In this document: piece by piece, positions 1-64,000 of the stretch
Layout: every line of letters begins with the position of its first letter
How positions within the stretch are numbered: position 1 is the stretch's first letter
NCBI GenBank assembly: GCA_022843945.1
Contig: JALHMR010000013.1
Coordinates: forward strand, 62,001 to 126,000
Direction of reading: 5' to 3'
DNA from: Rhodospirillaceae bacterium
GTDB taxonomy: Bacteria > Pseudomonadota > Alphaproteobacteria > CACIAM-22H2
Length of the DNA stretch: 64,000 bases
Made by a program: the position numbers and the translations under genes
Notes under the pieces: model-generated
The model's database searches: none
Seen by the model: only the letters and a program-made list of their open reading frames with translations
Told to the model about the DNA's origin: nothing

Positions 1-426
1 GTTACCCTGGCGGTTGCGGCCTGTGCCGCTACACCGGCCGAGCGGATCCAGGCGCGGCAGGACCTGATGCGCTCCAATAAGGCAGCCCTGATCGAACTCG
101 GGAAGATCACCTCCGGCGAAGCGCCGTGGAACGCGGAGGCGGCTCAGCGCTTCGCCGTGACGGTTATCAACAACGCCGTGAGGATTCCCGCCCTGACTGA
201 GAAGGGGACGGGGCCGGAAAGCGGCCGTACCCGGGCGCGGCCGGAAATCTGGACCGATCCGGATAATTTCGAAAGAGCGGCCTGGAACATCGAGGATCAG
301 GCCCGGGGCATCCTCGCCTTAGCCCGCGTCGGCGACGAAGCGGGCGTGCGGGCGCGTCTGACGCGGCTGGAGAAAGACTGCGACGGCTGCCACAGCCGCT
401 TCATGTTTCCCGAATTCCCGCGCTAA
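1..426 (+). CDS. cytochrome c' family protein (5' end outside window)
   Basis: The frame is open from base 1, so the start lies upstream. The first residues (VTLAVAAC) look like the end of a signal peptide, and VAAC would fit a lipobox. The mature part is helical and carries a single haem motif CDGCH near the C-terminus followed by about ten residues, the arrangement of class II cytochromes (cytochrome c', Cytochrom_C_2), which are periplasmic haem proteins that bind haem through a C-terminal CxxCH. An internal Met at base 67 exists but would cut off the export signal. The last 4 bases overlap the convergent nucleoside hydrolase gene. Exact role (electron transfer or NO binding) cannot be told. 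Confidence 0.75.
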   Translation, partial: VTLAVAACAATPAERIQARQDLMRSNKAALIELGKITSGEAPWNAEAAQRFAVTVINNAVRIPALTEKGTGPESGRTRARPEIWTDPDNFERAAWNIEDQARGILALARVGDEAGVRARLTRLEKDCDGCHSRFMFPEFPR

Positions 427-1352
427 CCGAGCCGGGCCAGCCGCTCGCTGAGAAGCTTGAAGAAGCCCTCGGCATCGATACGCTCGATGACCGTGGCGTT
501 GGGCTTTTCGCCCAGCCGGCCCCACCAGTCGACCACCGTCTGCCCGAGGGTCAGCGGCGATTCGGTTTCAACCGCCACGAAACATTCCTTGCCGGCGAAG
601 AGCGTCGGGTCGATCAGCCAGGCGATGACGCAGGGGTCGTGCAGCGGCAGGCCGACCGCGCCGTAGCGCATCGGATTGTAGCGGTCCGGGAAGTCGCACC
701 AGCCGGAGGCAGCCGCCCCTCTCTTGCCGGCGGCCCGGAAGCCGCGGCAGTGCTCGGCATTGACCAGCGCCTTGTGGGTGACATCGAGCCCGAACATGGT
801 GATCGGCGCGCCCGCCGCGAAAACCAGGGCGGCCGCCTCGGGGTCGGCATGGATATTGAATTCCGCCACCGGCGTGACATTGCCGCCCTTCGAGGCCCCG
901 CCCATGAGCACGATGCGCCGTACCCGCTTGACGATCTCCGGCGCCCAGGTGAAGGCCTCGGCCAGGTTGGTCAGCGGCCCGAGAGCGCAAAGCGTCACGT
1001 CGTTACGCGTGCGCAGGGTCTCGACCAGGACCTCGACGGCATGCCGGGGCTCGACGGGCCGCCTTGCGGGCGGCAGATCGAAGCCCTGCAGGCCCGACGG
1101 CCCATGCACCCGCACGGCATGGATGCCTGGCCGGCGCAGCGGCCGGTCGCTGCCGGCGAAGACGGGCAGCTCGGGCCAGCCGGCGAACTCGACCAGGGCC
1201 CGGGCGTTGGCGGCGTTCACCGCCAGCGGCACGTTGCCGTGCACCGTGGTGATGCCCAGCACTTCGAGCTCGGGCGACGCCAGGGCCAGCAGCAGGGCCA
1301 CGGCATCGTCCTGGCCGGGATCGCAGTCTATGATGATGGGCAGGGGCGCCAT
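423..1352 (-). CDS. inosine-uridine preferring nucleoside hydrolase
   Basis: This 309-residue protein begins MAPLPIIIDCDPGQDD. The DxDPGxDD signature near residues 9-16 is the calcium-binding motif of the IunH family, which cleaves the N-glycosidic bond of ribonucleosides to give ribose and a free base. The TTVHGN stretch and the late HDP motif (LPLHDPCVIAWL) are also typical. I chose the ATG at 1352 because it lies eight residues before the metal motif, as in homologues; an in-frame start 36 bases upstream adds residues without family similarity. It is probably cytoplasmic (no signal peptide) and serves nucleoside salvage. It is divergent from the glutamine-synthetase-like gene. Confidence 0.85.
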   Translation of the reverse strand: MAPLPIIIDCDPGQDDAVALLLALASPELEVLGITTVHGNVPLAVNAANARALVEFAGWPELPVFAGSDRPLRRPGIHAVRVHGPSGLQGFDLPPARRPVEPRHAVEVLVETLRTRNDVTLCALGPLTNLAEAFTWAPEIVKRVRRIVLMGGASKGGNVTPVAEFNIHADPEAAALVFAAGAPITMFGLDVTHKALVNAEHCRGFRAAGKRGAAASGWCDFPDRYNPMRYGAVGLPLHDPCVIAWLIDPTLFAGKECFVAVETESPLTLGQTVVDWWGRLGEKPNATVIERIDAEGFFKLLSERLARLG

Positions 1353-1455
1353 GGGTCCGCACTCTAGCCAGTTGCGCGGCCTTCCCAAACCGGCGCGGTT
1401 CGTTTAGTTACGGATTTATGACAGCGCCCGAACAGGGCGCCAATTCGGGGGGTTC

Positions 1456-2835
1456 ATGCAGCCGAGCCAGGTCAAGACCGCGGACGACGCGCGGCGTATC
1501 GTACGTGAGCGCAACCTGTCGCATGTGAAGGTTGGCGTCTTCGACATCGACGGCATCATGCGCGGCAAGTACCTGCACCGCGACAAGTTCTTCTCCGCCC
1601 TCGACGGCGGCATGGGCTTCTGCGACGTCGTGCTCGGCTGGGATTCGAACGACCAGCTCTACGACAACGCCACCTACACCGGCTGGCACACCGCCTACCC
1701 GGACGCGCCCGTCCGCCTGCTGCCCGACACCTGCCGCGACCTGCCCTTCGAGAACACGCTGCTCTTCCTCGGTGAGTTCTCCGATAAGGCCGAGCCGATC
1801 TGCCCGCGCGGCATCCTGCGCAGGGTCCTCGCCAAGGCCGACAAGATGGGCTTCGACGTCTGGTCCGCCGTCGAGTACGAGTTCTTCGTCTTCGACGAGA
1901 CGCCGCACAGCATCCGCGCCAAGCGCTACCGCGACCTCAAGCCACTCTCACCCGGCTTCTTCGGCTACTCGGTGCTGCGCAACTCGGTCCATGCCGAATG
2001 GTACCAAGACATGCTCAATACCTGCGAAGCGATGGACATGCCCATCGAGGGCCTGCACACCGAGACGGGTGCGGGCGTCCTCGAAGCCGCGATCCGCGTC
2101 GACAGCGGCATCCGCAGCGCCGACAAGGCGGCCCTGTTCAAGACCTTCATCAAGGTGATCGCCCAGCGCCGCAACCTGCTCGCCAGCTTCATGGCCAAAT
2201 GGTCGAAGGACTGGCCGGGCTGCGGCGGGCATATCCACATGTCGCTGCAGAGAAAGGGGGCGGGCAAGAAAGGCGCCACCTCGGCCTTCTACGACGAGAA
2301 GGCGCCGCACAAGATGAGCGAGACGATGCGCCAGTTCGTCGCCGGCCAGCAGGCGCTGATGCCGGAACTGCTGGCCATGGTGGCGCCGACGGTGAACTCC
2401 TTCCGCCGTCTGATTCCCGGCTTCTGGGCGCCGACCTCGGCGACCTGGGGTGTCGAGAACCGCACCACGGCGCTGCGCGTCATCCCCGGCTCGGCCAAGT
2501 CGCAGCGCGTCGAATTCCGCGTCGCCGCCGCCGACGGCAATCCCTACCTGTCCTGCGCCGCGGCGCTGGCCTCGGGCCTGTGGGGCATCGAGAACAAGCT
2601 CAAGCTCGGCGAGCCGGTCCAGGGCAACTCCTACGACAAGAAGCACCCGGCCAAGCTCGACTTGCCGCGCACCCTGATGGAAGCCTCCGAACGGCTGAAG
2701 GGATCGAAGGCCGCCCGCGCGCTGTTCGGCGATGCCTTCGTCGAGCACTACGCCGCCTCGCGCAACTGGGAAGAGCGCGAGTTCCGCAAGGCGATCACCG
2801 ACTGGGAACTGGAACGCTACTTCGAGATCATCTGA
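1456..2835 (+). CDS. glutamine synthetase family ligase (gamma-glutamylamide synthetase-like)
   Basis: A 459-residue protein with the glutamine synthetase fold. An N-terminal beta-grasp segment (VGVFDIDGIMRGKYL) is followed by the catalytic motifs YEFFVFDE, GGHIHMSL (metal and ATP site) and ENRTTALRVI (arginine loop). The length and the DIDGxxRGK opening suit the PuuA/FluG-like branch, which joins glutamate to amines or acts on related substrates, better than housekeeping GlnA, which is slightly longer. The stop is 3 bases before an aldehyde dehydrogenase ATG, so the two are cotranscribed. The pairing recalls gamma-glutamylation pathways for polyamine or ethanolamine breakdown, where the ligase product is oxidised by a dehydrogenase. 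The substrate is inferred only. Confidence 0.85.
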   Translation: MQPSQVKTADDARRIVRERNLSHVKVGVFDIDGIMRGKYLHRDKFFSALDGGMGFCDVVLGWDSNDQLYDNATYTGWHTAYPDAPVRLLPDTCRDLPFENTLLFLGEFSDKAEPICPRGILRRVLAKADKMGFDVWSAVEYEFFVFDETPHSIRAKRYRDLKPLSPGFFGYSVLRNSVHAEWYQDMLNTCEAMDMPIEGLHTETGAGVLEAAIRVDSGIRSADKAALFKTFIKVIAQRRNLLASFMAKWSKDWPGCGGHIHMSLQRKGAGKKGATSAFYDEKAPHKMSETMRQFVAGQQALMPELLAMVAPTVNSFRRLIPGFWAPTSATWGVENRTTALRVIPGSAKSQRVEFRVAAADGNPYLSCAAALASGLWGIENKLKLGEPVQGNSYDKKHPAKLDLPRTLMEASERLKGSKAARALFGDAFVEHYAASRNWEEREFRKAITDWELERYFEII

Positions 2836-2838
2836 AAC

Positions 2839-4227
2839 ATGCCCTCTCTCAAGACTGTCTCGCCGATCGACGGATCGGTGGTGTGCGAACGGCCTCTTGC
2901 TTCAGCAAGCGACATTGCCGCCGCTCTCAAGGCCGCCCGCAAAGGCGCTGCTGCCTGGCGCAACACGAAGGTGGCCGAGCGCTGCGCGCTGCTGTCCCGC
3001 TTCGTCGAGGCGATGGAGGCGAAGAAGCCCGCCATCGCCGAGGAACTCACGCGGCAGATGGGCCGGCCGATCAAGTACACGCCCGGCGAGGTCGGCGGCC
3101 TGGCCGAGCGTTCGCGCTTCATGATCGGCGCCGCCCCGTCCGCACTCGCCGATGAGACGCTCGAGCCCAAGGAGAATTTCACCCGCTTCATCCGCCACGA
3201 GCCTCTGGGCGTGGTGTTCGTGGTGGCGCCGTGGAACTACCCGTACCTGACGGCAGTCAACGCCGTGGTACCGGCCCTGCTCGCCGGCAACGCGGTGATC
3301 CTCAAGCATTCGGCCCAGACGCCGCTGGTCGCCGAGCGCTTCGCCGAGGGCTTCAAGGCGGCCGGCCTGCCAGCCGGCGTCTTCGAGGTGCTGCACCTGT
3401 CCCACGCCGACACCGAAGCGGTGATCCGCAGCCCGGAGGTCGATTTCGTCTGTTTCACCGGCTCGGTGGAAGGCGGCCACGCCGTGCAGCGCGCCGCCTC
3501 GGAGCGTTTCATCGGCACCGGCCTCGAACTCGGTGGTAAGGACCCGGCCTATGTGCGAGCCGATGCTAACCTGGCCCACGCGGTCGAGAACCTGGTCGAT
3601 GGCGCCTTCTTCAATTCCGGACAGTCGTGCTGCGGCATCGAGCGGATCTACGTTCACGCTGCCGTCTACGACAAGTTCGTCGAGGGTTTCGTGGCGCTCA
3701 CCAAGCAGTACAAGCTCGGCAACCCGCTCGACGCGGAAACGACGCTCGGGCCGATGGTCCGCGCTTCGGCCGCCGATTTCGTGAGGGGCCAGATCGCCGA
3801 CGCGGTGAAGGCCGGCGCCAAGGCCCATATCGACCCAAAGAGCTTCGCCGCGGACAAGCCGGGCACGGCCTACCTGGCGCCCCAGGTGCTGACCGGCGTC
3901 GACCATTCGATGCGCGTGATGACCGAGGAAAGCTTCGGCCCGGTCATCGGCATCATGAAGGTCGGCTCGGATGACGAGGCGATCAGGCTGATGAACGACA
4001 GCCAGTACGGCCTGACCGCCGCCATCTGGACCGAGGATGCCGACGCCGCCCTGCGCATCGGCGACGCGGTCGAGACCGGCACCTGGTTCATGAACCGCTG
4101 CGACTATCTCGATCCCGCACTCGCCTGGACGGGGGTCAAGGATTCAGGTCGCGGCTGCACCCTGTCGAAGCTGGGGTTCGACTACCTGACAAGGCCGAAA
4201 TCGTTTCACCTGCGCACGAAAACCTAG
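2839..4227 (+). CDS. NAD(P)-dependent aldehyde dehydrogenase
   Basis: A 462-residue ALDH-superfamily enzyme. Visible motifs are the cofactor-domain PWNYP, the FTGS nucleotide-binding turn, the general-base segment LELGGKDP (Glu) and the catalytic cysteine segment NSGQSCC. It oxidises an aldehyde to the acid. The 3-base spacing after the glutamine-synthetase-like gene implies translational coupling and a shared pathway, probably oxidation of an aldehyde derived from an amine or a gamma-glutamyl-amine. The last four bases overlap the convergent LysE gene. It is shorter than typical approximately 490-residue ALDHs but is complete at both ends and resembles the succinate-semialdehyde/AldA-like subgroup. 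Confidence 0.9.
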   Translation: MPSLKTVSPIDGSVVCERPLASASDIAAALKAARKGAAAWRNTKVAERCALLSRFVEAMEAKKPAIAEELTRQMGRPIKYTPGEVGGLAERSRFMIGAAPSALADETLEPKENFTRFIRHEPLGVVFVVAPWNYPYLTAVNAVVPALLAGNAVILKHSAQTPLVAERFAEGFKAAGLPAGVFEVLHLSHADTEAVIRSPEVDFVCFTGSVEGGHAVQRAASERFIGTGLELGGKDPAYVRADANLAHAVENLVDGAFFNSGQSCCGIERIYVHAAVYDKFVEGFVALTKQYKLGNPLDAETTLGPMVRASAADFVRGQIADAVKAGAKAHIDPKSFAADKPGTAYLAPQVLTGVDHSMRVMTEESFGPVIGIMKVGSDDEAIRLMNDSQYGLTAAIWTEDADAALRIGDAVETGTWFMNRCDYLDPALAWTGVKDSGRGCTLSKLGFDYLTRPKSFHLRTKT

Positions 4228-4862
4228 CGCCGCGCTTCCGTCGCCATCTTGAAGGCCAGGCCGGCGAGCACCGTGCCCATCAGCCAGCGCTGCACCAGCA
4301 GCCAGACCGGCCGCCCGGCCAGGAATCCGGCGATGCTGCCGGCGGCGATGGCGATCAGGGCATTCACCGTGACGCTGATGCCGATCTGGGTGAAGCCGAG
4401 GACCAGCGACTGGGTCAGCACGCCGGCCGCATCCTCCGGCGCCGAGAGGAACTGCGGCAGCAGCGCCAGGTAGAGCATGGCTATTTTGGGATTGAGCAGG
4501 TTGGTGACCAAGCCCATGGCGAAGAGCCGGCGCGGGCTGTCCTGCGGCAGGAACTGGACCTCGAAGGGCGAGCGGCCGCCGGGCTTCACCGCCTGCCAGG
4601 CCAGCCACAGCAGATACGCCGCCCCGGCGAAGCGCAGCGCGTCGTAGGCATAGGGCACGGCGAAGAGCAGCGCCGTGATGCCGAAGGCGGCGCAGAGCAT
4701 GTAGACCACGAAGCCCAGCGCCACGCCACCGAGCGAGATGATCCCGGCCCAGCGCCCCTGACAGAGCGAGCGCGAGATCAGGTAGATCATGTTCGGTCCC
4801 GGCGTCAGGACCATGCCGAGGGAGACGAGAGCGAAGGCGACGAGGTTGGCGGTGGTGGGCAT
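4224..4862 (-). CDS. LysE/RhtB family amino-acid exporter
   Basis: A 212-residue integral membrane protein with the LysE-family opening: a first helix, then TPGPNMIYLISRSLCQGR, then about five further hydrophobic helices. Members export amino acids and derivatives (lysine, homoserine, threonine) and are 190-220 residues long. ATG at 4862 lies 4 bases after the stop of the transglutaminase-like gene on the same strand, so the two probably form an operon read leftward. It converges on the aldehyde dehydrogenase. The substrate cannot be told. Confidence 0.9.
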   Translation of the reverse strand: MPTTANLVAFALVSLGMVLTPGPNMIYLISRSLCQGRWAGIISLGGVALGFVVYMLCAAFGITALLFAVPYAYDALRFAGAAYLLWLAWQAVKPGGRSPFEVQFLPQDSPRRLFAMGLVTNLLNPKIAMLYLALLPQFLSAPEDAAGVLTQSLVLGFTQIGISVTVNALIAIAAGSIAGFLAGRPVWLLVQRWLMGTVLAGLAFKMATEARR

Positions 4863-4865
4863 GAC

Positions 4866-5975
4866 CTACGCGGTGATCTCCCGGGTGGTGATCTGGTACT
4901 TGAAGGCGTCGGGGTCGAGATGGTCGAGCGCACCCTTGGGCGTCTCGGCATGCGGATACATGAAGAAGCTGATCGGCTCCTTGGTCTTGGTGCCCACCGC
5001 CGGCACGGTCAGGTGGAAATCGCGGGCGTAGTTGAAGCCCACCCAGTTCATCTCCCAACTGCCGAACAGCCGCTTGCGGATCATCTGGGCGTGCGGGCTG
5101 TCGATGGCGACGTCCTCTTCCAGCACGACCTTGCGCACGTCGGCCGGGTCGACGGCGATCCAGCCCTGGCCCGGGATGTGGACCTCCGCGCGGCAATGCT
5201 GGGCGCGCGTGATGTTGCTGCCGCCCACGCTCAGGCTCTTGGTCAGCTTGCCCGAACCGCAGCGGATGCCGAAGATCTCGCGCGCCGGCAGGCCGGCGGC
5301 CCGCGCCAGCCCGACATAGAGCGAATTGATGTCGGCGCATTTGCCGCCGAGATCGCCGGTCTCGAGCATGAACTTGATGTCACCGATGCCGCAGCCGCGC
5401 GTCTTGGGGTTGCGGAAGGTGTTGTCGACCACCCAGTCGTAGATGGCCCGCGCCCGGTCCATGGGCCGCGGAATACCGGCGGTGATCTTGCGCGCCGTCT
5501 CGCCGACGATGCCGTCGACCGGCATGCTGGGCGAGGGCTTGAGGTAGACGGCGAGCTCCCTGGCGTCGCCCTTGCCGGCGAGATTGGTCTTGCCGGTCGG
5601 GTCGTAGACGCGGTCGCGGGTCGCCACGCGCGTGACGATCTCGATCGTCGGCTCGGTGGCCGATGTCGGCCATTCGGTCTGCAGGATCGGCGCGCCGTAG
5701 ATCTCGTCCTGGTAGACCCGCACCGGAACCGCGGTCGAGCGCAGCTCGACTCCCAGGGCCCGCTGGTATTCGCCGGCGCTGTGCGGCAGCGGCAACCAGA
5801 GCTTCGCCGGGGCGCTGCGGTCGGTGAGCGTCACCGTGTAGGTGAGCTCGAACTCGCGCCAGCGCGCGGCGGCAGCGCCGGGTGCTGCCGTCTGGCCGAA
5901 AGCGGGGAACGACCCGAAGCTGCCGGCGGCCCCCAAGGCAGCGGCAGTCGAGAACAGGAACTGGCGGCGCTTCAT
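4866..5975 (-). CDS. exported transglutaminase-like cysteine peptidase domain protein
   Basis: A 369-residue protein starting MKRRQFLFS, a twin-arginine (Tat) signal with RRxFL, a hydrophobic stretch and an AFGQ-A cleavage region. The mature part holds a transglutaminase-like triad: Cys in GGKCADINSLYVGLARAAG, His in the ITRAQHCRAEV segment and Asp in WIAVDPADV. Such periplasmic domains are often peptidases or amidases. The start at 5975 is fixed by a strong GGGAGGAAA ribosome site 5 bases upstream; longer in-frame extensions to 6761 run over the divergent alcohol dehydrogenase and are spurious. It is followed immediately by the LysE gene. Substrate unknown. Confidence 0.8.
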   Translation of the reverse strand: MKRRQFLFSTAAALGAAGSFGSFPAFGQTAAPGAAAARWREFELTYTVTLTDRSAPAKLWLPLPHSAGEYQRALGVELRSTAVPVRVYQDEIYGAPILQTEWPTSATEPTIEIVTRVATRDRVYDPTGKTNLAGKGDARELAVYLKPSPSMPVDGIVGETARKITAGIPRPMDRARAIYDWVVDNTFRNPKTRGCGIGDIKFMLETGDLGGKCADINSLYVGLARAAGLPAREIFGIRCGSGKLTKSLSVGGSNITRAQHCRAEVHIPGQGWIAVDPADVRKVVLEEDVAIDSPHAQMIRKRLFGSWEMNWVGFNYARDFHLTVPAVGTKTKEPISFFMYPHAETPKGALDHLDPDAFKYQITTREITA

Positions 5976-6104
5976 GGTTTCCTCCCGGCGGGACGGATTG
6001 CAGGCTGCAAGGGTATCGACGGTTCCCGGCGGCGACAAGGGCCGGGCTTGCAGCGCCGTGGCCGGCGGTGTATCGCCAAGGGCTTCGTACCAGGAAAGGC
6101 TTGG

Positions 6105-7277
6105 ATGACCGACGCAATCCCGCTCAAAGGCAACTGGAACTACCCGACCTCGATCCGCTTCGGCGCCGGCCGCATCGCCGAGCTGCCCCAGGCCTGCCAG
6201 ACGGCCGGCATCGGCAAGCCGCTGCTGGTCACCGATCCCGGTCTCGCCAGGCTGCCGATGATCGCGGCGGCCCTCAAGTCCTGCAAGGACGCCGGCCTGG
6301 GCGTGGCGCTGTTCTCGGATATCCGTGGCAACCCGGTGGCCAGGAACGTCGAGGATGGGCTCAAGGCCTTCCGTGCCGGCCAGCATGACGGCGTCATCGC
6401 CTTCGGCGGCGGCAGCGCGCTCGACTGCGCCAAGGTCATCGCCTTCATGGCCGGCCAGACGCGGCCGATGTGGGACTTCGAGGATGTCGGCGACTGGTGG
6501 ACCCGCGCCGATCCCGCCGGCATCAAGCCGGTGATCGCCGTGCCGACGACCTCGGGCACCGGCTCCGAGACCGGTCGCGCCGGCGTCATCACCGACGAGA
6601 CCACCCACACCAAGAAGATCATCTTCCACCCGAAGATGATGCCCGCCGTGGTCATCGCCGATCCGGAGCTGACCGTCGGCCTGCCGGCGCATATCACCGC
6701 GGCGACCGGCATGGACGCCCTCGCCCATTGCCTCGAAGCCTATTGCGCGCCGTTCTATCACCCCTACGCCGATGGTGTGGCGGTCGAGGGCACGCGCCTG
6801 GTCGCCGCCTGGCTACCCAAGGCGGTGGCCGACGGCAAGAACATCGAGGCCCGCAGCCACATGATGGCCGCCGCCGGCATGGGCTCGACCGCCTTCCAGA
6901 AGGGCCTTGGCGCCATCCATTCGCTCTCGCACCCGCTGGGCTCGGTGCTCGACACTCATCACGGCCTGACCAATGCGGTGGTCATGCCCTATGTCTTCGC
7001 CTTCAACCGCCCGGCGATCGAGGAGAAGATGGTGCGCCTCGGCCGTTATATCGGCCTCAAGGACGCTGGCTGGAACGGGGTGATGGACTGGGTCCTGGAT
7101 CTGCGCAAGCAGATCGGCATCCCGCACACGCTCAAGGATCTCGGCATGAGCGACAGCCACGTCGCCAAATTTTCCACCATGGCCGAGGCCGATCCCTGCA
7201 CCGGCGGCAACCCGGTGAAGGTCGGCGCCGCGGAGATGGCCCAGATGTACAAGGCCGCCCTGGCGGGCGCTCTCTGA
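6105..7277 (+). CDS. iron-containing (group III) alcohol dehydrogenase
   Basis: A 390-residue enzyme of the Fe-ADH family. GGGSALDCAK is the NAD-binding turn, PTTSGTGSE is the family signature, and the metal ligands sit in GMDALAHCLE (Asp, His) and in the segment around IHSLSHPLG and DTHHG (His, His). It interconverts alcohols and aldehydes or ketones. The ATG at 6105 follows AGGAAAGG; upstream in-frame codons overlap the divergent gene and are rejected. Its TGA shares a base with the ATG of the next gene (TGATG), so a hydrolase and a dehydrogenase are coupled, consistent with a small catabolic operon. Confidence 0.9.
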   Translation: MTDAIPLKGNWNYPTSIRFGAGRIAELPQACQTAGIGKPLLVTDPGLARLPMIAAALKSCKDAGLGVALFSDIRGNPVARNVEDGLKAFRAGQHDGVIAFGGGSALDCAKVIAFMAGQTRPMWDFEDVGDWWTRADPAGIKPVIAVPTTSGTGSETGRAGVITDETTHTKKIIFHPKMMPAVVIADPELTVGLPAHITAATGMDALAHCLEAYCAPFYHPYADGVAVEGTRLVAAWLPKAVADGKNIEARSHMMAAAGMGSTAFQKGLGAIHSLSHPLGSVLDTHHGLTNAVVMPYVFAFNRPAIEEKMVRLGRYIGLKDAGWNGVMDWVLDLRKQIGIPHTLKDLGMSDSHVAKFSTMAEADPCTGGNPVKVGAAEMAQMYKAALAGAL

Positions 7278-8065
7278 TGCCGACGGTCAAGGTGCCCGGC
7301 GCCTCGCTCCATTACCAGCTGCATGGCGACAGGGCGAAGCCCGCCGTGGTGCTGGCCCACGGCCGCGGCGGCAACGCGGCGAGCTGGTGGCAGCAGGTGC
7401 CCGTGTTCGCGGCCGACTACCATGTCGTCACCTTCGACCATCGCGGCTTCGCCCGCTCGCGCTGCGACAGCAAGGAGGGCTTCGATCCGCGGCGTTTTGC
7501 GGATGACCTCGCCGCGATCCTGGACGACGCGGGCATCCCGCGCGCGGCCCTGGTCTGCCAGTCGATGGGCGGGCGCACCGGCCTGGGCTTCGCGCTCAAA
7601 TTCCCGCAACGGGTGAAAGGCCTGGTGCTGTGCGGCACCACCGGCGGCCTCTACGACGAGACCATCGCCAAGGGCCTGGGCGACGTGCGCGGCGTGGCCG
7701 CCCAGGTCGGCGCGCTGGCGACCCTGGCGCTGGAGCCCACCTTCCCGCAGCGCCAGCCGGCCCTCGCCACCCTCTACGCCCAGATCCAGGCCTTCAATAC
7801 GGAGTTCGATTACGGCGGTCCGCCGATCCTCACCGCGCCGGAGACCCGCATCGATCCGGCGCAGCTCAAGGGCTGGTCGATTCCCACCCTGGTGCTCGGC
7901 GGCAGCAACGACCAGATCGTGGCCGCCTCGCTGCTGCCCTATCTGGCGAGGATGATTCCCGGTGCCGAACTCAAGGTGTTGCCCGGTCTCGGCCACTCGA
8001 CCTATTTCGAGGACGCCATGACCTTCAACGACCTGGTCGGCGATTTCCTGAAGAAGCACGCGTAG
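7277..8065 (+). CDS. alpha/beta hydrolase
   Basis: A 262-residue alpha/beta-fold hydrolase. The oxyanion-hole segment is LAHGRGGNAASW, the nucleophile Ser is in the elbow CQSMGG, and the catalytic His is in GLGHSTYFED near the C-terminus. Start is the ATG overlapping the stop of the Fe-alcohol dehydrogenase by one base, so it is translationally coupled to it. The family includes esterases, lactonases and C-C hydrolases of carbon catabolism. Substrate unknown. A block of palindromic repeats follows. Confidence 0.88.
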   Translation: MPTVKVPGASLHYQLHGDRAKPAVVLAHGRGGNAASWWQQVPVFAADYHVVTFDHRGFARSRCDSKEGFDPRRFADDLAAILDDAGIPRAALVCQSMGGRTGLGFALKFPQRVKGLVLCGTTGGLYDETIAKGLGDVRGVAAQVGALATLALEPTFPQRQPALATLYAQIQAFNTEFDYGGPPILTAPETRIDPAQLKGWSIPTLVLGGSNDQIVAASLLPYLARMIPGAELKVLPGLGHSTYFEDAMTFNDLVGDFLKKHA

Positions 8066-8287
8066 CCTCATCCCCTCATCCTGAGCTGCGGACCTCGCCC
8101 TTCGAGACGCAGCCGAGGACGGCTGCTCCTCAGGGTGAGGTCCGCAAGTCGAAGGACGAGACGCGGCCCCCAGTCTGTGCGCCGCGCAAGCGCGCGGCGG
8201 GGATTGGGACGGGGCGCTCCTCAGGATGAGGCTAAACGAAAACCTCACCCTGAGGAGCGAACGCAGTGAGCGTCTCGAAGGGTGGCC
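8066..8287. repeat. palindromic intergenic repeat block
   Basis: Between two gene ends the sequence alternates arms such as CTCATCCTGAG, CTCAGGGTGAGG, CTCAGGATGAGG and CTCACCCTGAGGAGCG, with TTCGAGACG and CGTCTCGAAGG inside. These are nested inverted repeats of a kind widespread in alphaproteobacterial intergenic DNA. It may fold on RNA and serve as a transcript end for the convergent genes on both sides. Confidence 0.7.
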
Positions 8288-9289
8288 TTATTCCGGCTTG
8301 ATGCCGGCGGCCTTGACCACCGCGGGCCAGCGCTGCAGCTCGCCCTTGACGAAGGTGTCGAACTGCTGCGGCGTGCCGCCGACGATCTGCGCCGCCTGGG
8401 CCTCGACGATGGCGTTGCGCACCGCCGGCACCTTCAGGATCTCGTTGAAGATGCCGTTGATGCGGGTGACCAGCGCCGGATCCATGCCGGCCGGCCCCGA
8501 GATGCCGTGCCAGACGTTGACGTCGAAGCCGCGCAGCGTCTGCGCCGCCGGCGGCGTATTGGGCAGCTGGGCGATCTGGGTCGGCGGCGTGCCGGCCAGC
8601 GCCCGGATCTTGCCTTCCCGGATCTGGCCGAGCGAGGTCGAGACGGTGATGATCGCCGTGTCCGCCTCGTTGCGCAGCAGGGCGGTAAGCATCTCGGCGC
8701 CCGAGCGGTAGACGACGTTCGTCACGTCGATCCCGGCCGTGCTGTTGAGATAGGCCATGAACAGGTGCGTCCAGTTGCCCAGCCCCGCCGAGGCATAGGT
8801 GAACTTGCCCGGCTGCTGCTTGGCCGCGGCGATGAACTCGGCCAGCGTGTTGTAGGGCAAGGTCGGCCGGATCAGCACGACCGCCGGCAGGTTGACCAGG
8901 TGGATGATGTGGGTGAACGCCTTGTTCGGGTCGTAGGGCAGGTTGGCCGCCAGGGTGTGCGACACGGCATTGGGCCCGACCTCGGCCAGGAACAGCGTGT
9001 AGCCGTCCGGCTTCTCGCGCACCGTGGCAGCGGCGGCGATGGTGCCGCCGGCCCCGACCCGGTTCTCGACCACCAGCGGCTGGCCGTTGGCCAGCGGCTG
9101 GAAGCCGTTGGACAGGTTGCGCGACAGGGTGTCCGCCGCGCCGCCCGGGCCCACCGGCACCAGCAGACGAACAGGCTTATCCGGCCACTGGGCCGCCGAT
9201 TGGGCGAAAGCGGTTGTGACGGCCAACGCGGCGACCGCGATGGTGGCGGCGCCGATCAGCCGACGGCGTACAAGGCTGGCGAATGACAT
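8288..9289 (-). CDS. tripartite tricarboxylate transporter substrate-binding protein (Bug/TctC family)
   Basis: A 333-residue periplasmic protein with a cleavable signal (hydrophobic core then AFAQSA). Its mature start WPDKPVRLLVPVGPGGAADTL matches the Bug family, whose PFxPGGxxD-type loop binds carboxylates; AGGTI, PDGYTL and a conserved ASAG segment follow. Such proteins deliver substrate to TctAB permeases or act as sensors. No tctA or tctB lies nearby, so it is an orphan here. ATG at 9289 follows GGGAGGAATTCACC, a good ribosome site. Confidence 0.9.
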   Translation of the reverse strand: MSFASLVRRRLIGAATIAVAALAVTTAFAQSAAQWPDKPVRLLVPVGPGGAADTLSRNLSNGFQPLANGQPLVVENRVGAGGTIAAAATVREKPDGYTLFLAEVGPNAVSHTLAANLPYDPNKAFTHIIHLVNLPAVVLIRPTLPYNTLAEFIAAAKQQPGKFTYASAGLGNWTHLFMAYLNSTAGIDVTNVVYRSGAEMLTALLRNEADTAIITVSTSLGQIREGKIRALAGTPPTQIAQLPNTPPAAQTLRGFDVNVWHGISGPAGMDPALVTRINGIFNEILKVPAVRNAIVEAQAAQIVGGTPQQFDTFVKGELQRWPAVVKAAGIKPE

Positions 9290-9360
9290 GGTGAATTCCT
9301 CCCGTTACCAACTTTATTGCTTCCTTGGTAACTGAGGCCGGGCACCGGCGCAACCGTCGA

Positions 9361-9478
9361 GGGCTCTATGTCATCCCGGCTCAGCGGCGCGTGGGCGTCG
9401 CGCGAGCCGGGATCCATTATGCCGACGGTGAGATGGATCCCGGGATCTCGCCCCTGCGGGGCTCGTCCGGGATGACAG
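9361..9478. repeat. long inverted repeat with GTCATCCCGG / CCGGGATGAC ends
   Basis: Outer arms TGTCATCCCGG (about 9369) and CCGGGATGACA (about 9468) pair, with inner arms GCCGGGATCCA and TGGATCCCGGGA. This is a dispersed palindromic unit common in alphaproteobacteria, sitting downstream of the binding-protein gene at 9488-10726 and upstream of the Bug gene. Confidence 0.65.
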
Positions 9479-9487
9479 TGCTCTGAC

Positions 9488-10726
9488 TCAGCCCTTGCGC
9501 GTCGTCCCGCAGAGATCGGCGCCGTCGTTGCCGTTCACACGGTCGAGGACCTCGTGCGTGGTGCCGTCTGCCCCTTGCTGCTCGCGGACGATATAGAGCC
9601 GCTCGGGCGCGGCCGCCCGGCCGGGCTCGGCGCGGATCGGGCCGCGCGGACCGGTGAACGAGACCTGCGCGAGGGCGGCGGCGAAGATGCCGCGGTCACT
9701 GATCCGGCCGCCGTTCGCCCGGAAGGCATCGACGATCACGCGGCCGGCATCGTAGCCGCGCGCCGCATGCTCGGTCGGCAGCCGCGCGAACAACCGGGCG
9801 AAGGCGTCGCGGAAGCCGCGGTTCTCCGGCGTATCGAGCGAGGGCGAATAGTCCAATGCGCCGGTGACCGAGGCGACCTTGGCGCTGGTCGCGCCGCCGC
9901 CGATGACGCCGGGCCCGAACAGCGCCACGCGCTTGGCCAGGCCGAGCTCGCCGAACTGGCGGGCGAAGGTGCCGGCGGAATCGCCGGTGAACATGGCGAA
10001 TACCGAGTCCGCGTCCATCAGGCGCAGCTTGGCGAGATAGGGCGCGAAATCGGGGTTGTTGATCGCGACATACTCCTCACCCAGGACCTCGCCGCCGGTG
10101 GCGGTGAAACTCTTCTTGAAGGCCGCCAGGGTCTGGCGCGCGTGGAGTTCGTCGGGGGCCAGGAGGTAGATGCGCTTGGCGCTGGTGCGCACGCCGATCC
10201 AGGTCGCCAGGGGCGCCGCGATCTGCTCCTCGGCCGGCGCCAGATGCAGGACGTACGGGCTGCAGGTCGTCGAGGCGAGGACCGCGGCGCCGGGGATCGG
10301 CACCACCAGCGGCACGCGGCCGCTATCGGCGAAATCGCGCAAGGTCCTCACGTCGCGGGTCGTCGCCGGGCCGATCAGCACCTCGGCGCCGGCGGCGATC
10401 AGGCGCTTGGCCGCTTCCACCGTATCGGCCGGGTTGCGCGACGTGTCTTCGCGGATGATGGCGATCGCCTCGTCGCCGATCGCTGCCGCGGCTTCCGCCA
10501 CGGCCAGGGCGACACCGGCGGCGATGTCCTCCGAGGCGGCGGCATGACGACCGCCGGCCAGGACGAGGCCGATCTTCAAGGTCGCACGCACGGCGGGGTC
10601 GACGGTCTCCGACGTCCCGTTCGAGGTGAGCGGATTTTGAGCGCCGGCCATCCCTGCCAGCCCGGCGAGGGCGGCAAGGACGACTGCGGACGCGAAGGCG
10701 GCGCCACGCAAAGCCCGGCGTCGCAT
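9488..10726 (-). CDS. branched-chain amino-acid-type ABC transporter substrate-binding protein
   Basis: A 412-residue exported protein with an N-terminal MRRRALRGAAF signal and a long Ala-rich core ending in AGAQN. The mature part has the type 1 periplasmic-binding fold of LivK-like receptors: KIGLVLAGGRH, DIAAGVALAVAEAA, REDTSRNPADTVEAAKRLI, GPATTRDVR and a late GYDAGRVIVDAFRANGG. I start at the ATG at 10726, preceded by GGGGGG and directly before the twin arginines; a longer form to 10840 lacks support. No permease or ATPase gene is adjacent, so it may work with a distant transporter or as a sensor. Confidence 0.82.
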   Translation of the reverse strand: MRRRALRGAAFASAVVLAALAGLAGMAGAQNPLTSNGTSETVDPAVRATLKIGLVLAGGRHAAASEDIAAGVALAVAEAAAAIGDEAIAIIREDTSRNPADTVEAAKRLIAAGAEVLIGPATTRDVRTLRDFADSGRVPLVVPIPGAAVLASTTCSPYVLHLAPAEEQIAAPLATWIGVRTSAKRIYLLAPDELHARQTLAAFKKSFTATGGEVLGEEYVAINNPDFAPYLAKLRLMDADSVFAMFTGDSAGTFARQFGELGLAKRVALFGPGVIGGGATSAKVASVTGALDYSPSLDTPENRGFRDAFARLFARLPTEHAARGYDAGRVIVDAFRANGGRISDRGIFAAALAQVSFTGPRGPIRAEPGRAAAPERLYIVREQQGADGTTHEVLDRVNGNDGADLCGTTRKG

Positions 10727-11030
10727 GAATTCCCCCCGAGGGCGAACCCAGGGGGCGCGGTGATCGCGCATCCTTGACCCGGGGCCCCGCCAAAAACCGG
10801 CGGACGATACGCCGAGCTTCGCCGTTTTACAATTCGACAAGAGTTAATGGACCTCGTTCAAACCCGGTTCCGGTCCTTCCAAGGCGACATAGGGAGAGCT
10901 GTTCCGGTTCGCGCCCCTCCTCTTTCGGCCAGGTCCCAAAATTCGGGCCATAAAGCTTAATCATCAAGACGCAGGCCCGGCTTGCCTGTAATTTCCCCCC
11001 ATATCACCCCTTCCCGGAGTTCGTTAACTC
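10727..11030. other. divergent intergenic region upstream of cold-shock gene
   Basis: About 300 bases between the leftward binding-protein gene and the rightward cold-shock gene. It is more AT-rich than its neighbours around 10830-10850 and 10935-10975. It contains no convincing open frame. It should hold both promoters and a long 5' leader for the cold-shock gene, which is usual in that family, but I could not fix a promoter. Confidence 0.5.
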
Positions 11031-11561
11031 ATGGCCCATCCGTCGTTCCAACCGCTCAGCAGCACCGGCAATACGGTCGAAGCCACCGTCAAATGGTTCA
11101 ATACGACCAAGGGTTTCGGCTTCGTCGCCGTGGCGGATGGCAGCGAGGCGTTCCTGCACATGTCGGCCCTCGAGGCCGCCGGCCTGCCCGCCCCGCGCGA
11201 AGGGGCGGTGATGAAATGCGAGGTCGGCCCGGGCAAGAAGGGCCCGCAGGTCACCCGGGTCATCGAGGTCACCGGCGGCGTCGGCGCGCCGGCGGCGCGG
11301 GCCCCCTCGAGCAGCCACGCCGCCCCGCTCGATGCCGCGATGCTGGCTAACACCGTCCAGGTCGAAGGCTCGGTCAAATGGTTCAGCCCCGAGCGCGGCT
11401 ACGGCTTCGTCACCCCCGATGACGGCGGCGACAACGTCTTCCTGCACAGCGACTGCCTGCGCCGGGCGGGGGTCCAGTCGATCGACACCGACCAGCGGGT
11501 CGCGCTGACCGTGGCCACCACGCATAAGGGCCGCGAAGCGCGCGCCATGCGCCTGCTATAG
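11031..11561 (+). CDS. tandem cold-shock domain protein
   Basis: A 176-residue protein with two cold-shock (OB-fold) domains joined by an Ala/Pro/Ser-rich linker. Domain 1 (about 15-80) has VKWFNTTKGFGFV and an AFLHMS motif; domain 2 (about 108-176) has VKWFSPERGYGFVTP and NVFLHSD. KGFGFV and RGYGFV are RNP1 and the FLH segments RNP2, the single-stranded RNA/DNA contact surfaces. It probably acts as an RNA chaperone or antiterminator. Double-CSD proteins of this size are typical of Alphaproteobacteria (single-domain CspA is about 70 residues). Confidence 0.93.
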   Translation: MAHPSFQPLSSTGNTVEATVKWFNTTKGFGFVAVADGSEAFLHMSALEAAGLPAPREGAVMKCEVGPGKKGPQVTRVIEVTGGVGAPAARAPSSSHAAPLDAAMLANTVQVEGSVKWFSPERGYGFVTPDDGGDNVFLHSDCLRRAGVQSIDTDQRVALTVATTHKGREARAMRLL

Positions 11562-11620
11562 GCTGCGCTTCAAGCGTCGGGGACCTGCCCTTCGGACTGA
11601 CGCCCCTACGGCACGCCTGA

Positions 11621-12214
11621 ATGCTTGCGGAGATTCTCGACGGACGGGTGGCGAGCTTCGTCGTCTTTGACCTGGAGATGACGGCCTGGGAAGGCAGCCT
11701 CGCCCGCGACTGGAGCGGCCCGGGCGAGTTCCCGGAAATCGTGCAGATCGGCGCCGTCAGGATCGAGACCGCGCCCGGGTGGCGCGAGACGGCGGCGCTC
11801 GACATCCTGGTCCGCCCGAAATTCTGCCCGGTTCTCAGCCGCTATTTCACCGCCCTGACCGGCATCGACCAGGCACAGGTCGACGCGTCGGGAATCCCCT
11901 TCGCGGAGGCGCTCCAGCGCTTCGCCGGGTTCGTCGGCCACGATCCGGCTCTCGCCTTCGGCCGCGACGGGCCAATCCTCGAGAGGAACTGCCGCCAGTA
12001 CGGGCTGCCGTCGCCGCTCGCGGGCTCGATCCACGATATCCGCACCGATCTCTGTCAGCGCTTTGGCATCCCCCTGGTCATGAGCAGCGAGCTTCCCGGT
12101 GTCCTGGGGTTCGAAGTCAGCGGGCGCAGCCATGACGGGCTTTCCGACGCCCGCGCCGTGGCGAACGCCATCCGGCGCCTGCCCGCGAGTCAGCCCGGCG
12201 ACCAGCTGCGGTAA
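11621..12214 (+). CDS. DEDDh-family 3'-5' exonuclease, C-terminus replaced
   Basis: A 197-residue exonuclease-like protein. Exo I is FDLEMTAW (Asp17, Glu19), an intermediate Asp lies in the GHDPALAFGRDGP segment, and Exo III is SHDGLSDARA (His and Asp). These acidic residues and His coordinate the two metals of DnaQ/RNase T-like exonucleases. The last ten residues (PASQPGDQLR) are encoded by bases that overlap the convergent deaminase gene. A second copy of the gene's final 143 bases, with its own ending RRLPG and stop, lies 689 bases downstream, so the original C-terminus was probably displaced by an insertion. Activity is likely kept because all motifs precede the junction. Confidence 0.75.
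   Translation: MLAEILDGRVASFVVFDLEMTAWEGSLARDWSGPGEFPEIVQIGAVRIETAPGWRETAALDILVRPKFCPVLSRYFTALTGIDQAQVDASGIPFAEALQRFAGFVGHDPALAFGRDGPILERNCRQYGLPSPLAGSIHDIRTDLCQRFGIPLVMSSELPGVLGFEVSGRSHDGLSDARAVANAIRRLPASQPGDQLR
12041..12183 (+). repeat. direct repeat copy 1 (exonuclease 3' end)
   Basis: These 143 bases recur at 12730-12872 without any gap and with only about three base differences. Copy 1 lies inside the intact exonuclease gene, copy 2 beyond the deaminase gene. The pair therefore brackets the inserted deaminase segment. Confidence 0.95.
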
Positions 12215-12663
12215 GCCTCCAGCGCCGCGGCGTGAAGCGTCTCGATACGCTCGCTCTTCAACGGCTGCGTCTCGAGCGGCAGCTGCAGATAACGGGCGAT
12301 CTTGACGTTGTCGAACCCGGCGGCATCGGCATCTTCCGGCAGGCAGGCATAGTACAATTTGCTCACCTTCGCCCAATACAACGCCGCCAGGCACATCGGG
12401 CAGGGCACCGAGATATTGTAGATCTCGCAACCGGAGAGATCGGCCGTGCCCAGGCGCTGCGCGGCCGCCCGCAGGCCCACCATCTCGCCATGCGCCGTCG
12501 GGTCCCGGGTCGAGCGAACCTGGTTGAAGCCCTCGGCCACGACCTCGCCATTCTTGACGATCACGCAGCCAAATGGCCCGCCGGAGCCGCTGGCGACGGC
12601 ATGCCGCGCGAGCTCGATGGCCCGGCCCATGAAAATCAGCTTTTGCGCCGTTCCGTGTTGCAC
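12190..12663 (-). CDS. guanine deaminase-like / nucleoside deaminase (zinc CDA fold)
   Basis: A zinc-dependent deaminase of the GuaD/TadA-like group. GGPFGCVIVKNGE opens the fold, TAHGEM supplies the zinc His and proton-shuttle Glu, and VPCPMCLAALYW supplies the two zinc cysteines. A C-terminal tail ending in AYRSWSPG resembles Bacillus GuaD. The start is uncertain. I prefer GTG at 12663, because the residues before the ATG at 12630 (QKLIF) align with the first helix of guanine deaminases and are kept in the degenerate copy at 13951-14112. It is inserted between two copies of the exonuclease 3' end and its last 25 bases overlap that gene. Confidence 0.85.
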   Translation of the reverse strand: MQHGTAQKLIFMGRAIELARHAVASGSGGPFGCVIVKNGEVVAEGFNQVRSTRDPTAHGEMVGLRAAAQRLGTADLSGCEIYNISVPCPMCLAALYWAKVSKLYYACLPEDADAAGFDNVKIARYLQLPLETQPLKSERIETLHAAALEAYRSWSPG

Positions 12664-12729
12664 CACGGAGGAGATGCATACGGCGGGCCAACCGCGTTCA
12701 CGCGTAATGGGGTCAGAGTGGTTTTCGCA

Positions 12730-12879
12730 CGCACCGATCTCTGTCAGCGCTTCGGCATCCCTCTGGTCATGAGCAGCGAGCTTCCCGGTGTCCCGGGGTT
12801 CGAAGTCAGCGGGCGCAGCCATGACGGGCTTTCCGACGCCCGCGCCGTGGCGAACGCCATCCGGCGCCTGCCGGGATGA
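12730..12879 (+). pseudogene. displaced 3' end of the DEDDh exonuclease
   Basis: The frame encodes the exonuclease C-terminus from RTDLCQRFGIP through SHDGLSDARAVANAIRRLP and then GGA TGA. It lacks the N-terminal two thirds, including the DxE motif, so it cannot be an enzyme. It looks like the original gene ending left behind when the deaminase segment was inserted. Just upstream (12712-12736) is GGGGTCAGAGTGG, a string I associate with the ends of REP-like mobile units, which is only suggestive. Confidence 0.85.
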
Positions 12880-12918
12880 GACGCCCCTCCCGCCGGCCCG
12901 AGCCTGCTAGATTGCGGC

Positions 12919-13881
12919 ATGCCCGCTGTCATCCCCGTCATCGATCTGGCGCCGCTGTTTGGCGGCGGCACGGAGGGTGAGAAAGCCGTCGCCGCCGCCA
13001 TCGGCCAGGCCTGCCGCGATCGCGGCTTCTTCTATGTGCGGAACCACGGCGTGCCGGAGGCGCTCGTCACCGGGCTGTTCGCTGCCGGGGCGGCATTCTT
13101 CGCGCTGCCGGAACAGGAGAAAGGGGCCGTATCGATCACCCGCTCGCCGCACAATCGCGGCTACGTGCCGCTGGAAGGCGAGGCGCTCGATCCCAGCCGC
13201 CCGGGCGATGCCAAGGAAGCGTTCAATATCGGGCGCGAGCTCGCCGCCGACGATCCCGATCTCCTCGCCGGCACGCCGTTCCACGGCATGAACCAATGGC
13301 CGTCGTTGCCCGGCTTCCGCGACACGCTAACAGCCTATTTCGTCGCCCAGCAGCGCCTGTGCGAGGCGCTGCATCGCTGCTTCGCGCTCGATCTCGGCCT
13401 GAAGCCGGATTTCTTCGCAGCCCATATCGACCGGCCGCTGGCTACCTTGCGCCTGCTGCATTATCCGCCGCATCCCGGCCTGTTCGACGGCGGCCAGTAT
13501 GGGGCGGCGCCGCATACCGATTACGGCAACGTCACCATCCTCGCCCAGGACGATTGCGGCGGGCTCGAGGTGCAGGCCCGCGACGGCACCTGGATCGACG
13601 CCGTCCCCATTCCCGGCACCTTCGTCTGCAATATCGGCGACTGCCTGATGCGCTGGAGCAACGACACTTACGTCTCCACGCCGCACCGCGTGGTCAATCG
13701 CTCCGGCCGCGAGCGGGCCTCGGCCGCCTTCTTCTTCGATCCCAATGCCGCGGCCCCGGTCGTCTGCCTGCCGACCTGCGCCACGGCGGAACGGCCGCCG
13801 CGCTACGCGCCGACGACCGGGGCGGCTTACCTGCGCGAGAAGCTCGACGCGACGTATGCGTTTCGCCGCAAGCCGGCGTAG
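12919..13881 (+). CDS. 2-oxoglutarate/Fe(II)-dependent dioxygenase (isopenicillin N synthase-like)
   Basis: A 320-residue enzyme of the IPNS/plant-type 2OG oxygenase family. The N-terminal DIOX_N part has DRGFFYVRNHGVPE. The catalytic barrel has the iron triad His-x-Asp in APHTDYGN and the distal His in STPHRVVN, with the 2OG-binding Arg-x-Ser in GRERASAAFF. It hydroxylates or oxidises a small molecule in the cytoplasm. ATG at 12919 begins the conserved PVIDLAPL strand. It appears monocistronic; its substrate cannot be inferred from its neighbours. Confidence 0.9.
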   Translation: MPAVIPVIDLAPLFGGGTEGEKAVAAAIGQACRDRGFFYVRNHGVPEALVTGLFAAGAAFFALPEQEKGAVSITRSPHNRGYVPLEGEALDPSRPGDAKEAFNIGRELAADDPDLLAGTPFHGMNQWPSLPGFRDTLTAYFVAQQRLCEALHRCFALDLGLKPDFFAAHIDRPLATLRLLHYPPHPGLFDGGQYGAAPHTDYGNVTILAQDDCGGLEVQARDGTWIDAVPIPGTFVCNIGDCLMRWSNDTYVSTPHRVVNRSGRERASAAFFFDPNAAAPVVCLPTCATAERPPRYAPTTGAAYLREKLDATYAFRRKPA

Positions 13882-13950
13882 CCGCTTTACGCCGCCGACG
13901 AGGCGGAGATTTCACTTCTCACCCAGGCCAAACGAAACGGGGCGGACCCT

Positions 13951-14112
13951 CTTCGCCCAATACAGCGCCGCCAGGCACATCGGGCAGGGCACCGAGATAT
14001 TGTAGATCTCGCAACCGGAGAGATCGGCCGAGCTCGATGGCCCGGCCCATGAAAATCAGCTTTTGCGGCATGTCGTTCATGACACGGGGGAATACGCACG
14101 TGGCGGGCCAGC
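13951..14112 (-). pseudogene. degenerate second copy of the deaminase gene
   Basis: On the minus strand this carries the deaminase beginning (QKLIFMGRAIEL preceded by ATG AAC GAC ATG CCG). After an internal deletion it continues with the sequence encoding SGCEIYNISVPCPMC. Compared with the intact gene, bases corresponding to 12447-12610 (about 164) are missing, which removes the PFG and HGE motifs and shifts the frame. The upstream flank also aligns with that of the intact gene but is diverged, so the whole 5' region was duplicated. Confidence 0.8.
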
Positions 14113-14243
14113 CAAGGGCGGACCCGCACCCATCCTTTTGCGCCAGCGCCAGTCCGTCACCCGAAGGGGTTAAACTGGTCAATCAAGACTTAAGGTGGTC
14201 TACTGAGCCCCTGGGAAGAGCAGGGGGAGGGCCGAAAGATACC

Positions 14244-14263
14244 ACTGTTCGTTACCGAACAGT
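14244..14263. promoter_or_regulatory. perfect 20-base palindrome, candidate operator
   Basis: ACTGTTCG-TTAC-CGAACAGT has 8-base arms around a 4-base spacer. It lies about 125 bases before the CheB-CheR gene in a gene-free stretch (14113-14387) in which I see no other feature. Size and symmetry fit a TetR-type dimer site. No regulator gene is adjacent, so the binding protein is unknown. Confidence 0.4.
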
Positions 14264-14387
14264 TCGCACGGCTACAATAAAGCAGCCGCGTTTCCTTCTT
14301 GGTGAATGCCGCGAACATGAAACGCACCCCCCCCCGCGGGTTCGGCGACGCCGGCCACGACGCGCCGATGAGGCGGGCTGACAGGCC

Positions 14388-17144
<2,757 letters not shown>

Positions 17145-17861
17145 CCGTGTCGCCGATCCGCGATGCCGCCGGCAAGGTCACCGGCGCCTCGAAGATTGCC
17201 CGCAACGTCGCCGACCGCCTGCTGGCCGAGAAGCACAAGAACCTGCTGATCGCCGAGCTCGACCACCGCGTCAAGAACACGCTGGCCATCGTTACTTCGC
17301 TGATTTCGCAGACCTTACGGACGGCCACTACACCGGAGGCGTTCGCCCGGATCATCGAGGGTCGGGTCCAGGCCTTGAGCCGGGCCCACACCCTGTTGAC
17401 CCGCAGCAGCTGGGACCACGCGAGCCTGGATGAGGTGATCGAGGGCGAGCTGGCGCCCTACCGCAACGGCAACGGCAAGAACGTCGTGATCGGCGGCGCC
17501 GGCCGCGTGATGCTGGCGCCCAAGGCCGTTACGGCATTGACCATGGCGCTTCACGAGCTCGCCACCAACGCGGCGAAGTACGGAGCGCTGTCGGTTCCGG
17601 GAGGCCGTATCGCGGTGACCTGGAGCGTGGTCGATGCCAGCAAGCAGCCGCGCCTGTTCCTCGAATGGATCGAGGGCGGCGGGCCGCCGGTGACGGCGCC
17701 GACGCGCCGGGGCTTCGGCAGCGAGTTGATCGAGCGGGCCCTGATCTACGAGCTGGAAGCCACGGTGAAGCGTGAGTTTCCCGCCGGGGGGTGCGTTGCC
17801 GCATCGACTTCGCCCTCTCCCCCGGGACGGGCCAAGTGCAGCCTGTTCAGGAGGATACGCC

Positions 17862-18239
17862 ATGACGCCGCTGCCGGACGTGGAATCCAAAGGGCTGCGC
17901 ATCCTCCTGGTCGAGGACCAGGCGATGATCGCCATGGCGATGGAGCAACACCTGCGGGACCTGGGCTGCGCGGTCGTGGGCCCCGTCGCCAGATTGGACG
18001 CGGCGCTGCTTCTGGCGCGCCAGGAGGAGCTGGACGCGGCCATTCTCGATGTCGATCTCGGCGGCATCAAGGTCTACCCGGTGGCCGAAGCGCTGCGCGC
18101 GCGGAGCATCCCGTTTATGTTCCTGACAGGCTACAGCGGCTCGACCCTGCCCGTGGAATGGCATGCCTACCTTTGCTTCGGCAAACCCTTCGGACGCGAC
18201 GAGCTGGAGAGATTTATCAGCAGCCTGCCCGGGCGGTGA
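17862..18239 (+). CDS. single-domain response regulator
   Basis: A 125-residue receiver domain with no output domain. LLVEDQAMIA holds the acidic pair, the phosphoacceptor Asp is in AAILDVDLGG, the Thr position is in MFLTGYSG, and the Lys is in CFGKPFGRDEL. Start ATG follows AGGAGG by 7 bases and overlaps the repaired stop of the kinase, so it is the natural partner of the upstream HWE kinase. HWE kinases often pair with such free receivers, which pass phosphate on or act by protein contact. Confidence 0.9.
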   Translation: MTPLPDVESKGLRILLVEDQAMIAMAMEQHLRDLGCAVVGPVARLDAALLLARQEELDAAILDVDLGGIKVYPVAEALRARSIPFMFLTGYSGSTLPVEWHAYLCFGKPFGRDELERFISSLPGR

Positions 18240-18263
18240 CGGCACGAGCGGGGCCGCCGCACT

Positions 18264-18342
18264 CACCCGTCACCCCGGCGGAGGCCGGGGGCCAGATATC
18301 CGACAAAGACTGGATGCCGGCCTTCGCCGGCATGACGGAATA
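18264..18342. repeat. palindromic intergenic repeat (CGTCACCCCGG type)
   Basis: GTCACCCCGGCGGAGGCCGGGG is followed by a second hairpin ATGCCGGCCTTCGCCGGCAT and then GACGG. It belongs to the same general class of dispersed alphaproteobacterial repeats as those near 31649 and 32060, and sits between the response regulator and the CheB gene. Confidence 0.65.
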
Positions 18343-18426
18343 GGAGGGTGACGGCACGAGCGGAGCCGCCAGCCGTTATAGAGAGGCCAGGGTCGCGCAC
18401 GGGGGGATCGTCGAAGGAGCATTCCG

Positions 18427-19437
18427 ATGGCACCCCGCGGACATCCTATTGTGGTTATCGGCACCTCGGCCGGTGGGCTGGAGGCGCTCGATCGGGTGAT
18501 CGGCGGGTTGCCGCCTGATCTGCCGGCGTCGATCTTCATCGTCCAGCATATGGCGCCCGAGAGCGACGCAGGCGTATTGGTCGACCGGCTGAGCCGGCAC
18601 AAGAATTTCGACTGCCGGCTGGCGCGCAACGGCGAGACCTTCCGGCAGGGCCGGCTCTACGTCGCGCCGGCCGACTACCATCTCCTGGTGAAAAAGGGGA
18701 CCCTGCTGGTCACCAAGGGGGCCCGGGAGAACCGCTACCGGCCGGCGATCGACCCGCTGTTCCGCTCGGCCGCGGTGGCGCACGGCTCGGGCGTCATCGG
18801 CGTGGTCCTGACGGGACTGCTCGACGACGGCACGGCCGGCCTGCTCGCCATCCACAAATGCGGCGGCGTCACGGTCGTCCAGGATCCCGGCGACGCCGCC
18901 TATCCCGACATGCCGCAAAGCGCCCTCAATCATCTCAAGGTCGACCATTGCGTGCCGGCGGCGGAGATGGGTGCGCTGCTCGCAGAACTCGTCCGTCGGC
19001 CGGCCAGCCGAAAGAAGGCGGTCCCCGAGGACATCCGCACCGAGGCCCGGATCGCCGAGCGCGTCCTGAGCGATGTGGCGCAGGTGGAAGGCTTGGGTAG
19101 CCAGGTTCCCTACAACTGCCCGAATTGCAGCGGACCGCTCTGGCTGATGGACAGTCCCGGCATTCAGCGTTACCGCTGCCATACCGGCCACTCGTTCACG
19201 GCCTCGGCCCTGCTCACCGGTCAATCCGAGAAGATCGAGGAAGCCTTGTGGATCTGCCTGCGCATGCTGGAAGAACGCAAGAACCTGTTGAACAACCTGG
19301 TGCAAAAGGAGACGCGGCCAGAGGCGCGGCGCTCCTACGCCGACCGCCTGAAAGAAGCCGAAGGACACGCCGAGAGCGTCAGAAACCTGCTGCTGGTCCG
19401 CAGCGATGGGAAGCCTGGCACGGCCTCCAACGTCTGA
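18427..19437 (+). CDS. stand-alone CheB methylesterase with C-terminal zinc-ribbon-like region
   Basis: A 336-residue protein. The CheB catalytic domain (about 1-190) has Ser in VIGTSAGGLEA, His in IVQHMAPES and Asp in LTGLLDDGTAG, but no N-terminal receiver domain. The C-terminal part has paired cysteines and histidines (NCPNCSG, then RCHTGHSF), which look like a small metal-binding ribbon, followed by a helical tail. Receiver-less CheB proteins occur beside sensory fusion proteins such as the one at 14388. It would demethylate or deamidate receptor glutamates. A ribosome site AGGAG lies before the ATG. Confidence 0.88.
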   Translation: MAPRGHPIVVIGTSAGGLEALDRVIGGLPPDLPASIFIVQHMAPESDAGVLVDRLSRHKNFDCRLARNGETFRQGRLYVAPADYHLLVKKGTLLVTKGARENRYRPAIDPLFRSAAVAHGSGVIGVVLTGLLDDGTAGLLAIHKCGGVTVVQDPGDAAYPDMPQSALNHLKVDHCVPAAEMGALLAELVRRPASRKKAVPEDIRTEARIAERVLSDVAQVEGLGSQVPYNCPNCSGPLWLMDSPGIQRYRCHTGHSFTASALLTGQSEKIEEALWICLRMLEERKNLLNNLVQKETRPEARRSYADRLKEAEGHAESVRNLLLVRSDGKPGTASNV

Positions 19438-19459
19438 TCCCGCGGAATCCAACCCACAA

Positions 19460-19492
19460 ACGAAAACGGGGCGGACCCGAAGGTCCGCCCCG
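19460..19492 (-). terminator. intrinsic terminator for the degP operon
   Basis: An 11-base-pair stem (CGGGGCGGACC / GGTCCGCCCCG) with a 4-base loop lies just after the degP stop. On the minus strand it is followed by TTTTCGTTTG. The matching side on the plus strand has no T run, so it mainly ends leftward transcription. Confidence 0.75.
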
Positions 19493-19517
19493 CGTCTTCA
19501 TCGCATCGAGGTAGGTT

Positions 19518-21170
19518 TCAGCCCTTCGGTTCGACCGGCAGGCCGACGAAGCGCTGCTCGCCGCGGCGCTCGACCATGACCAGCACGCTCTTGCGGCCGG
19601 CGGCGCGGGCGTCGGTGACCTTCTTCACCAGCTGCGAGGGCGAGGTGACCTCTTCCTGGGCCACCTCGACGATCACGTCGCCGGGGCGCAGGTCGCGCTC
19701 CGAAGCCGTCGAGCCCTCGGTGACCTTGGTGATCAGCACGCCCTTGGTCTTCTCCGGGATCTCGTAGCGCTCGCGCAGCTCCGGGGTGATCTGGGTCAGC
19801 GCCATGCCCAGCGCGTCGACCGTCGCCGGGGCGCTCTGCTGGCGCCCCGGAGGTGCTGCGGGATTGTCGCGCGGCGCGGCGGCCAGCTGGTCGTCCTCCG
19901 GCAGCTCGCCCAATTTGACCTTGAGCGGCACTTCCTTGCGCTGGCGCCAGACCACGACGTCGACCGTCTTGTCGACCGAGGTCTCGGCCACCATGCGCGG
20001 CAGGCGGCGCATCTCGCCGACCTCGCGGCCATCGAAGCGGATGACGATGTCGCCGGGCTGGATCTTGGCGGCGTCGGCCGGGCCCTTCTCGGTGACCCGC
20101 GCCACCAGGGCGCCCTTGGGCTTGTCGAGGCCGAGGCTCTCGGCGATGTCGTCGGTCACCGTCTGGATGTTGACGCCGAGCCAGCCGCGGCGCGTCTTGC
20201 CGTACTGGCGCAGCTGGTCGATGACGTTCCTGGCCAGGGTCGAGGGCACGGCGAAGCCGATGCCCACCGAGCCGCCGGTCGGCGAGTAGATGGCGGTGTT
20301 GATGCCCACCACCTCGCCCTGCAGGTTGAACATCGGGCCGCCGGAGTTGCCGCGGTTGATCGAGGCGTCGGTCTGCAGGAAGTCATCGTAGGGACCGGCG
20401 TTGATGTCGCGGGCGCGGGCCGAGACGATGCCCACGGTGACCGAGCCGCCGAGGCCGAACGGGTTGCCGATGGCCACCACCCAGTCGCCGACGCGCGCCT
20501 TGTCGCTGTCGCCGAACTTGACCGCGGTCAGCGGCTTGGTCGGCTCGACCTTGAGCAGGGCGAGATCGGTCTTGGTGTCGCGGCCCAGGACCTTGGCGGT
20601 CAGCTGGGTGTTGTCGTGCAGCGTGACCTTGATCTCGTCGGCTTCGGCGATGACGTGGTTGTTGGTCACGATGAAGCCGGCGGCGTCGATGATGAAGCCC
20701 GAGCCCAGCGACTGGGCGCGGCGCGGGCTTGGCGTGTCCTGTCCGCCGCCGCGGCCCTGGCGGTCGAAGAATTCGCGGAAGAACTCCTCGAAGGGCGAGC
20801 CGGGCGGGAATTGCGGCATCTCCGGACCCTGGCCGGGGCCCTGGCCCTGCGGTCCGCGGCGGCCTTGCGGGCGCTCGCCCGGGGCGGCGGGGGGCTGGCC
20901 GGGGCGGCGCCCCTCGGCGGCGACCATCTGGGTGGTCGAGATATTGACCACCGCCGGCAGCAGGCGCTCGGCCAGGTCGGCAAAGGAGCCCGGGGCGTTG
21001 GCCAGGCGGCCGGCCCCACCGGAATTGCTGTTCTGGGCGGCGACCGGGGCGGGCGCGAAGACGGGGACGGCCAGGGCGCCGCCGGTCAGCACGGCGAGGG
21101 AGAGCGCCGCAACGCGGCCCCAGATCGTCGCCCGGCGGGTCGGCCGGCTGTCAGTCTTGTATCTGGTCAT
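19518..21170 (-). CDS. degP: Do-family periplasmic serine protease/chaperone
   Basis: A 550-residue HtrA-family protease. A signal segment is followed by a Gly/Pro/Gln-rich insert (about 85-150), then the trypsin-like domain with His172 (VTNNHVIA), Asp202 (KTDLALLK) and Ser276 (RGNSGGPM), and two PDZ domains (about 315-400 and 440-545, the first containing GWLGVNIQ). It degrades or refolds misfolded envelope proteins. ATG at 21170 follows GGGAG; an upstream in-frame start adds 29 residues and is unlikely. It is downstream of hflK-hflC on the same strand with a 159-base gap, a common alphaproteobacterial order. The low-complexity Gly/Pro/Gln insert before the protease is longer than in E. coli DegP. 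Confidence 0.95.
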   Translation of the reverse strand: MTRYKTDSRPTRRATIWGRVAALSLAVLTGGALAVPVFAPAPVAAQNSNSGGAGRLANAPGSFADLAERLLPAVVNISTTQMVAAEGRRPGQPPAAPGERPQGRRGPQGQGPGQGPEMPQFPPGSPFEEFFREFFDRQGRGGGQDTPSPRRAQSLGSGFIIDAAGFIVTNNHVIAEADEIKVTLHDNTQLTAKVLGRDTKTDLALLKVEPTKPLTAVKFGDSDKARVGDWVVAIGNPFGLGGSVTVGIVSARARDINAGPYDDFLQTDASINRGNSGGPMFNLQGEVVGINTAIYSPTGGSVGIGFAVPSTLARNVIDQLRQYGKTRRGWLGVNIQTVTDDIAESLGLDKPKGALVARVTEKGPADAAKIQPGDIVIRFDGREVGEMRRLPRMVAETSVDKTVDVVVWRQRKEVPLKVKLGELPEDDQLAAAPRDNPAAPPGRQQSAPATVDALGMALTQITPELRERYEIPEKTKGVLITKVTEGSTASERDLRPGDVIVEVAQEEVTSPSQLVKKVTDARAAGRKSVLVMVERRGEQRFVGLPVEPKG

Positions 21171-21329
21171 GGTCTCCCTCGGAAAAGCGCGAAGTTCGGG
21201 CGCCAGGGCGCAAAAAAGCCTAGCCGTGGATGTAATCCGGTCCCCCACCCGCTTCAAGCGCCGTGCCAGACCGGCACGCGAACGTGAAGCGGGTGGACGA
21301 ACGGGGTATCGAGCCTACCGCCGCGCCCC

Positions 21330-22247
21330 TTATTGCCGAGGACGGGCCGGCGCCGGTGCCGGGGTGTTCGAACCGGCGGGCGTGCCGCTCCGGTCGCGGA
21401 AGTAGCGGAAGAACTCGCTGTCGGGGGTCAGCACCATGGTCGCCGTGCCGTCTGCGAGCGACCTCTGGTAGGCCTGCAGCGAGCGGTAGAAGGCGTAGAA
21501 CTCCGCGTCGCGGTTGAAGGCATCGGCGAAGATCTTGGTCGCCTCGCCGTCGCCCTGGCCGCGCAGGATATTCGACTGCCGGTGGGCATCGGCCAGCACG
21601 ACGGTGCGGTCGCGCTCCGCCTCGGCGCGGATTCTCTGAGCCGTCTCAGCGCCTTCGGCGCGCTCCTGGCGGGCCTCGCGCTCGCGCTCGGTCTTCATCC
21701 GGTCGAAGATCGCCTGGCTGTTATCCGGGTGCAGGTCGGCGCGCATGATGCGCACGTCCTGCACCGTGACGCCGAACTGCTTGGCCTCGGTGACCACCAC
21801 GTCGGAGATCTGGCGCATGAGCTCCGCCCGGCGCGAGGTCAGCACCGCCGAGAAGGGCACCGAGCCCAGCACGTTGCGCAAGCTCGAGTTGACGATGGCG
21901 CCGAGACGCGCGCGCATGTTGGCCTCGTTGCCGGCGGCGCGGAAGAACTGCAGCGGGTCCTCGATCCGGTAGCGGGCGAAGGCGTCGACCACCAGGCGCT
22001 TCTGGTCGGCCATGATCACTTCCTGGGCGTCGGCGTCGAAATCGAGCAGACGCTTGTCGAAATAGACCACGTTCTGGATGAACGGCACCTTGGCGTTGAG
22101 GCCGGGCTCGCGGATGGTGCGCACGTGCTCGCCGAACTGCAGGACCAGCGCCTGCTGGGCCTGGTGCACGGTGAACAGCGAGCTCATGCCGACGACCACG
22201 ACGGCGGCGATGAGGACGGCCAGGGCCGTGAGAATCGTGCGGTTCAT
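21330..22247 (-). CDS. hflC: FtsH-modulating SPFH membrane protein HflC
   Basis: A 305-residue SPFH/band-7 protein. One N-terminal membrane helix (TILTALAVLIAAVVVVGMSS) is followed by the prohibitin-type domain (VHQAQQALVLQFGE to about 190), then a charged Glu/Arg/Ala coiled coil (KTEREREARQERAEGAE) and GEATKIFADAF. HflC and HflK form a large periplasm-facing complex around the FtsH protease and modulate its degradation of membrane proteins. Its ATG overlaps the hflK stop by 4 bases. The C-terminus is Pro/Ala-rich. Confidence 0.95.
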   Translation of the reverse strand: MNRTILTALAVLIAAVVVVGMSSLFTVHQAQQALVLQFGEHVRTIREPGLNAKVPFIQNVVYFDKRLLDFDADAQEVIMADQKRLVVDAFARYRIEDPLQFFRAAGNEANMRARLGAIVNSSLRNVLGSVPFSAVLTSRRAELMRQISDVVVTEAKQFGVTVQDVRIMRADLHPDNSQAIFDRMKTEREREARQERAEGAETAQRIRAEAERDRTVVLADAHRQSNILRGQGDGEATKIFADAFNRDAEFYAFYRSLQAYQRSLADGTATMVLTPDSEFFRYFRDRSGTPAGSNTPAPAPARPRQ

Positions 22248-23434
22248 GGGCGGGCTCCCTGGGCCGGCGCGGCCGGGTTCTGGCCCGGCGGAGTCGGCGC
22301 CGCCGGGGCGCGACGCTGCTGCTGCGGCTGTTGCTGCTGCAGCTCCTGGAGCGGCAGGTAGGGCAGCACGCCCTGGCCGCCCGAGGGCTGGTCGATGATG
22401 TACTTGGAATTACCGCGCAGGATCAGCTCCATGGTCTCCAGATAAAGCCGCTGCTTGGTGACGTCGGGTGCGAGGCGATAGGCGTCGAACACCGAGTTGA
22501 AGCGCGCCGCCTCGCCCTGGGCCTGGGCCGTCGCCTGCTGGCGATAGGCGTCGGCTTCCTGGATCAGGCGCTGCGCTTCACCACGCGCACGCGGCACGAT
22601 GTCGTTGCGATAGGCTTCCGCTTCGTTACGCGCGCGCTCGCGATCGGCCTTGGCGCGCTGAACATCACGAAACGCATCAATGACTTGCTGCGGCGGCTCG
22701 ACACCGCGCAGCTGCACCTGGGTGACCAGAACGCCCGAGCCGTATTGATCCAGAATCGCCTGGGTCAGGCGCTGGGTATCGGTCTCGATCCGCGTGCGGC
22801 CCTCGGCCAGCGCCATGTTGGCCGGCATCTGGCCGACCACTTCGCGCATCGCCGATTCGGCCGCCGCCTTCACCGTGGCCTCGGGCGAAACGATGTTGAA
22901 CAGGAAGAGGTTAGGGTCGGAGATCTTCCAGAACACGGTGTACTGGATGTCGATGATGTTCTCGTCGCCGGTCAGCATCAGGCCTTCCTCGGCCACGGTC
23001 CGGCTGCGCTGCCCGCGCGTGTCCGGTGTGGCGCGGAAGCCGATATCCAGCGTGTTGATGCGCGTGACCTTGGGCGTCACCACGGTGGCAATCGGCGCCG
23101 GCGGGCGCCAATGCAGGCCCGGCGTGGTCTGCGCGGCGACCTTGCCGAACCACAGCTCGATGCCCAGCTCGTCCGGCTGCACGCGGTAGAAACCTGAGGC
23201 GAGCCAAAGGGATATGGCCACGATGACGACCAGGCCGACGCCGCGCCCGGAGCCGAAGCCGCCGGGAATCATGCGTTTCACCTTGTCCTGGCCGCGGCGC
23301 AGCATCTCCTCGATATCCGGCGGCTTGCCGCCGAACCCGCCACCGCCGGGCGGACGACCCCAGGGGGACGGACCGCCGCCCCCGCCGCTGCCGCCACCAC
23401 CCCACGGACCGCCACCGCCCTGATTCCACGCCAT
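22244..23434 (-). CDS. hflK: FtsH-modulating SPFH membrane protein HflK
   Basis: A 396-residue SPFH protein. It has a Gly/Pro-rich cytoplasmic N-terminus (about 1-45), a membrane helix near residues 65-82 (VGLVVIVAISLWLASGFY), the band-7 domain (VQPDELGIELWFGK onward), a long Ala/Glu/Arg/Gln coiled coil, and a Gln/Pro-rich tail. It is the first gene of the hflK-hflC(-degP) cluster and the partner of HflC. A weak AGAGG lies about 15 bases before the ATG, so initiation may be modest. It diverges from the mrp gene. Confidence 0.95.
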   Translation of the reverse strand: MAWNQGGGGPWGGGGSGGGGGPSPWGRPPGGGGFGGKPPDIEEMLRRGQDKVKRMIPGGFGSGRGVGLVVIVAISLWLASGFYRVQPDELGIELWFGKVAAQTTPGLHWRPPAPIATVVTPKVTRINTLDIGFRATPDTRGQRSRTVAEEGLMLTGDENIIDIQYTVFWKISDPNLFLFNIVSPEATVKAAAESAMREVVGQMPANMALAEGRTRIETDTQRLTQAILDQYGSGVLVTQVQLRGVEPPQQVIDAFRDVQRAKADRERARNEAEAYRNDIVPRARGEAQRLIQEADAYRQQATAQAQGEAARFNSVFDAYRLAPDVTKQRLYLETMELILRGNSKYIIDQPSGGQGVLPYLPLQELQQQQPQQQRRAPAAPTPPGQNPAAPAQGARP

Positions 23435-23607
23435 CTTTTTCTATCGACCTCTATCTTGCCGGGAAGTTTTCCGGGGAATGACTTTATGTGAACCGGGGCT
23501 TATATCAGAGCCCGCCCGGCGAGGCGACTAACAAGGGGGTAATGTAGCATCCCCCGACCGCTCCGGACGTATGAGCTAAGCCCCACAGTTTCAAGGATAT
23601 ATCGACC

Positions 23608-24885
23608 GTGCCCGCCCCCGTCTCCGAAGCCCAGGTGAACGCCGCGCTCGCCCGCGTCCACGACCCCGACCGCCGCCAGGACATCGTCACCTTGAAGATG
23701 GTCCAAGGGCTGGCGATCAAAGACGGGCACGTGGCCTTCGCCATCGAGGTCGACCCGCGCCGCGGGCCGCATTTCGAGCCCGTGCGCCTGGCCGCCGAAA
23801 AAGCGGTCGACGCAATTCCGGGCGTGCTGAGCGTGACCGCGGTGCTGACCTCCGAGAAGGCGCCCGGTGGGAGTGCTTCACCGCCGAGACCTGCAGGCGC
23901 AGGCCGAACACATTCGCATGATCATTCGCATGGGCATGCCGAACACTCGCACGCCGAACACGCCCACGGACACGCCCACACCAACAAACCCGCCGAGAAG
24001 GGCGAGCTGGGCCGCACACCGCCGCGTAACCCGGCCGCCGGCCCCGCGGGGCACCCGACCGGCCCGGGCGGCAAGATGCTGGTCCCCGGCGTGCGCTCGA
24101 TCGTCGTCGTCGCCTCGGGCAAAGGCGGGGTCGGCAAGTCGACCACCGCGGTCAACCTGGCCATGGGCCTCGCCGCCAAGAAACTGAAGGTCGGGATCAT
24201 GGATGCCGACATCTATGGCCCGAGCCAGCCGCGCATGATGGGCATCAGCGGAAGGCCGCATTCCAAGGACGGCAAGACCCTCGACCCGATGGAGAATTAC
24301 GGCGTCAAGGTGATGTCGATGGGCTTCCTGGTGCCCGAGGACACGCCGATGATCTGGCGCGGGCCGATGGTCATGGGGGCACTCGAACAGATGCTGCGCG
24401 ACGTGGCCTGGGGCGAGCTCGACTGCCTGGTCATCGACCTGCCGCCGGGCACCGGCGACGCGCAGCTCACCATCAGCCAGCGCGTGCCCGTCACCGGCGC
24501 GGTCATCGTCTCGACGCCGCAGGACATCGCCCTGCTCGACGCGCGCAAGGGCCTCAACATGTTCCGCAAGGTCGACGTGCCGGTCTTCGGCATCATCGAG
24601 AACATGAGCTATCACGTGTGCAGCAAGTGCAACCATGTGGAGCACATCTTCAGCCACGGCGGGGCGCGCAAGGAGGCCGAGCGGCTGGGCACCGAGTTCC
24701 TCGGCGAGCTGCCGCTGCACATCTCCATCCGCGAGACCTCGGACGGCGGCACGCCGATCGTCGTCAGCCAGCCCGACAGCGAGCACGCCAAGGCCTACCA
24801 GCGCATCGCCGACCGGGTGTGGGAGAAGGTGGAAGCGAGCCTGGGTGCCGGCGGGCGGCAGGCGCCGAAGATTGTGGTGAGCTGA
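23608..24885 (+). CDS. Mrp/NBP35-family Fe-S cluster carrier ATPase with histidine-rich linker
   Basis: A 425-residue ParA-like ATPase. The N-terminal DUF59/MIP18 domain spans about 1-85. The linker contains a run (102-124) with eleven His in 23 residues. The ATPase domain has the deviant Walker A SGKGGVGKST, then DADIYGPSQPRMMG, a Walker B region in CLVIDLPPGTGD, and CxxC in HVCSKCNHVEHIF, which in dimers holds a bridging Fe-S cluster. Such proteins (ApbC, Mrp) assemble or transfer Fe-S clusters. The start is GTG at 23608 after AAGGA. The His-rich run is unusual for the family and could bind Ni, Zn, Co or Fe. Confidence 0.93.
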   Translation: MPAPVSEAQVNAALARVHDPDRRQDIVTLKMVQGLAIKDGHVAFAIEVDPRRGPHFEPVRLAAEKAVDAIPGVLSVTAVLTSEKAPGGSASPPRPAGAGRTHSHDHSHGHAEHSHAEHAHGHAHTNKPAEKGELGRTPPRNPAAGPAGHPTGPGGKMLVPGVRSIVVVASGKGGVGKSTTAVNLAMGLAAKKLKVGIMDADIYGPSQPRMMGISGRPHSKDGKTLDPMENYGVKVMSMGFLVPEDTPMIWRGPMVMGALEQMLRDVAWGELDCLVIDLPPGTGDAQLTISQRVPVTGAVIVSTPQDIALLDARKGLNMFRKVDVPVFGIIENMSYHVCSKCNHVEHIFSHGGARKEAERLGTEFLGELPLHISIRETSDGGTPIVVSQPDSEHAKAYQRIADRVWEKVEASLGAGGRQAPKIVVS

Positions 24886-24999
24886 ACGCGCCAGCGTTCA
24901 GCGACGAGCCGGCAGCGCAATCGTCCGCGATTGCGCGAGAGGCGGTCTTTTGTGGCATAATCGAGGGCACGGCGCCCTTTGATACGCTCAGGAGCCTGC

Positions 25000-25230
25000 A
25001 TGCGCCAGCTCGACCGCATCACGATGGACCCCCAGGTCATGGGTGGAAAGCCATGTCTGCGCGGCATGCGCGTGACCGTGGGCACGTTGGTCAGCCTCAT
25101 CGCTGCCGGTCGCACGACCGAAGAGATTCTTGCGCTTTATCCCTATCTGGAGAGCGAGGACATCCGCCAAGCATTGTCATACGCGGCTTGGCGCGCCGAG
25201 GAGATCGAGGTTCCCCTCGCCTCGCGCTGA
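25000..25230 (+). CDS. DUF433 antitoxin-like protein
   Basis: A 76-residue protein starting MRQLDRITMDPQVMGGKPCLRG, the hallmark of DUF433 (PF04255), a small winged-helix-like family. Members usually pair with a DUF5615 PIN-like toxin encoded directly downstream. ATG at 25000 has AGGAG 6 bases upstream. The expected toxin gene follows after 12 bases but is cut to 21 codons, so this is an orphan antitoxin that may still bind DNA or RNA. Confidence 0.8.
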   Translation: MRQLDRITMDPQVMGGKPCLRGMRVTVGTLVSLIAAGRTTEEILALYPYLESEDIRQALSYAAWRAEEIEVPLASR

Positions 25231-25242
25231 CCGAACGGCGCG

Positions 25243-25308
25243 ATGAAGCTGCTGGTCGACATGAACCTCTCGCCGGCTTGGTGCGATGTCCCGATTGGCC
25301 AGAGTTGA
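25243..25308 (+). pseudogene. truncated DUF5615 PIN-like toxin
   Basis: The frame reads MKLLVDMNLSPAW, the conserved start of DUF5615 proteins with the first PIN-type Asp, then CDVPIGQS and a stop. The normal protein is about 110-120 residues; nearly all of the nuclease domain is gone. It lies in the expected place after the DUF433 gene. Confidence 0.7.
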
Positions 25309-25317
25309 GGACAAACG

Positions 25318-25506
25318 ATGCCGAAGAAACTTAAAGCGCTCCCCAAGTTCCGCACCGAAGCCGCCGAGCGGCGCTTCTGGGAAAAGCACGATTCGATCGG
25401 CTATGTTGACTGGGACAAGGCGGAGCGGGCGCGCTTACCGAACCTGAAGCCCACCCTGCACGACGCGCGCAAAGGCCACAAGGCGCCGCGAATAGTTGTC
25501 CAATAG
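25318..25506 (+). pseudogene. truncated CopG-type antitoxin (BrnA-like)
   Basis: The 62-residue frame starts MPKKLKALPKFRTEAAERRFWEKHDSI and continues YVDWDKAERARLPNLKPT, matching the N-terminal half of the CopG antitoxin family of type II systems. It then departs (LHDARKGHKAPRIVVQ) where the ribbon-helix-helix segment should begin. It has lost DNA binding and has no adjacent toxin. The frame is intact, so a short product could still be made. Confidence 0.65.
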
Positions 25507-25533
25507 GGGACAACCTATTCGCAGGAGGCTCTT

Positions 25534-25827
25534 ATGCTGCCGTCACGTGTGGCGAGATTTCATCGTCCGCCGACTCATCCCGGTGAATTGATCCGCGATC
25601 TTCTGGAAGATCTCGGCTGGGCTTTGCCCCGGGTGGCACGGCGCTTGAAGATGACGCCGGGGGAACTCAACGCCGTGCTGAACGCAGAAACGGCTATGAC
25701 TAACAAGACAGCCCGCGCTTTCGCGCAGCTTCTGGGCGGCGGCCATCAGCTGTTCCTGCGCATGCAGGAGGCCCGCGACTTGTGGCATGCGCAGTATCCG
25801 CGACGAGCCTCGAAAGCCGCTCGCTAA
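25534..25827 (+). CDS. HigA-like XRE-family antitoxin, solitary
   Basis: A 97-residue protein with the HigA/VapI pattern: HPGELIRDLLEDLGWALPRVARRLKMTPGELNAVLN is the helix-turn-helix and the end LFLRMQEARDLWHAQ is the family's conserved C-terminal helix. HigA represses its own operon and neutralises the HigB mRNA interferase. The higB gene, normally just upstream, is absent; the preceding frame is the CopG remnant. It overlaps the end of the convergent thermonuclease gene by 4 bases. Confidence 0.82.
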   Translation: MLPSRVARFHRPPTHPGELIRDLLEDLGWALPRVARRLKMTPGELNAVLNAETAMTNKTARAFAQLLGGGHQLFLRMQEARDLWHAQYPRRASKAAR

Positions 25828-26318
25828 CACCACCCACGGCGCTGCCCGCCGCTATAAGGCCGCGCCAGTCCTTCACGCAACAACGTCGATCCGATATCGA
25901 AACCGCCGACCCTGATATCGGCGAGGATGCGGCCGTAGCGATCGTGCTCGCCTGACGGATAAAGGGACCGCGCACCGCTATTCAGCAGTTCCTGAGTCCG
26001 CCTCTTCGCGCGCAGGGCCAGCTCATGTTCACGCTCGCAACGACTACTCAGTTCCGGCGTATCGATGCCGAGCAGCCGGATGCGGCCGCGGCCGGGCACA
26101 TCCACCGTATCCCCGTCGATGGCCACCCAGCGCACACCGGGAATCCACTGCGCGAAGTCGCTCTCCGCCGCGCGGAACAGGATGTCGGTTCCCAGACCGT
26201 GGGCGACATTGAGCACCGGCCAACGCTGCGCCAGCTCGCCATAACTGAGCCACAAGGCCACCGCCATGAGCAGAGAGATCGGAGCTAGCGGGACGCCACG
26301 CGCAGGCTTCCGATGCAT
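25824..26318 (-). CDS. membrane-anchored thermonuclease (SNase-like) protein
   Basis: A 164-residue protein with an N-terminal hydrophobic helix (APISLLMAVALWLSYG) and a staphylococcal-nuclease-like domain. VAIDGDTVDV is the calcium-binding strand, RIRLLGIDTPEL holds a catalytic Arg and Glu/Asp, and DRYGRILADI holds the second Arg. It would cut DNA or RNA outside the cytoplasmic membrane. The Asp/Arg/Glu pattern is complete. Its place between an antitoxin remnant and a restriction system fits an accessory island. Confidence 0.82.
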   Translation of the reverse strand: MHRKPARGVPLAPISLLMAVALWLSYGELAQRWPVLNVAHGLGTDILFRAAESDFAQWIPGVRWVAIDGDTVDVPGRGRIRLLGIDTPELSSRCEREHELALRAKRRTQELLNSGARSLYPSGEHDRYGRILADIRVGGFDIGSTLLREGLARPYSGGQRRGWC

Positions 26319-26414
26319 AAGCTGCCTCCTCGCCGGTTCGCAACCCGGCGAGGATGGCAGCAGAGATCATTTCAGAATGTGCGGGGACGCACGTTAGCTA
26401 GCCCGCAGGACCGC

Positions 26415-26867
26415 CTAAAGCTTGGGAGGAAAGCTCGCGTTCCACGCACTAATCCGGTCGGTCCCAGGTCGCCCGACCCCGGGAACTTTGCTGCCAAATC
26501 CGCTCTCATTCCATTCCGGCTTGTAGTGGACCATCAGCGCAAACTCCGCGGCGAATACCCACCACTCGCTTTCGAAAGTGAGATAGCGGCATTTCATATC
26601 CGCAATTGAGATGTTCTGGCGACCACTGATTTTGCCCACATGCTCGTTCAAGCGCGTCCGCAAGGTCCGAGTGCTTTTTGTCATGCCCTTGGACGCCTTG
26701 CCGATGTAGACCAACTTCCCTTTGAAGTAGAGGGCGTAGATCCCACTTTCCTGAGGGCCCACACTCTTGTCCAACGGCAAGAGAGGGCTCGCCTCCAATT
26801 TCTGAACGACCTGCTCACGAATCCCGCGGTCCAGGTCAAAATCGAAATGATGTTCGTTGGCAGCCAC
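26415..26867 (-). CDS. Eco29kI-family GIY-YIG restriction endonuclease
   Basis: A 150-residue GIY-YIG nuclease. GIYALYFKG and VYIGKA give the two core tyrosines, TLRTRLNEH gives the catalytic Arg and His, and AEFALMVHYKPEWNESGFG gives the metal-binding Glu and the conserved WN/GFG segment. The tail KVPGVGRPG and SAWN matches Eco29kI-like type II enzymes (Eco29kI cuts CCGCGG). The start is GTG at 26867 with GGGGGAG two bases upstream. It lies 82 bases after the C5-methyltransferase on the same strand, completing a restriction-modification pair. It is shorter than Eco29kI (about 214 residues), mostly in the N-terminal and C-terminal parts. Site specificity is not known. Confidence 0.85.
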   Translation of the reverse strand: MAANEHHFDFDLDRGIREQVVQKLEASPLLPLDKSVGPQESGIYALYFKGKLVYIGKASKGMTKSTRTLRTRLNEHVGKISGRQNISIADMKCRYLTFESEWWVFAAEFALMVHYKPEWNESGFGSKVPGVGRPGTDRISAWNASFPPKL

Positions 26868-26949
26868 GGCTCCCCCTCACGCCGCCAATATGGCATGCCA
26901 TGCTATTGGCTACCAAATGGCCAGGGTCGCGCGGCGGGATTGTAGTGAG

Positions 26950-28197
26950 TTAGGCCGCCCGGCGAGGCCCCACGGAAGCACGCCTACTACCCTGAATTGC
27001 ATCCGCCAGGGTAGTGGCGATCGCGCGAGCCATGGGCACAGGCACGGCGTTCCCTAGCTGCCGCATCGTCTCGGTCCATGAACCAGGAAACACAAAATTA
27101 TCCGGGAAGCCCTGAAGGCGCGCGGATTCACGGACCGTGAAATACCTGACACCGCCATCGGGCAGCACGACCATATTCTCGCCGCCCGGCACTCCATGAT
27201 CCCCAGCCTTAAGGGCCTTCGCCGGCTCATCCATGGGACTACCGGTATGTCCCGCGTAGGAGCGCGCACCAGGTTGGAATCTATGGTTCGCTATCTTATG
27301 CGCTTCCGAGCTTCGTGGATCTGGAAGGCTACCGATTGCGTCCCGCACTGTTACCCAAGGATCGGCGGCCGGCGCGATGAAAGAGCGATCCATCAATTCA
27401 GCCAGGCGGCGCGCGGACGCATCAGGGAGCGGGCGTAGAGCTGGCGGGACACGGTGACGACGCCAATAGTCGCGCGTCACAAACTGATTCCAAACGAGCG
27501 CCTCATACGAATGACTCTCTGCAGGAAACTCCCAATTCGTCGCCACATCCGAACGAATGCCAATCACTATGACTCGATGGCGTTTTTGAGCCGCGCCGTA
27601 GTTAGCAGCGTTAATCTTATACACTTGCACTTTATAAAATGGACCGTCGCCGTCTTCAGCTTGCAATTGCGACAATCGGCTCAGATGGCTCTGCCAATCC
27701 TCGCTCGGTCGAGCCGCCATGTTCGGGCGGCTCAAACGCTCTACGATATATTTCAGGTAGCTAGAGAACGCCTCGCGCGCCAAGCCACGCACGTTTTCAA
27801 ACATGAACGCTCGCGGCTGTAATTCACGAACCGCGCGAATAGCTTGAGGCCACATATCGCGCGTGTCGGTATGCCCACCGTGCTTGCCGCCAATGGAGAA
27901 TGGCTGGCACGGCGGGCCACCGGCGACCAAATCAACCTCGCCATAGCCGTGGAAAGTAATGTCACGCACGTCAGCATGTTTAATCGGCCAACCTCGCGCC
28001 GGACCGCCGGCATCAGAATTAGCCTTGATTGTTTCGTAGGCGTGATCGTCCCACTCAACCATCAACTTGGGCTCAAACCCGGCCTGCTGCAGCCCCAGCG
28101 CGAGGCCGCCCGCCCCCGTGAACAGCTCTATCGACTTCAATTGTCCAGAAAGGCTTGCATCCGCGTCATAAGGCGCTTGGTGTTCTTGATCTGACAT
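26950..28197 (-). CDS. DNA (cytosine-5) methyltransferase
   Basis: A 415-residue C5-MTase with ordered motifs: I (ELFTGAGGLALGL), IV with the catalytic Cys (GGPPCQPFS), VI (ENVRG), VIII (QKRHRVIVIG), a target-recognition region (about 240-340), IX (RLQGFPDNFVF) and X (QLGNAVPVPMARAIA). It methylates the site cut by the adjacent endonuclease. The start I chose (ATG 28197, MSDQEHQAPY) lies inside the vsr gene, giving a 61-base overlap; a longer frame to 28650 would run over vsr entirely and lacks MTase features. The gene is visibly less GC-rich than the flanks, in line with horizontal acquisition. Confidence 0.92.
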   Translation of the reverse strand: MSDQEHQAPYDADASLSGQLKSIELFTGAGGLALGLQQAGFEPKLMVEWDDHAYETIKANSDAGGPARGWPIKHADVRDITFHGYGEVDLVAGGPPCQPFSIGGKHGGHTDTRDMWPQAIRAVRELQPRAFMFENVRGLAREAFSSYLKYIVERLSRPNMAARPSEDWQSHLSRLSQLQAEDGDGPFYKVQVYKINAANYGAAQKRHRVIVIGIRSDVATNWEFPAESHSYEALVWNQFVTRDYWRRHRVPPALRPLPDASARRLAELMDRSFIAPAADPWVTVRDAIGSLPDPRSSEAHKIANHRFQPGARSYAGHTGSPMDEPAKALKAGDHGVPGGENMVVLPDGGVRYFTVRESARLQGFPDNFVFPGSWTETMRQLGNAVPVPMARAIATTLADAIQGSRRASVGPRRAA

Positions 28198-28550
28198 TCC
28201 CAAACGACCATCACGCGCCATCCAAGCTTGCGAAGCTGATCGCGATTTCGTCGATCTCGGCGCCGATTGCTCTCCAACTTTGGTAGCCAAAACTCCAGAC
28301 GTGACTTCGGCAATCTGGCCAACGCGCAACTCGCGGCCGAATGTCGATGCCAAAAGCAGCCGTGGACGAACAAGACCTTCCGCTGACTCGCGAATACTAA
28401 ATCGGGCTTCCCCGGTAATTTCTGGCCGTGCAATCGGAAGCGAACTCCGAGCCGATGGACCAGCCTTCGCACCACGACTTCCGCCTTGGTGTTTTTCGAT
28501 CGCACCAGCGCCATGCGCTTGCTTCGCTCGCTGGCGCTGAGCGTGTCCAT
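28137..28550 (-). CDS. vsr: very short patch repair endonuclease
   Basis: A 137-residue Vsr protein. MRLV-like RMALVRSKNTKAE, LPGKPDLVF (metal-binding Asp) and VHGCFWHRH (zinc and catalytic residues) are the family's defining segments, followed by the NRDQLRKLGWRVMVVWEC core. Vsr nicks T:G mismatches that arise when 5-methylcytosine deaminates in a methyltransferase site, so its overlap with the C5-MTase gene is functionally sensible. It follows the ribbon-helix-helix gene after 6 bases. Confidence 0.93.
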   Translation of the reverse strand: MDTLSASERSKRMALVRSKNTKAEVVVRRLVHRLGVRFRLHGQKLPGKPDLVFASQRKVLFVHGCFWHRHSAASCALARLPKSRLEFWLPKLESNRRRDRRNRDQLRKLGWRVMVVWECQIKNTKRLMTRMQAFLDN

Positions 28551-28556
28551 TCTTCT

Positions 28557-28766
28557 TCACCGGCTTTTTGGTCCCAGTGACAAGTCCAGGGCGAGCTGCC
28601 CCTTGTCCATGTCGTCGAGAAACCGTTTTACGGCGTGTCGGATGAGCCATGCGACGCTCCGTTCATTCTCCCGCGCGATCGTCTCAAGGCGTTTCAGCTC
28701 GTCGGATGGCAGCCCGACACTGATTCGCGGCACGCTTGAACTGGAACTAGGGCGTTTCTTCGGCAT
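28557..28766 (-). CDS. ribbon-helix-helix protein leading the restriction operon
   Basis: A 69-residue protein: MPKKRPSSSSSV, then the RHH pattern PRISVGLPSDELKRLETIARENERSVAWLIRHAVKRFLDD (strand, then two helices) and a hydrophobic tail. CopG/Arc-like proteins bind DNA as dimers through the strand. It is the first gene of a four-gene leftward operon (this gene, vsr, MTase, REase), and a perfect palindrome lies 18 bases upstream. I infer that it controls the operon in the way C-proteins do in other restriction systems. An in-frame GTG at 28781 is an alternative start. Confidence 0.7.
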   Translation of the reverse strand: MPKKRPSSSSSVPRISVGLPSDELKRLETIARENERSVAWLIRHAVKRFLDDMDKGQLALDLSLGPKSR

Positions 28767-28783
28767 GCGGACCCGCTGCACGA

Positions 28784-28800
28784 TGCATCACAATGATGCA
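28784..28800. promoter_or_regulatory. palindromic candidate operator of the restriction operon
   Basis: TGCATCA-CAA-TGATGCA: 7-base perfect arms and a 3-base spacer, just upstream of the ribbon-helix-helix gene. Another GATGCA-like half overlaps it on the left (GCTGCACGATGCATCA). The position suits autoregulation by that protein. Confidence 0.5.
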
Positions 28801-28836
28801 GCATGCGGCACGGCGGTTCAACATGCGCCAACGAAT

Positions 28837-28851
28837 GTTCCCTATTCGTTC
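28837..28851. promoter_or_regulatory. candidate LexA (SOS) box
   Basis: GTTCCCTATTCGTTC fits GTTC-N7-GTTC exactly, the known LexA box of Alphaproteobacteria. It sits in the divergent region, 71 bases before the restriction operon's first ATG and 109 bases before the small ORF that leads into the HNH gene. DNA damage could therefore induce either transcript. Only one exact match was noticed, and chance occurrence is possible. Confidence 0.5.
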
Positions 28852-28960
28852 TACAAATAAGCACGGGATAAGTCAACCCCGCCGAAGGCCCACGTATGCC
28901 CACACGTCAGCGGCGCGCAGTACACTGGGCGGACTCAGAGCGGCCGCTTTAGGGCGAAGC

Positions 28961-29161
28961 ATGACGTTAGATGAATATAGGGTTCAGGTTTCTTCGCTTC
29001 TGGCGCGAGATTGGCACCTCACGTGGGCCGACGCTTGCGGAGACGATCAGCCGCTCGTTTCCGCTCAAGAGGCTGGCTTTAGTCCCGAGCAGTTTGTCGA
29101 ATGGTTTGCTGAAAAATACGACCTCATTCGATTCGATGACGCATGGCCAAGGCTGTCCTGA
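28961..29161 (+). CDS. small acidic hypothetical protein upstream of HNH gene
   Basis: A 66-residue frame beginning MTLDEYRVQVSSLLARDW and ending FDDAWPRLS. It is acidic and helical in character, with no family I recognise. The stop lies 19 bases inside the HNH gene, so the two are overlapped and probably cotranslated. The sequence GGGCGAAGC before the ATG gives a weak ribosome site. It may be an inhibitor, specificity subunit or accessory factor of the HNH nuclease; this is inference from position only. Confidence 0.5.
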   Translation: MTLDEYRVQVSSLLARDWHLTWADACGDDQPLVSAQEAGFSPEQFVEWFAEKYDLIRFDDAWPRLS

Positions 29162-30063
29162 CTACCAAAGTCCGGCCGACATACGACGACCTACCAGAGG
29201 TCCGGTACCACTTTCCTCGTCGTTACCTTGCCCGGATCGAGCAGGCTGTTGGCGACGAAATCATCTACTACGAGCCGCGACGCCAGGATGACGACGACGC
29301 CGGACGCGAGGGTCGGCAGGCTTATTTCGCAACCGCCCGAATTGTCGCGATAGAAGAGGATACAAAGGTCGCGGAGCACTACTACGCGTGGATCGCCGAC
29401 TACATCGACTTCGATCAGGCGGTACCTTTTCGCGAGGGCACCACTTATTACGAGAGTGCCCTTCGGAAGGAAGACGGGTCGACGAACAAGGGGCGGTTCG
29501 GCAGCGCCGTTCGCATTGTTCCGGCCGAAGAGTTCGAGACAATTCGAAGCGTGGGCTTCCAACAGACGGTTTCGTTAGAGCGAGCGCCCAATCTGAGTAT
29601 GCCGGGCTTGGCCGAGGAACCGGCCGAGTACGAGCGCCCCATCAAAGAACAGATCGTAAGGCGCCCGTTTCGAGATCGCGCCTTCGCTCGACAAGTTTGC
29701 GAGGCCTACAATTCTCGTTGTGCCCTCACCGGCATCCGCTTGGTCAATGGCGGCGGCCGAACCGAGGTCGAAGCCGCACATATCAAGCCCGTTGGAGATG
29801 GACACAAGGGACCGGACTCTGTTCGGAACGGCATCGCCCTATGCCAAACCGTCCATTGGATGTTCGATAGAGGCGTCGTCTCTTTGACCGACGACTATTC
29901 TCTGCTGGTCGACAGAACGTACGTCACTAGCGACGTTCAGCGTCTGTTCACGCCAGAACTAAAGGCCGCCGTACCGTTGAGCGATGTCCTGCGTCCGCAT
30001 CCGCAGTTTCTCAAGTATCACCGCGACGTCGTTTGCGCAGGCCGCAAACTCGTGCGTCCTTAA
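29143..30063 (+). CDS. HNH endonuclease-domain protein
   Basis: A 306-residue protein. The first about 170 residues are an unassigned domain (YHFPRRYLARIEQAVGDEIIYYEPRR, later AEHYYAWIADYIDFD), probably for target recognition. The C-terminal HNH_2-type nuclease (about 190-250) has CALTGIRL, then VEAAHIKPVGDGHKGPDSV, NGIALC and HWMFDRGVVSL, the usual His/Asn/His metal site and Cys knuckles. Proteins of this layout occur in defence islands as stand-alone restriction-like nucleases. It diverges from the restriction operon and shares its lower GC content. Confidence 0.82.
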   Translation: MAKAVLTTKVRPTYDDLPEVRYHFPRRYLARIEQAVGDEIIYYEPRRQDDDDAGREGRQAYFATARIVAIEEDTKVAEHYYAWIADYIDFDQAVPFREGTTYYESALRKEDGSTNKGRFGSAVRIVPAEEFETIRSVGFQQTVSLERAPNLSMPGLAEEPAEYERPIKEQIVRRPFRDRAFARQVCEAYNSRCALTGIRLVNGGGRTEVEAAHIKPVGDGHKGPDSVRNGIALCQTVHWMFDRGVVSLTDDYSLLVDRTYVTSDVQRLFTPELKAAVPLSDVLRPHPQFLKYHRDVVCAGRKLVRP

Positions 30064-30129
30064 GGAAGCGCCTCCCGCGCTTGCTGCGCAAGCGCTGCGG
30101 CGCTGTCGCGACAACGCTGCGCGTTGCGC
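30064..30129. repeat. dispersed hairpin-rich repeat, copy 1
   Basis: This exactly fills the gap between the HNH and thyX gene ends. Its elements GCGCCTC, TTGCTGCGCAA, CGCTGCGGCGCTG and CGCGACA recur in the same order at 37590-37675. Both copies are rich in short inverted repeats and lie at gene ends, so they may act as transcript-end structures. Confidence 0.6.
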
Positions 30130-31137
30130 TTACTCCCGCCCCAAAACCTGCATCAACTCCCCCCACTCGCGCTTCGACAGCCCGCTCTCGGCTTGCGTCA
30201 CCGTCTCGCCGGCGAGCAGGCGCTTGATCACCTGCATGCCCGGGCCGGAGATGGCCGAGCCGGTCATCCGGTAGTCGCGGAACGCCTCGAAGGCCAGCGG
30301 GCACCATTTCTCCACCAGCGCGGCGATGGCGTCGGCGTAGACGCGGATCTCGTACTGGGCGTGCGCGTCGGCGCGCAAGCTGAGGAAGTGGAAGAGGTTG
30401 TTGAGGTCTATTTTCCAGTACCACTGGGTATAGAAATTCGTCGGCACCACCATGCGCGCCAGCTCGCGCGCCAGGCCGTCCTTGCTGGCGTCGATCACCC
30501 CGCCCTGCTGGTCCTCGTTGAGCAGGCGCGTGTAGGCGGAGTAGGCCTCGGCGCTCAGGTTCTCGATGGTGGCCAGCGCCTCCTCGGCGGCAGAGCCTTC
30601 CAGCGTGTCGCCGCGGCCCTGGCGGTTGGTCTTGGATTGCTTGGCGAGCTGCGCCGGCACCGGGACATAGAACTCGCGATCGAGGATCGAGTAGCGCGCG
30701 CTGTATTCGTTGACGTTGGCCGTGCGGTGGCGGATCCACTGGCGGGCCACGAAGATCGGCAGCTTCACATGCAGCTTGATCTCGCACATCTCGAACGGTG
30801 TGGAGTGGCGGTGGCGCATCAGGTAGCGGATCAGGTTGCGGTCGTCGGAGACCTTCTTGGTGCCTTTGCCGTAGGACACCCGCGCCGCCTGGACGATCGC
30901 GCCGTCGTCGCCGAAGTAATCCACAACCCGGACGAAGCCGTGATCGAGCAGCGGGACCGGCTTGTAGAGCACCTCCTCCAGCGCCGGCACGGTGGGGCGG
31001 CGGGTGTGGCTGAGGCTGGCGCGCTGGGCGTCGATCTCCGCCTGCTGGTCAGAGGTGATGTTCGAGCGCCCAATGACTTTGCCGGACTGGGCTGGAGTGC
31101 CTGTTTTTGAAGAGGTTTTCACCGTGCCATCCGCCAT
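30130..31137 (-). CDS. thyX: FAD-dependent thymidylate synthase
   Basis: A 335-residue ThyX. The diagnostic [14 protein letters not shown] (RHRx7S pattern) lies mid-protein, with [13 protein letters not shown] later for folate/flavin contacts. It makes dTMP from dUMP with methylene-tetrahydrofolate and FADH2. ATG at 31137 is preferred over an in-frame GTG 18 bases upstream. The N-terminal about 45 residues (Ser/Thr/Lys-rich) extend beyond the usual core, as in other alphaproteobacterial ThyX proteins. It is monocistronic. Confidence 0.95.
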
Positions 31138-31363
31138 ATCTACTCCCGTACCCACCCTCTTTAGTCCGAGTCGCTCTCGGTAGGGCTCGGGAGTCTAATA
31201 CCAGGAGTACGGCGAGGCCATGTTCGCGCGGGCTGGAGTATTAAGGCGCATGACATTTGAAGCGCGGCCGGCCGGGTTAACCCAAATCGCCTTGCAAACC
31301 GCGCCAAGAGGCGTACCCTTTTCGATGCAGCAGGGGCAGTTTCCGCAAGAGGGAGAATTGCCG

Positions 31364-31528
31364 ATGACGATGGAAGACCGTGTCGATAGTCTGAAAGCGC
31401 GGCACGCGCGCCTCGAGGAAGAGATCAGCGACGAGGCCCACCGGCCGCTTCCCGACCAGGTCCACATCACCGACCTCAAGAAGCAGAAGCTCCGAATAAA
31501 AGAAGAGATGACGCGCATGACGCACTAG
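31364..31528 (+). CDS. DUF465 (YdcH-like) small coiled-coil protein
   Basis: A 54-residue protein of the YdcH/DUF465 type: EDRVDSLKARHARLEEEI, then VHITDLKKQKLRIKEEMTRM, an Arg/Lys/Glu-rich antiparallel helical hairpin. GGGAGAA 7 bases before the ATG at 31364 decides this start against longer frames reaching back to 31220. Function unknown; very widespread in Alphaproteobacteria. A clear intrinsic terminator follows. Confidence 0.88.
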   Translation: MTMEDRVDSLKARHARLEEEISDEAHRPLPDQVHITDLKKQKLRIKEEMTRMTH

Positions 31529-31559
31529 CGTCGCCGTCTCTCTTCCTTCCAGTAACCAG

Positions 31560-31614
31560 CCGCCGAGCGCCGGCTTCCCTCAAGGGGAGCCAGAGCCTCG
31601 GCGGTTTTGTTTTT
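31560..31614 (+). terminator. intrinsic terminator after the DUF465 gene
   Basis: CCGCCGAG (31560-31567) pairs with CTCGGCGG (31597-31604), with an inner GGCTTCCC/GGGGAGCC stem, followed by TTTTGTTTTT. Confidence 0.85.
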
Positions 31615-31648
31615 AGAACAAATGGTCGGCCTTCGGCCGGCTGTCCTG

Positions 31649-31723
31649 CGGAAGACTGGACCCCCGCTTGCGCGGGGGTGACGATCTTCCCTGAATGTCA
31701 TACCCGCGAAAGCGGGTATCCAG
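31649..31723. repeat. repeat copy A flanking the GIY-YIG gene
   Basis: It starts CGGAAGACTGGACCCCCGCT, has a CCCCCGC...GCGGGGG hairpin, then GTCATACCCGCGAAAGCGGG with a second hairpin (CCCGC-GAAA-GCGGG) and TATCCAG. Copy B at 32060-32135 has the same parts in the same order and orientation. Confidence 0.9.
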
Positions 31724-31759
31724 CGTCCGTAGAAGACGGCGCGGGCGCAGCCCGCGACC

Positions 31760-32047
31760 TTATGACGTGATCTCGTCGAAGCGGTCGAGCCAATCAGGAT
31801 TGTGCGTCTCGATCAGCTCCAGCTTCCAGGCGCGATTCCATTTCTTCAGGTGCTTTTCGCGCTGGATGGCGTTCGTTGCGTCGTCGAAGACCTCGAAATG
31901 CACCAGCTGCTTCACCCCATGGCGGCGGGTGAAGCCCTCCACGACTCCTTCGCGATGTTCCGCCACGCGCCGCACCAGGTCGTTGGTGACGCCGATGTAG
32001 AGCGTGCCGTTGCGCTCGCTGGCCAGGATGTAGACGTAGAACGCCAT
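31760..32047 (-). CDS. single-domain GIY-YIG nuclease protein
   Basis: A 95-residue protein of the small UvrC-type GIY-YIG group: YVYILASERNGTLYIGVTNDLVRRV supplies the GIY and YIG tyrosines and the Arg, H...EG supplies the His, and a late helix gives Glu. No other domain is present. It is embedded between two direct repeats (31649-31723, 32060-32135) with 12-36 bases on either side, a unit of about 490 bases. In related genomes I recall such genes being multi-copy near similar repeats, which suggests a repeat-processing or dispersal role, unproven. Confidence 0.85.
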   Translation of the reverse strand: MAFYVYILASERNGTLYIGVTNDLVRRVAEHREGVVEGFTRRHGVKQLVHFEVFDDATNAIQREKHLKKWNRAWKLELIETHNPDWLDRFDEITS

Positions 32048-32059
32048 GGCCCTCTTCTA

Positions 32060-32135
32060 CGGAAGACTGGACCCCCGCTTTCGCGGGGGTGACGGCCCCT
32101 CTTGTACTGTCATACCCGCGAAAGCGGGTATCCAG
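32060..32135. repeat. repeat copy B flanking the GIY-YIG gene
   Basis: It matches copy A (31649-31723) over its full 76 bases apart from a short variable spacer between the two hairpins. It begins 12 bases upstream of the GIY-YIG start codon. Confidence 0.9.
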
Positions 32136-32175
32136 ACTCACGGGAGAACGAGGCGGCGCCGTCAGGCGCCGACCT

Positions 32176-34737
<2,562 letters not shown>

Positions 34738-34926
34738 GGGCTGCGTCCCCGCCCCCGAATATGGTCAACTTTAACGGCCTAAGCCCTGAAAAGCAGGCTT
34801 GGATTCAGGCGCTCAAAATAGAGGCGGGGTCGTTAACAAAGTAAAAACCGTATTCTTCCGAACAGAGCCCAACAAAAGTAGGTGGTACCGCCGGATGTAT
34901 GCTTGGCTGTCCTTGGGACCCACAGG

Positions 34927-36636
34927 TCAGAGAGCCTGGGCCCGGCCCCGCAGGACGAATTTCTGGATCTTGCCGGTCGAGGTCTTGGGCAGCGGCCCAA
35001 AGACCACGGTCCGCGGCACCTTGTAGCGGGCCATGTTCTGCTGGCAGAAGGCGATGATGTCGGCCTCCGTCGCCCCGCTGCCCTTCTGCAGGGTGACGAA
35101 GGCGCACGGGGTCTCGCCCCACTTCGCGTCCGGCCGGGCGACCACCGCCGCCTCCAGCACCTCCGGGTGGCGGTAGAGCACACCCTCGACCTCGATGGTC
35201 GAGATGTTCTCGCCGCCGGAGATGATGATGTCCTTGGAGCGGTCCTTGAGCTCGACATAGCCGTTGGCGTGCATGACCCCGAGATCGCCGGTATGGAACC
35301 AGCCGCCCTTGAAGGCCGCCTTCGTCGCCTGGGGATTCTTGAGGTAGCCCTTCATCACGATATTGCCGCGCATGAAGACCTCGCCGATGGTCCTGCCGTC
35401 CGACGGCACGGGCTGAAGCGTCTTCGCATCGGCCACCATCAGCCCTTCGAGCACCGGATAGGCCACACCCTGGCGCGCCTTCATCTCGGCCTGCTGGTCG
35501 GGGCGCAGCGCGTTCCATTCGTCGTGCCATTCACAGACCACGGCCGGCCCGTAGACCTCGGTCAGGCCGTAGACATGGGTGATGTGGAAACCCATGCGCT
35601 CGATCTTCTCCAGCACCGCCGCCGGCGGCGCCGAGGCCGCCGTCATCACCTCGACCGTGCGGTCAAACGAGACGCGCTCGCTCTCCGGCGCGTTGATCAG
35701 CAGGCCGAGCACGATGGGCGCGCCGCAGAAATGGGTGACGCCGTGGTCGCGGATGGCCTCGAAGATCGGCCTGGCCTCGACCCGGCGCAGGCACACACTC
35801 GTCCCGGCCATCGCCGCCAGCGTCCAGGGGAAGCACCAGCCGTTGCAGTGGAACATCGGCAGGGTCCACAGGTACACAGGGTGGCTGGGCAGGTTCCAGA
35901 CCAGCACGTTGCCGACCGCGTTCAGGTAGGCGCCGCGGTGGTGATAGACCACGCCCTTGGGATTGCCGGTGGTGCCCGAGGTGTAGTTGAGGGCGATGGA
36001 ATCCCACTCGTCCCGGGGCATCTGCCACCCGTCCTCGGCGTCGCCCGTCGCCAGGAACGCCTCGTAGCCGAGCGAGCCGACGAACTCGTCGTCTGCCCCG
36101 CCTTGCTCGCGGCGCACCGGGTCGACGATGTCGATCACCGTGATCTTCTTCTTGACCTGCTTGAGCGCTTCCTTGATCACCGGCGCGAACTCGGTGTCGG
36201 TAAGCAAGAGCTTGGTCTCGCCATGCTGCAGCATGAAGGCAATGGTCGCGGCGTCGAGCCGGATGTTCATGGCGTTGAGCACCGCCCCCGCCATCGGCAC
36301 GCCGAAGGCCGCCTCGTAGGCTGGCGGAATGTTGGGCGCCATCAGCGCCACGGTGTCGCCCTTGCGGATCCCCGCCTTGCGCAGCGCCGAGGCCAGCTGC
36401 CGGCAGCGCGTGTAAGTCTGCGCCCAGGTCTGGCGCAGGCTGCCATGGACGAGGGCGATGTGGCGCGGGAAGACATGGGCGGCGCGCGGCAGGAAGGAGA
36501 GCGGCGTCAGCGGCACGTAGTTGGCGGGATTCTTGTCGAGATCGCGCTCGAACTGATGGACGGAGTTCCCCGGCCTCTTTCCGAGCCCGGATCGGCGGCG
36601 AGTGATCGCCGTCACTTTCTTCTTGCTGCGCTTCAT
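34927..36636 (-). CDS. fatty-acyl/methylmercaptopropionyl-CoA ligase-like AMP-forming enzyme
   Basis: A 569-residue ANL-superfamily ligase. The AMP-binding P-loop is YTSGTTGNPKGV, the A5 motif is YGLTEVYGP, the hinge segment holds GWFHTGDLG and ELKDRSKDIIISGGENIS, and the catalytic Lys is in KTSTGKIQKFVLR. The opening DLDKNPANYVPLTPLSFL is typical of the DmdB/long-chain acyl-CoA synthetase group. It activates a carboxylic acid to its CoA thioester. GGAGAG before ATG 36636 decides the start; a longer in-frame form begins at 36675. It diverges from the dienelactone-hydrolase-like gene. Confidence 0.9.
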   Translation of the reverse strand: MKRSKKKVTAITRRRSGLGKRPGNSVHQFERDLDKNPANYVPLTPLSFLPRAAHVFPRHIALVHGSLRQTWAQTYTRCRQLASALRKAGIRKGDTVALMAPNIPPAYEAAFGVPMAGAVLNAMNIRLDAATIAFMLQHGETKLLLTDTEFAPVIKEALKQVKKKITVIDIVDPVRREQGGADDEFVGSLGYEAFLATGDAEDGWQMPRDEWDSIALNYTSGTTGNPKGVVYHHRGAYLNAVGNVLVWNLPSHPVYLWTLPMFHCNGWCFPWTLAAMAGTSVCLRRVEARPIFEAIRDHGVTHFCGAPIVLGLLINAPESERVSFDRTVEVMTAASAPPAAVLEKIERMGFHITHVYGLTEVYGPAVVCEWHDEWNALRPDQQAEMKARQGVAYPVLEGLMVADAKTLQPVPSDGRTIGEVFMRGNIVMKGYLKNPQATKAAFKGGWFHTGDLGVMHANGYVELKDRSKDIIISGGENISTIEVEGVLYRHPEVLEAAVVARPDAKWGETPCAFVTLQKGSGATEADIIAFCQQNMARYKVPRTVVFGPLPKTSTGKIQKFVLRGRAQAL

Positions 36637-36704
36637 CGACAACTCTCCGCTGGAAACCGCGGCGGACTTTGCCATAAACCGTCGGGAGTCACAGGGGAGA
36701 AGTT

Positions 36705-37559
36705 ATGAGCCGCCTGTTGAAAATCCTTGCCGTCGCCCTGCTCGGCATGGGGACGGCCGAGGCCCAAGTATCCGAGAGCCGGATCACCTACCCGACCGCC
36801 GAACCCGGCCAGAGCCGCGCCATCCCGGCGACCCTGCGCATCCCCGCCTCCGCCAACAAGCTGCCGGCCGTGGTCGTGGTCCACGGCACCGGCGGGGTCG
36901 ACGGGCGCGGGGCCTTCCACATCCAGGCGCTCAACGCCGCGGGCATCGCCACGCTGGAGGTCGATTACTTCGGGGCGCGCGGCATCCGCCCCGGCACGGC
37001 GCAGCGCCCGGGCTCGAACCAGATGATCCCTGACTCCTTCGGCGCCCTGCTGTTCCTGGCGGCGCACCCGGCAATCGATCCGGCGCGGATCGGCATCACG
37101 GGGTTCTCTCTTGGCGGCATCCAGGCGCAGCTCACCTCGAGCGCCATCGCCACCAGGCGCTACGCCGGCGACAAGGCGAAATTCACCGCCCATGCCGCCT
37201 TCTACCCGGTGTGCTGGGCCTCCCTGCCCGGCGGGCCGCGCGGCAACGAGCTGCTGGAGCCACGCACCGGCGCTCCGGTGTTGATCCAGGCCGGCGGCCA
37301 GGACGATTACGACGCGCCGGACTCCTGCGAGAAGATGCTCGCCGCCCTGCCGGAAGCCAGCCGGCCGCTCTTCGCCCTCAAATACTATCCCGACGCCACG
37401 CATGGCTGGGACACGGCGGCCACCCAGCCACGCAGTGTCCATGACCCAGCAGCGCATCAGGGCAAGGGCGGCCTGTTCCGCATAATCCCCAACCGCGCCG
37501 TGGCCGAAGAGTCGCGCGCCCTCATGGTCGCCTTTTTCAAGCAGGCCTTCGCGATGTAA
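36705..37559 (+). CDS. secreted dienelactone hydrolase-family protein
   Basis: A 284-residue alpha/beta hydrolase with a signal peptide (LLKILAVALLGMGTAEAQ). VVVVHGTGGVDGRG forms the oxyanion region, the nucleophile lies in ITGFSLGGIQ (Ser rather than the Cys of classical dienelactone hydrolase), an acidic residue in AGGQDDYDAPDSC, and the catalytic His in PDATHGWD. It is likely a periplasmic esterase. GGGGAGAAG precedes the ATG. Substrate unknown. Confidence 0.85.
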   Translation: MSRLLKILAVALLGMGTAEAQVSESRITYPTAEPGQSRAIPATLRIPASANKLPAVVVVHGTGGVDGRGAFHIQALNAAGIATLEVDYFGARGIRPGTAQRPGSNQMIPDSFGALLFLAAHPAIDPARIGITGFSLGGIQAQLTSSAIATRRYAGDKAKFTAHAAFYPVCWASLPGGPRGNELLEPRTGAPVLIQAGGQDDYDAPDSCEKMLAALPEASRPLFALKYYPDATHGWDTAATQPRSVHDPAAHQGKGGLFRIIPNRAVAEESRALMVAFFKQAFAM

Positions 37560-37589
37560 GCGGAACGCGTAATATTTTCGCGACAGCGC

Positions 37590-37675
37590 AGCCGCGCTGA
37601 AGAGCGCCTCACGCGTTTGCTGCGCAAACGCTGCGGCGCTGCCGCGACACGCTTCGCGTGTCGCTTGGCAAGCGG
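37590..37675. repeat. dispersed hairpin-rich repeat, copy 2
   Basis: GCGCCTCACGCG, TTTGCTGCGCAAACG, CTGCGGCGCTGCCGCGACA and CGCTTCGCGTG match the order of elements in the copy at 30064-30129. It lies after the hydrolase gene and about 60 bases before prpE. Confidence 0.6.
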
Positions 37676-37735
37676 CCCCGTTGGGGGCAGAGTCGGTTCC
37701 CAAGAAAACAAGATCAGGGAACCGGGGAAGCGCCT

Positions 37736-39673
37736 ATGTCGAAGCCGCTCTACGCCGACCAGCACGCCCGCTCGCTCAGCGACCCCGATGCCTTCTGGGG
37801 CGAGGTGGCGAAGAAGATCACCTGGGCCAAGCCGTGGACCAAGGTCCTCGACGCTTCCAAGCCACCCTTCTACCGGTGGTTCGCCGGCGGTGAGCTCAAC
37901 ACATGCTACAACGCGCTCGACCGCCATATCGAGGCCGGCCGCGGTGAGCAGAAGGCGCTGATCTACGACAGCCCGGTCACCAACACGATCAAGAGCTGGA
38001 CCTATAGCGAGCTGCGCGACTGGGTGGCGCGTTTCGCCGGCGTGCTCGCCGGCCTCGGCGTGGGCAAGGGCGACCGTGTCATCCTCTACATGCCGATGGT
38101 GCCCGAGGCGCTGGTCGCCATGCTGGCCTGCGCCCGTCTGGGTGCTGTCCATTCGGTGGTCTTCGGCGGCTTCGCCTCGAACGAGCTCGCGGTGCGCATC
38201 GACGACTGTCAGCCCAAGGTCATGGTCTCGGCCTCGTGCGGCATCGAGGTCAACCGGGTCATTGCCTACAAGCCGCTGCTCGACGGCGCGATCAACCTTG
38301 CCAGGCACAAGCCGAGCGCCTGCGTCATCCTGCAACGTCCGCAGATCAAGGCCGAGATGGTGGCGGGCCGCGACCACGACTGGGAGCAGGAGATCGCCAA
38401 GGCCAAGCCCGCCGCGTGCGTCAACGTCGCGGCGACTGACCCGCTCTACATCCTCTACACCAGCGGCACCACGGGCCAGCCCAAGGGCGTGATCCGGGAC
38501 AATGGCGGCCATGCCGTGGCGCTCTGCGATTCGATGAAGACGATCTACGATGTCGAGCCGGGCGACGTGTACTGGGCGGCCTCCGATGTCGGCTGGGTGG
38601 TCGGCCACTCCTATATCGTCTATGCGCCGCTGCTCGCCGGCTGCACCACGGTGCTGTTCGAGGGCAAGCCGGTGGGCACGCCGGATGCCGGCGTCTTCTG
38701 GCGCATCATCGAGCAACACAAGGTGAAGGTGCTGTTCACCGCCCCCACTGCCTTTCGCGCCATCCGCCGCGACGATCCCAAGGGCGAGTTCATCCGCAAG
38801 CACGACCTGTCGAACTTCAAGGCGCTCTTCCTCGCGGGCGAGCGCTGCGACCCGCCGACCCTCGAATGGGCGCAGGAGATGCTCAAGGTGCCGGTGATCG
38901 ATCACTGGTGGCAGACCGAGACCGGCTGGTCGATCGTCACCAACTGCATGGGCCTCGAGGGCGACGGCGGCAAGCCGTTCCCGGTCAAGGCCGGCTCGCC
39001 GACCAAGCCGGCGATGGGCTGGGACGTGCGCGCGCTGGCCGCCGACGGCAGCGAGGTGAAACGCGGCGATATCGGCGCGCTATGCTGCAAGCTGCCGCTG
39101 CCGCCGGGCACCCTGCCCACGCTATGGAACGCCGACGATCGCTTCCGCAAGGCGTATCTCGACGAATTCCCCGGCTACTACAAGACCGGCGATGCCGGCT
39201 ATATCGACGCCGACGGTTACGTCTACGTGATGACCCGGGTCGACGACGTGATCAACGTCGCCGGCCACCGCCTCTCGACCGGCGCCATGGAAGAGGTGCT
39301 CGCCGCCCACAGCGACGTCGCCGAGTGTGCTGTGATCGGTGTCGCCGACGAGATGAAGGGCCAGGTGCCGCTCGGCTTCCTGGTGCTCAAGGCCGGCGTC
39401 AACCGGCCCTATGAGGAGATCATCAAGGAGGTGGTGGCGCTGGTGCGCGAGCGCATCGGCCCGGTTGCCTTCTTCAAGCAGGCCATCGTCATCAAGCGCC
39501 TGCCCAAGACGCGCTCGGGCAAGATCCTGCGCGCCACCATGCAGAAGATCGCCGAGAACCAGGAGTTCAAGGCGCCGGCGACCATCGACGATCCCGCCAT
39601 CCTGGGCGAAATAGCCGAATCCCTGCAGGGTGCCGGCTACGCCAAGGAAGGGTTGAAAGTCGCGGCAGGGTAA
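37736..39673 (+). CDS. prpE: propionyl-CoA synthetase
   Basis: A 645-residue acyl-CoA synthetase of the acetyl/propionyl type. YTSGTTGQPKGV binds ATP, the segment RDNGGHAVAL is characteristic of PrpE, WWQTETGWS contacts the acyl site, and KTRSGKILRATM holds the catalytic Lys that is acetylated in this family. It converts propionate, ATP and CoA to propionyl-CoA. ATG at 37736 follows GGGGAAG. The last about 84 coding bases recur, diverged almost only at synonymous positions, at 41013-41096 inside a chimeric remnant. Confidence 0.92.
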   Translation: MSKPLYADQHARSLSDPDAFWGEVAKKITWAKPWTKVLDASKPPFYRWFAGGELNTCYNALDRHIEAGRGEQKALIYDSPVTNTIKSWTYSELRDWVARFAGVLAGLGVGKGDRVILYMPMVPEALVAMLACARLGAVHSVVFGGFASNELAVRIDDCQPKVMVSASCGIEVNRVIAYKPLLDGAINLARHKPSACVILQRPQIKAEMVAGRDHDWEQEIAKAKPAACVNVAATDPLYILYTSGTTGQPKGVIRDNGGHAVALCDSMKTIYDVEPGDVYWAASDVGWVVGHSYIVYAPLLAGCTTVLFEGKPVGTPDAGVFWRIIEQHKVKVLFTAPTAFRAIRRDDPKGEFIRKHDLSNFKALFLAGERCDPPTLEWAQEMLKVPVIDHWWQTETGWSIVTNCMGLEGDGGKPFPVKAGSPTKPAMGWDVRALAADGSEVKRGDIGALCCKLPLPPGTLPTLWNADDRFRKAYLDEFPGYYKTGDAGYIDADGYVYVMTRVDDVINVAGHRLSTGAMEEVLAAHSDVAECAVIGVADEMKGQVPLGFLVLKAGVNRPYEEIIKEVVALVRERIGPVAFFKQAIVIKRLPKTRSGKILRATMQKIAENQEFKAPATIDDPAILGEIAESLQGAGYAKEGLKVAAG

Positions 39674-39678
39674 TTACT

Positions 39679-39790
39679 GTCACGCCGGACCAGCGAGCGT
39701 AGCGAGCGCGATCCGGGGTCCATGGAAGAAGCGGCACGATGGATTCCGGTTCGCGCTTCGCTTGGCAGAGCGAACTTCGGCTACCCCTTC
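39679..39790. repeat. intergenic repeat-like segment after prpE
   Basis: CACGCCGGACCAGCGAGCG and GCGCGATCCGGGGTCCATGG form imperfect hairpins, with a second run ATGGATTCCGGTTCGCGCTT after them. It has the look of the GTCATCCCGG-type dispersed unit at 9361 in a decayed state. Confidence 0.4.
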
Positions 39791-39843
39791 CTTCATGCTG
39801 GTTTGAACAGATACAATACTTGCTCACGTGCCGGGGAGCTAAC

Positions 39844-40818
39844 ATGAGGCGGCGGGAGTTCATCGCCGGGCTTGCCAGCGCGGTAGCGTTGCCGTTTGGC
39901 ACACACGCGCAAACCCGCACGCGCCGCGTCGCAGTGATCATGTCCGGGACATTGGAATCGCACGGGCCGTCTTTAGCGTTGATCAAAAAGCGCTTTGGCG
40001 AGCTCGGCTATATCGAAGGGCAATCTGTTGTCATCGACGTCGAGTGGCTGGAGGGACAGTTCGATCGCGTTCCAGCCGCCGTCGCAAATCTAGTTCAGCG
40101 CCGCCCCGACGCCATCATCGCACCGACCACCGCGATGGCGCTTGCTGTCAGGAGGGTAGCTCCGGATATGCCGACGGTGTTTGTGACCGTTGCCGATCCG
40201 GTCGGAAGCGGACTCGTTGCCAGTTACGCACGTCCAGGCGGCAACGCCACCGGCATTCAGGGCAATCTCGATACTCTTCCCGGAAAGCAGCTTGAACTCG
40301 TTAGAGAGATCGTCCCGGGCGCAGTCCGCGTGGGAATGTTGATCAACCAGCACAACGCTTCCACGCTGGCTCAAAGCGAAAATGCACAGGCAGCCGCGAA
40401 GTCGATCGGTATTGCACTGCTGATCGGCGAAATCTCGAAGGCAGATGATTTACAAGGAGCCTTCGAGCGATTGGTCAAAGAGGGTGCAAAGGGTGTCCTT
40501 ATTCCGACCGATGGGGCATTCCTGGCTGAACGAAAGCGCATCGCCGAACTCGCGCTTTCGCTGAAACTTCCCGCGATCTATCCGTTTCGTGAGCAGGTCG
40601 AGGCAGGAGGGTTGATCAGCTACGGCGTCGATCTGAGCAACAGTTTTAGTCGCTCGGTTGAATTCATCGACAAGATTCTCCAAGGTGCGCGGGCAGGCGA
40701 TCTGCCGGTTGAAATCCCGACCAAGCTTTCGATGGTCGTGAATTTGCGAACAGCAAAAGCCATAGGCCTAACGATCCCGGAAGCCTTTCTGCTGCGCGCC
40801 GACGAGGTGATCGAGTAA
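39844..40818 (+). CDS. PF04392 (ABC_sub_bind) periplasmic binding protein, array member 1
   Basis: A 324-residue exported protein: MRRREFIAGLASAVALPFGTHAQ is a Tat-like signal, then two Rossmann-like lobes with the family hallmark ARPGGNATG near residue 134 and the C-terminal ADEVIE. Its lower GC and codon use (for example TTA, AGA, GAT) stand out against the other members, so it probably arrived separately. It lies between the intact prpE and a displaced prpE 3' end. It resembles member 14 in the C-lobe (GLISYGVD, FIDKIL). Confidence 0.88.
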   Translation: MRRREFIAGLASAVALPFGTHAQTRTRRVAVIMSGTLESHGPSLALIKKRFGELGYIEGQSVVIDVEWLEGQFDRVPAAVANLVQRRPDAIIAPTTAMALAVRRVAPDMPTVFVTVADPVGSGLVASYARPGGNATGIQGNLDTLPGKQLELVREIVPGAVRVGMLINQHNASTLAQSENAQAAAKSIGIALLIGEISKADDLQGAFERLVKEGAKGVLIPTDGAFLAERKRIAELALSLKLPAIYPFREQVEAGGLISYGVDLSNSFSRSVEFIDKILQGARAGDLPVEIPTKLSMVVNLRTAKAIGLTIPEAFLLRADEVIE

Positions 40819-40835
40819 TCGACCCGTGTCGGCTT

Positions 40836-41102
40836 GTTTTCACGATTGTTGGCGGCGCAGCTGTGTTCGTCCCGTTTGCGGCGCGCGCCCACCAATCTCC
40901 TATACGGCGGCTCGGCGTCTTCTTCGTCCTTGGCGAAGACCAGGTACCGTCTCTCGTGGGCGAGCCCAAGGACGGCCTTCGGAGCCACGGCTGGATCGAG
41001 GGGCAGCCGGTCACCATCGACGATCCCGCCATCCTGGGCGAGATCGCCGAGTCATTACAGGGTGCGGGTTACGCCAAGGACGGGCTGAAGGTCGCGAGCT
41101 AG
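40836..41102 (+). pseudogene. chimeric remnant: binding-protein N-terminus joined to a prpE 3' end
   Basis: The plus-strand frame reads FTIVGGAAVFVPFAAR, then RRLGVFFVLGEDQVPSL and DGLRSHGWIEGQ, a diverged copy of the first about 65 residues of the binding protein encoded at 41108-42097. At 41012/41013 it switches to TIDDPAILGEIAESLQG and so on, the PrpE C-terminus, with a stop at 41102. No start codon with a ribosome site serves the frame, and neither half is functional. Confidence 0.9.
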
Positions 41103-41107
41103 CGCGC

Positions 41108-42097
41108 CTACTCGATGAGGTCGTCGGCAATGGCGAGTAGCGCGGGCGGGATCGTGAGGCCCAAGCTGGCAGCCGTTTTCAGGTTGATCACGGTCTCAAA
41201 GCGGTCCGTGGTCTGAATCGGAAGGTCGCCGATCCTGGTGCCGCGCAGCAGCCGGTCGATATACGAAGCCGCGCTTCGGTACTGGCCCCGTAGGCTGTCG
41301 CTATAGGCAATGAGGCCGCCCGCGCGAGCATAGAAGCCGCCGGGGTAGACGGCTGGCAGGCGGTAGCGCTCCGCAAGGCCGACAATGAGTTTCGTGTGCA
41401 CTCCCGTGGTGGCATCGGGTAGCACCACCAATCCGCCGTCCGGTTGTGCGGCGAATTGCGCGATTTCCCGCTCGATATCGTTTTCATTATGGACGCCCGC
41501 CATCTGCGGCTTGATCCCCGCGGCCGGCGCATAGTTTTCAAACGCCGCGGTGTAGCCGTTCCAGCGCGGACGATTGTCCGGGTTGATCAGGGCCATCACG
41601 CGGGAGACGCCAGGGCTCACATCCTTCAGCAGTTGCAGCCATTTTCCGACGATCGAGTATTCGAAATTGGTGAAGCCCGTGAGATTTCCCTCCGGACGCG
41701 CCAGGTTCGTGACGAACCCGCCGCCCACGGGGTCCTGGACCTGAACGAAGACCACCGGAATGGTTTGGGTGGCCTGCTTCATTGCCGCCGCCCCGACCAC
41801 GCCCTGGGCGAAGATAATGTCCGGCTGGAGACCGACCAGCTCCTCGGTGTAGCGCTTGACCAGATTGGCGTCGCTTCTGCAAAAGCGAAATTCCATGTGA
41901 ATGGTCTGCCCTTCGATCCAACCGTGGCTCCGCAGGCCGTCCTTGAGCGCGGCGACGAAAGACGGCACCTCCGGATGGTCTTCGCCAAGGACGAAAAGGA
42001 CGCCGAGGCGCCGCATCGGAGACGGCTGGGCGCCCGCGGCAAACGGTACGAGTGCTGCTGCGCCGCCAACAATCGTGAAGAAATCGCGCCGCCTCAT
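41108..42097 (-). CDS. PF04392 periplasmic binding protein, array member 3
   Basis: A 329-residue protein with signal MRRRDFFTIVGGAAALVPFAAGAQ. The hallmark loop is altered to ARPEGNLTG, and the C-lobe (GGFYARAGGLIAYSDSL) and ending IADDLIE differ from most relatives, so this is a divergent branch. It is last in the leftward operon, 15 bases after member 4. The fragment at 40836 is an inverted, decayed copy of its first fifth. Confidence 0.88.
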   Translation of the reverse strand: MRRRDFFTIVGGAAALVPFAAGAQPSPMRRLGVLFVLGEDHPEVPSFVAALKDGLRSHGWIEGQTIHMEFRFCRSDANLVKRYTEELVGLQPDIIFAQGVVGAAAMKQATQTIPVVFVQVQDPVGGGFVTNLARPEGNLTGFTNFEYSIVGKWLQLLKDVSPGVSRVMALINPDNRPRWNGYTAAFENYAPAAGIKPQMAGVHNENDIEREIAQFAAQPDGGLVVLPDATTGVHTKLIVGLAERYRLPAVYPGGFYARAGGLIAYSDSLRGQYRSAASYIDRLLRGTRIGDLPIQTTDRFETVINLKTAASLGLTIPPALLAIADDLIE

Positions 42098-42112
42098 GGG
42101 TGACCCGCGCTA

Positions 42113-43096
42113 CTACTCGATGACTTCATCAGCGGTAATCTGCAGGTTTGACGGCACATCGAGGCCGATCTCGCGGGCAGCCTTGAGATTGATCACCAGC
42201 TCGAACTTGGTCGGCTGGGCCACGGGCAGGTCGCCTGGCTTCTCCCCTTTCAGGATGCGGGCGACGTAGCTGCCGGCCTGGGCCCACGCCGCCGGCAGGT
42301 CAGTGCCGTAAGTCATCAGGCCGCCGCTGGCGGCGAAGTCGCGATCGTAATAGATGCCCGGCACCTTGTGGCGGGCCGCCAGCCCGACGATCAGCTCGCG
42401 GCGCGTGAACAGGAACGGATCGGCGTTCACCAGCAGGGCGCCGCCGGGCTTCGCTGCCATCGCCGCGAAGGCCGCTTCGATCTCGGGTTCGCTACCGGCG
42501 TAGAGGGGCTGAAGTCCCACCTCACGAGCGACGGCTGTGGCCCGGAGCTCCTTCAAGCCTTCTTCTCCAATGGGGTCATTGGGATTGATCAGCACGTAGA
42601 CTGGGGCGGCTTTCGGCACGACTTCCCGCAGCAGACCGAGGCGCTTTTCCCCGAGCTCCTTGTTGAGGGTGCTGACCCCGGTGGCGTTGCCGCCCGGTCG
42701 GGCGAGGCTGGTGACCAGCCCGACATCCATGGGATTGCCCGGCCAGGTGAAAACGATGGGGAGGGTCGTGGTCGCAGTTTTGGCGGCAAGTGTCGCCGGC
42801 TGACTGGAGACGGCCACGATCACGGCCACCTTTCGCGCGATCAGGTCCGCCGCCAGTCCCGCCAGCTTCCCGTTCTGTCCATCAGCCCAGCGATACTCGA
42901 TCACCAGGTTCTGCCCCTCGACGAAGCCCGCCTCGGCCAGGCCCTTGTGAAAGCCCGCCAGCCGCCGGGCATTGGGCCCAGGCGCGCCGGAATGCAGGAA
43001 GCCGATCACCGGTACGGGCGGCTGCTGCGCCTGAGCCGCGAACGGCCAGGCGATGGCGGAGCCGGCCAGAAGGCGAATGAAACCCCGGCGTTCCAC
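42113..43096 (-). CDS. PF04392 periplasmic binding protein, array member 4
   Basis: A 327-residue protein, GTG start with AGGGGA upstream. The signal is (M)ERRGFIRLLAGSAIAWPFAAQAQ. ARPGGNATG is intact, NADPFLFTRRELI and GGLMTYGTD place it in the subgroup with members 8, 9, 10 and 15, and it ends TADEVIE. Ten bases separate it from the broken member 5. Confidence 0.9.
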   Translation of the reverse strand: MERRGFIRLLAGSAIAWPFAAQAQQPPVPVIGFLHSGAPGPNARRLAGFHKGLAEAGFVEGQNLVIEYRWADGQNGKLAGLAADLIARKVAVIVAVSSQPATLAAKTATTTLPIVFTWPGNPMDVGLVTSLARPGGNATGVSTLNKELGEKRLGLLREVVPKAAPVYVLINPNDPIGEEGLKELRATAVAREVGLQPLYAGSEPEIEAAFAAMAAKPGGALLVNADPFLFTRRELIVGLAARHKVPGIYYDRDFAASGGLMTYGTDLPAAWAQAGSYVARILKGEKPGDLPVAQPTKFELVINLKAAREIGLDVPSNLQITADEVIE

Positions 43097-43106
43097 GACT
43101 AGTCCC

Positions 43107-44060
43107 CTATTCGATCACGGTGTCGGCGCGGGCGAGCAGCATGGGTGGCATGGCGATGTCCAGCGTCTTCGCCGTCTTGAGATTGAGCACGAGCTCGAAC
43201 TTGGTAGCCTGCTCGGCCGGGATTTCGGCGGGCTTGCCGCCCTGCAGGACCTTGATCACGAAGTAGGTGCCGCGCTGGAACGAGTCGGTCGCGTCGGGGC
43301 CGTAGGACATGAGGCCGCCGACCTCCGGGAAGGAGCGGGTGAAGCTCGCCGCCGGCAGGCGATGCTTCAGGGCCAGCTCGGTGACGATCCGGCTCGGCAG
43401 GCTGCCCTGCATGACCAGGGCCTTCGCACCCTCGGCCAGCGCTTTGGTGATCGCCGGCTCGAGCTCCTCGATGCCGCCGGCCGTCACGGTGACGATCTCG
43501 ACGTTCGCGGCCTTTCCCGAAGCGTGAATTTTTTCGAGCAGCAACGGCATGAAGGGATCGCGGGTATTGCCGAGGGCCGCGACCTTGCGGATGCCCGGCA
43601 GCATCTCGGCGAAGACCTCGACGCATTTACCGTGCGCCTCGGCCGCCAGCAGGGAGACTCCGGTGATGTTGCCACCCGGACGGGCCAGGCTGGCGATGAT
43701 CCCGGTTTCCACGGGATTGGCGACGATCGCAACGATGGGAATGTCGCGCGTCGCCTGCTGCGCGGCGCGCGCGCAGGGCGTGTAGAGCGCCACGAGCACG
43801 TCGACCCGGGACGCCACCAGCTCGGCAGCCAGTTGAGGAAGAAGTTCGAGCCGTCCCTGGGCGGAGCGAATGTCCAATTGAACGTTCCGCCCTTCGACGT
43901 ATCCCGCCTTGGCCAGGCCTTCCCTGACCTCCTTGCCGAAAGCCTCCGCATCGGCGTTGCCCAGGATCAGGGCACCGACGCGTCGCACCCCCTACGCCTG
44001 CGCGAAGCGCGGCAGAGCGGCCGCGGCAGCGAACCCGGCGATGACATCACGCCGCCTCAT
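43107..44060 (-). pseudogene. PF04392 binding protein, array member 5, split by an in-frame amber codon
   Basis: From ATG 44060 the frame reads MRRRDVIAGFAAAAALPRFAQA, then TAG at 43994-43992, then continues GVRRVGALILGNADAEAFG to the normal end ARADTVIE. The stop falls exactly after the signal peptide, so exported protein cannot be made without suppression. A GTG at 43988 could start the mature domain (293 residues) in the cytoplasm. The rest is undamaged, with ARPGGNITG, so the lesion is recent or a sequencing error. Its ATG overlaps the stop of member 6 by 4 bases. It belongs to the subgroup of members 6, 7, 12 and 13. Confidence 0.88.
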
Positions 44061-45031
44061 TCGATGATTGTATCCGCCCGCAGCACGAACGAGTCGGAAA
44101 CCTGCGCACCGATCACCTTCGCGGTCTTGAGATTGAGCACCAGCTCGAACTTGGTCGGCTGCTCGATCGGCATGGTCGCCGGGTTGGCGCCCTGCAGGAT
44201 CTTGGCGACGAACAGGGTGCCGCGCCGGTACACCTCGGGTCCATCGGCGCCGTAAGACATCATCCCGCCGATCTCGGCAAAAGCGCGCGACATCGTGGCA
44301 GCGGGCAGCTTGTGCCGAAGCGCGCTGTCGACCACGTGACGGGCGGGCACCGTCGCCTGCACCACCACGGCATCCACCCCTTCCTGCTTCATGCGCGCCA
44401 GGGCCGCGTCGGTCTCATCGGGCGACTGCATGACGATCTCGGGCGCGATCTCAACGCCGGCCGTCCTGCCGGCCAGCCGTATCTGCTCGATGACCGGCCG
44501 CCAGAAAGGGTCGGTCGTGATGCCGAGGAACCCCACTTTGCGGGCTCCCAGGCCGTCACGAAAGAGCTCGACGCATTTGCCGTGCATCTCGGCGGCGACC
44601 AGCGAGATGCCGGTGATGTTGCCGCCCGGCTGGGCCAGATTCGCTACCAGACCCAGGTTCACCGGATCGCCGGAGACGGTGACGATGGGGATTTCGCGCG
44701 TCGCCTGCTTGGCAGCGAGGACGCACGGCGTGAACAACGCCACAAGGACATCAGCCTTGAGGGCGACCAGTTCGGCCGCCAAGGCTGGCAACTGGCTCAT
44801 GTTTCCGGCGGCCGAGCGGAATTCGTAGCGGATGTTCCGGCCCTCGACATAGCCGCTCTCGCGCAGGCCCTGGCGCAGTTCCACGCCAAAGGAGTCGGCA
44901 TCCGCATTGCCCAGGGTGAGGACCCCGACCTGTGGCACCTTTGCCGGCTGGGCACCGACGCGGCCCGGCCTAAGCATTAACCCGGCCGCGCCGCCGATTA
45001 AGAAATCGCGTCGTCTTTGATGGGACTTCAT
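44057..45031 (-). CDS. PF04392 periplasmic binding protein, array member 6
   Basis: A 324-residue protein and first gene of the leftward operon. GGGGAGG lies 12 bases before ATG 45031, which precedes MKSHQRRRDFLIGGAAGL, a signal with twin arginines. AQPGGNITG replaces the usual ARPGGN. AALFTPCVLAAKQAT and EMHGKCVELFRDGL are shared with member 5, showing that the two are a recent tandem pair. It ends ADTIIE. Confidence 0.9.
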   Translation of the reverse strand: MKSHQRRRDFLIGGAAGLMLRPGRVGAQPAKVPQVGVLTLGNADADSFGVELRQGLRESGYVEGRNIRYEFRSAAGNMSQLPALAAELVALKADVLVALFTPCVLAAKQATREIPIVTVSGDPVNLGLVANLAQPGGNITGISLVAAEMHGKCVELFRDGLGARKVGFLGITTDPFWRPVIEQIRLAGRTAGVEIAPEIVMQSPDETDAALARMKQEGVDAVVVQATVPARHVVDSALRHKLPAATMSRAFAEIGGMMSYGADGPEVYRRGTLFVAKILQGANPATMPIEQPTKFELVLNLKTAKVIGAQVSDSFVLRADTIIE

Positions 45032-45178
45032 TGCGGCTGAGCCTCCCCGCCCTCGCTGCCTTAACACTCTAACAGATTCCGGAAGTATTTCTCGTGAGTC
45101 GGCGGACACCGCTGGCTCAACCGGAAAAGATTGTCTAGATTCTCGCCCTGGCACACGCGACAGGTCTTGGGAGGGGTC
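45032..45178. promoter_or_regulatory. divergent control region of the two binding-protein operons
   Basis: The only sizeable gap in the array. It separates the leftward operon (members 6 to 3) from the rightward one (member 7 to the cyclase) and is locally AT-rich at 45060-45095 and 45125-45145 (TTAACACTCTAACAG, TTGTCTAGATTC). Promoters of both operons should be here, so one regulator could serve both. I cannot fix -35/-10 boxes with confidence. Confidence 0.45.
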
Positions 45179-46141
45179 GTGAAGCGGCGTGATTTCCTGG
45201 TAATGGCCGGAGCAGCGGCCGTCTGGCCCGGCTCTGCAGGGGCTCAGCCCCGGGTTCCGCGCGTCGGCGTGCTGGTAGCCCAGTCCGCACCCCATCCTTT
45301 TACCGACGCCTTTCGGGCAGGCATGCAGAGCCTCGGCTACGTCGAAGGTCGCAACATCGCCATCGACTGGCGCTATGCCGACGGCATGTTCAATCGCGCG
45401 GTGGAGCTGGCGACCGAGCTAGTGCGGCTCAACGTGGATGTGATCGCCGCGCATCACACGCCGGCCGTCAAGGCGGCGATGAGCGTCACCGGCGCCATCC
45501 CCATCGTCATGTCCCCGGCCGGCGCCCCGCTCGAAACCGGACTCGTTAAGAATCTTGCCCGGCCCGGCGCCAACGTCACCGGACTGTCATCGATGGAGGC
45601 CGAGCTCGGCCACAAGCGGCTGGAGCTCCTGCGCGAGGCGGTTCCGGGCCTCGGCCGCGTCGCCGTGCTGGGCTCGCGCACCGATCCGTTCACGGTCCCG
45701 TATGTGGAGGACTTCAAGAAGGCGGCGGCCCATCACGGCATCGGCCTGCAGCCGGTGCTGGTCGACGGGCTTAACGATTTCGAGCGAGCCTTCGAAGCGA
45801 TGCAGAAGGCCGACGCGCAGGTGGCGATCATCCAGCCGCTGTTCTCGCCGCACAACCGACTCATCATCGAGATCGGCATGCGCCACCGCATCGCCGTGGT
45901 GACCAGCTATCGCGACGCGACGGAGATGGGCGCGCTGATGTCCTACTCCGCCGATCATGCGGCCTACTTCCAGCGCGCGGCGGGCTTCGTCGACCGCATC
46001 CTGAAAGGGGCCAAGCCCGGCGACCTGCCGGTCGAGCAGCCGACCCAGTTCGAGATGGTGCTCAACCTCAAGACCGCCAAAGCCCTGGGCATCACCCTGC
46101 CTCAATCGCTGCTGTTGAGCGCCGATCAGCTGATCGAATGA
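45179..46141 (+). CDS. PF04392 periplasmic binding protein, array member 7, first of the rightward operon
   Basis: A 320-residue protein. GTG at 45179 after GGGAGGGG begins VKRRDFLVMAGAAAVWPGSAGAQ; an upstream in-frame ATG (45131) adds 16 residues without signal-peptide character. The loop is ARPGANVTG (Ala for Gly). The C-lobe has QPLFSPHNRLIIEIG and ALMSYSADHAAYFQRAAGFVDRIL. It ends SADQLIE and its TGA overlaps the next ATG. Confidence 0.88.
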   Translation: MKRRDFLVMAGAAAVWPGSAGAQPRVPRVGVLVAQSAPHPFTDAFRAGMQSLGYVEGRNIAIDWRYADGMFNRAVELATELVRLNVDVIAAHHTPAVKAAMSVTGAIPIVMSPAGAPLETGLVKNLARPGANVTGLSSMEAELGHKRLELLREAVPGLGRVAVLGSRTDPFTVPYVEDFKKAAAHHGIGLQPVLVDGLNDFERAFEAMQKADAQVAIIQPLFSPHNRLIIEIGMRHRIAVVTSYRDATEMGALMSYSADHAAYFQRAAGFVDRILKGAKPGDLPVEQPTQFEMVLNLKTAKALGITLPQSLLLSADQLIE

Positions 46142-47109
46142 AGCGGCGGGCGTTCATTGCCGGGGCGGCGGGCACGGCCGCATGGTCCGCTCTCGCGCGG
46201 GCGCAGCAATCGACGCTTCCAACGATCGGCATCCTGCACAGTGCGGCCGCAGAACTGATCCTCAAGGGGCTGTTCAAGGGCCTGACGGAAGCGGGCCATC
46301 GCCAGGGCGAGACCTACACCCTGGAGTTCCGCTCGGCGCAAGGCCAGCCCGAGCGCCTGCCCGCCCTTGCCGCCGATCTCGTCGAGCGCAAGGTGACGGT
46401 GATCGTCGCTGCCGGCGGCAACCTCCCCGGCCTGGCCGTCAAGAAGGCGACAACGACGATCCCCATCGTCTTCGTCAGCGGCGGCGATCCGGTGGCCGGC
46501 GGGCTGGTGTCCAACATGGCGCGCCCGGGCGGAAACCTGACCGGTGTGAGCACCGTCGGCCGCGACCTCGACGCCAAGCGGCTCGATCTGCTGCATCAGC
46601 TCCTGCCGCCGGGCACGGTCATCGGCGTGCTGGTGAACCCGACCTATGCCGACGCGGCCCTGCAGCTGCGCGACCTGCCGGCGGCCGGCGACGCGGTCCG
46701 GCGACGGGTGCTGACGGCGCGCGCCGGTACGCCGGACGCCATCGACGCGGCCATCGCCCAGCTGGTCCAGGACGGTGCGGGCGCCCTGGTGGTGGCTCAG
46801 GACCCCTTCCTCTACAGCCAGCGGGCGCGACTGATCGCGGCGGCGGCGCGCCACAGACTGCCGGCGATCTATCATCGCGCCGAGTTTGCCGAGGAAGGCG
46901 GCCTGATCAGCTACGGCACCAGCTTCCACGAAGGCTACCGGCAGGCCGGCCTTTATGTCGCGAAGATCCTGGCCGGCGCCAGGCCGGGTGACCTGCCCGT
47001 CCTGCAGCCCACCGAGTTCGACCTGGTGATCAACCTCAAGACCGCGCGAGCGCTGGGCCTCGAAATACCCACGACGGTTCTCGCCCGTGCCGATGAGGTC
47101 ATCGAATGA
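46138..47109 (+). CDS. PF04392 periplasmic binding protein, array member 8
   Basis: A 323-residue protein; MKRRAFIAGAAGTAAWSALARAQQ is the signal. Four-base overlap with member 7. ARPGGNLTG is intact, and AQDPFLYSQRARLI, GGLISYGTSFHEGYRQAG and LPVLQPTEFDLVINLKTA define the same subgroup as members 4, 9, 10 and 15. It ends ADEVIE. It lacks its own ribosome site; translation must come from coupling. Confidence 0.9.
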   Translation: MKRRAFIAGAAGTAAWSALARAQQSTLPTIGILHSAAAELILKGLFKGLTEAGHRQGETYTLEFRSAQGQPERLPALAADLVERKVTVIVAAGGNLPGLAVKKATTTIPIVFVSGGDPVAGGLVSNMARPGGNLTGVSTVGRDLDAKRLDLLHQLLPPGTVIGVLVNPTYADAALQLRDLPAAGDAVRRRVLTARAGTPDAIDAAIAQLVQDGAGALVVAQDPFLYSQRARLIAAAARHRLPAIYHRAEFAEEGGLISYGTSFHEGYRQAGLYVAKILAGARPGDLPVLQPTEFDLVINLKTARALGLEIPTTVLARADEVIE

Positions 47110-48083
47110 GGCGGCGGGCGTTCATCGCCGGGGCATCGGCGGCCGCAGCGTGGCCGCAGCGATTGAGCGCGCAATCGCCGATGCTGCCGGTGATCGGCTT
47201 CTTGAGCGGCCAGTCAGCCGAGCGTAGTGATCGCAATGTCGCCGCATTCCTCGACGGCCTAAAGGAAGCTGGCCTGATCGATCGGCAGAACGTCACCGTC
47301 GACTATCGCTGGGCGGAGGATCAGCCGGAGCGATTGCCGGGGCTTGCCGCCGATCTGACGAGTCGTCCCCTCGCCGTGCTCGTCGCCGCTGGCGGAGACG
47401 CGTCGGCCCGCGCGGCACGATCAGCAACGCAGACGGTTCCGCTGGTGGTCCTCATCGGCGCCGACCCGGTCAAGGCCGGGTTCGCGCGCAGCCTGAACCA
47501 CCCCGGCGGCAACGTCACCGGCATCACCGTCTTGACCTCGCAGCTGATCGAGAAGCGCCTTGGCCTGGTTCGTGAGCTGGTGCCGACGGCCAGGGCGATT
47601 TCGCTCCTGACCCATCGCGACAGTCCCAATGTCGAGGCGAATGTCCGGGAGGCCGCAGTCGCCGCCCAAGTCCTCGGCTTCCAGCTGCATCCCCGATCGG
47701 CAAAAACCGAGCAGGAGCTGGCATCCGCTTTTGCCGCCTCCGCCCGAGATCAAGCGCCCGTCGTGGTCAGCACGGGATCGTATTTCCTGCCGATGCGTGA
47801 TCGGCTCCTCGCCCTGGCGGCAAGCCACGCGGTGCCCGTCTTCTACGACAGGCGGGAGTTCGTCACCGCAGGAGGCCTGGCGAGCTATGGCGTCAGCATC
47901 GCGGACACCTACCGGCATATCGGCGTTTACGCCGGCCAGATCGTCAAGGGCGGGAAAGCCGGCGAACTGCCGTTCCTGCAGCCGACGCAGTTCGAGCTGG
48001 CGCTGAACCTCAAGACAGCACGAACGCTCGGGCTGGCGGTACCGCCAACGTTGCTCGTGACTGCTGACGAGGTGATCGAATGA
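47106..48083 (+). CDS. PF04392 periplasmic binding protein, array member 9
   Basis: A 325-residue protein; signal MRRRAFIAGASAAAAWPQRLSAQ. Its loop is NHPGGNVTG, where Asn-His replaces the common Ala-Arg, which may alter ligand contacts. GGLASYGVSIADTYRHIGVYAGQI and PFLQPTQFELALNLKTA follow. Four-base overlaps on both sides. Confidence 0.9.
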   Translation: MRRRAFIAGASAAAAWPQRLSAQSPMLPVIGFLSGQSAERSDRNVAAFLDGLKEAGLIDRQNVTVDYRWAEDQPERLPGLAADLTSRPLAVLVAAGGDASARAARSATQTVPLVVLIGADPVKAGFARSLNHPGGNVTGITVLTSQLIEKRLGLVRELVPTARAISLLTHRDSPNVEANVREAAVAAQVLGFQLHPRSAKTEQELASAFAASARDQAPVVVSTGSYFLPMRDRLLALAASHAVPVFYDRREFVTAGGLASYGVSIADTYRHIGVYAGQIVKGGKAGELPFLQPTQFELALNLKTARTLGLAVPPTLLVTADEVIE

Positions 48084-49051
48084 GGCGGCGGGCGTTCATC
48101 GCTGCCGGGACCGCAGCGCTCGCCTGGCCGCTCGTCGCCCGTGCGCAGCCGCAGCCGCTGCCGCTGGTCGGTTTCTTCCGCAGTTCGCCCGCGACACCGT
48201 TCGAGCACCTCGTGACCGCGTTCCGCCTCGGCCTGAAGGAAGCCGGCTTCATCGAGGGGCAGAACGTGGCCATCGCCTTTCGCAACGCGGACAATCAGCT
48301 CGACCGCCTGCCGGCTCTGGCCGCGGATCTGGTCCGCGCGCCGGCGGCCGTCATCGTTGCCGACAGCGTCGCGGCCATCGCGGCCAAGGCCGCGGGCACC
48401 GTGCCGGTTGTCTTCGTGACCGGCGGCGATCCCGTGGCCCAGGGCGTAGTCCCGAGTTTGAACCGGCCGGAGGGCCACGTCACCGGCATTACCTTCTCCG
48501 TCGGCACGTTCGGCGCGAAGCGCCTGGAGCTGCTGCACCAGTTTGTCGCCCGGCAGACGACGATCGCCATGCTCGTCAATGCGGGATCGCTCACCGCCGA
48601 GGCCGAGCGCCAGGACGTGGCCGCCGCCGCCCGGAGCATCGGGCAGCCTCTGACGATCATCGAGGTCAGGAACGATGGGGACATCGACGCGGCCCTGACA
48701 CGGCTCGTTCAAGAGAAGGTCGGCGCGCTGTTCGTCGGCGCCGGCCCGTTCCTCAGCTCCCATCGCGAACGCCTCGCCGCCCTGGCGCAGCGGCATGCCC
48801 TGCCGAGCAGCTTTCCCTGGCGCGAAGCCGTGCAGGCGGGCGGCCTGACGAGCTATGGGCCCAGCGTCACCGATGCCTATCGCGAGGCCGGTGTCTATGC
48901 CGGTCGCATCCTCAAGGGTGAGAAGCCCGGCGACATGCCGGTCCTGCAATCGGCGCGCTTCGAGTTCCTGCTCAATCTCAGGACCGCAGGTGCTCTTGGC
49001 CTGACGGTGCCCGATAAGCTGCTCGCCCTCGCCGACGAGGTGATCGAATGA
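48080..49051 (+). CDS. PF04392 periplasmic binding protein, array member 10
   Basis: A 323-residue protein; signal MRRRAFIAAGTAALAWPLVARAQ. The loop reads NRPEGHVTG, the most altered of its subgroup (Glu and His for Gly and Asn). Its N-lobe is typical (GLKEAGFIEGQNVAIAFRNADNQ). The C-lobe ends LPDKLLALADEVIE-like. Four-base overlaps on both sides. Confidence 0.9.
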   Translation: MRRRAFIAAGTAALAWPLVARAQPQPLPLVGFFRSSPATPFEHLVTAFRLGLKEAGFIEGQNVAIAFRNADNQLDRLPALAADLVRAPAAVIVADSVAAIAAKAAGTVPVVFVTGGDPVAQGVVPSLNRPEGHVTGITFSVGTFGAKRLELLHQFVARQTTIAMLVNAGSLTAEAERQDVAAAARSIGQPLTIIEVRNDGDIDAALTRLVQEKVGALFVGAGPFLSSHRERLAALAQRHALPSSFPWREAVQAGGLTSYGPSVTDAYREAGVYAGRILKGEKPGDMPVLQSARFEFLLNLRTAGALGLTVPDKLLALADEVIE

Positions 49052-50040
49052 TCTCGTGGCGCGGCATTCTTGCGGCCTCCGCCATGCTCGGCGCAACAAC
49101 GGCGATGCCGCTCTCGGGGCTTGCACAACCGACGAACCCGGATAAGGTTTTCCGCGTCGGGATTGTCGGGCCTGCGGAGCAACCCCGGTTCTCTGACTTG
49201 GCCGCCGGGCTGCGCGAGGGATTGGCCGGGCGCGGCTATGCATCCGCGCGGCTTACCCTAGTCGAAGTAGCCGTAGTACGAGGCGATCCAACTGGTGTCG
49301 AGGCCGCAGTTCGGCGCCTGCAAGCCGAGAATGTCGCTGTCGTGTTCGCAATCGGGACAGAGGTGGCGCGGGTTGTTCGACGTGCCGCCGCCACGCTTCC
49401 GATGGTCTTCATTACGCCGGGAGACCCCGCCGCGATCGGCCTGATCACCAGCTATGCGCGGCCCGGGGCAGGCATGACCGGGGTCACGTTTGAGTACCCG
49501 GAGCTTTCCGGCAAGCGTATGGAACTGGCTCGCGACCTTTTAGGCGGCCCGGGTCGCGTTCTCGTCGTCGTCGACCCTCGTGATGCATCACCGCGCCAGG
49601 GGCTGGACATGCTCCGCAACGTCGCCAAGGAGCTCGCGATCACCGTGACCGAGCAAGCACTGACGTCGGAAGCCGATATGAAGGCAGCCGTTTCGGCGCT
49701 GGCAACGCACCAGGTCCTGCTCGTCGTTCCCGGCGGATCGCCGAGCGCGCACTATGCCGTGCTCATCCAGGCGGCACACGCGGCGCGCGTCATGACCGTA
49801 TTCCCCGGCCGGACCCAGAGCACGGCCGATGCGCTCGTCACCTATGGCGCTAAGGACATCGACGTCGCTCGCGACGCAGCGCGATTGATTGCCCAAGTAC
49901 TCGAAGGCGCCGATGCCGGCGACATTCCTGTCGAAAGGCCGACGAAAATGGATCTGATCGTCAACCTGAGGACCGCGAAAACGCTCGGCGCGACCGTCCC
50001 GCCATCGCTGCTGCTGCGCGCCGACGAGGTCATCGAATGA
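49048..50040 (+). CDS. PF04392-like periplasmic binding protein, array member 11 (divergent)
   Basis: A 330-residue protein whose signal MISWRGILAASAMLGATTAMPL lacks twin arginines, so it would use Sec rather than Tat. The loop is ARPGAGMTG. The N-lobe (LRLEVAVVRGDPTG-like VEVAVVRGDP) and C-lobe (HYAVLIQAAHAARVMTVFPGR) are distant from all other members. It still ends LRADEVIE and keeps both 4-base overlaps. It is the most diverged intact member. Confidence 0.85.
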   Translation: MISWRGILAASAMLGATTAMPLSGLAQPTNPDKVFRVGIVGPAEQPRFSDLAAGLREGLAGRGYASARLTLVEVAVVRGDPTGVEAAVRRLQAENVAVVFAIGTEVARVVRRAAATLPMVFITPGDPAAIGLITSYARPGAGMTGVTFEYPELSGKRMELARDLLGGPGRVLVVVDPRDASPRQGLDMLRNVAKELAITVTEQALTSEADMKAAVSALATHQVLLVVPGGSPSAHYAVLIQAAHAARVMTVFPGRTQSTADALVTYGAKDIDVARDAARLIAQVLEGADAGDIPVERPTKMDLIVNLRTAKTLGATVPPSLLLRADEVIE

Positions 50041-50999
50041 GGCGGCGGGCGTTCATCGCAGCGCTCGGCGCCGTGGCGGCCTTTCCGCATGCCGCTGCAG
50101 CGCAGTCCGGCCGGATGCCGCGCGTGGGCCTCTTGATGTTGGGTAATCCCGACCCCGGCCTGTTCCTGCGCGAGATCACGGCGGGATTGCGTGAGGCCGG
50201 CTACGAGGACGGCCGCAACGTGGCACTGGAGCTCCGCAACGCCGGCGGATCGACAGCGCAGCTCAATGTGCTCGCCCGCGAGCTGGCAACGCTTCGGGTC
50301 GACGTCATCGTCGCCTTCCAGACGCCCGTGGTCGCCGCCGCGAAGGCCGCGACCACGCAGATCCCGATCGTGATGTGTCCCGCCCAGGAGCCGATCGAAT
50401 TGGGATTTGTCCAGAGCTTTGCCCGTCCGGGCGGCAACATCACCGGCATGACCACGGCCACGGCGGAGCTCGCCGGCAAGAACTTCGAACTGATCCGCGA
50501 GGTGCTGCCATCGGTGCGCCGCGTCGGTGTCGTCGGCAATGCCGCCGATCCGTTTCACAAGCCCTATCTCGCCAACATCGAAGCCGCAGCACGAACGCTT
50601 AATTTCGAGCTCAAGGTCGCGCTCAGCCAGGGCGCCGATCCTTTTCCGGCGACGTTCGCGGAAGTGGCCGGAAGCGGCGTGCAGGCGATGACGGTTCAGC
50701 CGAGCTTGCCACGCGACCGCGCCGCCGAGCTCGCGCTCAAGCACCGCCTGCCGCTGTTCGTGGCGAGCGCCGAAGCGGCCGAGGCCGGAGCCCTGATGGC
50801 CTATTCCGCCGATATCGCTGCCGTCTACCGGCAGTCGGCCACCTTTGTCGACAAGATCCTCAAGGGCCGCAAGCCGGCCGACCTGCCCGTGGAGCTCGCG
50901 ACCAAGTTTCGGCTCGTCGTCAATCTCAAGACCGCGAATGCACTGGGACTGACCCTGTCGCCGGCGCTGCTCAACCGCGCCGATGAGGTCATCGAATGA
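50037..50999 (+). CDS. PF04392 periplasmic binding protein, array member 12
   Basis: A 320-residue protein; signal MRRRAFIAALGAVAAFPHAAAAQ. ARPGGNITG is intact. AFQTPVVAAAKAATTQIPIVM and AELAGKNFELIREVLPSVRRVGVVG tie it closely to member 13. ALMAYSADIAAVYRQSATFVDKIL is in the C-lobe; it ends NRADEVIE. Four-base overlaps on both sides. Confidence 0.9.
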   Translation: MRRRAFIAALGAVAAFPHAAAAQSGRMPRVGLLMLGNPDPGLFLREITAGLREAGYEDGRNVALELRNAGGSTAQLNVLARELATLRVDVIVAFQTPVVAAAKAATTQIPIVMCPAQEPIELGFVQSFARPGGNITGMTTATAELAGKNFELIREVLPSVRRVGVVGNAADPFHKPYLANIEAAARTLNFELKVALSQGADPFPATFAEVAGSGVQAMTVQPSLPRDRAAELALKHRLPLFVASAEAAEAGALMAYSADIAAVYRQSATFVDKILKGRKPADLPVELATKFRLVVNLKTANALGLTLSPALLNRADEVIE

Positions 51000-51955
51000 A
51001 ACGCCGTACCTTCATCACCTTGTCCGGCGCCGCTCTCGCCTGGCCGCTGGCGGCACGGGCGCAGCAACGCGTTCCCGTCATCGGCGTGCTGGTCCAGGGC
51101 GTGCCGGCGCCCGCCCCCTTCCTGGCCGCCCTGCGCGACGGCCTGCGTGAGGCCGGCTATGTCGAGGGCCAGAACATCCGCCTGGAGGTCCGCTCCGCCG
51201 AGGGCCAGGCCGATCGCCTGGCGGAGAAGGCCAAGGAGCTCCTCGGCCTGAACGTCGACCTCATCGTCGCCTTCCAGACCCCGGCGGTGATGGCGGCGAA
51301 GGCGGCGACCAGCCAGGTGCCCATCATCATGGCCCCGGCCGGCGACCCGCTGAGCACCGGCCTCGTCACCACGCTCGCCCGGCCGGGCGGGAATATCACC
51401 GGGGTGTCCGGCGCCTCGGCGGAGATCGGCGGCAAGACGGTCGAGTTGTTCCGCGAGCTGCTGCCCGCGGCGCGCCGCATCGCCGTGCTGGCCAGCGAGA
51501 CCGACGCCTTCACCCGGCCCTTCCTGGCCGAGATCAGCCGCGCCGCGCAGATTCTGGGCGTGGAGATCGAACCCACCCTGGTCCGCCCGGGGCAGCCCCC
51601 GGACGCGACCATCGAAGGCATGGTGGCGCGCAAGGCGCAGGCGCTGATCGTCCAGGGCAGCCTGGCGCGCAAGGAGGTCTTTGAGGCGGCTCTGAAGCAC
51701 CGGTTGCCGTCCTGCTCCTCAAACCAGATCGTCGCCACACTCGGCGGCCTGATGGCCTACGGGGCCAACCAGGCCCTGCTCTACCGGCAGGCGGTGCCGT
51801 ACATCGATCGTATCTTGAGAGGCGCCAATCCGGGCGACCTGCCGGTCGAGCAGCCGACCAAGTTCGAGCTGGTCATCAACATGAAGACCGCGGCGGCGCT
51901 GGGCATCAATGTGCCCATCTCGCTGCTCGCCCGCGCCGATGAGGTCATCGAATGA
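50996..51955 (+). CDS. PF04392 periplasmic binding protein, array member 13
   Basis: A 319-residue protein; signal MKRRTFITLSGAALAWPLAARAQ. ARPGGNITG, AFQTPAVMAAKAATSQVPIIM and QGSLARKEVFEAALKHRLP place it with member 12. A Cys in the hinge region (LPSCSSNQ) is particular to it. Its stop overlaps a 27-codon micro-ORF rather than a full gene. Confidence 0.9.
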   Translation: MKRRTFITLSGAALAWPLAARAQQRVPVIGVLVQGVPAPAPFLAALRDGLREAGYVEGQNIRLEVRSAEGQADRLAEKAKELLGLNVDLIVAFQTPAVMAAKAATSQVPIIMAPAGDPLSTGLVTTLARPGGNITGVSGASAEIGGKTVELFRELLPAARRIAVLASETDAFTRPFLAEISRAAQILGVEIEPTLVRPGQPPDATIEGMVARKAQALIVQGSLARKEVFEAALKHRLPSCSSNQIVATLGGLMAYGANQALLYRQAVPYIDRILRGANPGDLPVEQPTKFELVINMKTAAALGINVPISLLARADEVIE

Positions 51956-51980
51956 TGACCTCATCAAAGTTTTTAGTTTG
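51941..51980 (+). promoter_or_regulatory. stop/start-spanning hairpin with T run, copy 1
   Basis: GAGGTCATC (51941-51949) pairs with GATGACCTC (51954-51962) around GAAT, and AAGTTTTTAGTTT follows. It covers the stop codon of member 13 and the start of the micro-ORF. It could be a weak intrinsic terminator or attenuator, or control access to the start codon. The same structure recurs at 53001. Confidence 0.5.
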
Positions 51981-52035
51981 CGCCAGTCGGCGGCCAGAAG
52001 GCCGGCGACGCCGCGCAAGCGAGATCATCGAGTGA
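51952..52035 (+). CDS. 27-residue micro-ORF linking members 13 and 14
   Basis: ATG at 51952 overlaps the member 13 stop by four bases and its own TGA overlaps the GTG of member 14 by four bases. It reads MMTSSKFLVCA, then an Arg-rich middle, and ends SEIIE. The first 11 codons recur before member 15 as MMTSSEFLVCA with two synonymous changes and one Lys/Glu change. The EIIE end resembles the DEVIE end of the array proteins, so it may be a scar of a deleted array gene, kept because it preserves translational coupling. Confidence 0.5.
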   Translation: MMTSSKFLVCASRRPEGRRRRASEIIE

Positions 52036-53015
52036 GACGGCGTGCCGTCCTCATCGGCACGGCCGCCCTCCTCGCGAGCGCCGGGGTCGCTCACGGGCAA
52101 GGGGCCGTAAAGGTCTGGCGGGTGGGAATGCTCGATACGGCGTCCGCGGGGTCAAACGCCGCGAATATCGAGGCCTTCCGCAAGGGTTTGCGCGAGCTCG
52201 GCTATGTCGAGGGACAAAACCTGATCCTCGACTATCGCGCGGTCACCGACGGACGCGTCGAACTGTTTCGCGATTTGGCGTCGGAGCTCGTTGGCCTGAA
52301 GGTCGAGCTTATCGTCACCCGCAGCACGGCGGCAATTCTGGCGGTCCAGGACGCATCGGCGACCGTTCCGATCGTCATGGCGGCGCAAGCGGAACCGCTC
52401 GGCAGCGGCGTCATCGCCAACCTCGCGCATCCGGGCGGCAACATTACCGGGCTCAGCTCCTTTGCCCTCGATCTGGTGCCGAAACTGGTCGAGCTGCTGC
52501 GCGAGATCGTGCCTCGCATGACGCGCGTGGCGGTGCTCACCAATATGGGCAACCCGGTTTCGGTAACGCGCTGGGATCTGGCGCAGACCGCGGCGCGCTC
52601 GCTGGGCATCGAGGCCCAGCTTTGCGATGTGCGCAGCAGCCGGGACATCGGACCCTCCTTCGAAGCCGCCACCGGCCAGGGCGCCCGCGGAATCATCACC
52701 GGCAACGACCCCGTCCTGCGGAGCAATCTCCGGACGATCATCGACCTGGCCGCCATCCACAAGCTGCCGACGATTCATTCGGATCGAGAGTTTGTCGAAA
52801 TGGGCGGCTTGATCTCATATGGCCCCAACTACCCGCTGCTCTATTTCCGCGCCGCCAGCTTCGTCGACAAGATATTCAAGGGTGCCAGGCCCGCCGATCT
52901 GCCGATCGAGCAACCGACGGCGGTGGAGATGGTGATCAACCTCAGGACGGCGAAGGCGCTCGGGTTGACCATCCCGCAATCGGTCCTGCTGCGCGCCGAT
53001 GAGGTCATCGAGTGA
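52032..53015 (+). CDS. PF04392 periplasmic binding protein, array member 14
   Basis: A 327-residue protein. GTG at 52032 starts (M)RRRAVLIGTAALLASAGVAHGQ, a Tat-like signal. The loop is AHPGGNITG. The N-lobe carries VTRSTAAILAVQDASATVPIVMAAQAEPLG; the C-lobe GLISYGPNYPLLYFRAASFVDKI resembles member 1. It ends RADEVIE. It is flanked on both sides by the leader/hairpin element, suggesting that it was inserted or duplicated together with it. Confidence 0.88.
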   Translation: MRRRAVLIGTAALLASAGVAHGQGAVKVWRVGMLDTASAGSNAANIEAFRKGLRELGYVEGQNLILDYRAVTDGRVELFRDLASELVGLKVELIVTRSTAAILAVQDASATVPIVMAAQAEPLGSGVIANLAHPGGNITGLSSFALDLVPKLVELLREIVPRMTRVAVLTNMGNPVSVTRWDLAQTAARSLGIEAQLCDVRSSRDIGPSFEAATGQGARGIITGNDPVLRSNLRTIIDLAAIHKLPTIHSDREFVEMGGLISYGPNYPLLYFRAASFVDKIFKGARPADLPIEQPTAVEMVINLRTAKALGLTIPQSVLLRADEVIE

Positions 53016-53040
53016 TGACCTCGTCGGAATTTTTAGTTTG
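53001..53040 (+). promoter_or_regulatory. stop/start-spanning hairpin with T run, copy 2
   Basis: GAGGTCATC (53001-53009) and GATGACCTC (53014-53022) enclose GAGT; AATTTTTAGTTTG follows. Apart from the loop base and three bases of spacer it equals copy 1. Here the leader after it stays in frame with member 15. Confidence 0.5.
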
Positions 53041-53062
53041 CGCCCGCAAGCGCGGTGATCGA

Positions 53063-54043
53063 ATGAAGCGGCGCGAGTTCGTCTTGGCCGGAGGCGCGGC
53101 ACTGGCTTGGCCGTTTGGGGCAGGAGCGCAACAGCCTTCGATGCCGGTCGTTGGACTCCTCAGCAGTCGCTCCTCCGGCGACTCCGCGGCCCTTGTGGCC
53201 GCCTTCCGTGACGGCCTCGCCGAAGTCGGCTACAGCGAAGGCCGGAGCGTCGCCATTGAATACCGCTGGGCGGACGGTGAGTACGGCCGCCTGCCTGGCC
53301 TGGCGGCCGAACTGGCCGCGCTCCGGGTCGCGGTGATCGCCGCGGTCGGCGGCCCCGTCTCGGCGCTCGCGGCCAAAACGGCCGCCGGGACGATCCCGAT
53401 CGTCTTCGTCGGTCTGGGAAATCCGGTGGCCCTGGGCCTGGTCGCCAGCCTCAACCGGCCGGGCGGCACCGTGACCGGCATCACCCCTTTCAGCAGGGAG
53501 CTGGAGGCGAAACGCCTGGAGCTGCTTCGCGAGCTGGTGCCCGACGCCAGGCTGATCGGCGTGCTGGTCAAAACCAGCAACTCGGACAGCGAGGCTCAAT
53601 CGAGAGACCTGCAGCAGGCGGCGCGGACCCTCGGGCTCCAGCTCCTGGTCCTAGGCGCCGACAGCGATTCCGACATCGACGCCGCCTTCACGGCTCTCGT
53701 CCAGCGGCGGGCCGCCGCGCTCGTCGTGGCCGCCGACCCGTTTTTCGGCAGCCGGCACGAACAGATCGTCGCGCTGGCGGCGCGGCATTCGCTTCCCGCG
53801 ATCTATACGTTCCGCCATTTCGCGGCGGCCGGTGGCCTTGTCAGCTATGGAACCAGCATCACGGGCGTTTATCGCCAGGTCGGGATTTATACGGGGCGGA
53901 TCCTCAAAGGCGAAAAACCGGGCGACCTGCCTGTGCTGCAACCGACGACATTCGAGCTGGTGATCAACCTCAAGACCGCGAAGGCCCTGGGCCTGACCGT
54001 GCCGCTCCCGCTGCTCGGCCTTGCCGACGAGGTCATCGAGTGA
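53063..54043 (+). CDS. PF04392 periplasmic binding protein, array member 15
   Basis: A 326-residue protein from ATG 53063, MKRREFVLAGGAALAWPFGAGAQQ, the usual signal. The frame is open upstream to the GTG at 53012 that overlaps the member 14 stop, so coupled initiation there would add 17 residues (MMTSSEFLVCARKRGDR). The loop is NRPGGTVTG. AADPFFGSRHEQIV and GGLVSYGTSITGVYRQVGIYTGRIL place it with members 4, 8, 9 and 10. Its stop overlaps the cyclase GTG by four bases. Confidence 0.88.
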   Translation: MKRREFVLAGGAALAWPFGAGAQQPSMPVVGLLSSRSSGDSAALVAAFRDGLAEVGYSEGRSVAIEYRWADGEYGRLPGLAAELAALRVAVIAAVGGPVSALAAKTAAGTIPIVFVGLGNPVALGLVASLNRPGGTVTGITPFSRELEAKRLELLRELVPDARLIGVLVKTSNSDSEAQSRDLQQAARTLGLQLLVLGADSDSDIDAAFTALVQRRAAALVVAADPFFGSRHEQIVALAARHSLPAIYTFRHFAAAGGLVSYGTSITGVYRQVGIYTGRILKGEKPGDLPVLQPTTFELVINLKTAKALGLTVPLPLLGLADEVIE

Positions 54044-55821
54044 GCGACGCGGCCCCCGCAGCAACGGCGCCGCCGCCCCCGTCCTCCCCGCCGAAGACGC
54101 GCGGTTCGCTGTTCCGCAAATACGTGCTGCTGTTCTCGTCGATCGTCGGCGCGGCGCTGTTGGCCAATGGCGCGGTCGAGGTCTGGTTCCTCTACCGCGA
54201 CCACACCGAGCTGCTGCTGCGCGTGCAGCGCGAGCAGGCCGAGGCGGCGGCGACCAAGATCGGCCAGTTCGTCAAGGAGATCGAAGGCCAGCTCGGCTGG
54301 ACGACGCAGCTGCCCTGGTCGGCGGGCGCGCTGGATCAACGTCGCTTTGATGCCTTGCGCCTGCTGCGCCAGGTGCCGGCGGTGACCGAGCTCACCCAGA
54401 TCGACGCCGCCGGAAAGGAACGGCTGAAAGTCTCGCGCCTGGCCATGGACGTGATCAACAGCCAGAACGACCTGTCGCAGGAACCGCGCTTCACCCAGGC
54501 CGTGGCGCGGCGCACCTTCCACGGCCCGGTCTATTTCCGGCGCGAGTCCGAGCCCTACATGACGCTGGCGGTAGCCGGCACGCGGCGCGACGCCGGGGTG
54601 AGCGCCGCCGAGGTCAACCTCAAATTCATCTGGGACGTGGTCTCGCAGATCAAGGTGGGGAATGGCGGCCGCGCCTATGTCGTCGATGCGCAAGGCCGCC
54701 TGATCGCCCATCCCGACATCAGCCTGGTCCTGCGCAACACGGATTTCGCGTCGCTCGCCCAGGTGCAGGCGGCGCGCGCCGGCGGACAGTCGCCCGAGCG
54801 CGCCCTGTCGACCGAGGATTTCCAGGGCCACAAGGTTCTGGCCGCCTACGCCCCCATCGCCCCGCTCGGCTGGTGGGTTTTCGCCGAGCTGCCGCTCGAC
54901 GAGGCCTACGCGCCGCTGATCGATTCCATCAAGCGCACCGGCCTCGTGCTGCTGCTCGGTATCGTCGGCGCGATCCTCGCCGCGTTGTTCCTGGCGCGAC
55001 GCATGGTCGTGCCGATCCGCGCCCTGCAAGCCGGCGCGGCGCGCATCGGCGCCGGCGAGCTCGGCGCCCGGGTCGAGGTCAAGACCGGTGACGAGCTCGA
55101 GGCGCTGGCCGACCAATTCAACACCATGTCCACCGAGCTGCGCGATTCCAGGGAGCGCGAGGAACGGGTGGGCCGCTTGCGCCGCTTCCTCTCGCCGCAG
55201 CTCGCCGAGGTCATCGAATCGACCGGCGCCGATACCATGCTGGAAAGCCATCGCCGCGAGGTCTCGGTGGTGTTCTGCGACATGCGCGGCTTCACCGCCT
55301 TCGCCGAATCCGCCGAGCCCGAGCAGGTCATGGCCGTGCTGCACGAGTATCACGCGGCGCTGGGCGAGCTGATCCACAAGTTCGAGGGCACGCTGGAGCG
55401 TTTCGTCGGCGATGGCGTGCTCATCCTGTTCAACGATCCCATCCCCTGCCCCAACCCATCCGAGCGCGCCGTGCGCATGGCCGTGGAGATGCAGGTCGCC
55501 ATCGCCTTCCTGGCGGCGAAATGGCGCGCGCTGGGCTACGAGCTCGGCTTCGGCATCGGCATCACCCACGGCTATGCCACGATGGGCCGTATCGGCTTCG
55601 AGGGTCGCTTCGACTATTCGGCCATCGGCTCCGTGGTCAACCTCGCCGCCCGCCTGTGCGGCGAGGCGCAGGACGGCCAGATCCTGATCGACAACGCCGT
55701 GCACGCGGCGGTCGCGCCTCTCGTCGAGTGCGACGAGCCCAGCGACATCACGCTCAAGGGCATTCGCCGCCCGGTACGCGCCTTCAACGTTCGACACCTG
55801 AAGGCTTTGGCGGCAGAGTAG
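54040..55821 (+). CDS. membrane Cache-HAMP class III adenylate/guanylate cyclase
   Basis: A 593-residue protein with a Pro/Ala-rich start, TM1 about 27-51, a periplasmic dCache-type sensor about 52-297 (YVVDAQGRLIAHPD is the typical Cache strand), TM2 about 300-322, HAMP about 320-372 and a cyclase domain about 405-590. Catalytic residues are present: metal Asp414 (FCDMRGF) and Asp458 (VGDG), the substrate-specifying position Ser527 (DYSAIG), and transition-state Asn534 and Arg538 (NLAAR). Ser at 527 is the class IIIb pattern. GTG at 54040 overlaps member 15 by four bases, so the cyclase is the terminal gene of the binding-protein operon. I infer that the binding proteins present ligands to its periplasmic domain. 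cAMP rather than cGMP is likely but unproven. Confidence 0.92.
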   Translation: MSDAAPAATAPPPPSSPPKTRGSLFRKYVLLFSSIVGAALLANGAVEVWFLYRDHTELLLRVQREQAEAAATKIGQFVKEIEGQLGWTTQLPWSAGALDQRRFDALRLLRQVPAVTELTQIDAAGKERLKVSRLAMDVINSQNDLSQEPRFTQAVARRTFHGPVYFRRESEPYMTLAVAGTRRDAGVSAAEVNLKFIWDVVSQIKVGNGGRAYVVDAQGRLIAHPDISLVLRNTDFASLAQVQAARAGGQSPERALSTEDFQGHKVLAAYAPIAPLGWWVFAELPLDEAYAPLIDSIKRTGLVLLLGIVGAILAALFLARRMVVPIRALQAGAARIGAGELGARVEVKTGDELEALADQFNTMSTELRDSREREERVGRLRRFLSPQLAEVIESTGADTMLESHRREVSVVFCDMRGFTAFAESAEPEQVMAVLHEYHAALGELIHKFEGTLERFVGDGVLILFNDPIPCPNPSERAVRMAVEMQVAIAFLAAKWRALGYELGFGIGITHGYATMGRIGFEGRFDYSAIGSVVNLAARLCGEAQDGQILIDNAVHAAVAPLVECDEPSDITLKGIRRPVRAFNVRHLKALAAE

Positions 55822-55851
55822 TCGCCGGTTCAGCGAGGAGTCGAAAGAGAA

Positions 55852-56631
55852 ATGCGTCTCAAGAACAAGATCGCCATCGTCACCGGTGCTGCCGGCGGCA
55901 TCGGCCTGGCCTGCGCCCAGGCCCTGGTGCGCGAGGGCGCCAAGGTCCTGCTCTCCGACATCGATGCCACGCGGGGAAAAATGGCGGCGAGGAAGCTGGG
56001 GCGGAACGCCCGTTTCGTGGTCTGCGACGTGGGCGACGCCACCCAGACCCAGGCCCTGGTGCGCGCTGCCGTCCTCGAATGGGGCCGGCTCGACATCCTG
56101 ATCAACAACGCCGGCATCATCCATACCGCGGAGTTCCTCGACATCGAGGAGAAGGACTTCGACCGCGTGCTGCGGGTGAACCTGAAGGGTTCCTTCCTCG
56201 TCGGCCAGGCGGCGGCGCGCCAGATGAAGAAGCAGGGCAAGCCGAAGAAGGGTTCGTACGCCATCGTCAACATGTCGTCGGTCAATGCCGTGCTGGCCAT
56301 CCCCAACCAGGTTCCCTACGTCATCTCCAAGGGCGGCGTGAACCAGCTCACCAAGGTGATGGCCCTGGCGCTGGCGCCGCACGGCATCCGGGTCAATGCC
56401 ATCGGCCCAGGCACCATCGGCACCGAGCTCGCCCGCAAGGCGGTGATGGCGAGCGAAGAAGCCAGGAAGCGCATCTTCATGCGCACGCCGCTCGGCCGGC
56501 TCGGCGACGTCTCGGAGATCGCCTCGGTGGCCGTGTTCCTGGCCAGCGACGAGGCTTCGTACATGACCGGCCAGACCGTCTACCCCGACGGCGGCCGCCT
56601 CGCCCTCAACTACGTGGTGCCGGTGAGCTGA
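55852..56631 (+). CDS. short-chain dehydrogenase/reductase
   Basis: A 259-residue classical SDR. TGAAGGIG binds NAD(P), Asp in LSDID suggests NAD preference, NNAG is structural, catalytic Ser is in NMSSVNA and Tyr-x3-Lys in PYVISKGG, and the C-terminal YMTGQTVYPDGG is typical. It follows the cyclase by 30 bases with CGAGGAG upstream and may be cotranscribed with it. Substrate unknown. Confidence 0.92.
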   Translation: MRLKNKIAIVTGAAGGIGLACAQALVREGAKVLLSDIDATRGKMAARKLGRNARFVVCDVGDATQTQALVRAAVLEWGRLDILINNAGIIHTAEFLDIEEKDFDRVLRVNLKGSFLVGQAAARQMKKQGKPKKGSYAIVNMSSVNAVLAIPNQVPYVISKGGVNQLTKVMALALAPHGIRVNAIGPGTIGTELARKAVMASEEARKRIFMRTPLGRLGDVSEIASVAVFLASDEASYMTGQTVYPDGGRLALNYVVPVS

Positions 56632-56638
56632 CCGACGA

Positions 56639-57082
56639 TCAGCGGATCCAGTCGAGCAGCGGGTCGTGCCAGAGCTGGGCCGAGGGCGCCCAGCGATTGA
56701 CTTGAACCTCGCGCGGACCGGGGCGGATTTCGCGCGTGGCGATGAAGCGCAGCTCCTGCCCTTCGCGCTCGACGGCAAAGCAGATCTGAAGCAGGCCCTT
56801 GACCCACCAGTATTCGAAGCAGAACTCGGCGTTCTCGACCCACCACCAGCCGCGATCGATGACCTTGCCGCTGTAGAGGCGCGCCTTCTCGCCCGGCGCC
56901 GTCACCGGCTGCATGTGATGCACGCGCGCCTTGCCGGTGGTCGGCATGGTGATGCGCAGGTTCATGTTCGAGAGGAGCGGGACCAGCTCAGCGTCGGTCA
57001 GGCGCGTCCCTTCCGCGGACGCGGCCTGGGGCAGAAGAACCAGCGAGATCAGAGCGGCGACGAGCCATGAGCGATTGCGCAT
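56639..57082 (-). CDS. secreted hypothetical protein
   Basis: A 147-residue protein with a clear signal peptide (SWLVAALISLVLLPQAASA). The mature domain is rich in Trp (GWWWVENAEFCFEYWWVKG) and has two Cys that may pair (FCFEYWW, QICFAVE). I recognise no family with confidence; similar short Trp-rich periplasmic proteins are common in this class. It converges on the SDR gene, with 7 bases between the stops. Confidence 0.7.
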   Translation of the reverse strand: MRNRSWLVAALISLVLLPQAASAEGTRLTDAELVPLLSNMNLRITMPTTGKARVHHMQPVTAPGEKARLYSGKVIDRGWWWVENAEFCFEYWWVKGLLQICFAVEREGQELRFIATREIRPGPREVQVNRWAPSAQLWHDPLLDWIR

Positions 57083-57139
57083 GACTCATGAATAGAGCCG
57101 CTCGCCGATTCCGGCAGTGATTCTCGTCACCGCCGATGG

Positions 57140-57487
57140 TTAACGGGTCTTCGGTTGATCGCGCCGGGCGTTGAAATAGGCGACCAGATCGTCGATCTGC
57201 TGTCGCGACAGCTCGATGTTCGGCATGGGGAAATGCGGCCGGTTGAGGAAGCCGCGCAGCCGCATCTCGTTCAAGGCCGGATCGCTGGCCACCGCCGCGA
57301 AACTCGGCACGCTGTCCATGGGGGCCTGCGGCTGGCCTTCCCGGACGAGGTGGCAATTGGCGCAGACCGCCACGGCCATTCTTTCACCCGCCGCCGCGTT
57401 GCCCGGCTGCTGGGCCAGGGCCGCCCCCGAAAGAGCCGCGCTACCCAGCACCGCAAGGCCAAGAGTCCGGATGGTTGCGAGGTTCAT
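57140..57487 (-). CDS. class I c-type cytochrome
   Basis: A 115-residue protein with a signal peptide (LATIRTLGLAVLGSAALSGAALAQ). The haem motif CANCH is at residues 42-46 and the likely axial Met in FPMPNIELSRQQIDDLVAYF, the standard cytochrome c end. It is a periplasmic electron carrier. ATG at 57487 gives the signal; longer frames reach into the trcR gene and are rejected. Confidence 0.9.
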   Translation of the reverse strand: MNLATIRTLGLAVLGSAALSGAALAQQPGNAAAGERMAVAVCANCHLVREGQPQAPMDSVPSFAAVASDPALNEMRLRGFLNRPHFPMPNIELSRQQIDDLVAYFNARRDQPKTR

Positions 57488-57554
57488 GCCTGGAAACAAC
57501 GGCCGAACGCCCAAGCCGCTCCCTTGCTCGATACGAAGACCGCCAGCCCGCCCG

Positions 57555-58277
57555 TCAGGACTGGCCCTCGCCCTTGGCCGGCGCGCCGGCCCCGGCATCG
57601 GCGGTCTCGGCAGCCGCGGTTTCGGCGGCCGCGGTGGCGGCTTCGAGCTCGGCGGCGGCGGCCTTGGCCGCATCCGCCTGTTTCGACGCTTCGGCCTCGG
57701 CCAGCTGCCGGGCGGCGCGGCGCGCCTGGCGCTCCGCTTCCTTCTTGGCGCGCAGGTTGGCGCGGTGCGCCTTGTCGAGAGCGGCATCGAGCTGCGCCTG
57801 GGTGCACAGGCCCAGCGCCACCGGGTCGCGCGGCTTGAGGTTCGGCGTCTCGGGATGCGAACGGTCGCGGATCTTCTGGATGGTCGAGTTGGTGGTGCCG
57901 ACCAGGTGGCGGATCTGGGCGTCGGTCAGCTCGGCGTGGTGGCGCAGCAGCCAGGCGATGGCATGCGGCCGATCCTGGCGCTTGGAGACCGGCGTGTAGT
58001 TCGCGGTTTTCTGGCGGGCCTGGAGTTCGGGCAGCTCGGACTTGGCGAGCTGCAGCCGGGCGGCCTTGTCGCCCTCGACACGCACGATCTCCTCGCGGGT
58101 CAGCTGGCCGCTGGCGATGGGGTCGAGACCGACGATGCCGATCGCCACCTCGCCATCGGCGATACCCTGCACCTCGAGAGCGTGCATACCGCAGAATTCG
58201 GCGATCTGCTCGAAGGATAGCGAGGTGTTTTCGACCAGCCAGACCGCCGTGGCCTTGGGCATGAGCGGGAGTGTCAT
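57555..58277 (-). CDS. trcR: cell-cycle transcriptional regulator TrcR (DUF1013)
   Basis: A 240-residue protein. The opening MTLPLMPKATAVWLVENTSLSFEQIAEFCGMH and the LNxxxIRHLVGTTNSTIQKIRDRSH-type helix-turn-helix segment match DUF1013, named TrcR in alphaproteobacterial annotation and linked to cell-cycle control. The last about 70 residues are a low-complexity Ala/Glu/Lys-rich tail. GGAGG lies 6 bases before the ATG. It is monocistronic or leads into the cytochrome gene, 67 bases on. Confidence 0.88.
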   Translation of the reverse strand: MTLPLMPKATAVWLVENTSLSFEQIAEFCGMHALEVQGIADGEVAIGIVGLDPIASGQLTREEIVRVEGDKAARLQLAKSELPELQARQKTANYTPVSKRQDRPHAIAWLLRHHAELTDAQIRHLVGTTNSTIQKIRDRSHPETPNLKPRDPVALGLCTQAQLDAALDKAHRANLRAKKEAERQARRAARQLAEAEASKQADAAKAAAAELEAATAAAETAAAETADAGAGAPAKGEGQS

Positions 58278-58457
58278 CAGGAGCCTCCGGACAGGGTCCC
58301 AGCCTTTGTTTCCCTTAGGGAAAACAACCAGAACCGCATAATTTCGGGATGCGCCACCTTATATAGGCGCCTCCCGGCCGGGTCAAAGGGGTTTCGGAGG
58401 CCAGGAAGACCTGCCGACCCGCCCCGAGGGCGAAGCCCTCAGGACGGGTCGCGGGTG

Positions 58458-59468
58458 TTAGTCGACCTTGAGGACCAGCTTGCCGATATGGGTATCGGCC
58501 TCCATCAGCCGGTGCGCCTCGGAGGCCTCGGCCAGCGGGAAGACCTTGTAGATCACCGGCTTGACCTTGCCCGCCTCGATCAGCGGCCAGGCATTCTGCT
58601 TCACCGCCGCGGCGACCGCGCCCTTCTCGGCCACCGAACGGGCGCGCAGGGTCGAGCCCGTGAGGGTCAGGCGCTTGCGCATCAGCGGGTCGAGATTGAC
58701 CTCGGTCTTGGGGCCCTTGAGGAAGGCGATCTGCACGATGCGGCCTTCGAGCCGCGCGAGCTGGATGTTGCGCCCGACATACTCGCCGCCGACCATGTCG
58801 AGGATGAGGTCGGTGCCCTCGCCCTTCGCATCACCCTTGGTCAGCTCCTTGATGACCGCAACATAGTCCTCGGTCTTGTAGTTGATGCAGCGCTCGGCGC
58901 CGAGCTTGGTGACGGCCGCGCATTTCTCGTCGGTGCCGGCCGTGGCGAAGACCCGCGCGCCCCAGGCCTTGGCGAGCTGCACCGCGGTGGTACCGATGCC
59001 GCTCGCCCCACCGTGGCAGAGGAAGATCTCGCCGGCCTTCAAGCGGCCGCGCTCGAAGACGTTGGTCCACACGGTGAAGAAGGTCTCCGGCACCGCCGCC
59101 GCTTCGACCATCGACAGTCCCTTGGGTACCGGCAGGCATTGCGGCACCGGCGCCGTGCAGTATTCGGCGTAGCCGCCGCCCGAGACCAGCGCGCAGACCG
59201 CGTCGCCGATCTTGAGCTGCGTCACGCCCTCGCCCAGCGCCGCGACGGTGCCGGCGATCTCCAGGCCCGGCAGGTCGGACGCGCCCGCCGGCGCCGGATA
59301 CTTGCCGTAGCGCTGCAGCACGTCGGGTCGGTTGACGCCGGCCGCGGCGACCTTGAGCAGCACCTCGCCGGCGGGGGGCTTGGGCGTGGGCCGGCTGACC
59401 GGCTTCAACACCTCGGGGCCGCCGGGGGTCGAGATCTCGACGCACTTCATGGTCGCGGGAACGGTCAT
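58458..59468 (-). CDS. NAD(P)H quinone oxidoreductase (zinc-free MDR, PIG3-like)
   Basis: A 336-residue medium-chain reductase. GVNRPDVLQRYGKYPAPAGASDLPGLEIAG is the quinone oxidoreductase signature; the NADPH-binding region has HGGASGIGTTAVQLAKAWGARVFATAGTDEK; no catalytic zinc cysteines are present. It reduces quinones or enones with one or two electrons, protecting against toxic carbonyls. ATG 59468 was chosen because it begins MTVPATMKCVEI just before the conserved strand. It diverges from the DUF1192 gene. Confidence 0.9.
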   Translation of the reverse strand: MTVPATMKCVEISTPGGPEVLKPVSRPTPKPPAGEVLLKVAAAGVNRPDVLQRYGKYPAPAGASDLPGLEIAGTVAALGEGVTQLKIGDAVCALVSGGGYAEYCTAPVPQCLPVPKGLSMVEAAAVPETFFTVWTNVFERGRLKAGEIFLCHGGASGIGTTAVQLAKAWGARVFATAGTDEKCAAVTKLGAERCINYKTEDYVAVIKELTKGDAKGEGTDLILDMVGGEYVGRNIQLARLEGRIVQIAFLKGPKTEVNLDPLMRKRLTLTGSTLRARSVAEKGAVAAAVKQNAWPLIEAGKVKPVIYKVFPLAEASEAHRLMEADTHIGKLVLKVD

Positions 59469-59552
59469 CGGAACTCTCGTGGCGTTTGCGGTAAAATCGG
59501 TTTGCAGGTCTAACCGCCGGCCAGCAAACTGACAAGGGACAGGAGGCGTGTC

Positions 59553-59735
59553 ATGGAATTCGAGGATCTGGAACCGCGCAAGCTGCCGCCCAAGCCCCGC
59601 GACCTGTCGAGCTGGGGCGTGGAGGAGCTCAACGCCTATATCGCCAATCTCACTGCCGAGATCGACCGCGCCAAGGCGATGATCAAGAGCAAGCAGGGCC
59701 ACCGCTCGGCCGCTGATTCCCTGTTCAAGAAATAA
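59553..59735 (+). CDS. DUF1192 small coiled-coil protein
   Basis: A 60-residue protein: PRDLSSWGVEELNAYIANLTAEIDRAKAMIKSKQGHRSAADSLFK. This is the DUF1192 (PF06698) pattern, found nearly only in Alphaproteobacteria, with no known function. ACAGGAGGCG precedes the ATG, a strong ribosome site. The stop is 9 bases from the convergent membrane protein. Confidence 0.9.
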   Translation: MEFEDLEPRKLPPKPRDLSSWGVEELNAYIANLTAEIDRAKAMIKSKQGHRSAADSLFKK

Positions 59736-59744
59736 TCGCGGGGC

Positions 59745-59960
59745 TCAAGCGGAGGGCTGGCGCCGCTTGCGGGTCATGAACATCAGCCAGCCGATCGGCC
59801 CGAGCAGCAGCACCATGACCAGCCAGCCGAGCTTGGGACCCATGGGGCAGCGCGAGCCGGGCGGCGGCCGGAAGCCGCCGGCCGTGGGCGACACCAGGAT
59901 GTGCAGCAGCGGCGCCACGTAGAGCACCAGCACGAGGATCAGGGCGGTTGTCCGGTCCAT
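59745..59960 (-). CDS. small membrane protein with PLDc_N-like helices
   Basis: A 71-residue protein with two hydrophobic helices (ALILVLVLYVAPLLHILVS and LGWLVMVLLLGPIGWLMFM) and a basic tail TRKRRQPSA. GPIGWLMFM resembles the short phospholipase D N-terminal (PLDc_N) membrane domain found in stand-alone small proteins. No catalytic part. Function unknown. Confidence 0.7.
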   Translation of the reverse strand: MDRTTALILVLVLYVAPLLHILVSPTAGGFRPPPGSRCPMGPKLGWLVMVLLLGPIGWLMFMTRKRRQPSA

Positions 59961-60011
59961 CCCGGCATACTGGCCGTTCGCCGGGCCCGCAGACCACAGA
60001 AAACACCGCTT

Positions 60012-60134
60012 TCAAATATCCACGTAACACCCGGGTGTTAGCGATGATTTAATACTTTGGTCGTAGATTATCTTTCGGACGGACGGCATTTCCTCCCTTT
60101 GCCGTCCCTTCATTGGGTCTTTGACCTCGGTCAT
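60012..60134 (-). CDS. possible 40-residue protein
   Basis: ATG at 60134 follows GGGAGG by 5 bases, a perfect ribosome site. The frame reads MTEVKDPMKGRQREEMPSV and ends in YVDI, charged and without a membrane segment. I recognise no family. It lies antisense to the candidate small RNA at 60041-60186, and its ribosome site is the complement of that RNA's second CCTCCC. Only one of the two may be real. Confidence 0.35.
   Translation of the reverse strand: MTEVKDPMKGRQREEMPSVRKIIYDQSIKSSLTPGCYVDI
60025..60040. promoter_or_regulatory. perfect 16-base palindrome
   Basis: TAACACCCGGGTGTTA is perfectly symmetrical and lies just before the candidate small RNA. It would suit a dimeric repressor. 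It also falls within the possible minus-strand small ORF, so coding chance is an alternative. Confidence 0.35.
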
Positions 60135-60186
60135 AGACGCCTCCCTGTTGACTGGGCCGCGCCTTCGGGCGCGGCCCTTTTTATTT
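60041..60186 (+). ncRNA. candidate small RNA with anti-Shine-Dalgarno CCTCCC motifs
   Basis: A hairpin (GGACGGCA 60081-60088 with TGCCGTCC 60100-60107) exposes CCTCCC in an 11-base loop. A second CCTCCC at 60140-60145 lies single-stranded before a strong intrinsic terminator (60154-60186). No plus-strand gene precedes the terminator for 400 bases, so something short is transcribed here. CU-rich loop motifs that mimic anti-SD are known from alphaproteobacterial sRNAs (the cuckoo/CcsR type). The 5' end is a guess; no promoter was fixed. Confidence 0.45.
60154..60186 (+). terminator. intrinsic terminator upstream of ssrA
   Basis: GGGCCGCGCC-TTCG-GGCGCGGCCC is a perfect 10-base-pair stem with an extra-stable tetraloop, followed by TTTTTATTT. 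It acts on rightward transcription. Confidence 0.9.
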
Positions 60187-60228
60187 GTCTTCAAAGGCTT
60201 GGCTGGGGATAAGCCAGGCCGGGGACCC

Positions 60229-60257
60229 TTTCAAATCAGCCCCGGAGCGCCTATATT
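60229..60257 (+). promoter_or_regulatory. putative sigma-70-type promoter of ssrA
   Basis: TTTCAA (60229-60234), a 17-base spacer and TATATT (60252-60257) lie just before the acceptor piece of tmRNA, predicting a start near 60264. Confidence 0.5.
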
Positions 60258-60263
60258 CCCCCT

Positions 60264-60597
60264 GTCGGGAAACCGACTATGGCGATAAATGGCGCATGCA
60301 ATAGCCGCCACGGACCCGGGGGCAGAGCCCGGCGCCTCCACCAATTTCGCCACCGCAGCGTCCCGTTGTCCGGGTCCCGCGGTGGCCGTCATGGGGGCGA
60401 CTTAGGATCGACGTGCGGGGAAAGATGCGAAGTTTGCCCGGCATGGTACCGCCGTTATCGGGCCAATCTAGAGATGCCAACGACAACGTTGCTCTCGCTG
60501 CCAAGGCGGCTTGATATCCCTCACGGGATAGATAGCATCTAAAGTAGCGCGGTTCGGGGGGCACCGGGCAACAGAAGCCCCCCACTGATTTTCGCCG
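60264..60597 (+). ncRNA. ssrA: transfer-messenger RNA, permuted two-piece type
   Basis: The acceptor piece comes first and ends GGCGCCTCCACCA at 60343, with an upstream CCGGG-loop-CCCGG T-arm. A 49-base intervening segment follows and is presumably removed. The coding piece starts at 60393 with GGGGGCGAC, whose first seven bases pair with CGCCTCC of the acceptor. The tag frame starts at 60476: ANDNVALAAKAA and TGA (60512-60514), a typical alphaproteobacterial tag. A G-rich/C-rich hairpin near 60560-60587 and TTTT mark the 3' end. tmRNA frees stalled ribosomes and tags the product for ClpXP. Exact ends are estimated. Confidence 0.93.
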
Positions 60598-60672
60598 CGC
60601 TCGCGGTTGTGCCAGACTGGTCCTGGCTCGTGCGAAACTGGGCCAGTGTGGGATTGGGAACGGCAGGCGACG

Positions 60673-61182
60673 GTGTCCGACGATCGGCTCAACTATCAGG
60701 TCCTGACCGAGGACGCGCTCCGCAGCGTGGTGCGCAAGGCGCTCGACATCGTGGCCGAGGGCGGCCTGACCGGGCAGCATCACTTCTATCTGACGTTCCG
60801 CACCGACTATCCCGGCGTCAAGATCGCCGACGTGCTGCGCCACAAGCATCCCAAGGAAATGACCATCGTCCTCCAGCACCAGTTCTGGGGCCTGGAAGTG
60901 ACCGATGTCGGCTTCTCCGTCACCCTGAGCTTCAACGGCCAGCATGAGCGCCTGGTGGTGCCGTGGCCGTCGCTCAGCGCCTTTGTCGATCCTTCCGTCC
61001 AGTTCGGCCTGCAGTTCTCGGTGGCGGAGCCTGCGGGCTCGGCCCTGGTTGCGGCGCTGCCCACGTCGCCGCGCCCGGTCGCGCCCAACGACGGCGCCTC
61101 GGCCGGCGAGCCCGCGGCGGATGGCGGGGCTCGCGTCGTGACGCTCGACGCCTTCCGCAAGACCGACGGCCGCAAGAAGTAA
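60673..61182 (+). CDS. sspB: ClpXP adaptor SspB (alphaproteobacterial type)
   Basis: A 169-residue protein of the alpha-SspB family (DUF1321-like). LNYQVLTEDALRSVVRKALDIVAEGGL, HHFYLTFRTDYPGVKI and TIVLQHQFWGLEV are the substrate-binding core that grips the ANDN part of the tag. After a Pro/Ala linker, the end VVTLDAFRK is the ClpX-docking tail. The start is GTG 60673 after AGGCGA. It lies about 75 bases beyond ssrA on the same strand: tag RNA and tag-reading adaptor are neighbours. Confidence 0.93.
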   Translation: MSDDRLNYQVLTEDALRSVVRKALDIVAEGGLTGQHHFYLTFRTDYPGVKIADVLRHKHPKEMTIVLQHQFWGLEVTDVGFSVTLSFNGQHERLVVPWPSLSAFVDPSVQFGLQFSVAEPAGSALVAALPTSPRPVAPNDGASAGEPAADGGARVVTLDAFRKTDGRKK

Positions 61183-61217
61183 TCGTCGTTTCTCAGCCTT
61201 AGCAGAAAGACCCTCCG

Positions 61218-62834
61218 ATGCCCGAGTTCGCATTCCGCGACCTGTTCGACCTTGGCGAAGACAAGACCGAGTATCGCAAGGTCACCGGCGATCACGTGTC
61301 GCAGGGAAGTTTCGGCGGCGAGCCGGTGCTGAAGATCGAGCCCCAGGCCCTGACCCTGCTGGCGGCGGAGGCGTTCCGCGACATCTCGCATCTGCTGCGG
61401 CCGAGCCACCTCAAGCAGATGCGCACCATCCTCGAGGACCCCGAGGCCTCGGCCAACGACAAGTTCGTCGTCCACGACCTGCTGAAGAACGCCTGCATCT
61501 CGGCCGGCGGCATCCTGCCGATGTGCCAGGATACCGGCACGGCGATCGTCATGGGCAAGAAGGGCCAGCACGTATGGACCGGCGGCAACGACGACGAGGC
61601 GCTGGCCCGCGGCGTGCACCGAACCTTCACCGAGCGCAACCTGCGCTACAGCCAGCTCGCCCCGCTCGAGATGTTCAAGGAAGTGAACAGCGGCGACAAC
61701 CTGCCGGCCCAGATCGAGGTCTACGCCACCGACGGCGACGAGTACGACTTCCTGTTCGTCGCCAAGGGCGGCGGCTCGGCCAACAAGACCTTCCTGTTCC
61801 AGGAAGCGCCCTCGAAGCTCAATGACAAGGACCTGATCAAGCTGCTCGACGACAAGATCAAGTCGCTGGGCACGGCCGCCTGCCCGCCCTATCACCTGGC
61901 GATCGTCATAGGCGGCCCGTCGGCCGAGTTCGTGCTCAAGACCGTGAAGCTCGCCTCGACCCGCTATCTCGACGGCCTGCCCGAGCAAGGCAACAAGTTC
62001 GGCCAGGCCTTCCGCGACCGGGCCATGGAAGAGCGCGTCCACAAGCTGACGCAAAGCAGCGGCATCGGCGCCCAGTTCGGCGGCAAGTATTTCTGCCACG
62101 ACGTGCGCGTCGTGCGCCTGCCGCGCCACGGCGCCAGCCTGCCGATCGGCATCGGCGTCTCCTGCGCCGCCGACCGCCAGGCCAAGGGCCGCATCACCAA
62201 GGACGGCGTGTTCCTCGAGCAGCTCGAGACCAATCCGGCGCAGTACCTGCCGGAGATCGATCTCGGCCTGCTCGGCGGCGACGTGGTCAAGATCGACCTC
62301 AATCGGCCGATGGGCGAGATCCGCAAGACCCTGTCCGGCCTCAAGATCACGACCCGCGTCTCGCTGACCGGACCGCTGGTCGTGGCCCGCGACCTGGCAC
62401 ATGCCAAGATCAAGGCGGAGATGGAGAAGGGCGCGCCGATGCCCGACTTCTTCAAGAACTTCATCATCTACTACGCCGGCCCGGCCAAGCGCCCCGACGG
62501 TTACGCCTCGGGCGCCTTCGGCCCGACCACGGCCGGCCGCATGGATTCATTCGTCGATCCGTTCATGGCCGCCGGCGGCAGCTTCGTCACCCTGGCCAAG
62601 GGCAACCGCTCCAAGGTGGTCACCGACGCCTGCAAGAAGCACGGCGGCTTCTACCTGTGCTCGATCGGCGGCGAGGGCGCCCTGCTGGCCGAGAAGCACA
62701 TCAAGAAGGTCGACTGCATCGCCTTCCCGGAGATGGGCATGGAAGCGGTGTGGAAGATCGACGTGGTCGACTTCCCGGCCTTCCTGGTGGTCGACGACAA
62801 GGGCAACGACTTCTTCGAGAAGTGGCGGGGCTGA
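61218..62834 (+). CDS. fumarate hydratase class I (4Fe-4S)
   Basis: A 538-residue class I fumarase with N- and C-terminal domains in one chain. The three cluster cysteines are probably those in [23 protein letters not shown] and [21 protein letters not shown] and [15 protein letters not shown] are substrate-site segments. It interconverts fumarate and malate in the TCA cycle and is oxygen-sensitive. It lies 35 bases after sspB and may share its transcript. Confidence 0.94.
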
Positions 62835-62871
62835 GCCCCGCCTTCCCTATCGTTCCCCGGACAGGCGCCGC

Positions 62872-64000
62872 CTAGGCGGCGCGCATCCGCTTCAGGAAAT
62901 CGTCGATCTGGCCGCGCAGGCTTTCGGACTCGGCGCCCAACGCCTGGGCCGCCCCGAACACCTCGCCGGCCGCCTTGCGCGTCTGGTTGGTCGCCTGGGT
63001 GACGCCGCTGATATTGCTCGAGACATCCTCGGCGCCCTTCGCGGCTTCGCCCACGTTCCGCGCGATCTCCTGGGTCGCGGCGCCCTGCTCCTCGACCGCC
63101 GAGGCGACCGTGGTGGCGATGCCCGAGATACGCTCGATGGTCTGGGTGATGAGCTGAATCGCCTCGACCGATTCCGCCGTCGCCGTCTGCATCTCGGCGA
63201 TCTTGGCGCTGATCTCCTCGGTCGCCTTGCCCGTCTGGGTCGCCAGGTTCTTGACCTCCGAGGCGACGACCGCGAAGCCCTTGCCCGCTTCGCCCGCACG
63301 GGCGGCCTCAATAGTGGCGTTGAGGGCGAGCAGGTTGGTCTGGCTGGCGATGTCGCTGATCAGCTTCACCACGTCGCCGATCCGCTTGGCCGCCTCGGCC
63401 AGGCCCTTGATCTTGACGTCGGTCTGGCCCGCCTGATCGACAGCCTGGCGGGTGATGATGGTCGATTCGGAAACCTGCCGGCCGATTTCGGCGATCGACG
63501 AGGACAGCTGATCGCCGGCCGCGGCCACGGTCTGAACGTTCGTCGAGGCCAGCGCCGAGGCCGAGGCGACGGCGGCGGCCTGGCGCTCCGTCGTCTCCAC
63601 CGTGCCGTTCAGGGCCGTCGACGTCGCCCGCATGCCCTCGGCCGCGGCGCCCAGCTTGCCAAGCGCCATGCCGATCGCCGAATCGAATTCGCCGATCTCG
63701 CGCTCGATGGCCGCACCCCGCGCCGCCTTGCGCCCCTGCTCCGCTTCCTGCTCGGCGCCGAGCTCGCGCGCCCGCCGGGCGTTGTCCTTGAAGACCTGCA
63801 GCGCCTTGGCCATCGCCCCGATCTCGTCGTGGCGCTCCCGCGCGGGGATATCGACCTCGATGTCGCCATCGGCCAGCCGGGTCATCGCCCCGGTCATGAC
63901 GCGGATCGGCCGTGCCGCGAGGGTGCCCATGCCGACGCCCAGGATGAGAATGAGGACTGCCGCGGCACCGATGACCGCCGTCATCATGACGATGGCGCCG
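62872..64000 (-). CDS. methyl-accepting chemotaxis protein (5' end outside window)
   Basis: The frame is open to the window edge, so the sensor domain is missing. What is present: a membrane helix ([21 protein letters not shown]), HAMP ([23 protein letters not shown]), a methylation helix, and the signalling tip with [32 protein letters not shown], which docks CheA/CheW. It ends [11 protein letters not shown] without a CheR-binding pentapeptide. It converges on the fumarase gene. Confidence 0.92.

Follow-up and report, generated by a model that had tools for sequence, protein, structure and literature searches.

A ribbon-helix-helix protein as putative autorepressor of a Type II restriction-modification operon with a LexA-type box at its predicted promoter

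Gene content and layout of the locus

Four minus-strand genes follow one another at positions 26415-28851 of the window, which here means the whole 64,000-nucleotide stretch of Rhodospirillaceae DNA that was analysed. Family matches bear out the gene set and order proposed in an earlier interpretation made from the letters alone (the sequence-only reading): a ribbon-helix-helix (RHH) protein, vsr, a C5-cytosine methyltransferase (MTase) and a GIY-YIG restriction endonuclease (REase) of the Eco29kI type. The RHH gene (28557-28766, minus strand; RHH_1, 3.7e-8) encodes a CopG-type protein of 69 amino acids from ATG 28766, with GTG 28781 as a possible start that would give 74 codons. It is followed by the gene for Vsr, a T:G mismatch endonuclease of 137 amino acids (28137-28550, minus strand), which matches the Vsr model at 1.2e-26, TIGR00632 at 139.9 bits (cut-off 97.85) and structure 1cw0 at 3.2e-31. 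The MTase gene (26950-28140, minus strand; DNA_methylase, 9.3e-57) comes next, and the last gene (26415-26867, minus strand) encodes, from a GTG start, a short REase of 150 amino acids matching RE_Eco29kI at 9.9e-17 and 61.7 bits (cut-off 30.8).

All four genes look like one operon, less uniformly packed than had been described. The 6-base gap between the RHH gene and vsr stands, but the MTase and REase genes are separated by 82 bases, and the supposed 61-base overlap of vsr with an MTase starting at ATG 28197 was set aside. As most relatives of the MTase align from about residue 20 of the ATG 28197 reading, and TTG 28140 overlaps the vsr stop codon (TTGA), a start at TTG 28140 with a 4-base overlap is more likely. 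An inverted-repeat search found a perfect 12-base palindrome, ATGGCATGCCAT, at 26890-26901 in the 82-base gap, through which the REase might be controlled separately.

The source genome (5.4 Mb) contains LexA and RecA. A search for the C5-MTase at E <= 1e-60 covered 41 genomes in all, with G015 as the sole other match; none of the other 22 genomes in that set from its genus or family has the MTase, so the operon looks acquired. A separate scan of genome contigs with the MTase returned only distant MTases, which were left out of the analysis. On the opposite strand beside the operon lies an HNH_2 nuclease gene (29143-30063, plus strand) that scores 77.5 bits against the NCBIfam model PT-DNA_restrict, below its cut-off of 180. 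On the other side, at 25318-25827 (plus strand), a CopG-type antitoxin family protein (PF12441) is followed by a small HTH-like protein, possibly as part of a toxin-antitoxin locus.

Comparison with Eco29kI and related loci

The operon resembles the Eco29kI system of pECO29 in having a GIY-YIG REase with conserved catalytic columns and a C5-MTase of the same subfamily. In pECO29, however, the REase precedes the MTase and there is neither vsr nor an RHH gene, whereas in the source operon the MTase comes before the REase, vsr and the RHH gene come first, and the REase is shorter. The smaller size noted by the sequence-only reading is confirmed (150 versus 214 amino acids for the pECO29 REase); the enzyme is without the insert found between the GIY and YIG motifs of the pECO29 enzyme, and its residues Y44, Y54, R72, H76, E108 and N120 are invariant among eight relatives. 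The C5-MTase is 45.5% identical to M.Eco29kI overall, with only 35% identity in the recognition region (residues 231-290). Eco29kI recognizes CCGCGG.

Most Eco29kI-type relatives are without an RHH gene. Among 47 related MTase loci, some of which reach only 1.0-1.5 kb upstream, an RHH gene of the family described below was present in five (the source locus, L069, L070, L195 and L196) and absent from 42. Twelve MTase regions were our own choice from 528 records; L109, which has no MTase, was dropped. Absence of RHH genes beside homologous systems had been named beforehand as an observation that would count against an RHH controller; such absence is indeed the rule among these relatives, but the family is common beside other types of restriction-modification (RM) system.

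An RHH family in front of modification and restriction genes

That an RHH protein rather than a helix-turn-helix (HTH) C-protein leads the operon, as had been proposed, is borne out by the RHH_1 match (33.5 bits, cut-off 20.5); only RHH_1 and RHH_5 match, and no HTH model does. Taken alone, the protein is a generic CopG-type RHH protein. Its motif reads SVAW, which places it in a family with the motif SxAW, usually with a QxxLxL-like tail. SxAW-type RHH genes leading modification operons are a grouping defined in the present analysis, and its three features are all found at 26415-28851: the SVAW motif, vsr, MTase and REase genes next in line, and TGCATCA-N3-TGATGCA upstream. In nearly all loci examined, a gene of this family immediately precedes modification or restriction genes, among them genes for C5- and N6-methyltransferases, HsdM, BglII- and Mrr-type nucleases and DndC.

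Searching 385 genomes of the class with the RHH protein returned 17 other loci, which when sorted by eye comprised seven with a RelE-like neighbour, nine with SxAW or SxSW and one (L115) with neither. In seven of these nine a modification or defence gene comes next, at -3 to about +50 bases: HsdM (L116), a C5-MTase (L119, L123), SIR2 (L126), a cysteine desulfurase matching SspA/DndA models (L125) and AAA proteins with a weak match to the Ppl model (L117, L124). The other two (L118, L121) are without an assigned neighbour. Across 154 genomes of the phylum, a SxAW profile gave four strong matches besides the source locus, all preceding a C5-MTase; two of the four (L201, L202) were absent from the profile, and their MTases were judged from sequence. 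Weaker matches were mostly antitoxin-like.

The RHH protein itself matched nothing when used as a query against plasmids, so relatives' RHH sequences were used for the plasmid searches. The 16 plasmid loci examined were our selection from three hit lists (20, 19 and 48 records, many of them duplicates). In 15 of them the RHH gene stands directly before modification or restriction genes: a C5-MTase in six, an N6/Eco57I-type enzyme in seven (one with a BsuBI/PstI-family REase), a BglII-type REase with MT-A70 in one and dndC in one. The sixteenth has an RHH protein with a different motif and a RelE toxin next. In L233 and L234 the RHH gene was unannotated in the record and was recovered as an open frame, and RHH and MTase genes at the plasmid loci often overlap by 4 bases. 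Five loci fetched later (two plasmids and three viral contigs) all have an RHH gene leading to an MTase or an Mrr-type REase.

Inverted heptads as a putative operator

Upstream of the RHH gene, at 28784-28800, the inverted heptads TGCATCA-N3-TGATGCA form the sequence TGCATCACAATGATGCA. It had been called a perfect 17-base palindrome; the 7-base arms are perfect, but the 3-base spacer is not symmetric, and with mismatches the repeat extends to 13/16. By itself TGCATCACAATGATGCA is not significant (shuffle p 0.075), and 50 inverted pairs with arms of at least 7 and spacers of at most 3 bases occur across the 64 kb. Its significance comes instead from comparing the upstream regions of the RHH family. 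Aligned upstream regions of similar RHH genes showed the repeats TGGTGCA/TGCACCA, and pairs of TGCAYCA/TGRTGCA heptads whose starts are 10 bases apart, one mismatch being allowed per heptad, were then counted in the 200 bases upstream of each gene. Such a pair is present in 20 of 27 SxAW loci against 0.16 expected from block shuffles, with a sharp peak at spacing 10, a count in which the motif was derived from the same loci and from which L223 was omitted because it shares its RHH with L222. It is missing from the remaining 7 of the 27 and occurs at none of 17 other RHH genes.

As the motif came from the counted loci, the five loci fetched later are the fairer test: three have the pair, exact in L241, although one of the three, L239, is a near relative of L231; L240 and L243 are without it. 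A set of 44 control MTase loci yielded one distant, weak pair in 39,600 bases; the set was meant to lack RHH genes and included the RHH-bearing L195 and L196, neither of which scored. Genome-wide, the exact inverted pair occurs once in 5.4 Mb, at 28784-28800, with four other places matching at one mismatch. A 10-base period alone was considered as a special feature and rejected; a sequence-blind repeat test peaks at 10 in SxAW loci (11/29) but also at other RHH genes (5/17).

The palindrome, which the sequence-only reading had tied to the RHH protein, thus fits the pattern of an RHH operator common to the family, as judged from the heptad counts and its uniqueness in the genome, and is best read as the putative operator of this RHH protein.

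A different repeat was seen in L195 and L196, where tandem GCCGCGG repeats 10 bases apart lie about 20-40 bases before the RHH start of an RHH-MTase-REase operon. L195 has three copies, L196 has two and a degenerate third, and TGRTGCA heptads are absent from both. These repeats contain CCGCGG and are a possible operator doubling as a restriction site; if the enzymes there share CCGCGG, the regulator site would be the enzyme site, and methylation at this presumed enzyme site could gate the RHH regulator directly.

A predicted promoter and a LexA-type box

A promoter can be read on the minus strand at 28848-28876, with TTGACT (28876-28871) and TAGAAC (28853-28848) separated by 17 bases. As a scan of 26300-29100 called no sigma-70-like site, TAGAAC failing its rule for the -10 element, the promoter is kept as a reading only. 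A pattern search located a LexA-type box, GAACGAATAGGGAAC (GAACN7GAAC; 28837-28851, minus strand), overlapping the -10 element of this predicted promoter; the box is an addition to the earlier account of the locus. The GAACN7GAAC core alone proves little, as the genome holds 72 matches to it and 59 to the reversed control pattern. The genome's own lexA, however, has a LexA-type box 59 bases upstream, and recA has GAACAAAACGGGTAC upstream. A GAACN7GAAC box at the predicted promoter, in a genome whose lexA carries the same box, is the sequence pattern of a LexA-regulon gene. A longer form, GAACNAANNNNGAACATT, has exact matches only at GAACGAATAGGGAAC and two other sites genome-wide, a comparison that is circular by design, as the pattern was written after seeing those three sites. 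When the 72 sites were ranked by a spacer matrix built from 14 boxes of other RM loci, GAACGAATAGGGAAC came fifth and lexA's own box twelfth.

Related loci carry such boxes in alphaproteobacteria. An exact box lies within -150 to +60 of the MTase match in 12 of 32 alphaproteobacterial MTase loci, a set that includes the source locus, against about 0.1 expected at the source genome's own rate and none in 15 other loci. Seven of the 12 boxes fall at the 3' end of vsr, a stretch in which the Vsr protein sequence favours boxes; recoding with synonymous codons gives an expectation of 0.98 for 16 genes. Five lie outside vsr (L100, L111, L191-L193). Adding the source locus (box at -654, before the RHH gene), L195 and L196 brings the count to 15 of 32; the other 17 have none upstream of either operon or MTase. 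In L195 and L196 the box stands upstream of a SxAW-family RHH gene that overlaps the same kind of MTase gene, the architecture of the source locus with vsr at the other end. A box before the RHH gene also occurs in L119, L123, L220 and L221, and a box lies no more than 200 bp from five of 21 alphaproteobacterial SxAW-RHH genes. Among the 15 non-alphaproteobacterial loci no convincing E. coli-type LexA box was found upstream of the MTase, with two one-mismatch sites in L069 and L070, so SOS control is suggested for alphaproteobacteria only.

Several further arrangements were observed. In six loci of one family (L191-L196) vsr is downstream of the REase gene, not before the MTase gene, and a box precedes the MTase or RHH gene in five. 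Elsewhere in the source genome (contig C66), a LexA-type box, GAACAAACAAAGAAC (L141:1708-1722), is followed after 32 bases by an Eco57I/N6-type methyltransferase gene (L141:1754-3274), a second modification gene that may be under SOS control. On a Mesorhizobium plasmid (L226:1224-3179), an S24 peptidase and a Y-family DNA polymerase come directly before an RHH-N6 methyltransferase pair, which is another link between SOS functions and RHH-modification operons.

Proposed regulation and alternative explanations

The reading towards which we lean is that this is a Type II RM operon with one upstream promoter and a dedicated RHH autorepressor binding the heptads, with LexA as a second brake. We infer that one promoter upstream of the RHH gene would transcribe the whole RHH-vsr-MTase-REase operon, and that RHH dimers would occupy TGRTGCA heptads spaced by one helical turn, in this operon at 28784-28800. 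As the putative operator spans roughly +41 to +57 when numbered from the predicted start, bound RHH protein would repress the whole operon, probably by halting RNA polymerase early in elongation. On entry into a new host, the operon would at first be transcribed unchecked, with RHH, Vsr and MTase made before the REase, which is encoded last; accumulating RHH protein would then bind downstream of the start and the operon would settle at a low level. LexA at the box over the -10 element would be the second brake, released by DNA damage.

The sequence-only reading had given the RHH protein the part of a C-protein that delays the REase. This is unsupported: the operator would lie upstream of the whole operon, no other exact half-site occurs between 26300 and 29100, and nothing except the 82-base gap separates REase from MTase timing. 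That proposal thus appears partly right, with the right regulator and the right site and an unproven timing role. Unlike the C-proteins of described systems, which favour REase expression, the RHH protein in this model would lower the whole operon. An RHH analogue that activates or times the REase selectively would agree with the RHH gene leading the operon, as C genes often do, and with the 82-base gap and its 12-base palindrome. With no exact heptad near the REase gene, a single operon, and the order RHH, REase, MTase in Roseomonas (L227) and Roseivivax (L240), where the REase gene directly follows the RHH gene, we regard such an analogue as quite improbable. Poorer still is the case for a stray antitoxin-type gene beside a chance palindrome. 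The best NCBIfam match of the RHH protein is a RelB-like antitoxin and the palindrome has p 0.075 when taken alone; yet at 26.7 bits that match falls short of the cut-off (50), the RHH gene is followed by vsr and not by the toxin gene of a RelB/ParD type II toxin-antitoxin pair, and members of the family stand before RM genes in plasmids that are unrelated and have the heptads in common, which leaves this explanation very little room.

The two layers of the proposed control can also be separated. LexA alone might control the operon, with the RHH protein doing something else, such as guiding or contacting the modification enzyme on DNA. The recurrence of the box in MTase loci without an RHH gene, where the RHH protein would be dispensable, and the frequent 4-base RHH-MTase overlaps speak for this, as does DndE, an RHH protein that an excerpt of PMC10853773 describes as part of a modification machine, with RHH domains thought to scan DNA. 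It is nevertheless unlikely, as it is the RHH gene itself that the heptads precede, and only one of the 44 control loci has them, the pattern of an autoregulated gene. Conversely, RHH autorepression may be real and the box at the promoter a chance occurrence, the operon lying outside the SOS regulon. In favour are the count of 72 genome sites beside 59 for the reversed control and the presence of a nearby box at only five of 21 alphaproteobacterial SxAW-RHH genes; against it stand the position over the predicted -10 element, the recurrence in 12 of 32 related loci and the fifth rank by an independent spacer matrix. We give this possibility a minor but appreciable chance, and retain autorepression by the RHH protein with LexA as second brake as the preferred reading.

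Relation to known systems and significance

Parallels to the proposed control exist in described systems. C-protein Type II RM systems such as Kpn2I and Esp1396I (reviewed in PMC3874152) likewise place a small DNA-binding protein first with its own operator upstream, and the Kpn2I C-protein, according to PMC6237814, acts as an elongation roadblock, a precedent for an operator downstream of the transcription start. The source operon differs in having an RHH fold rather than HTH and no sign of REase-specific control. RHH proteins are mentioned for toxin-antitoxin operons in PMC3874152, where the autoregulators Omega and PaaR offer an analogous layout, with an RHH repressor first and repeated short promoter sites; the source RHH gene, in contrast, precedes modification and restriction genes, not an antitoxin and a toxin. 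According to PMC13092281, 4% of predicted defence clusters that are still uncharacterised contain RHH domains, a figure that fits an RHH family beside modification and defence genes. A published precedent for an SOS-controlled Vsr is Caulobacter vsrA, which according to PMC12907096 is induced by DNA damage and has an exact GTTC(N7)GTTC LexA site. It is, like the source protein, an alphaproteobacterial Vsr, but its gene is unlinked to its methyltransferase and the box lies within the gene. In the open-access literature on RHH/CopG proteins and restriction-modification, we recognised no description of an RHH controller for an RM system, nor in the open-access literature one of a LexA box on a Type II RM operon, Caulobacter vsrA being the nearest.

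We judge to be evenly balanced the broader proposal that a widespread, plasmid-spread RHH family is a general controller of modification and restriction operons (Types I, II, IIG-like and Dnd) through TGRTGCA heptads a helical turn apart, layered with LexA in alphaproteobacteria, where DNA damage would raise RM operons. HTH C-proteins, self-regulating methyltransferases and antisense transcripts have so far been the main answers to the old question of how a newly arrived RM system leaves its host alive. If true, an RHH family that leads several RM types and has a recognisable operator would be a further general solution, and one predictable from sequence. Restriction itself can cause DNA damage, and a LexA box on RM operons would tie DNA damage to RM output.
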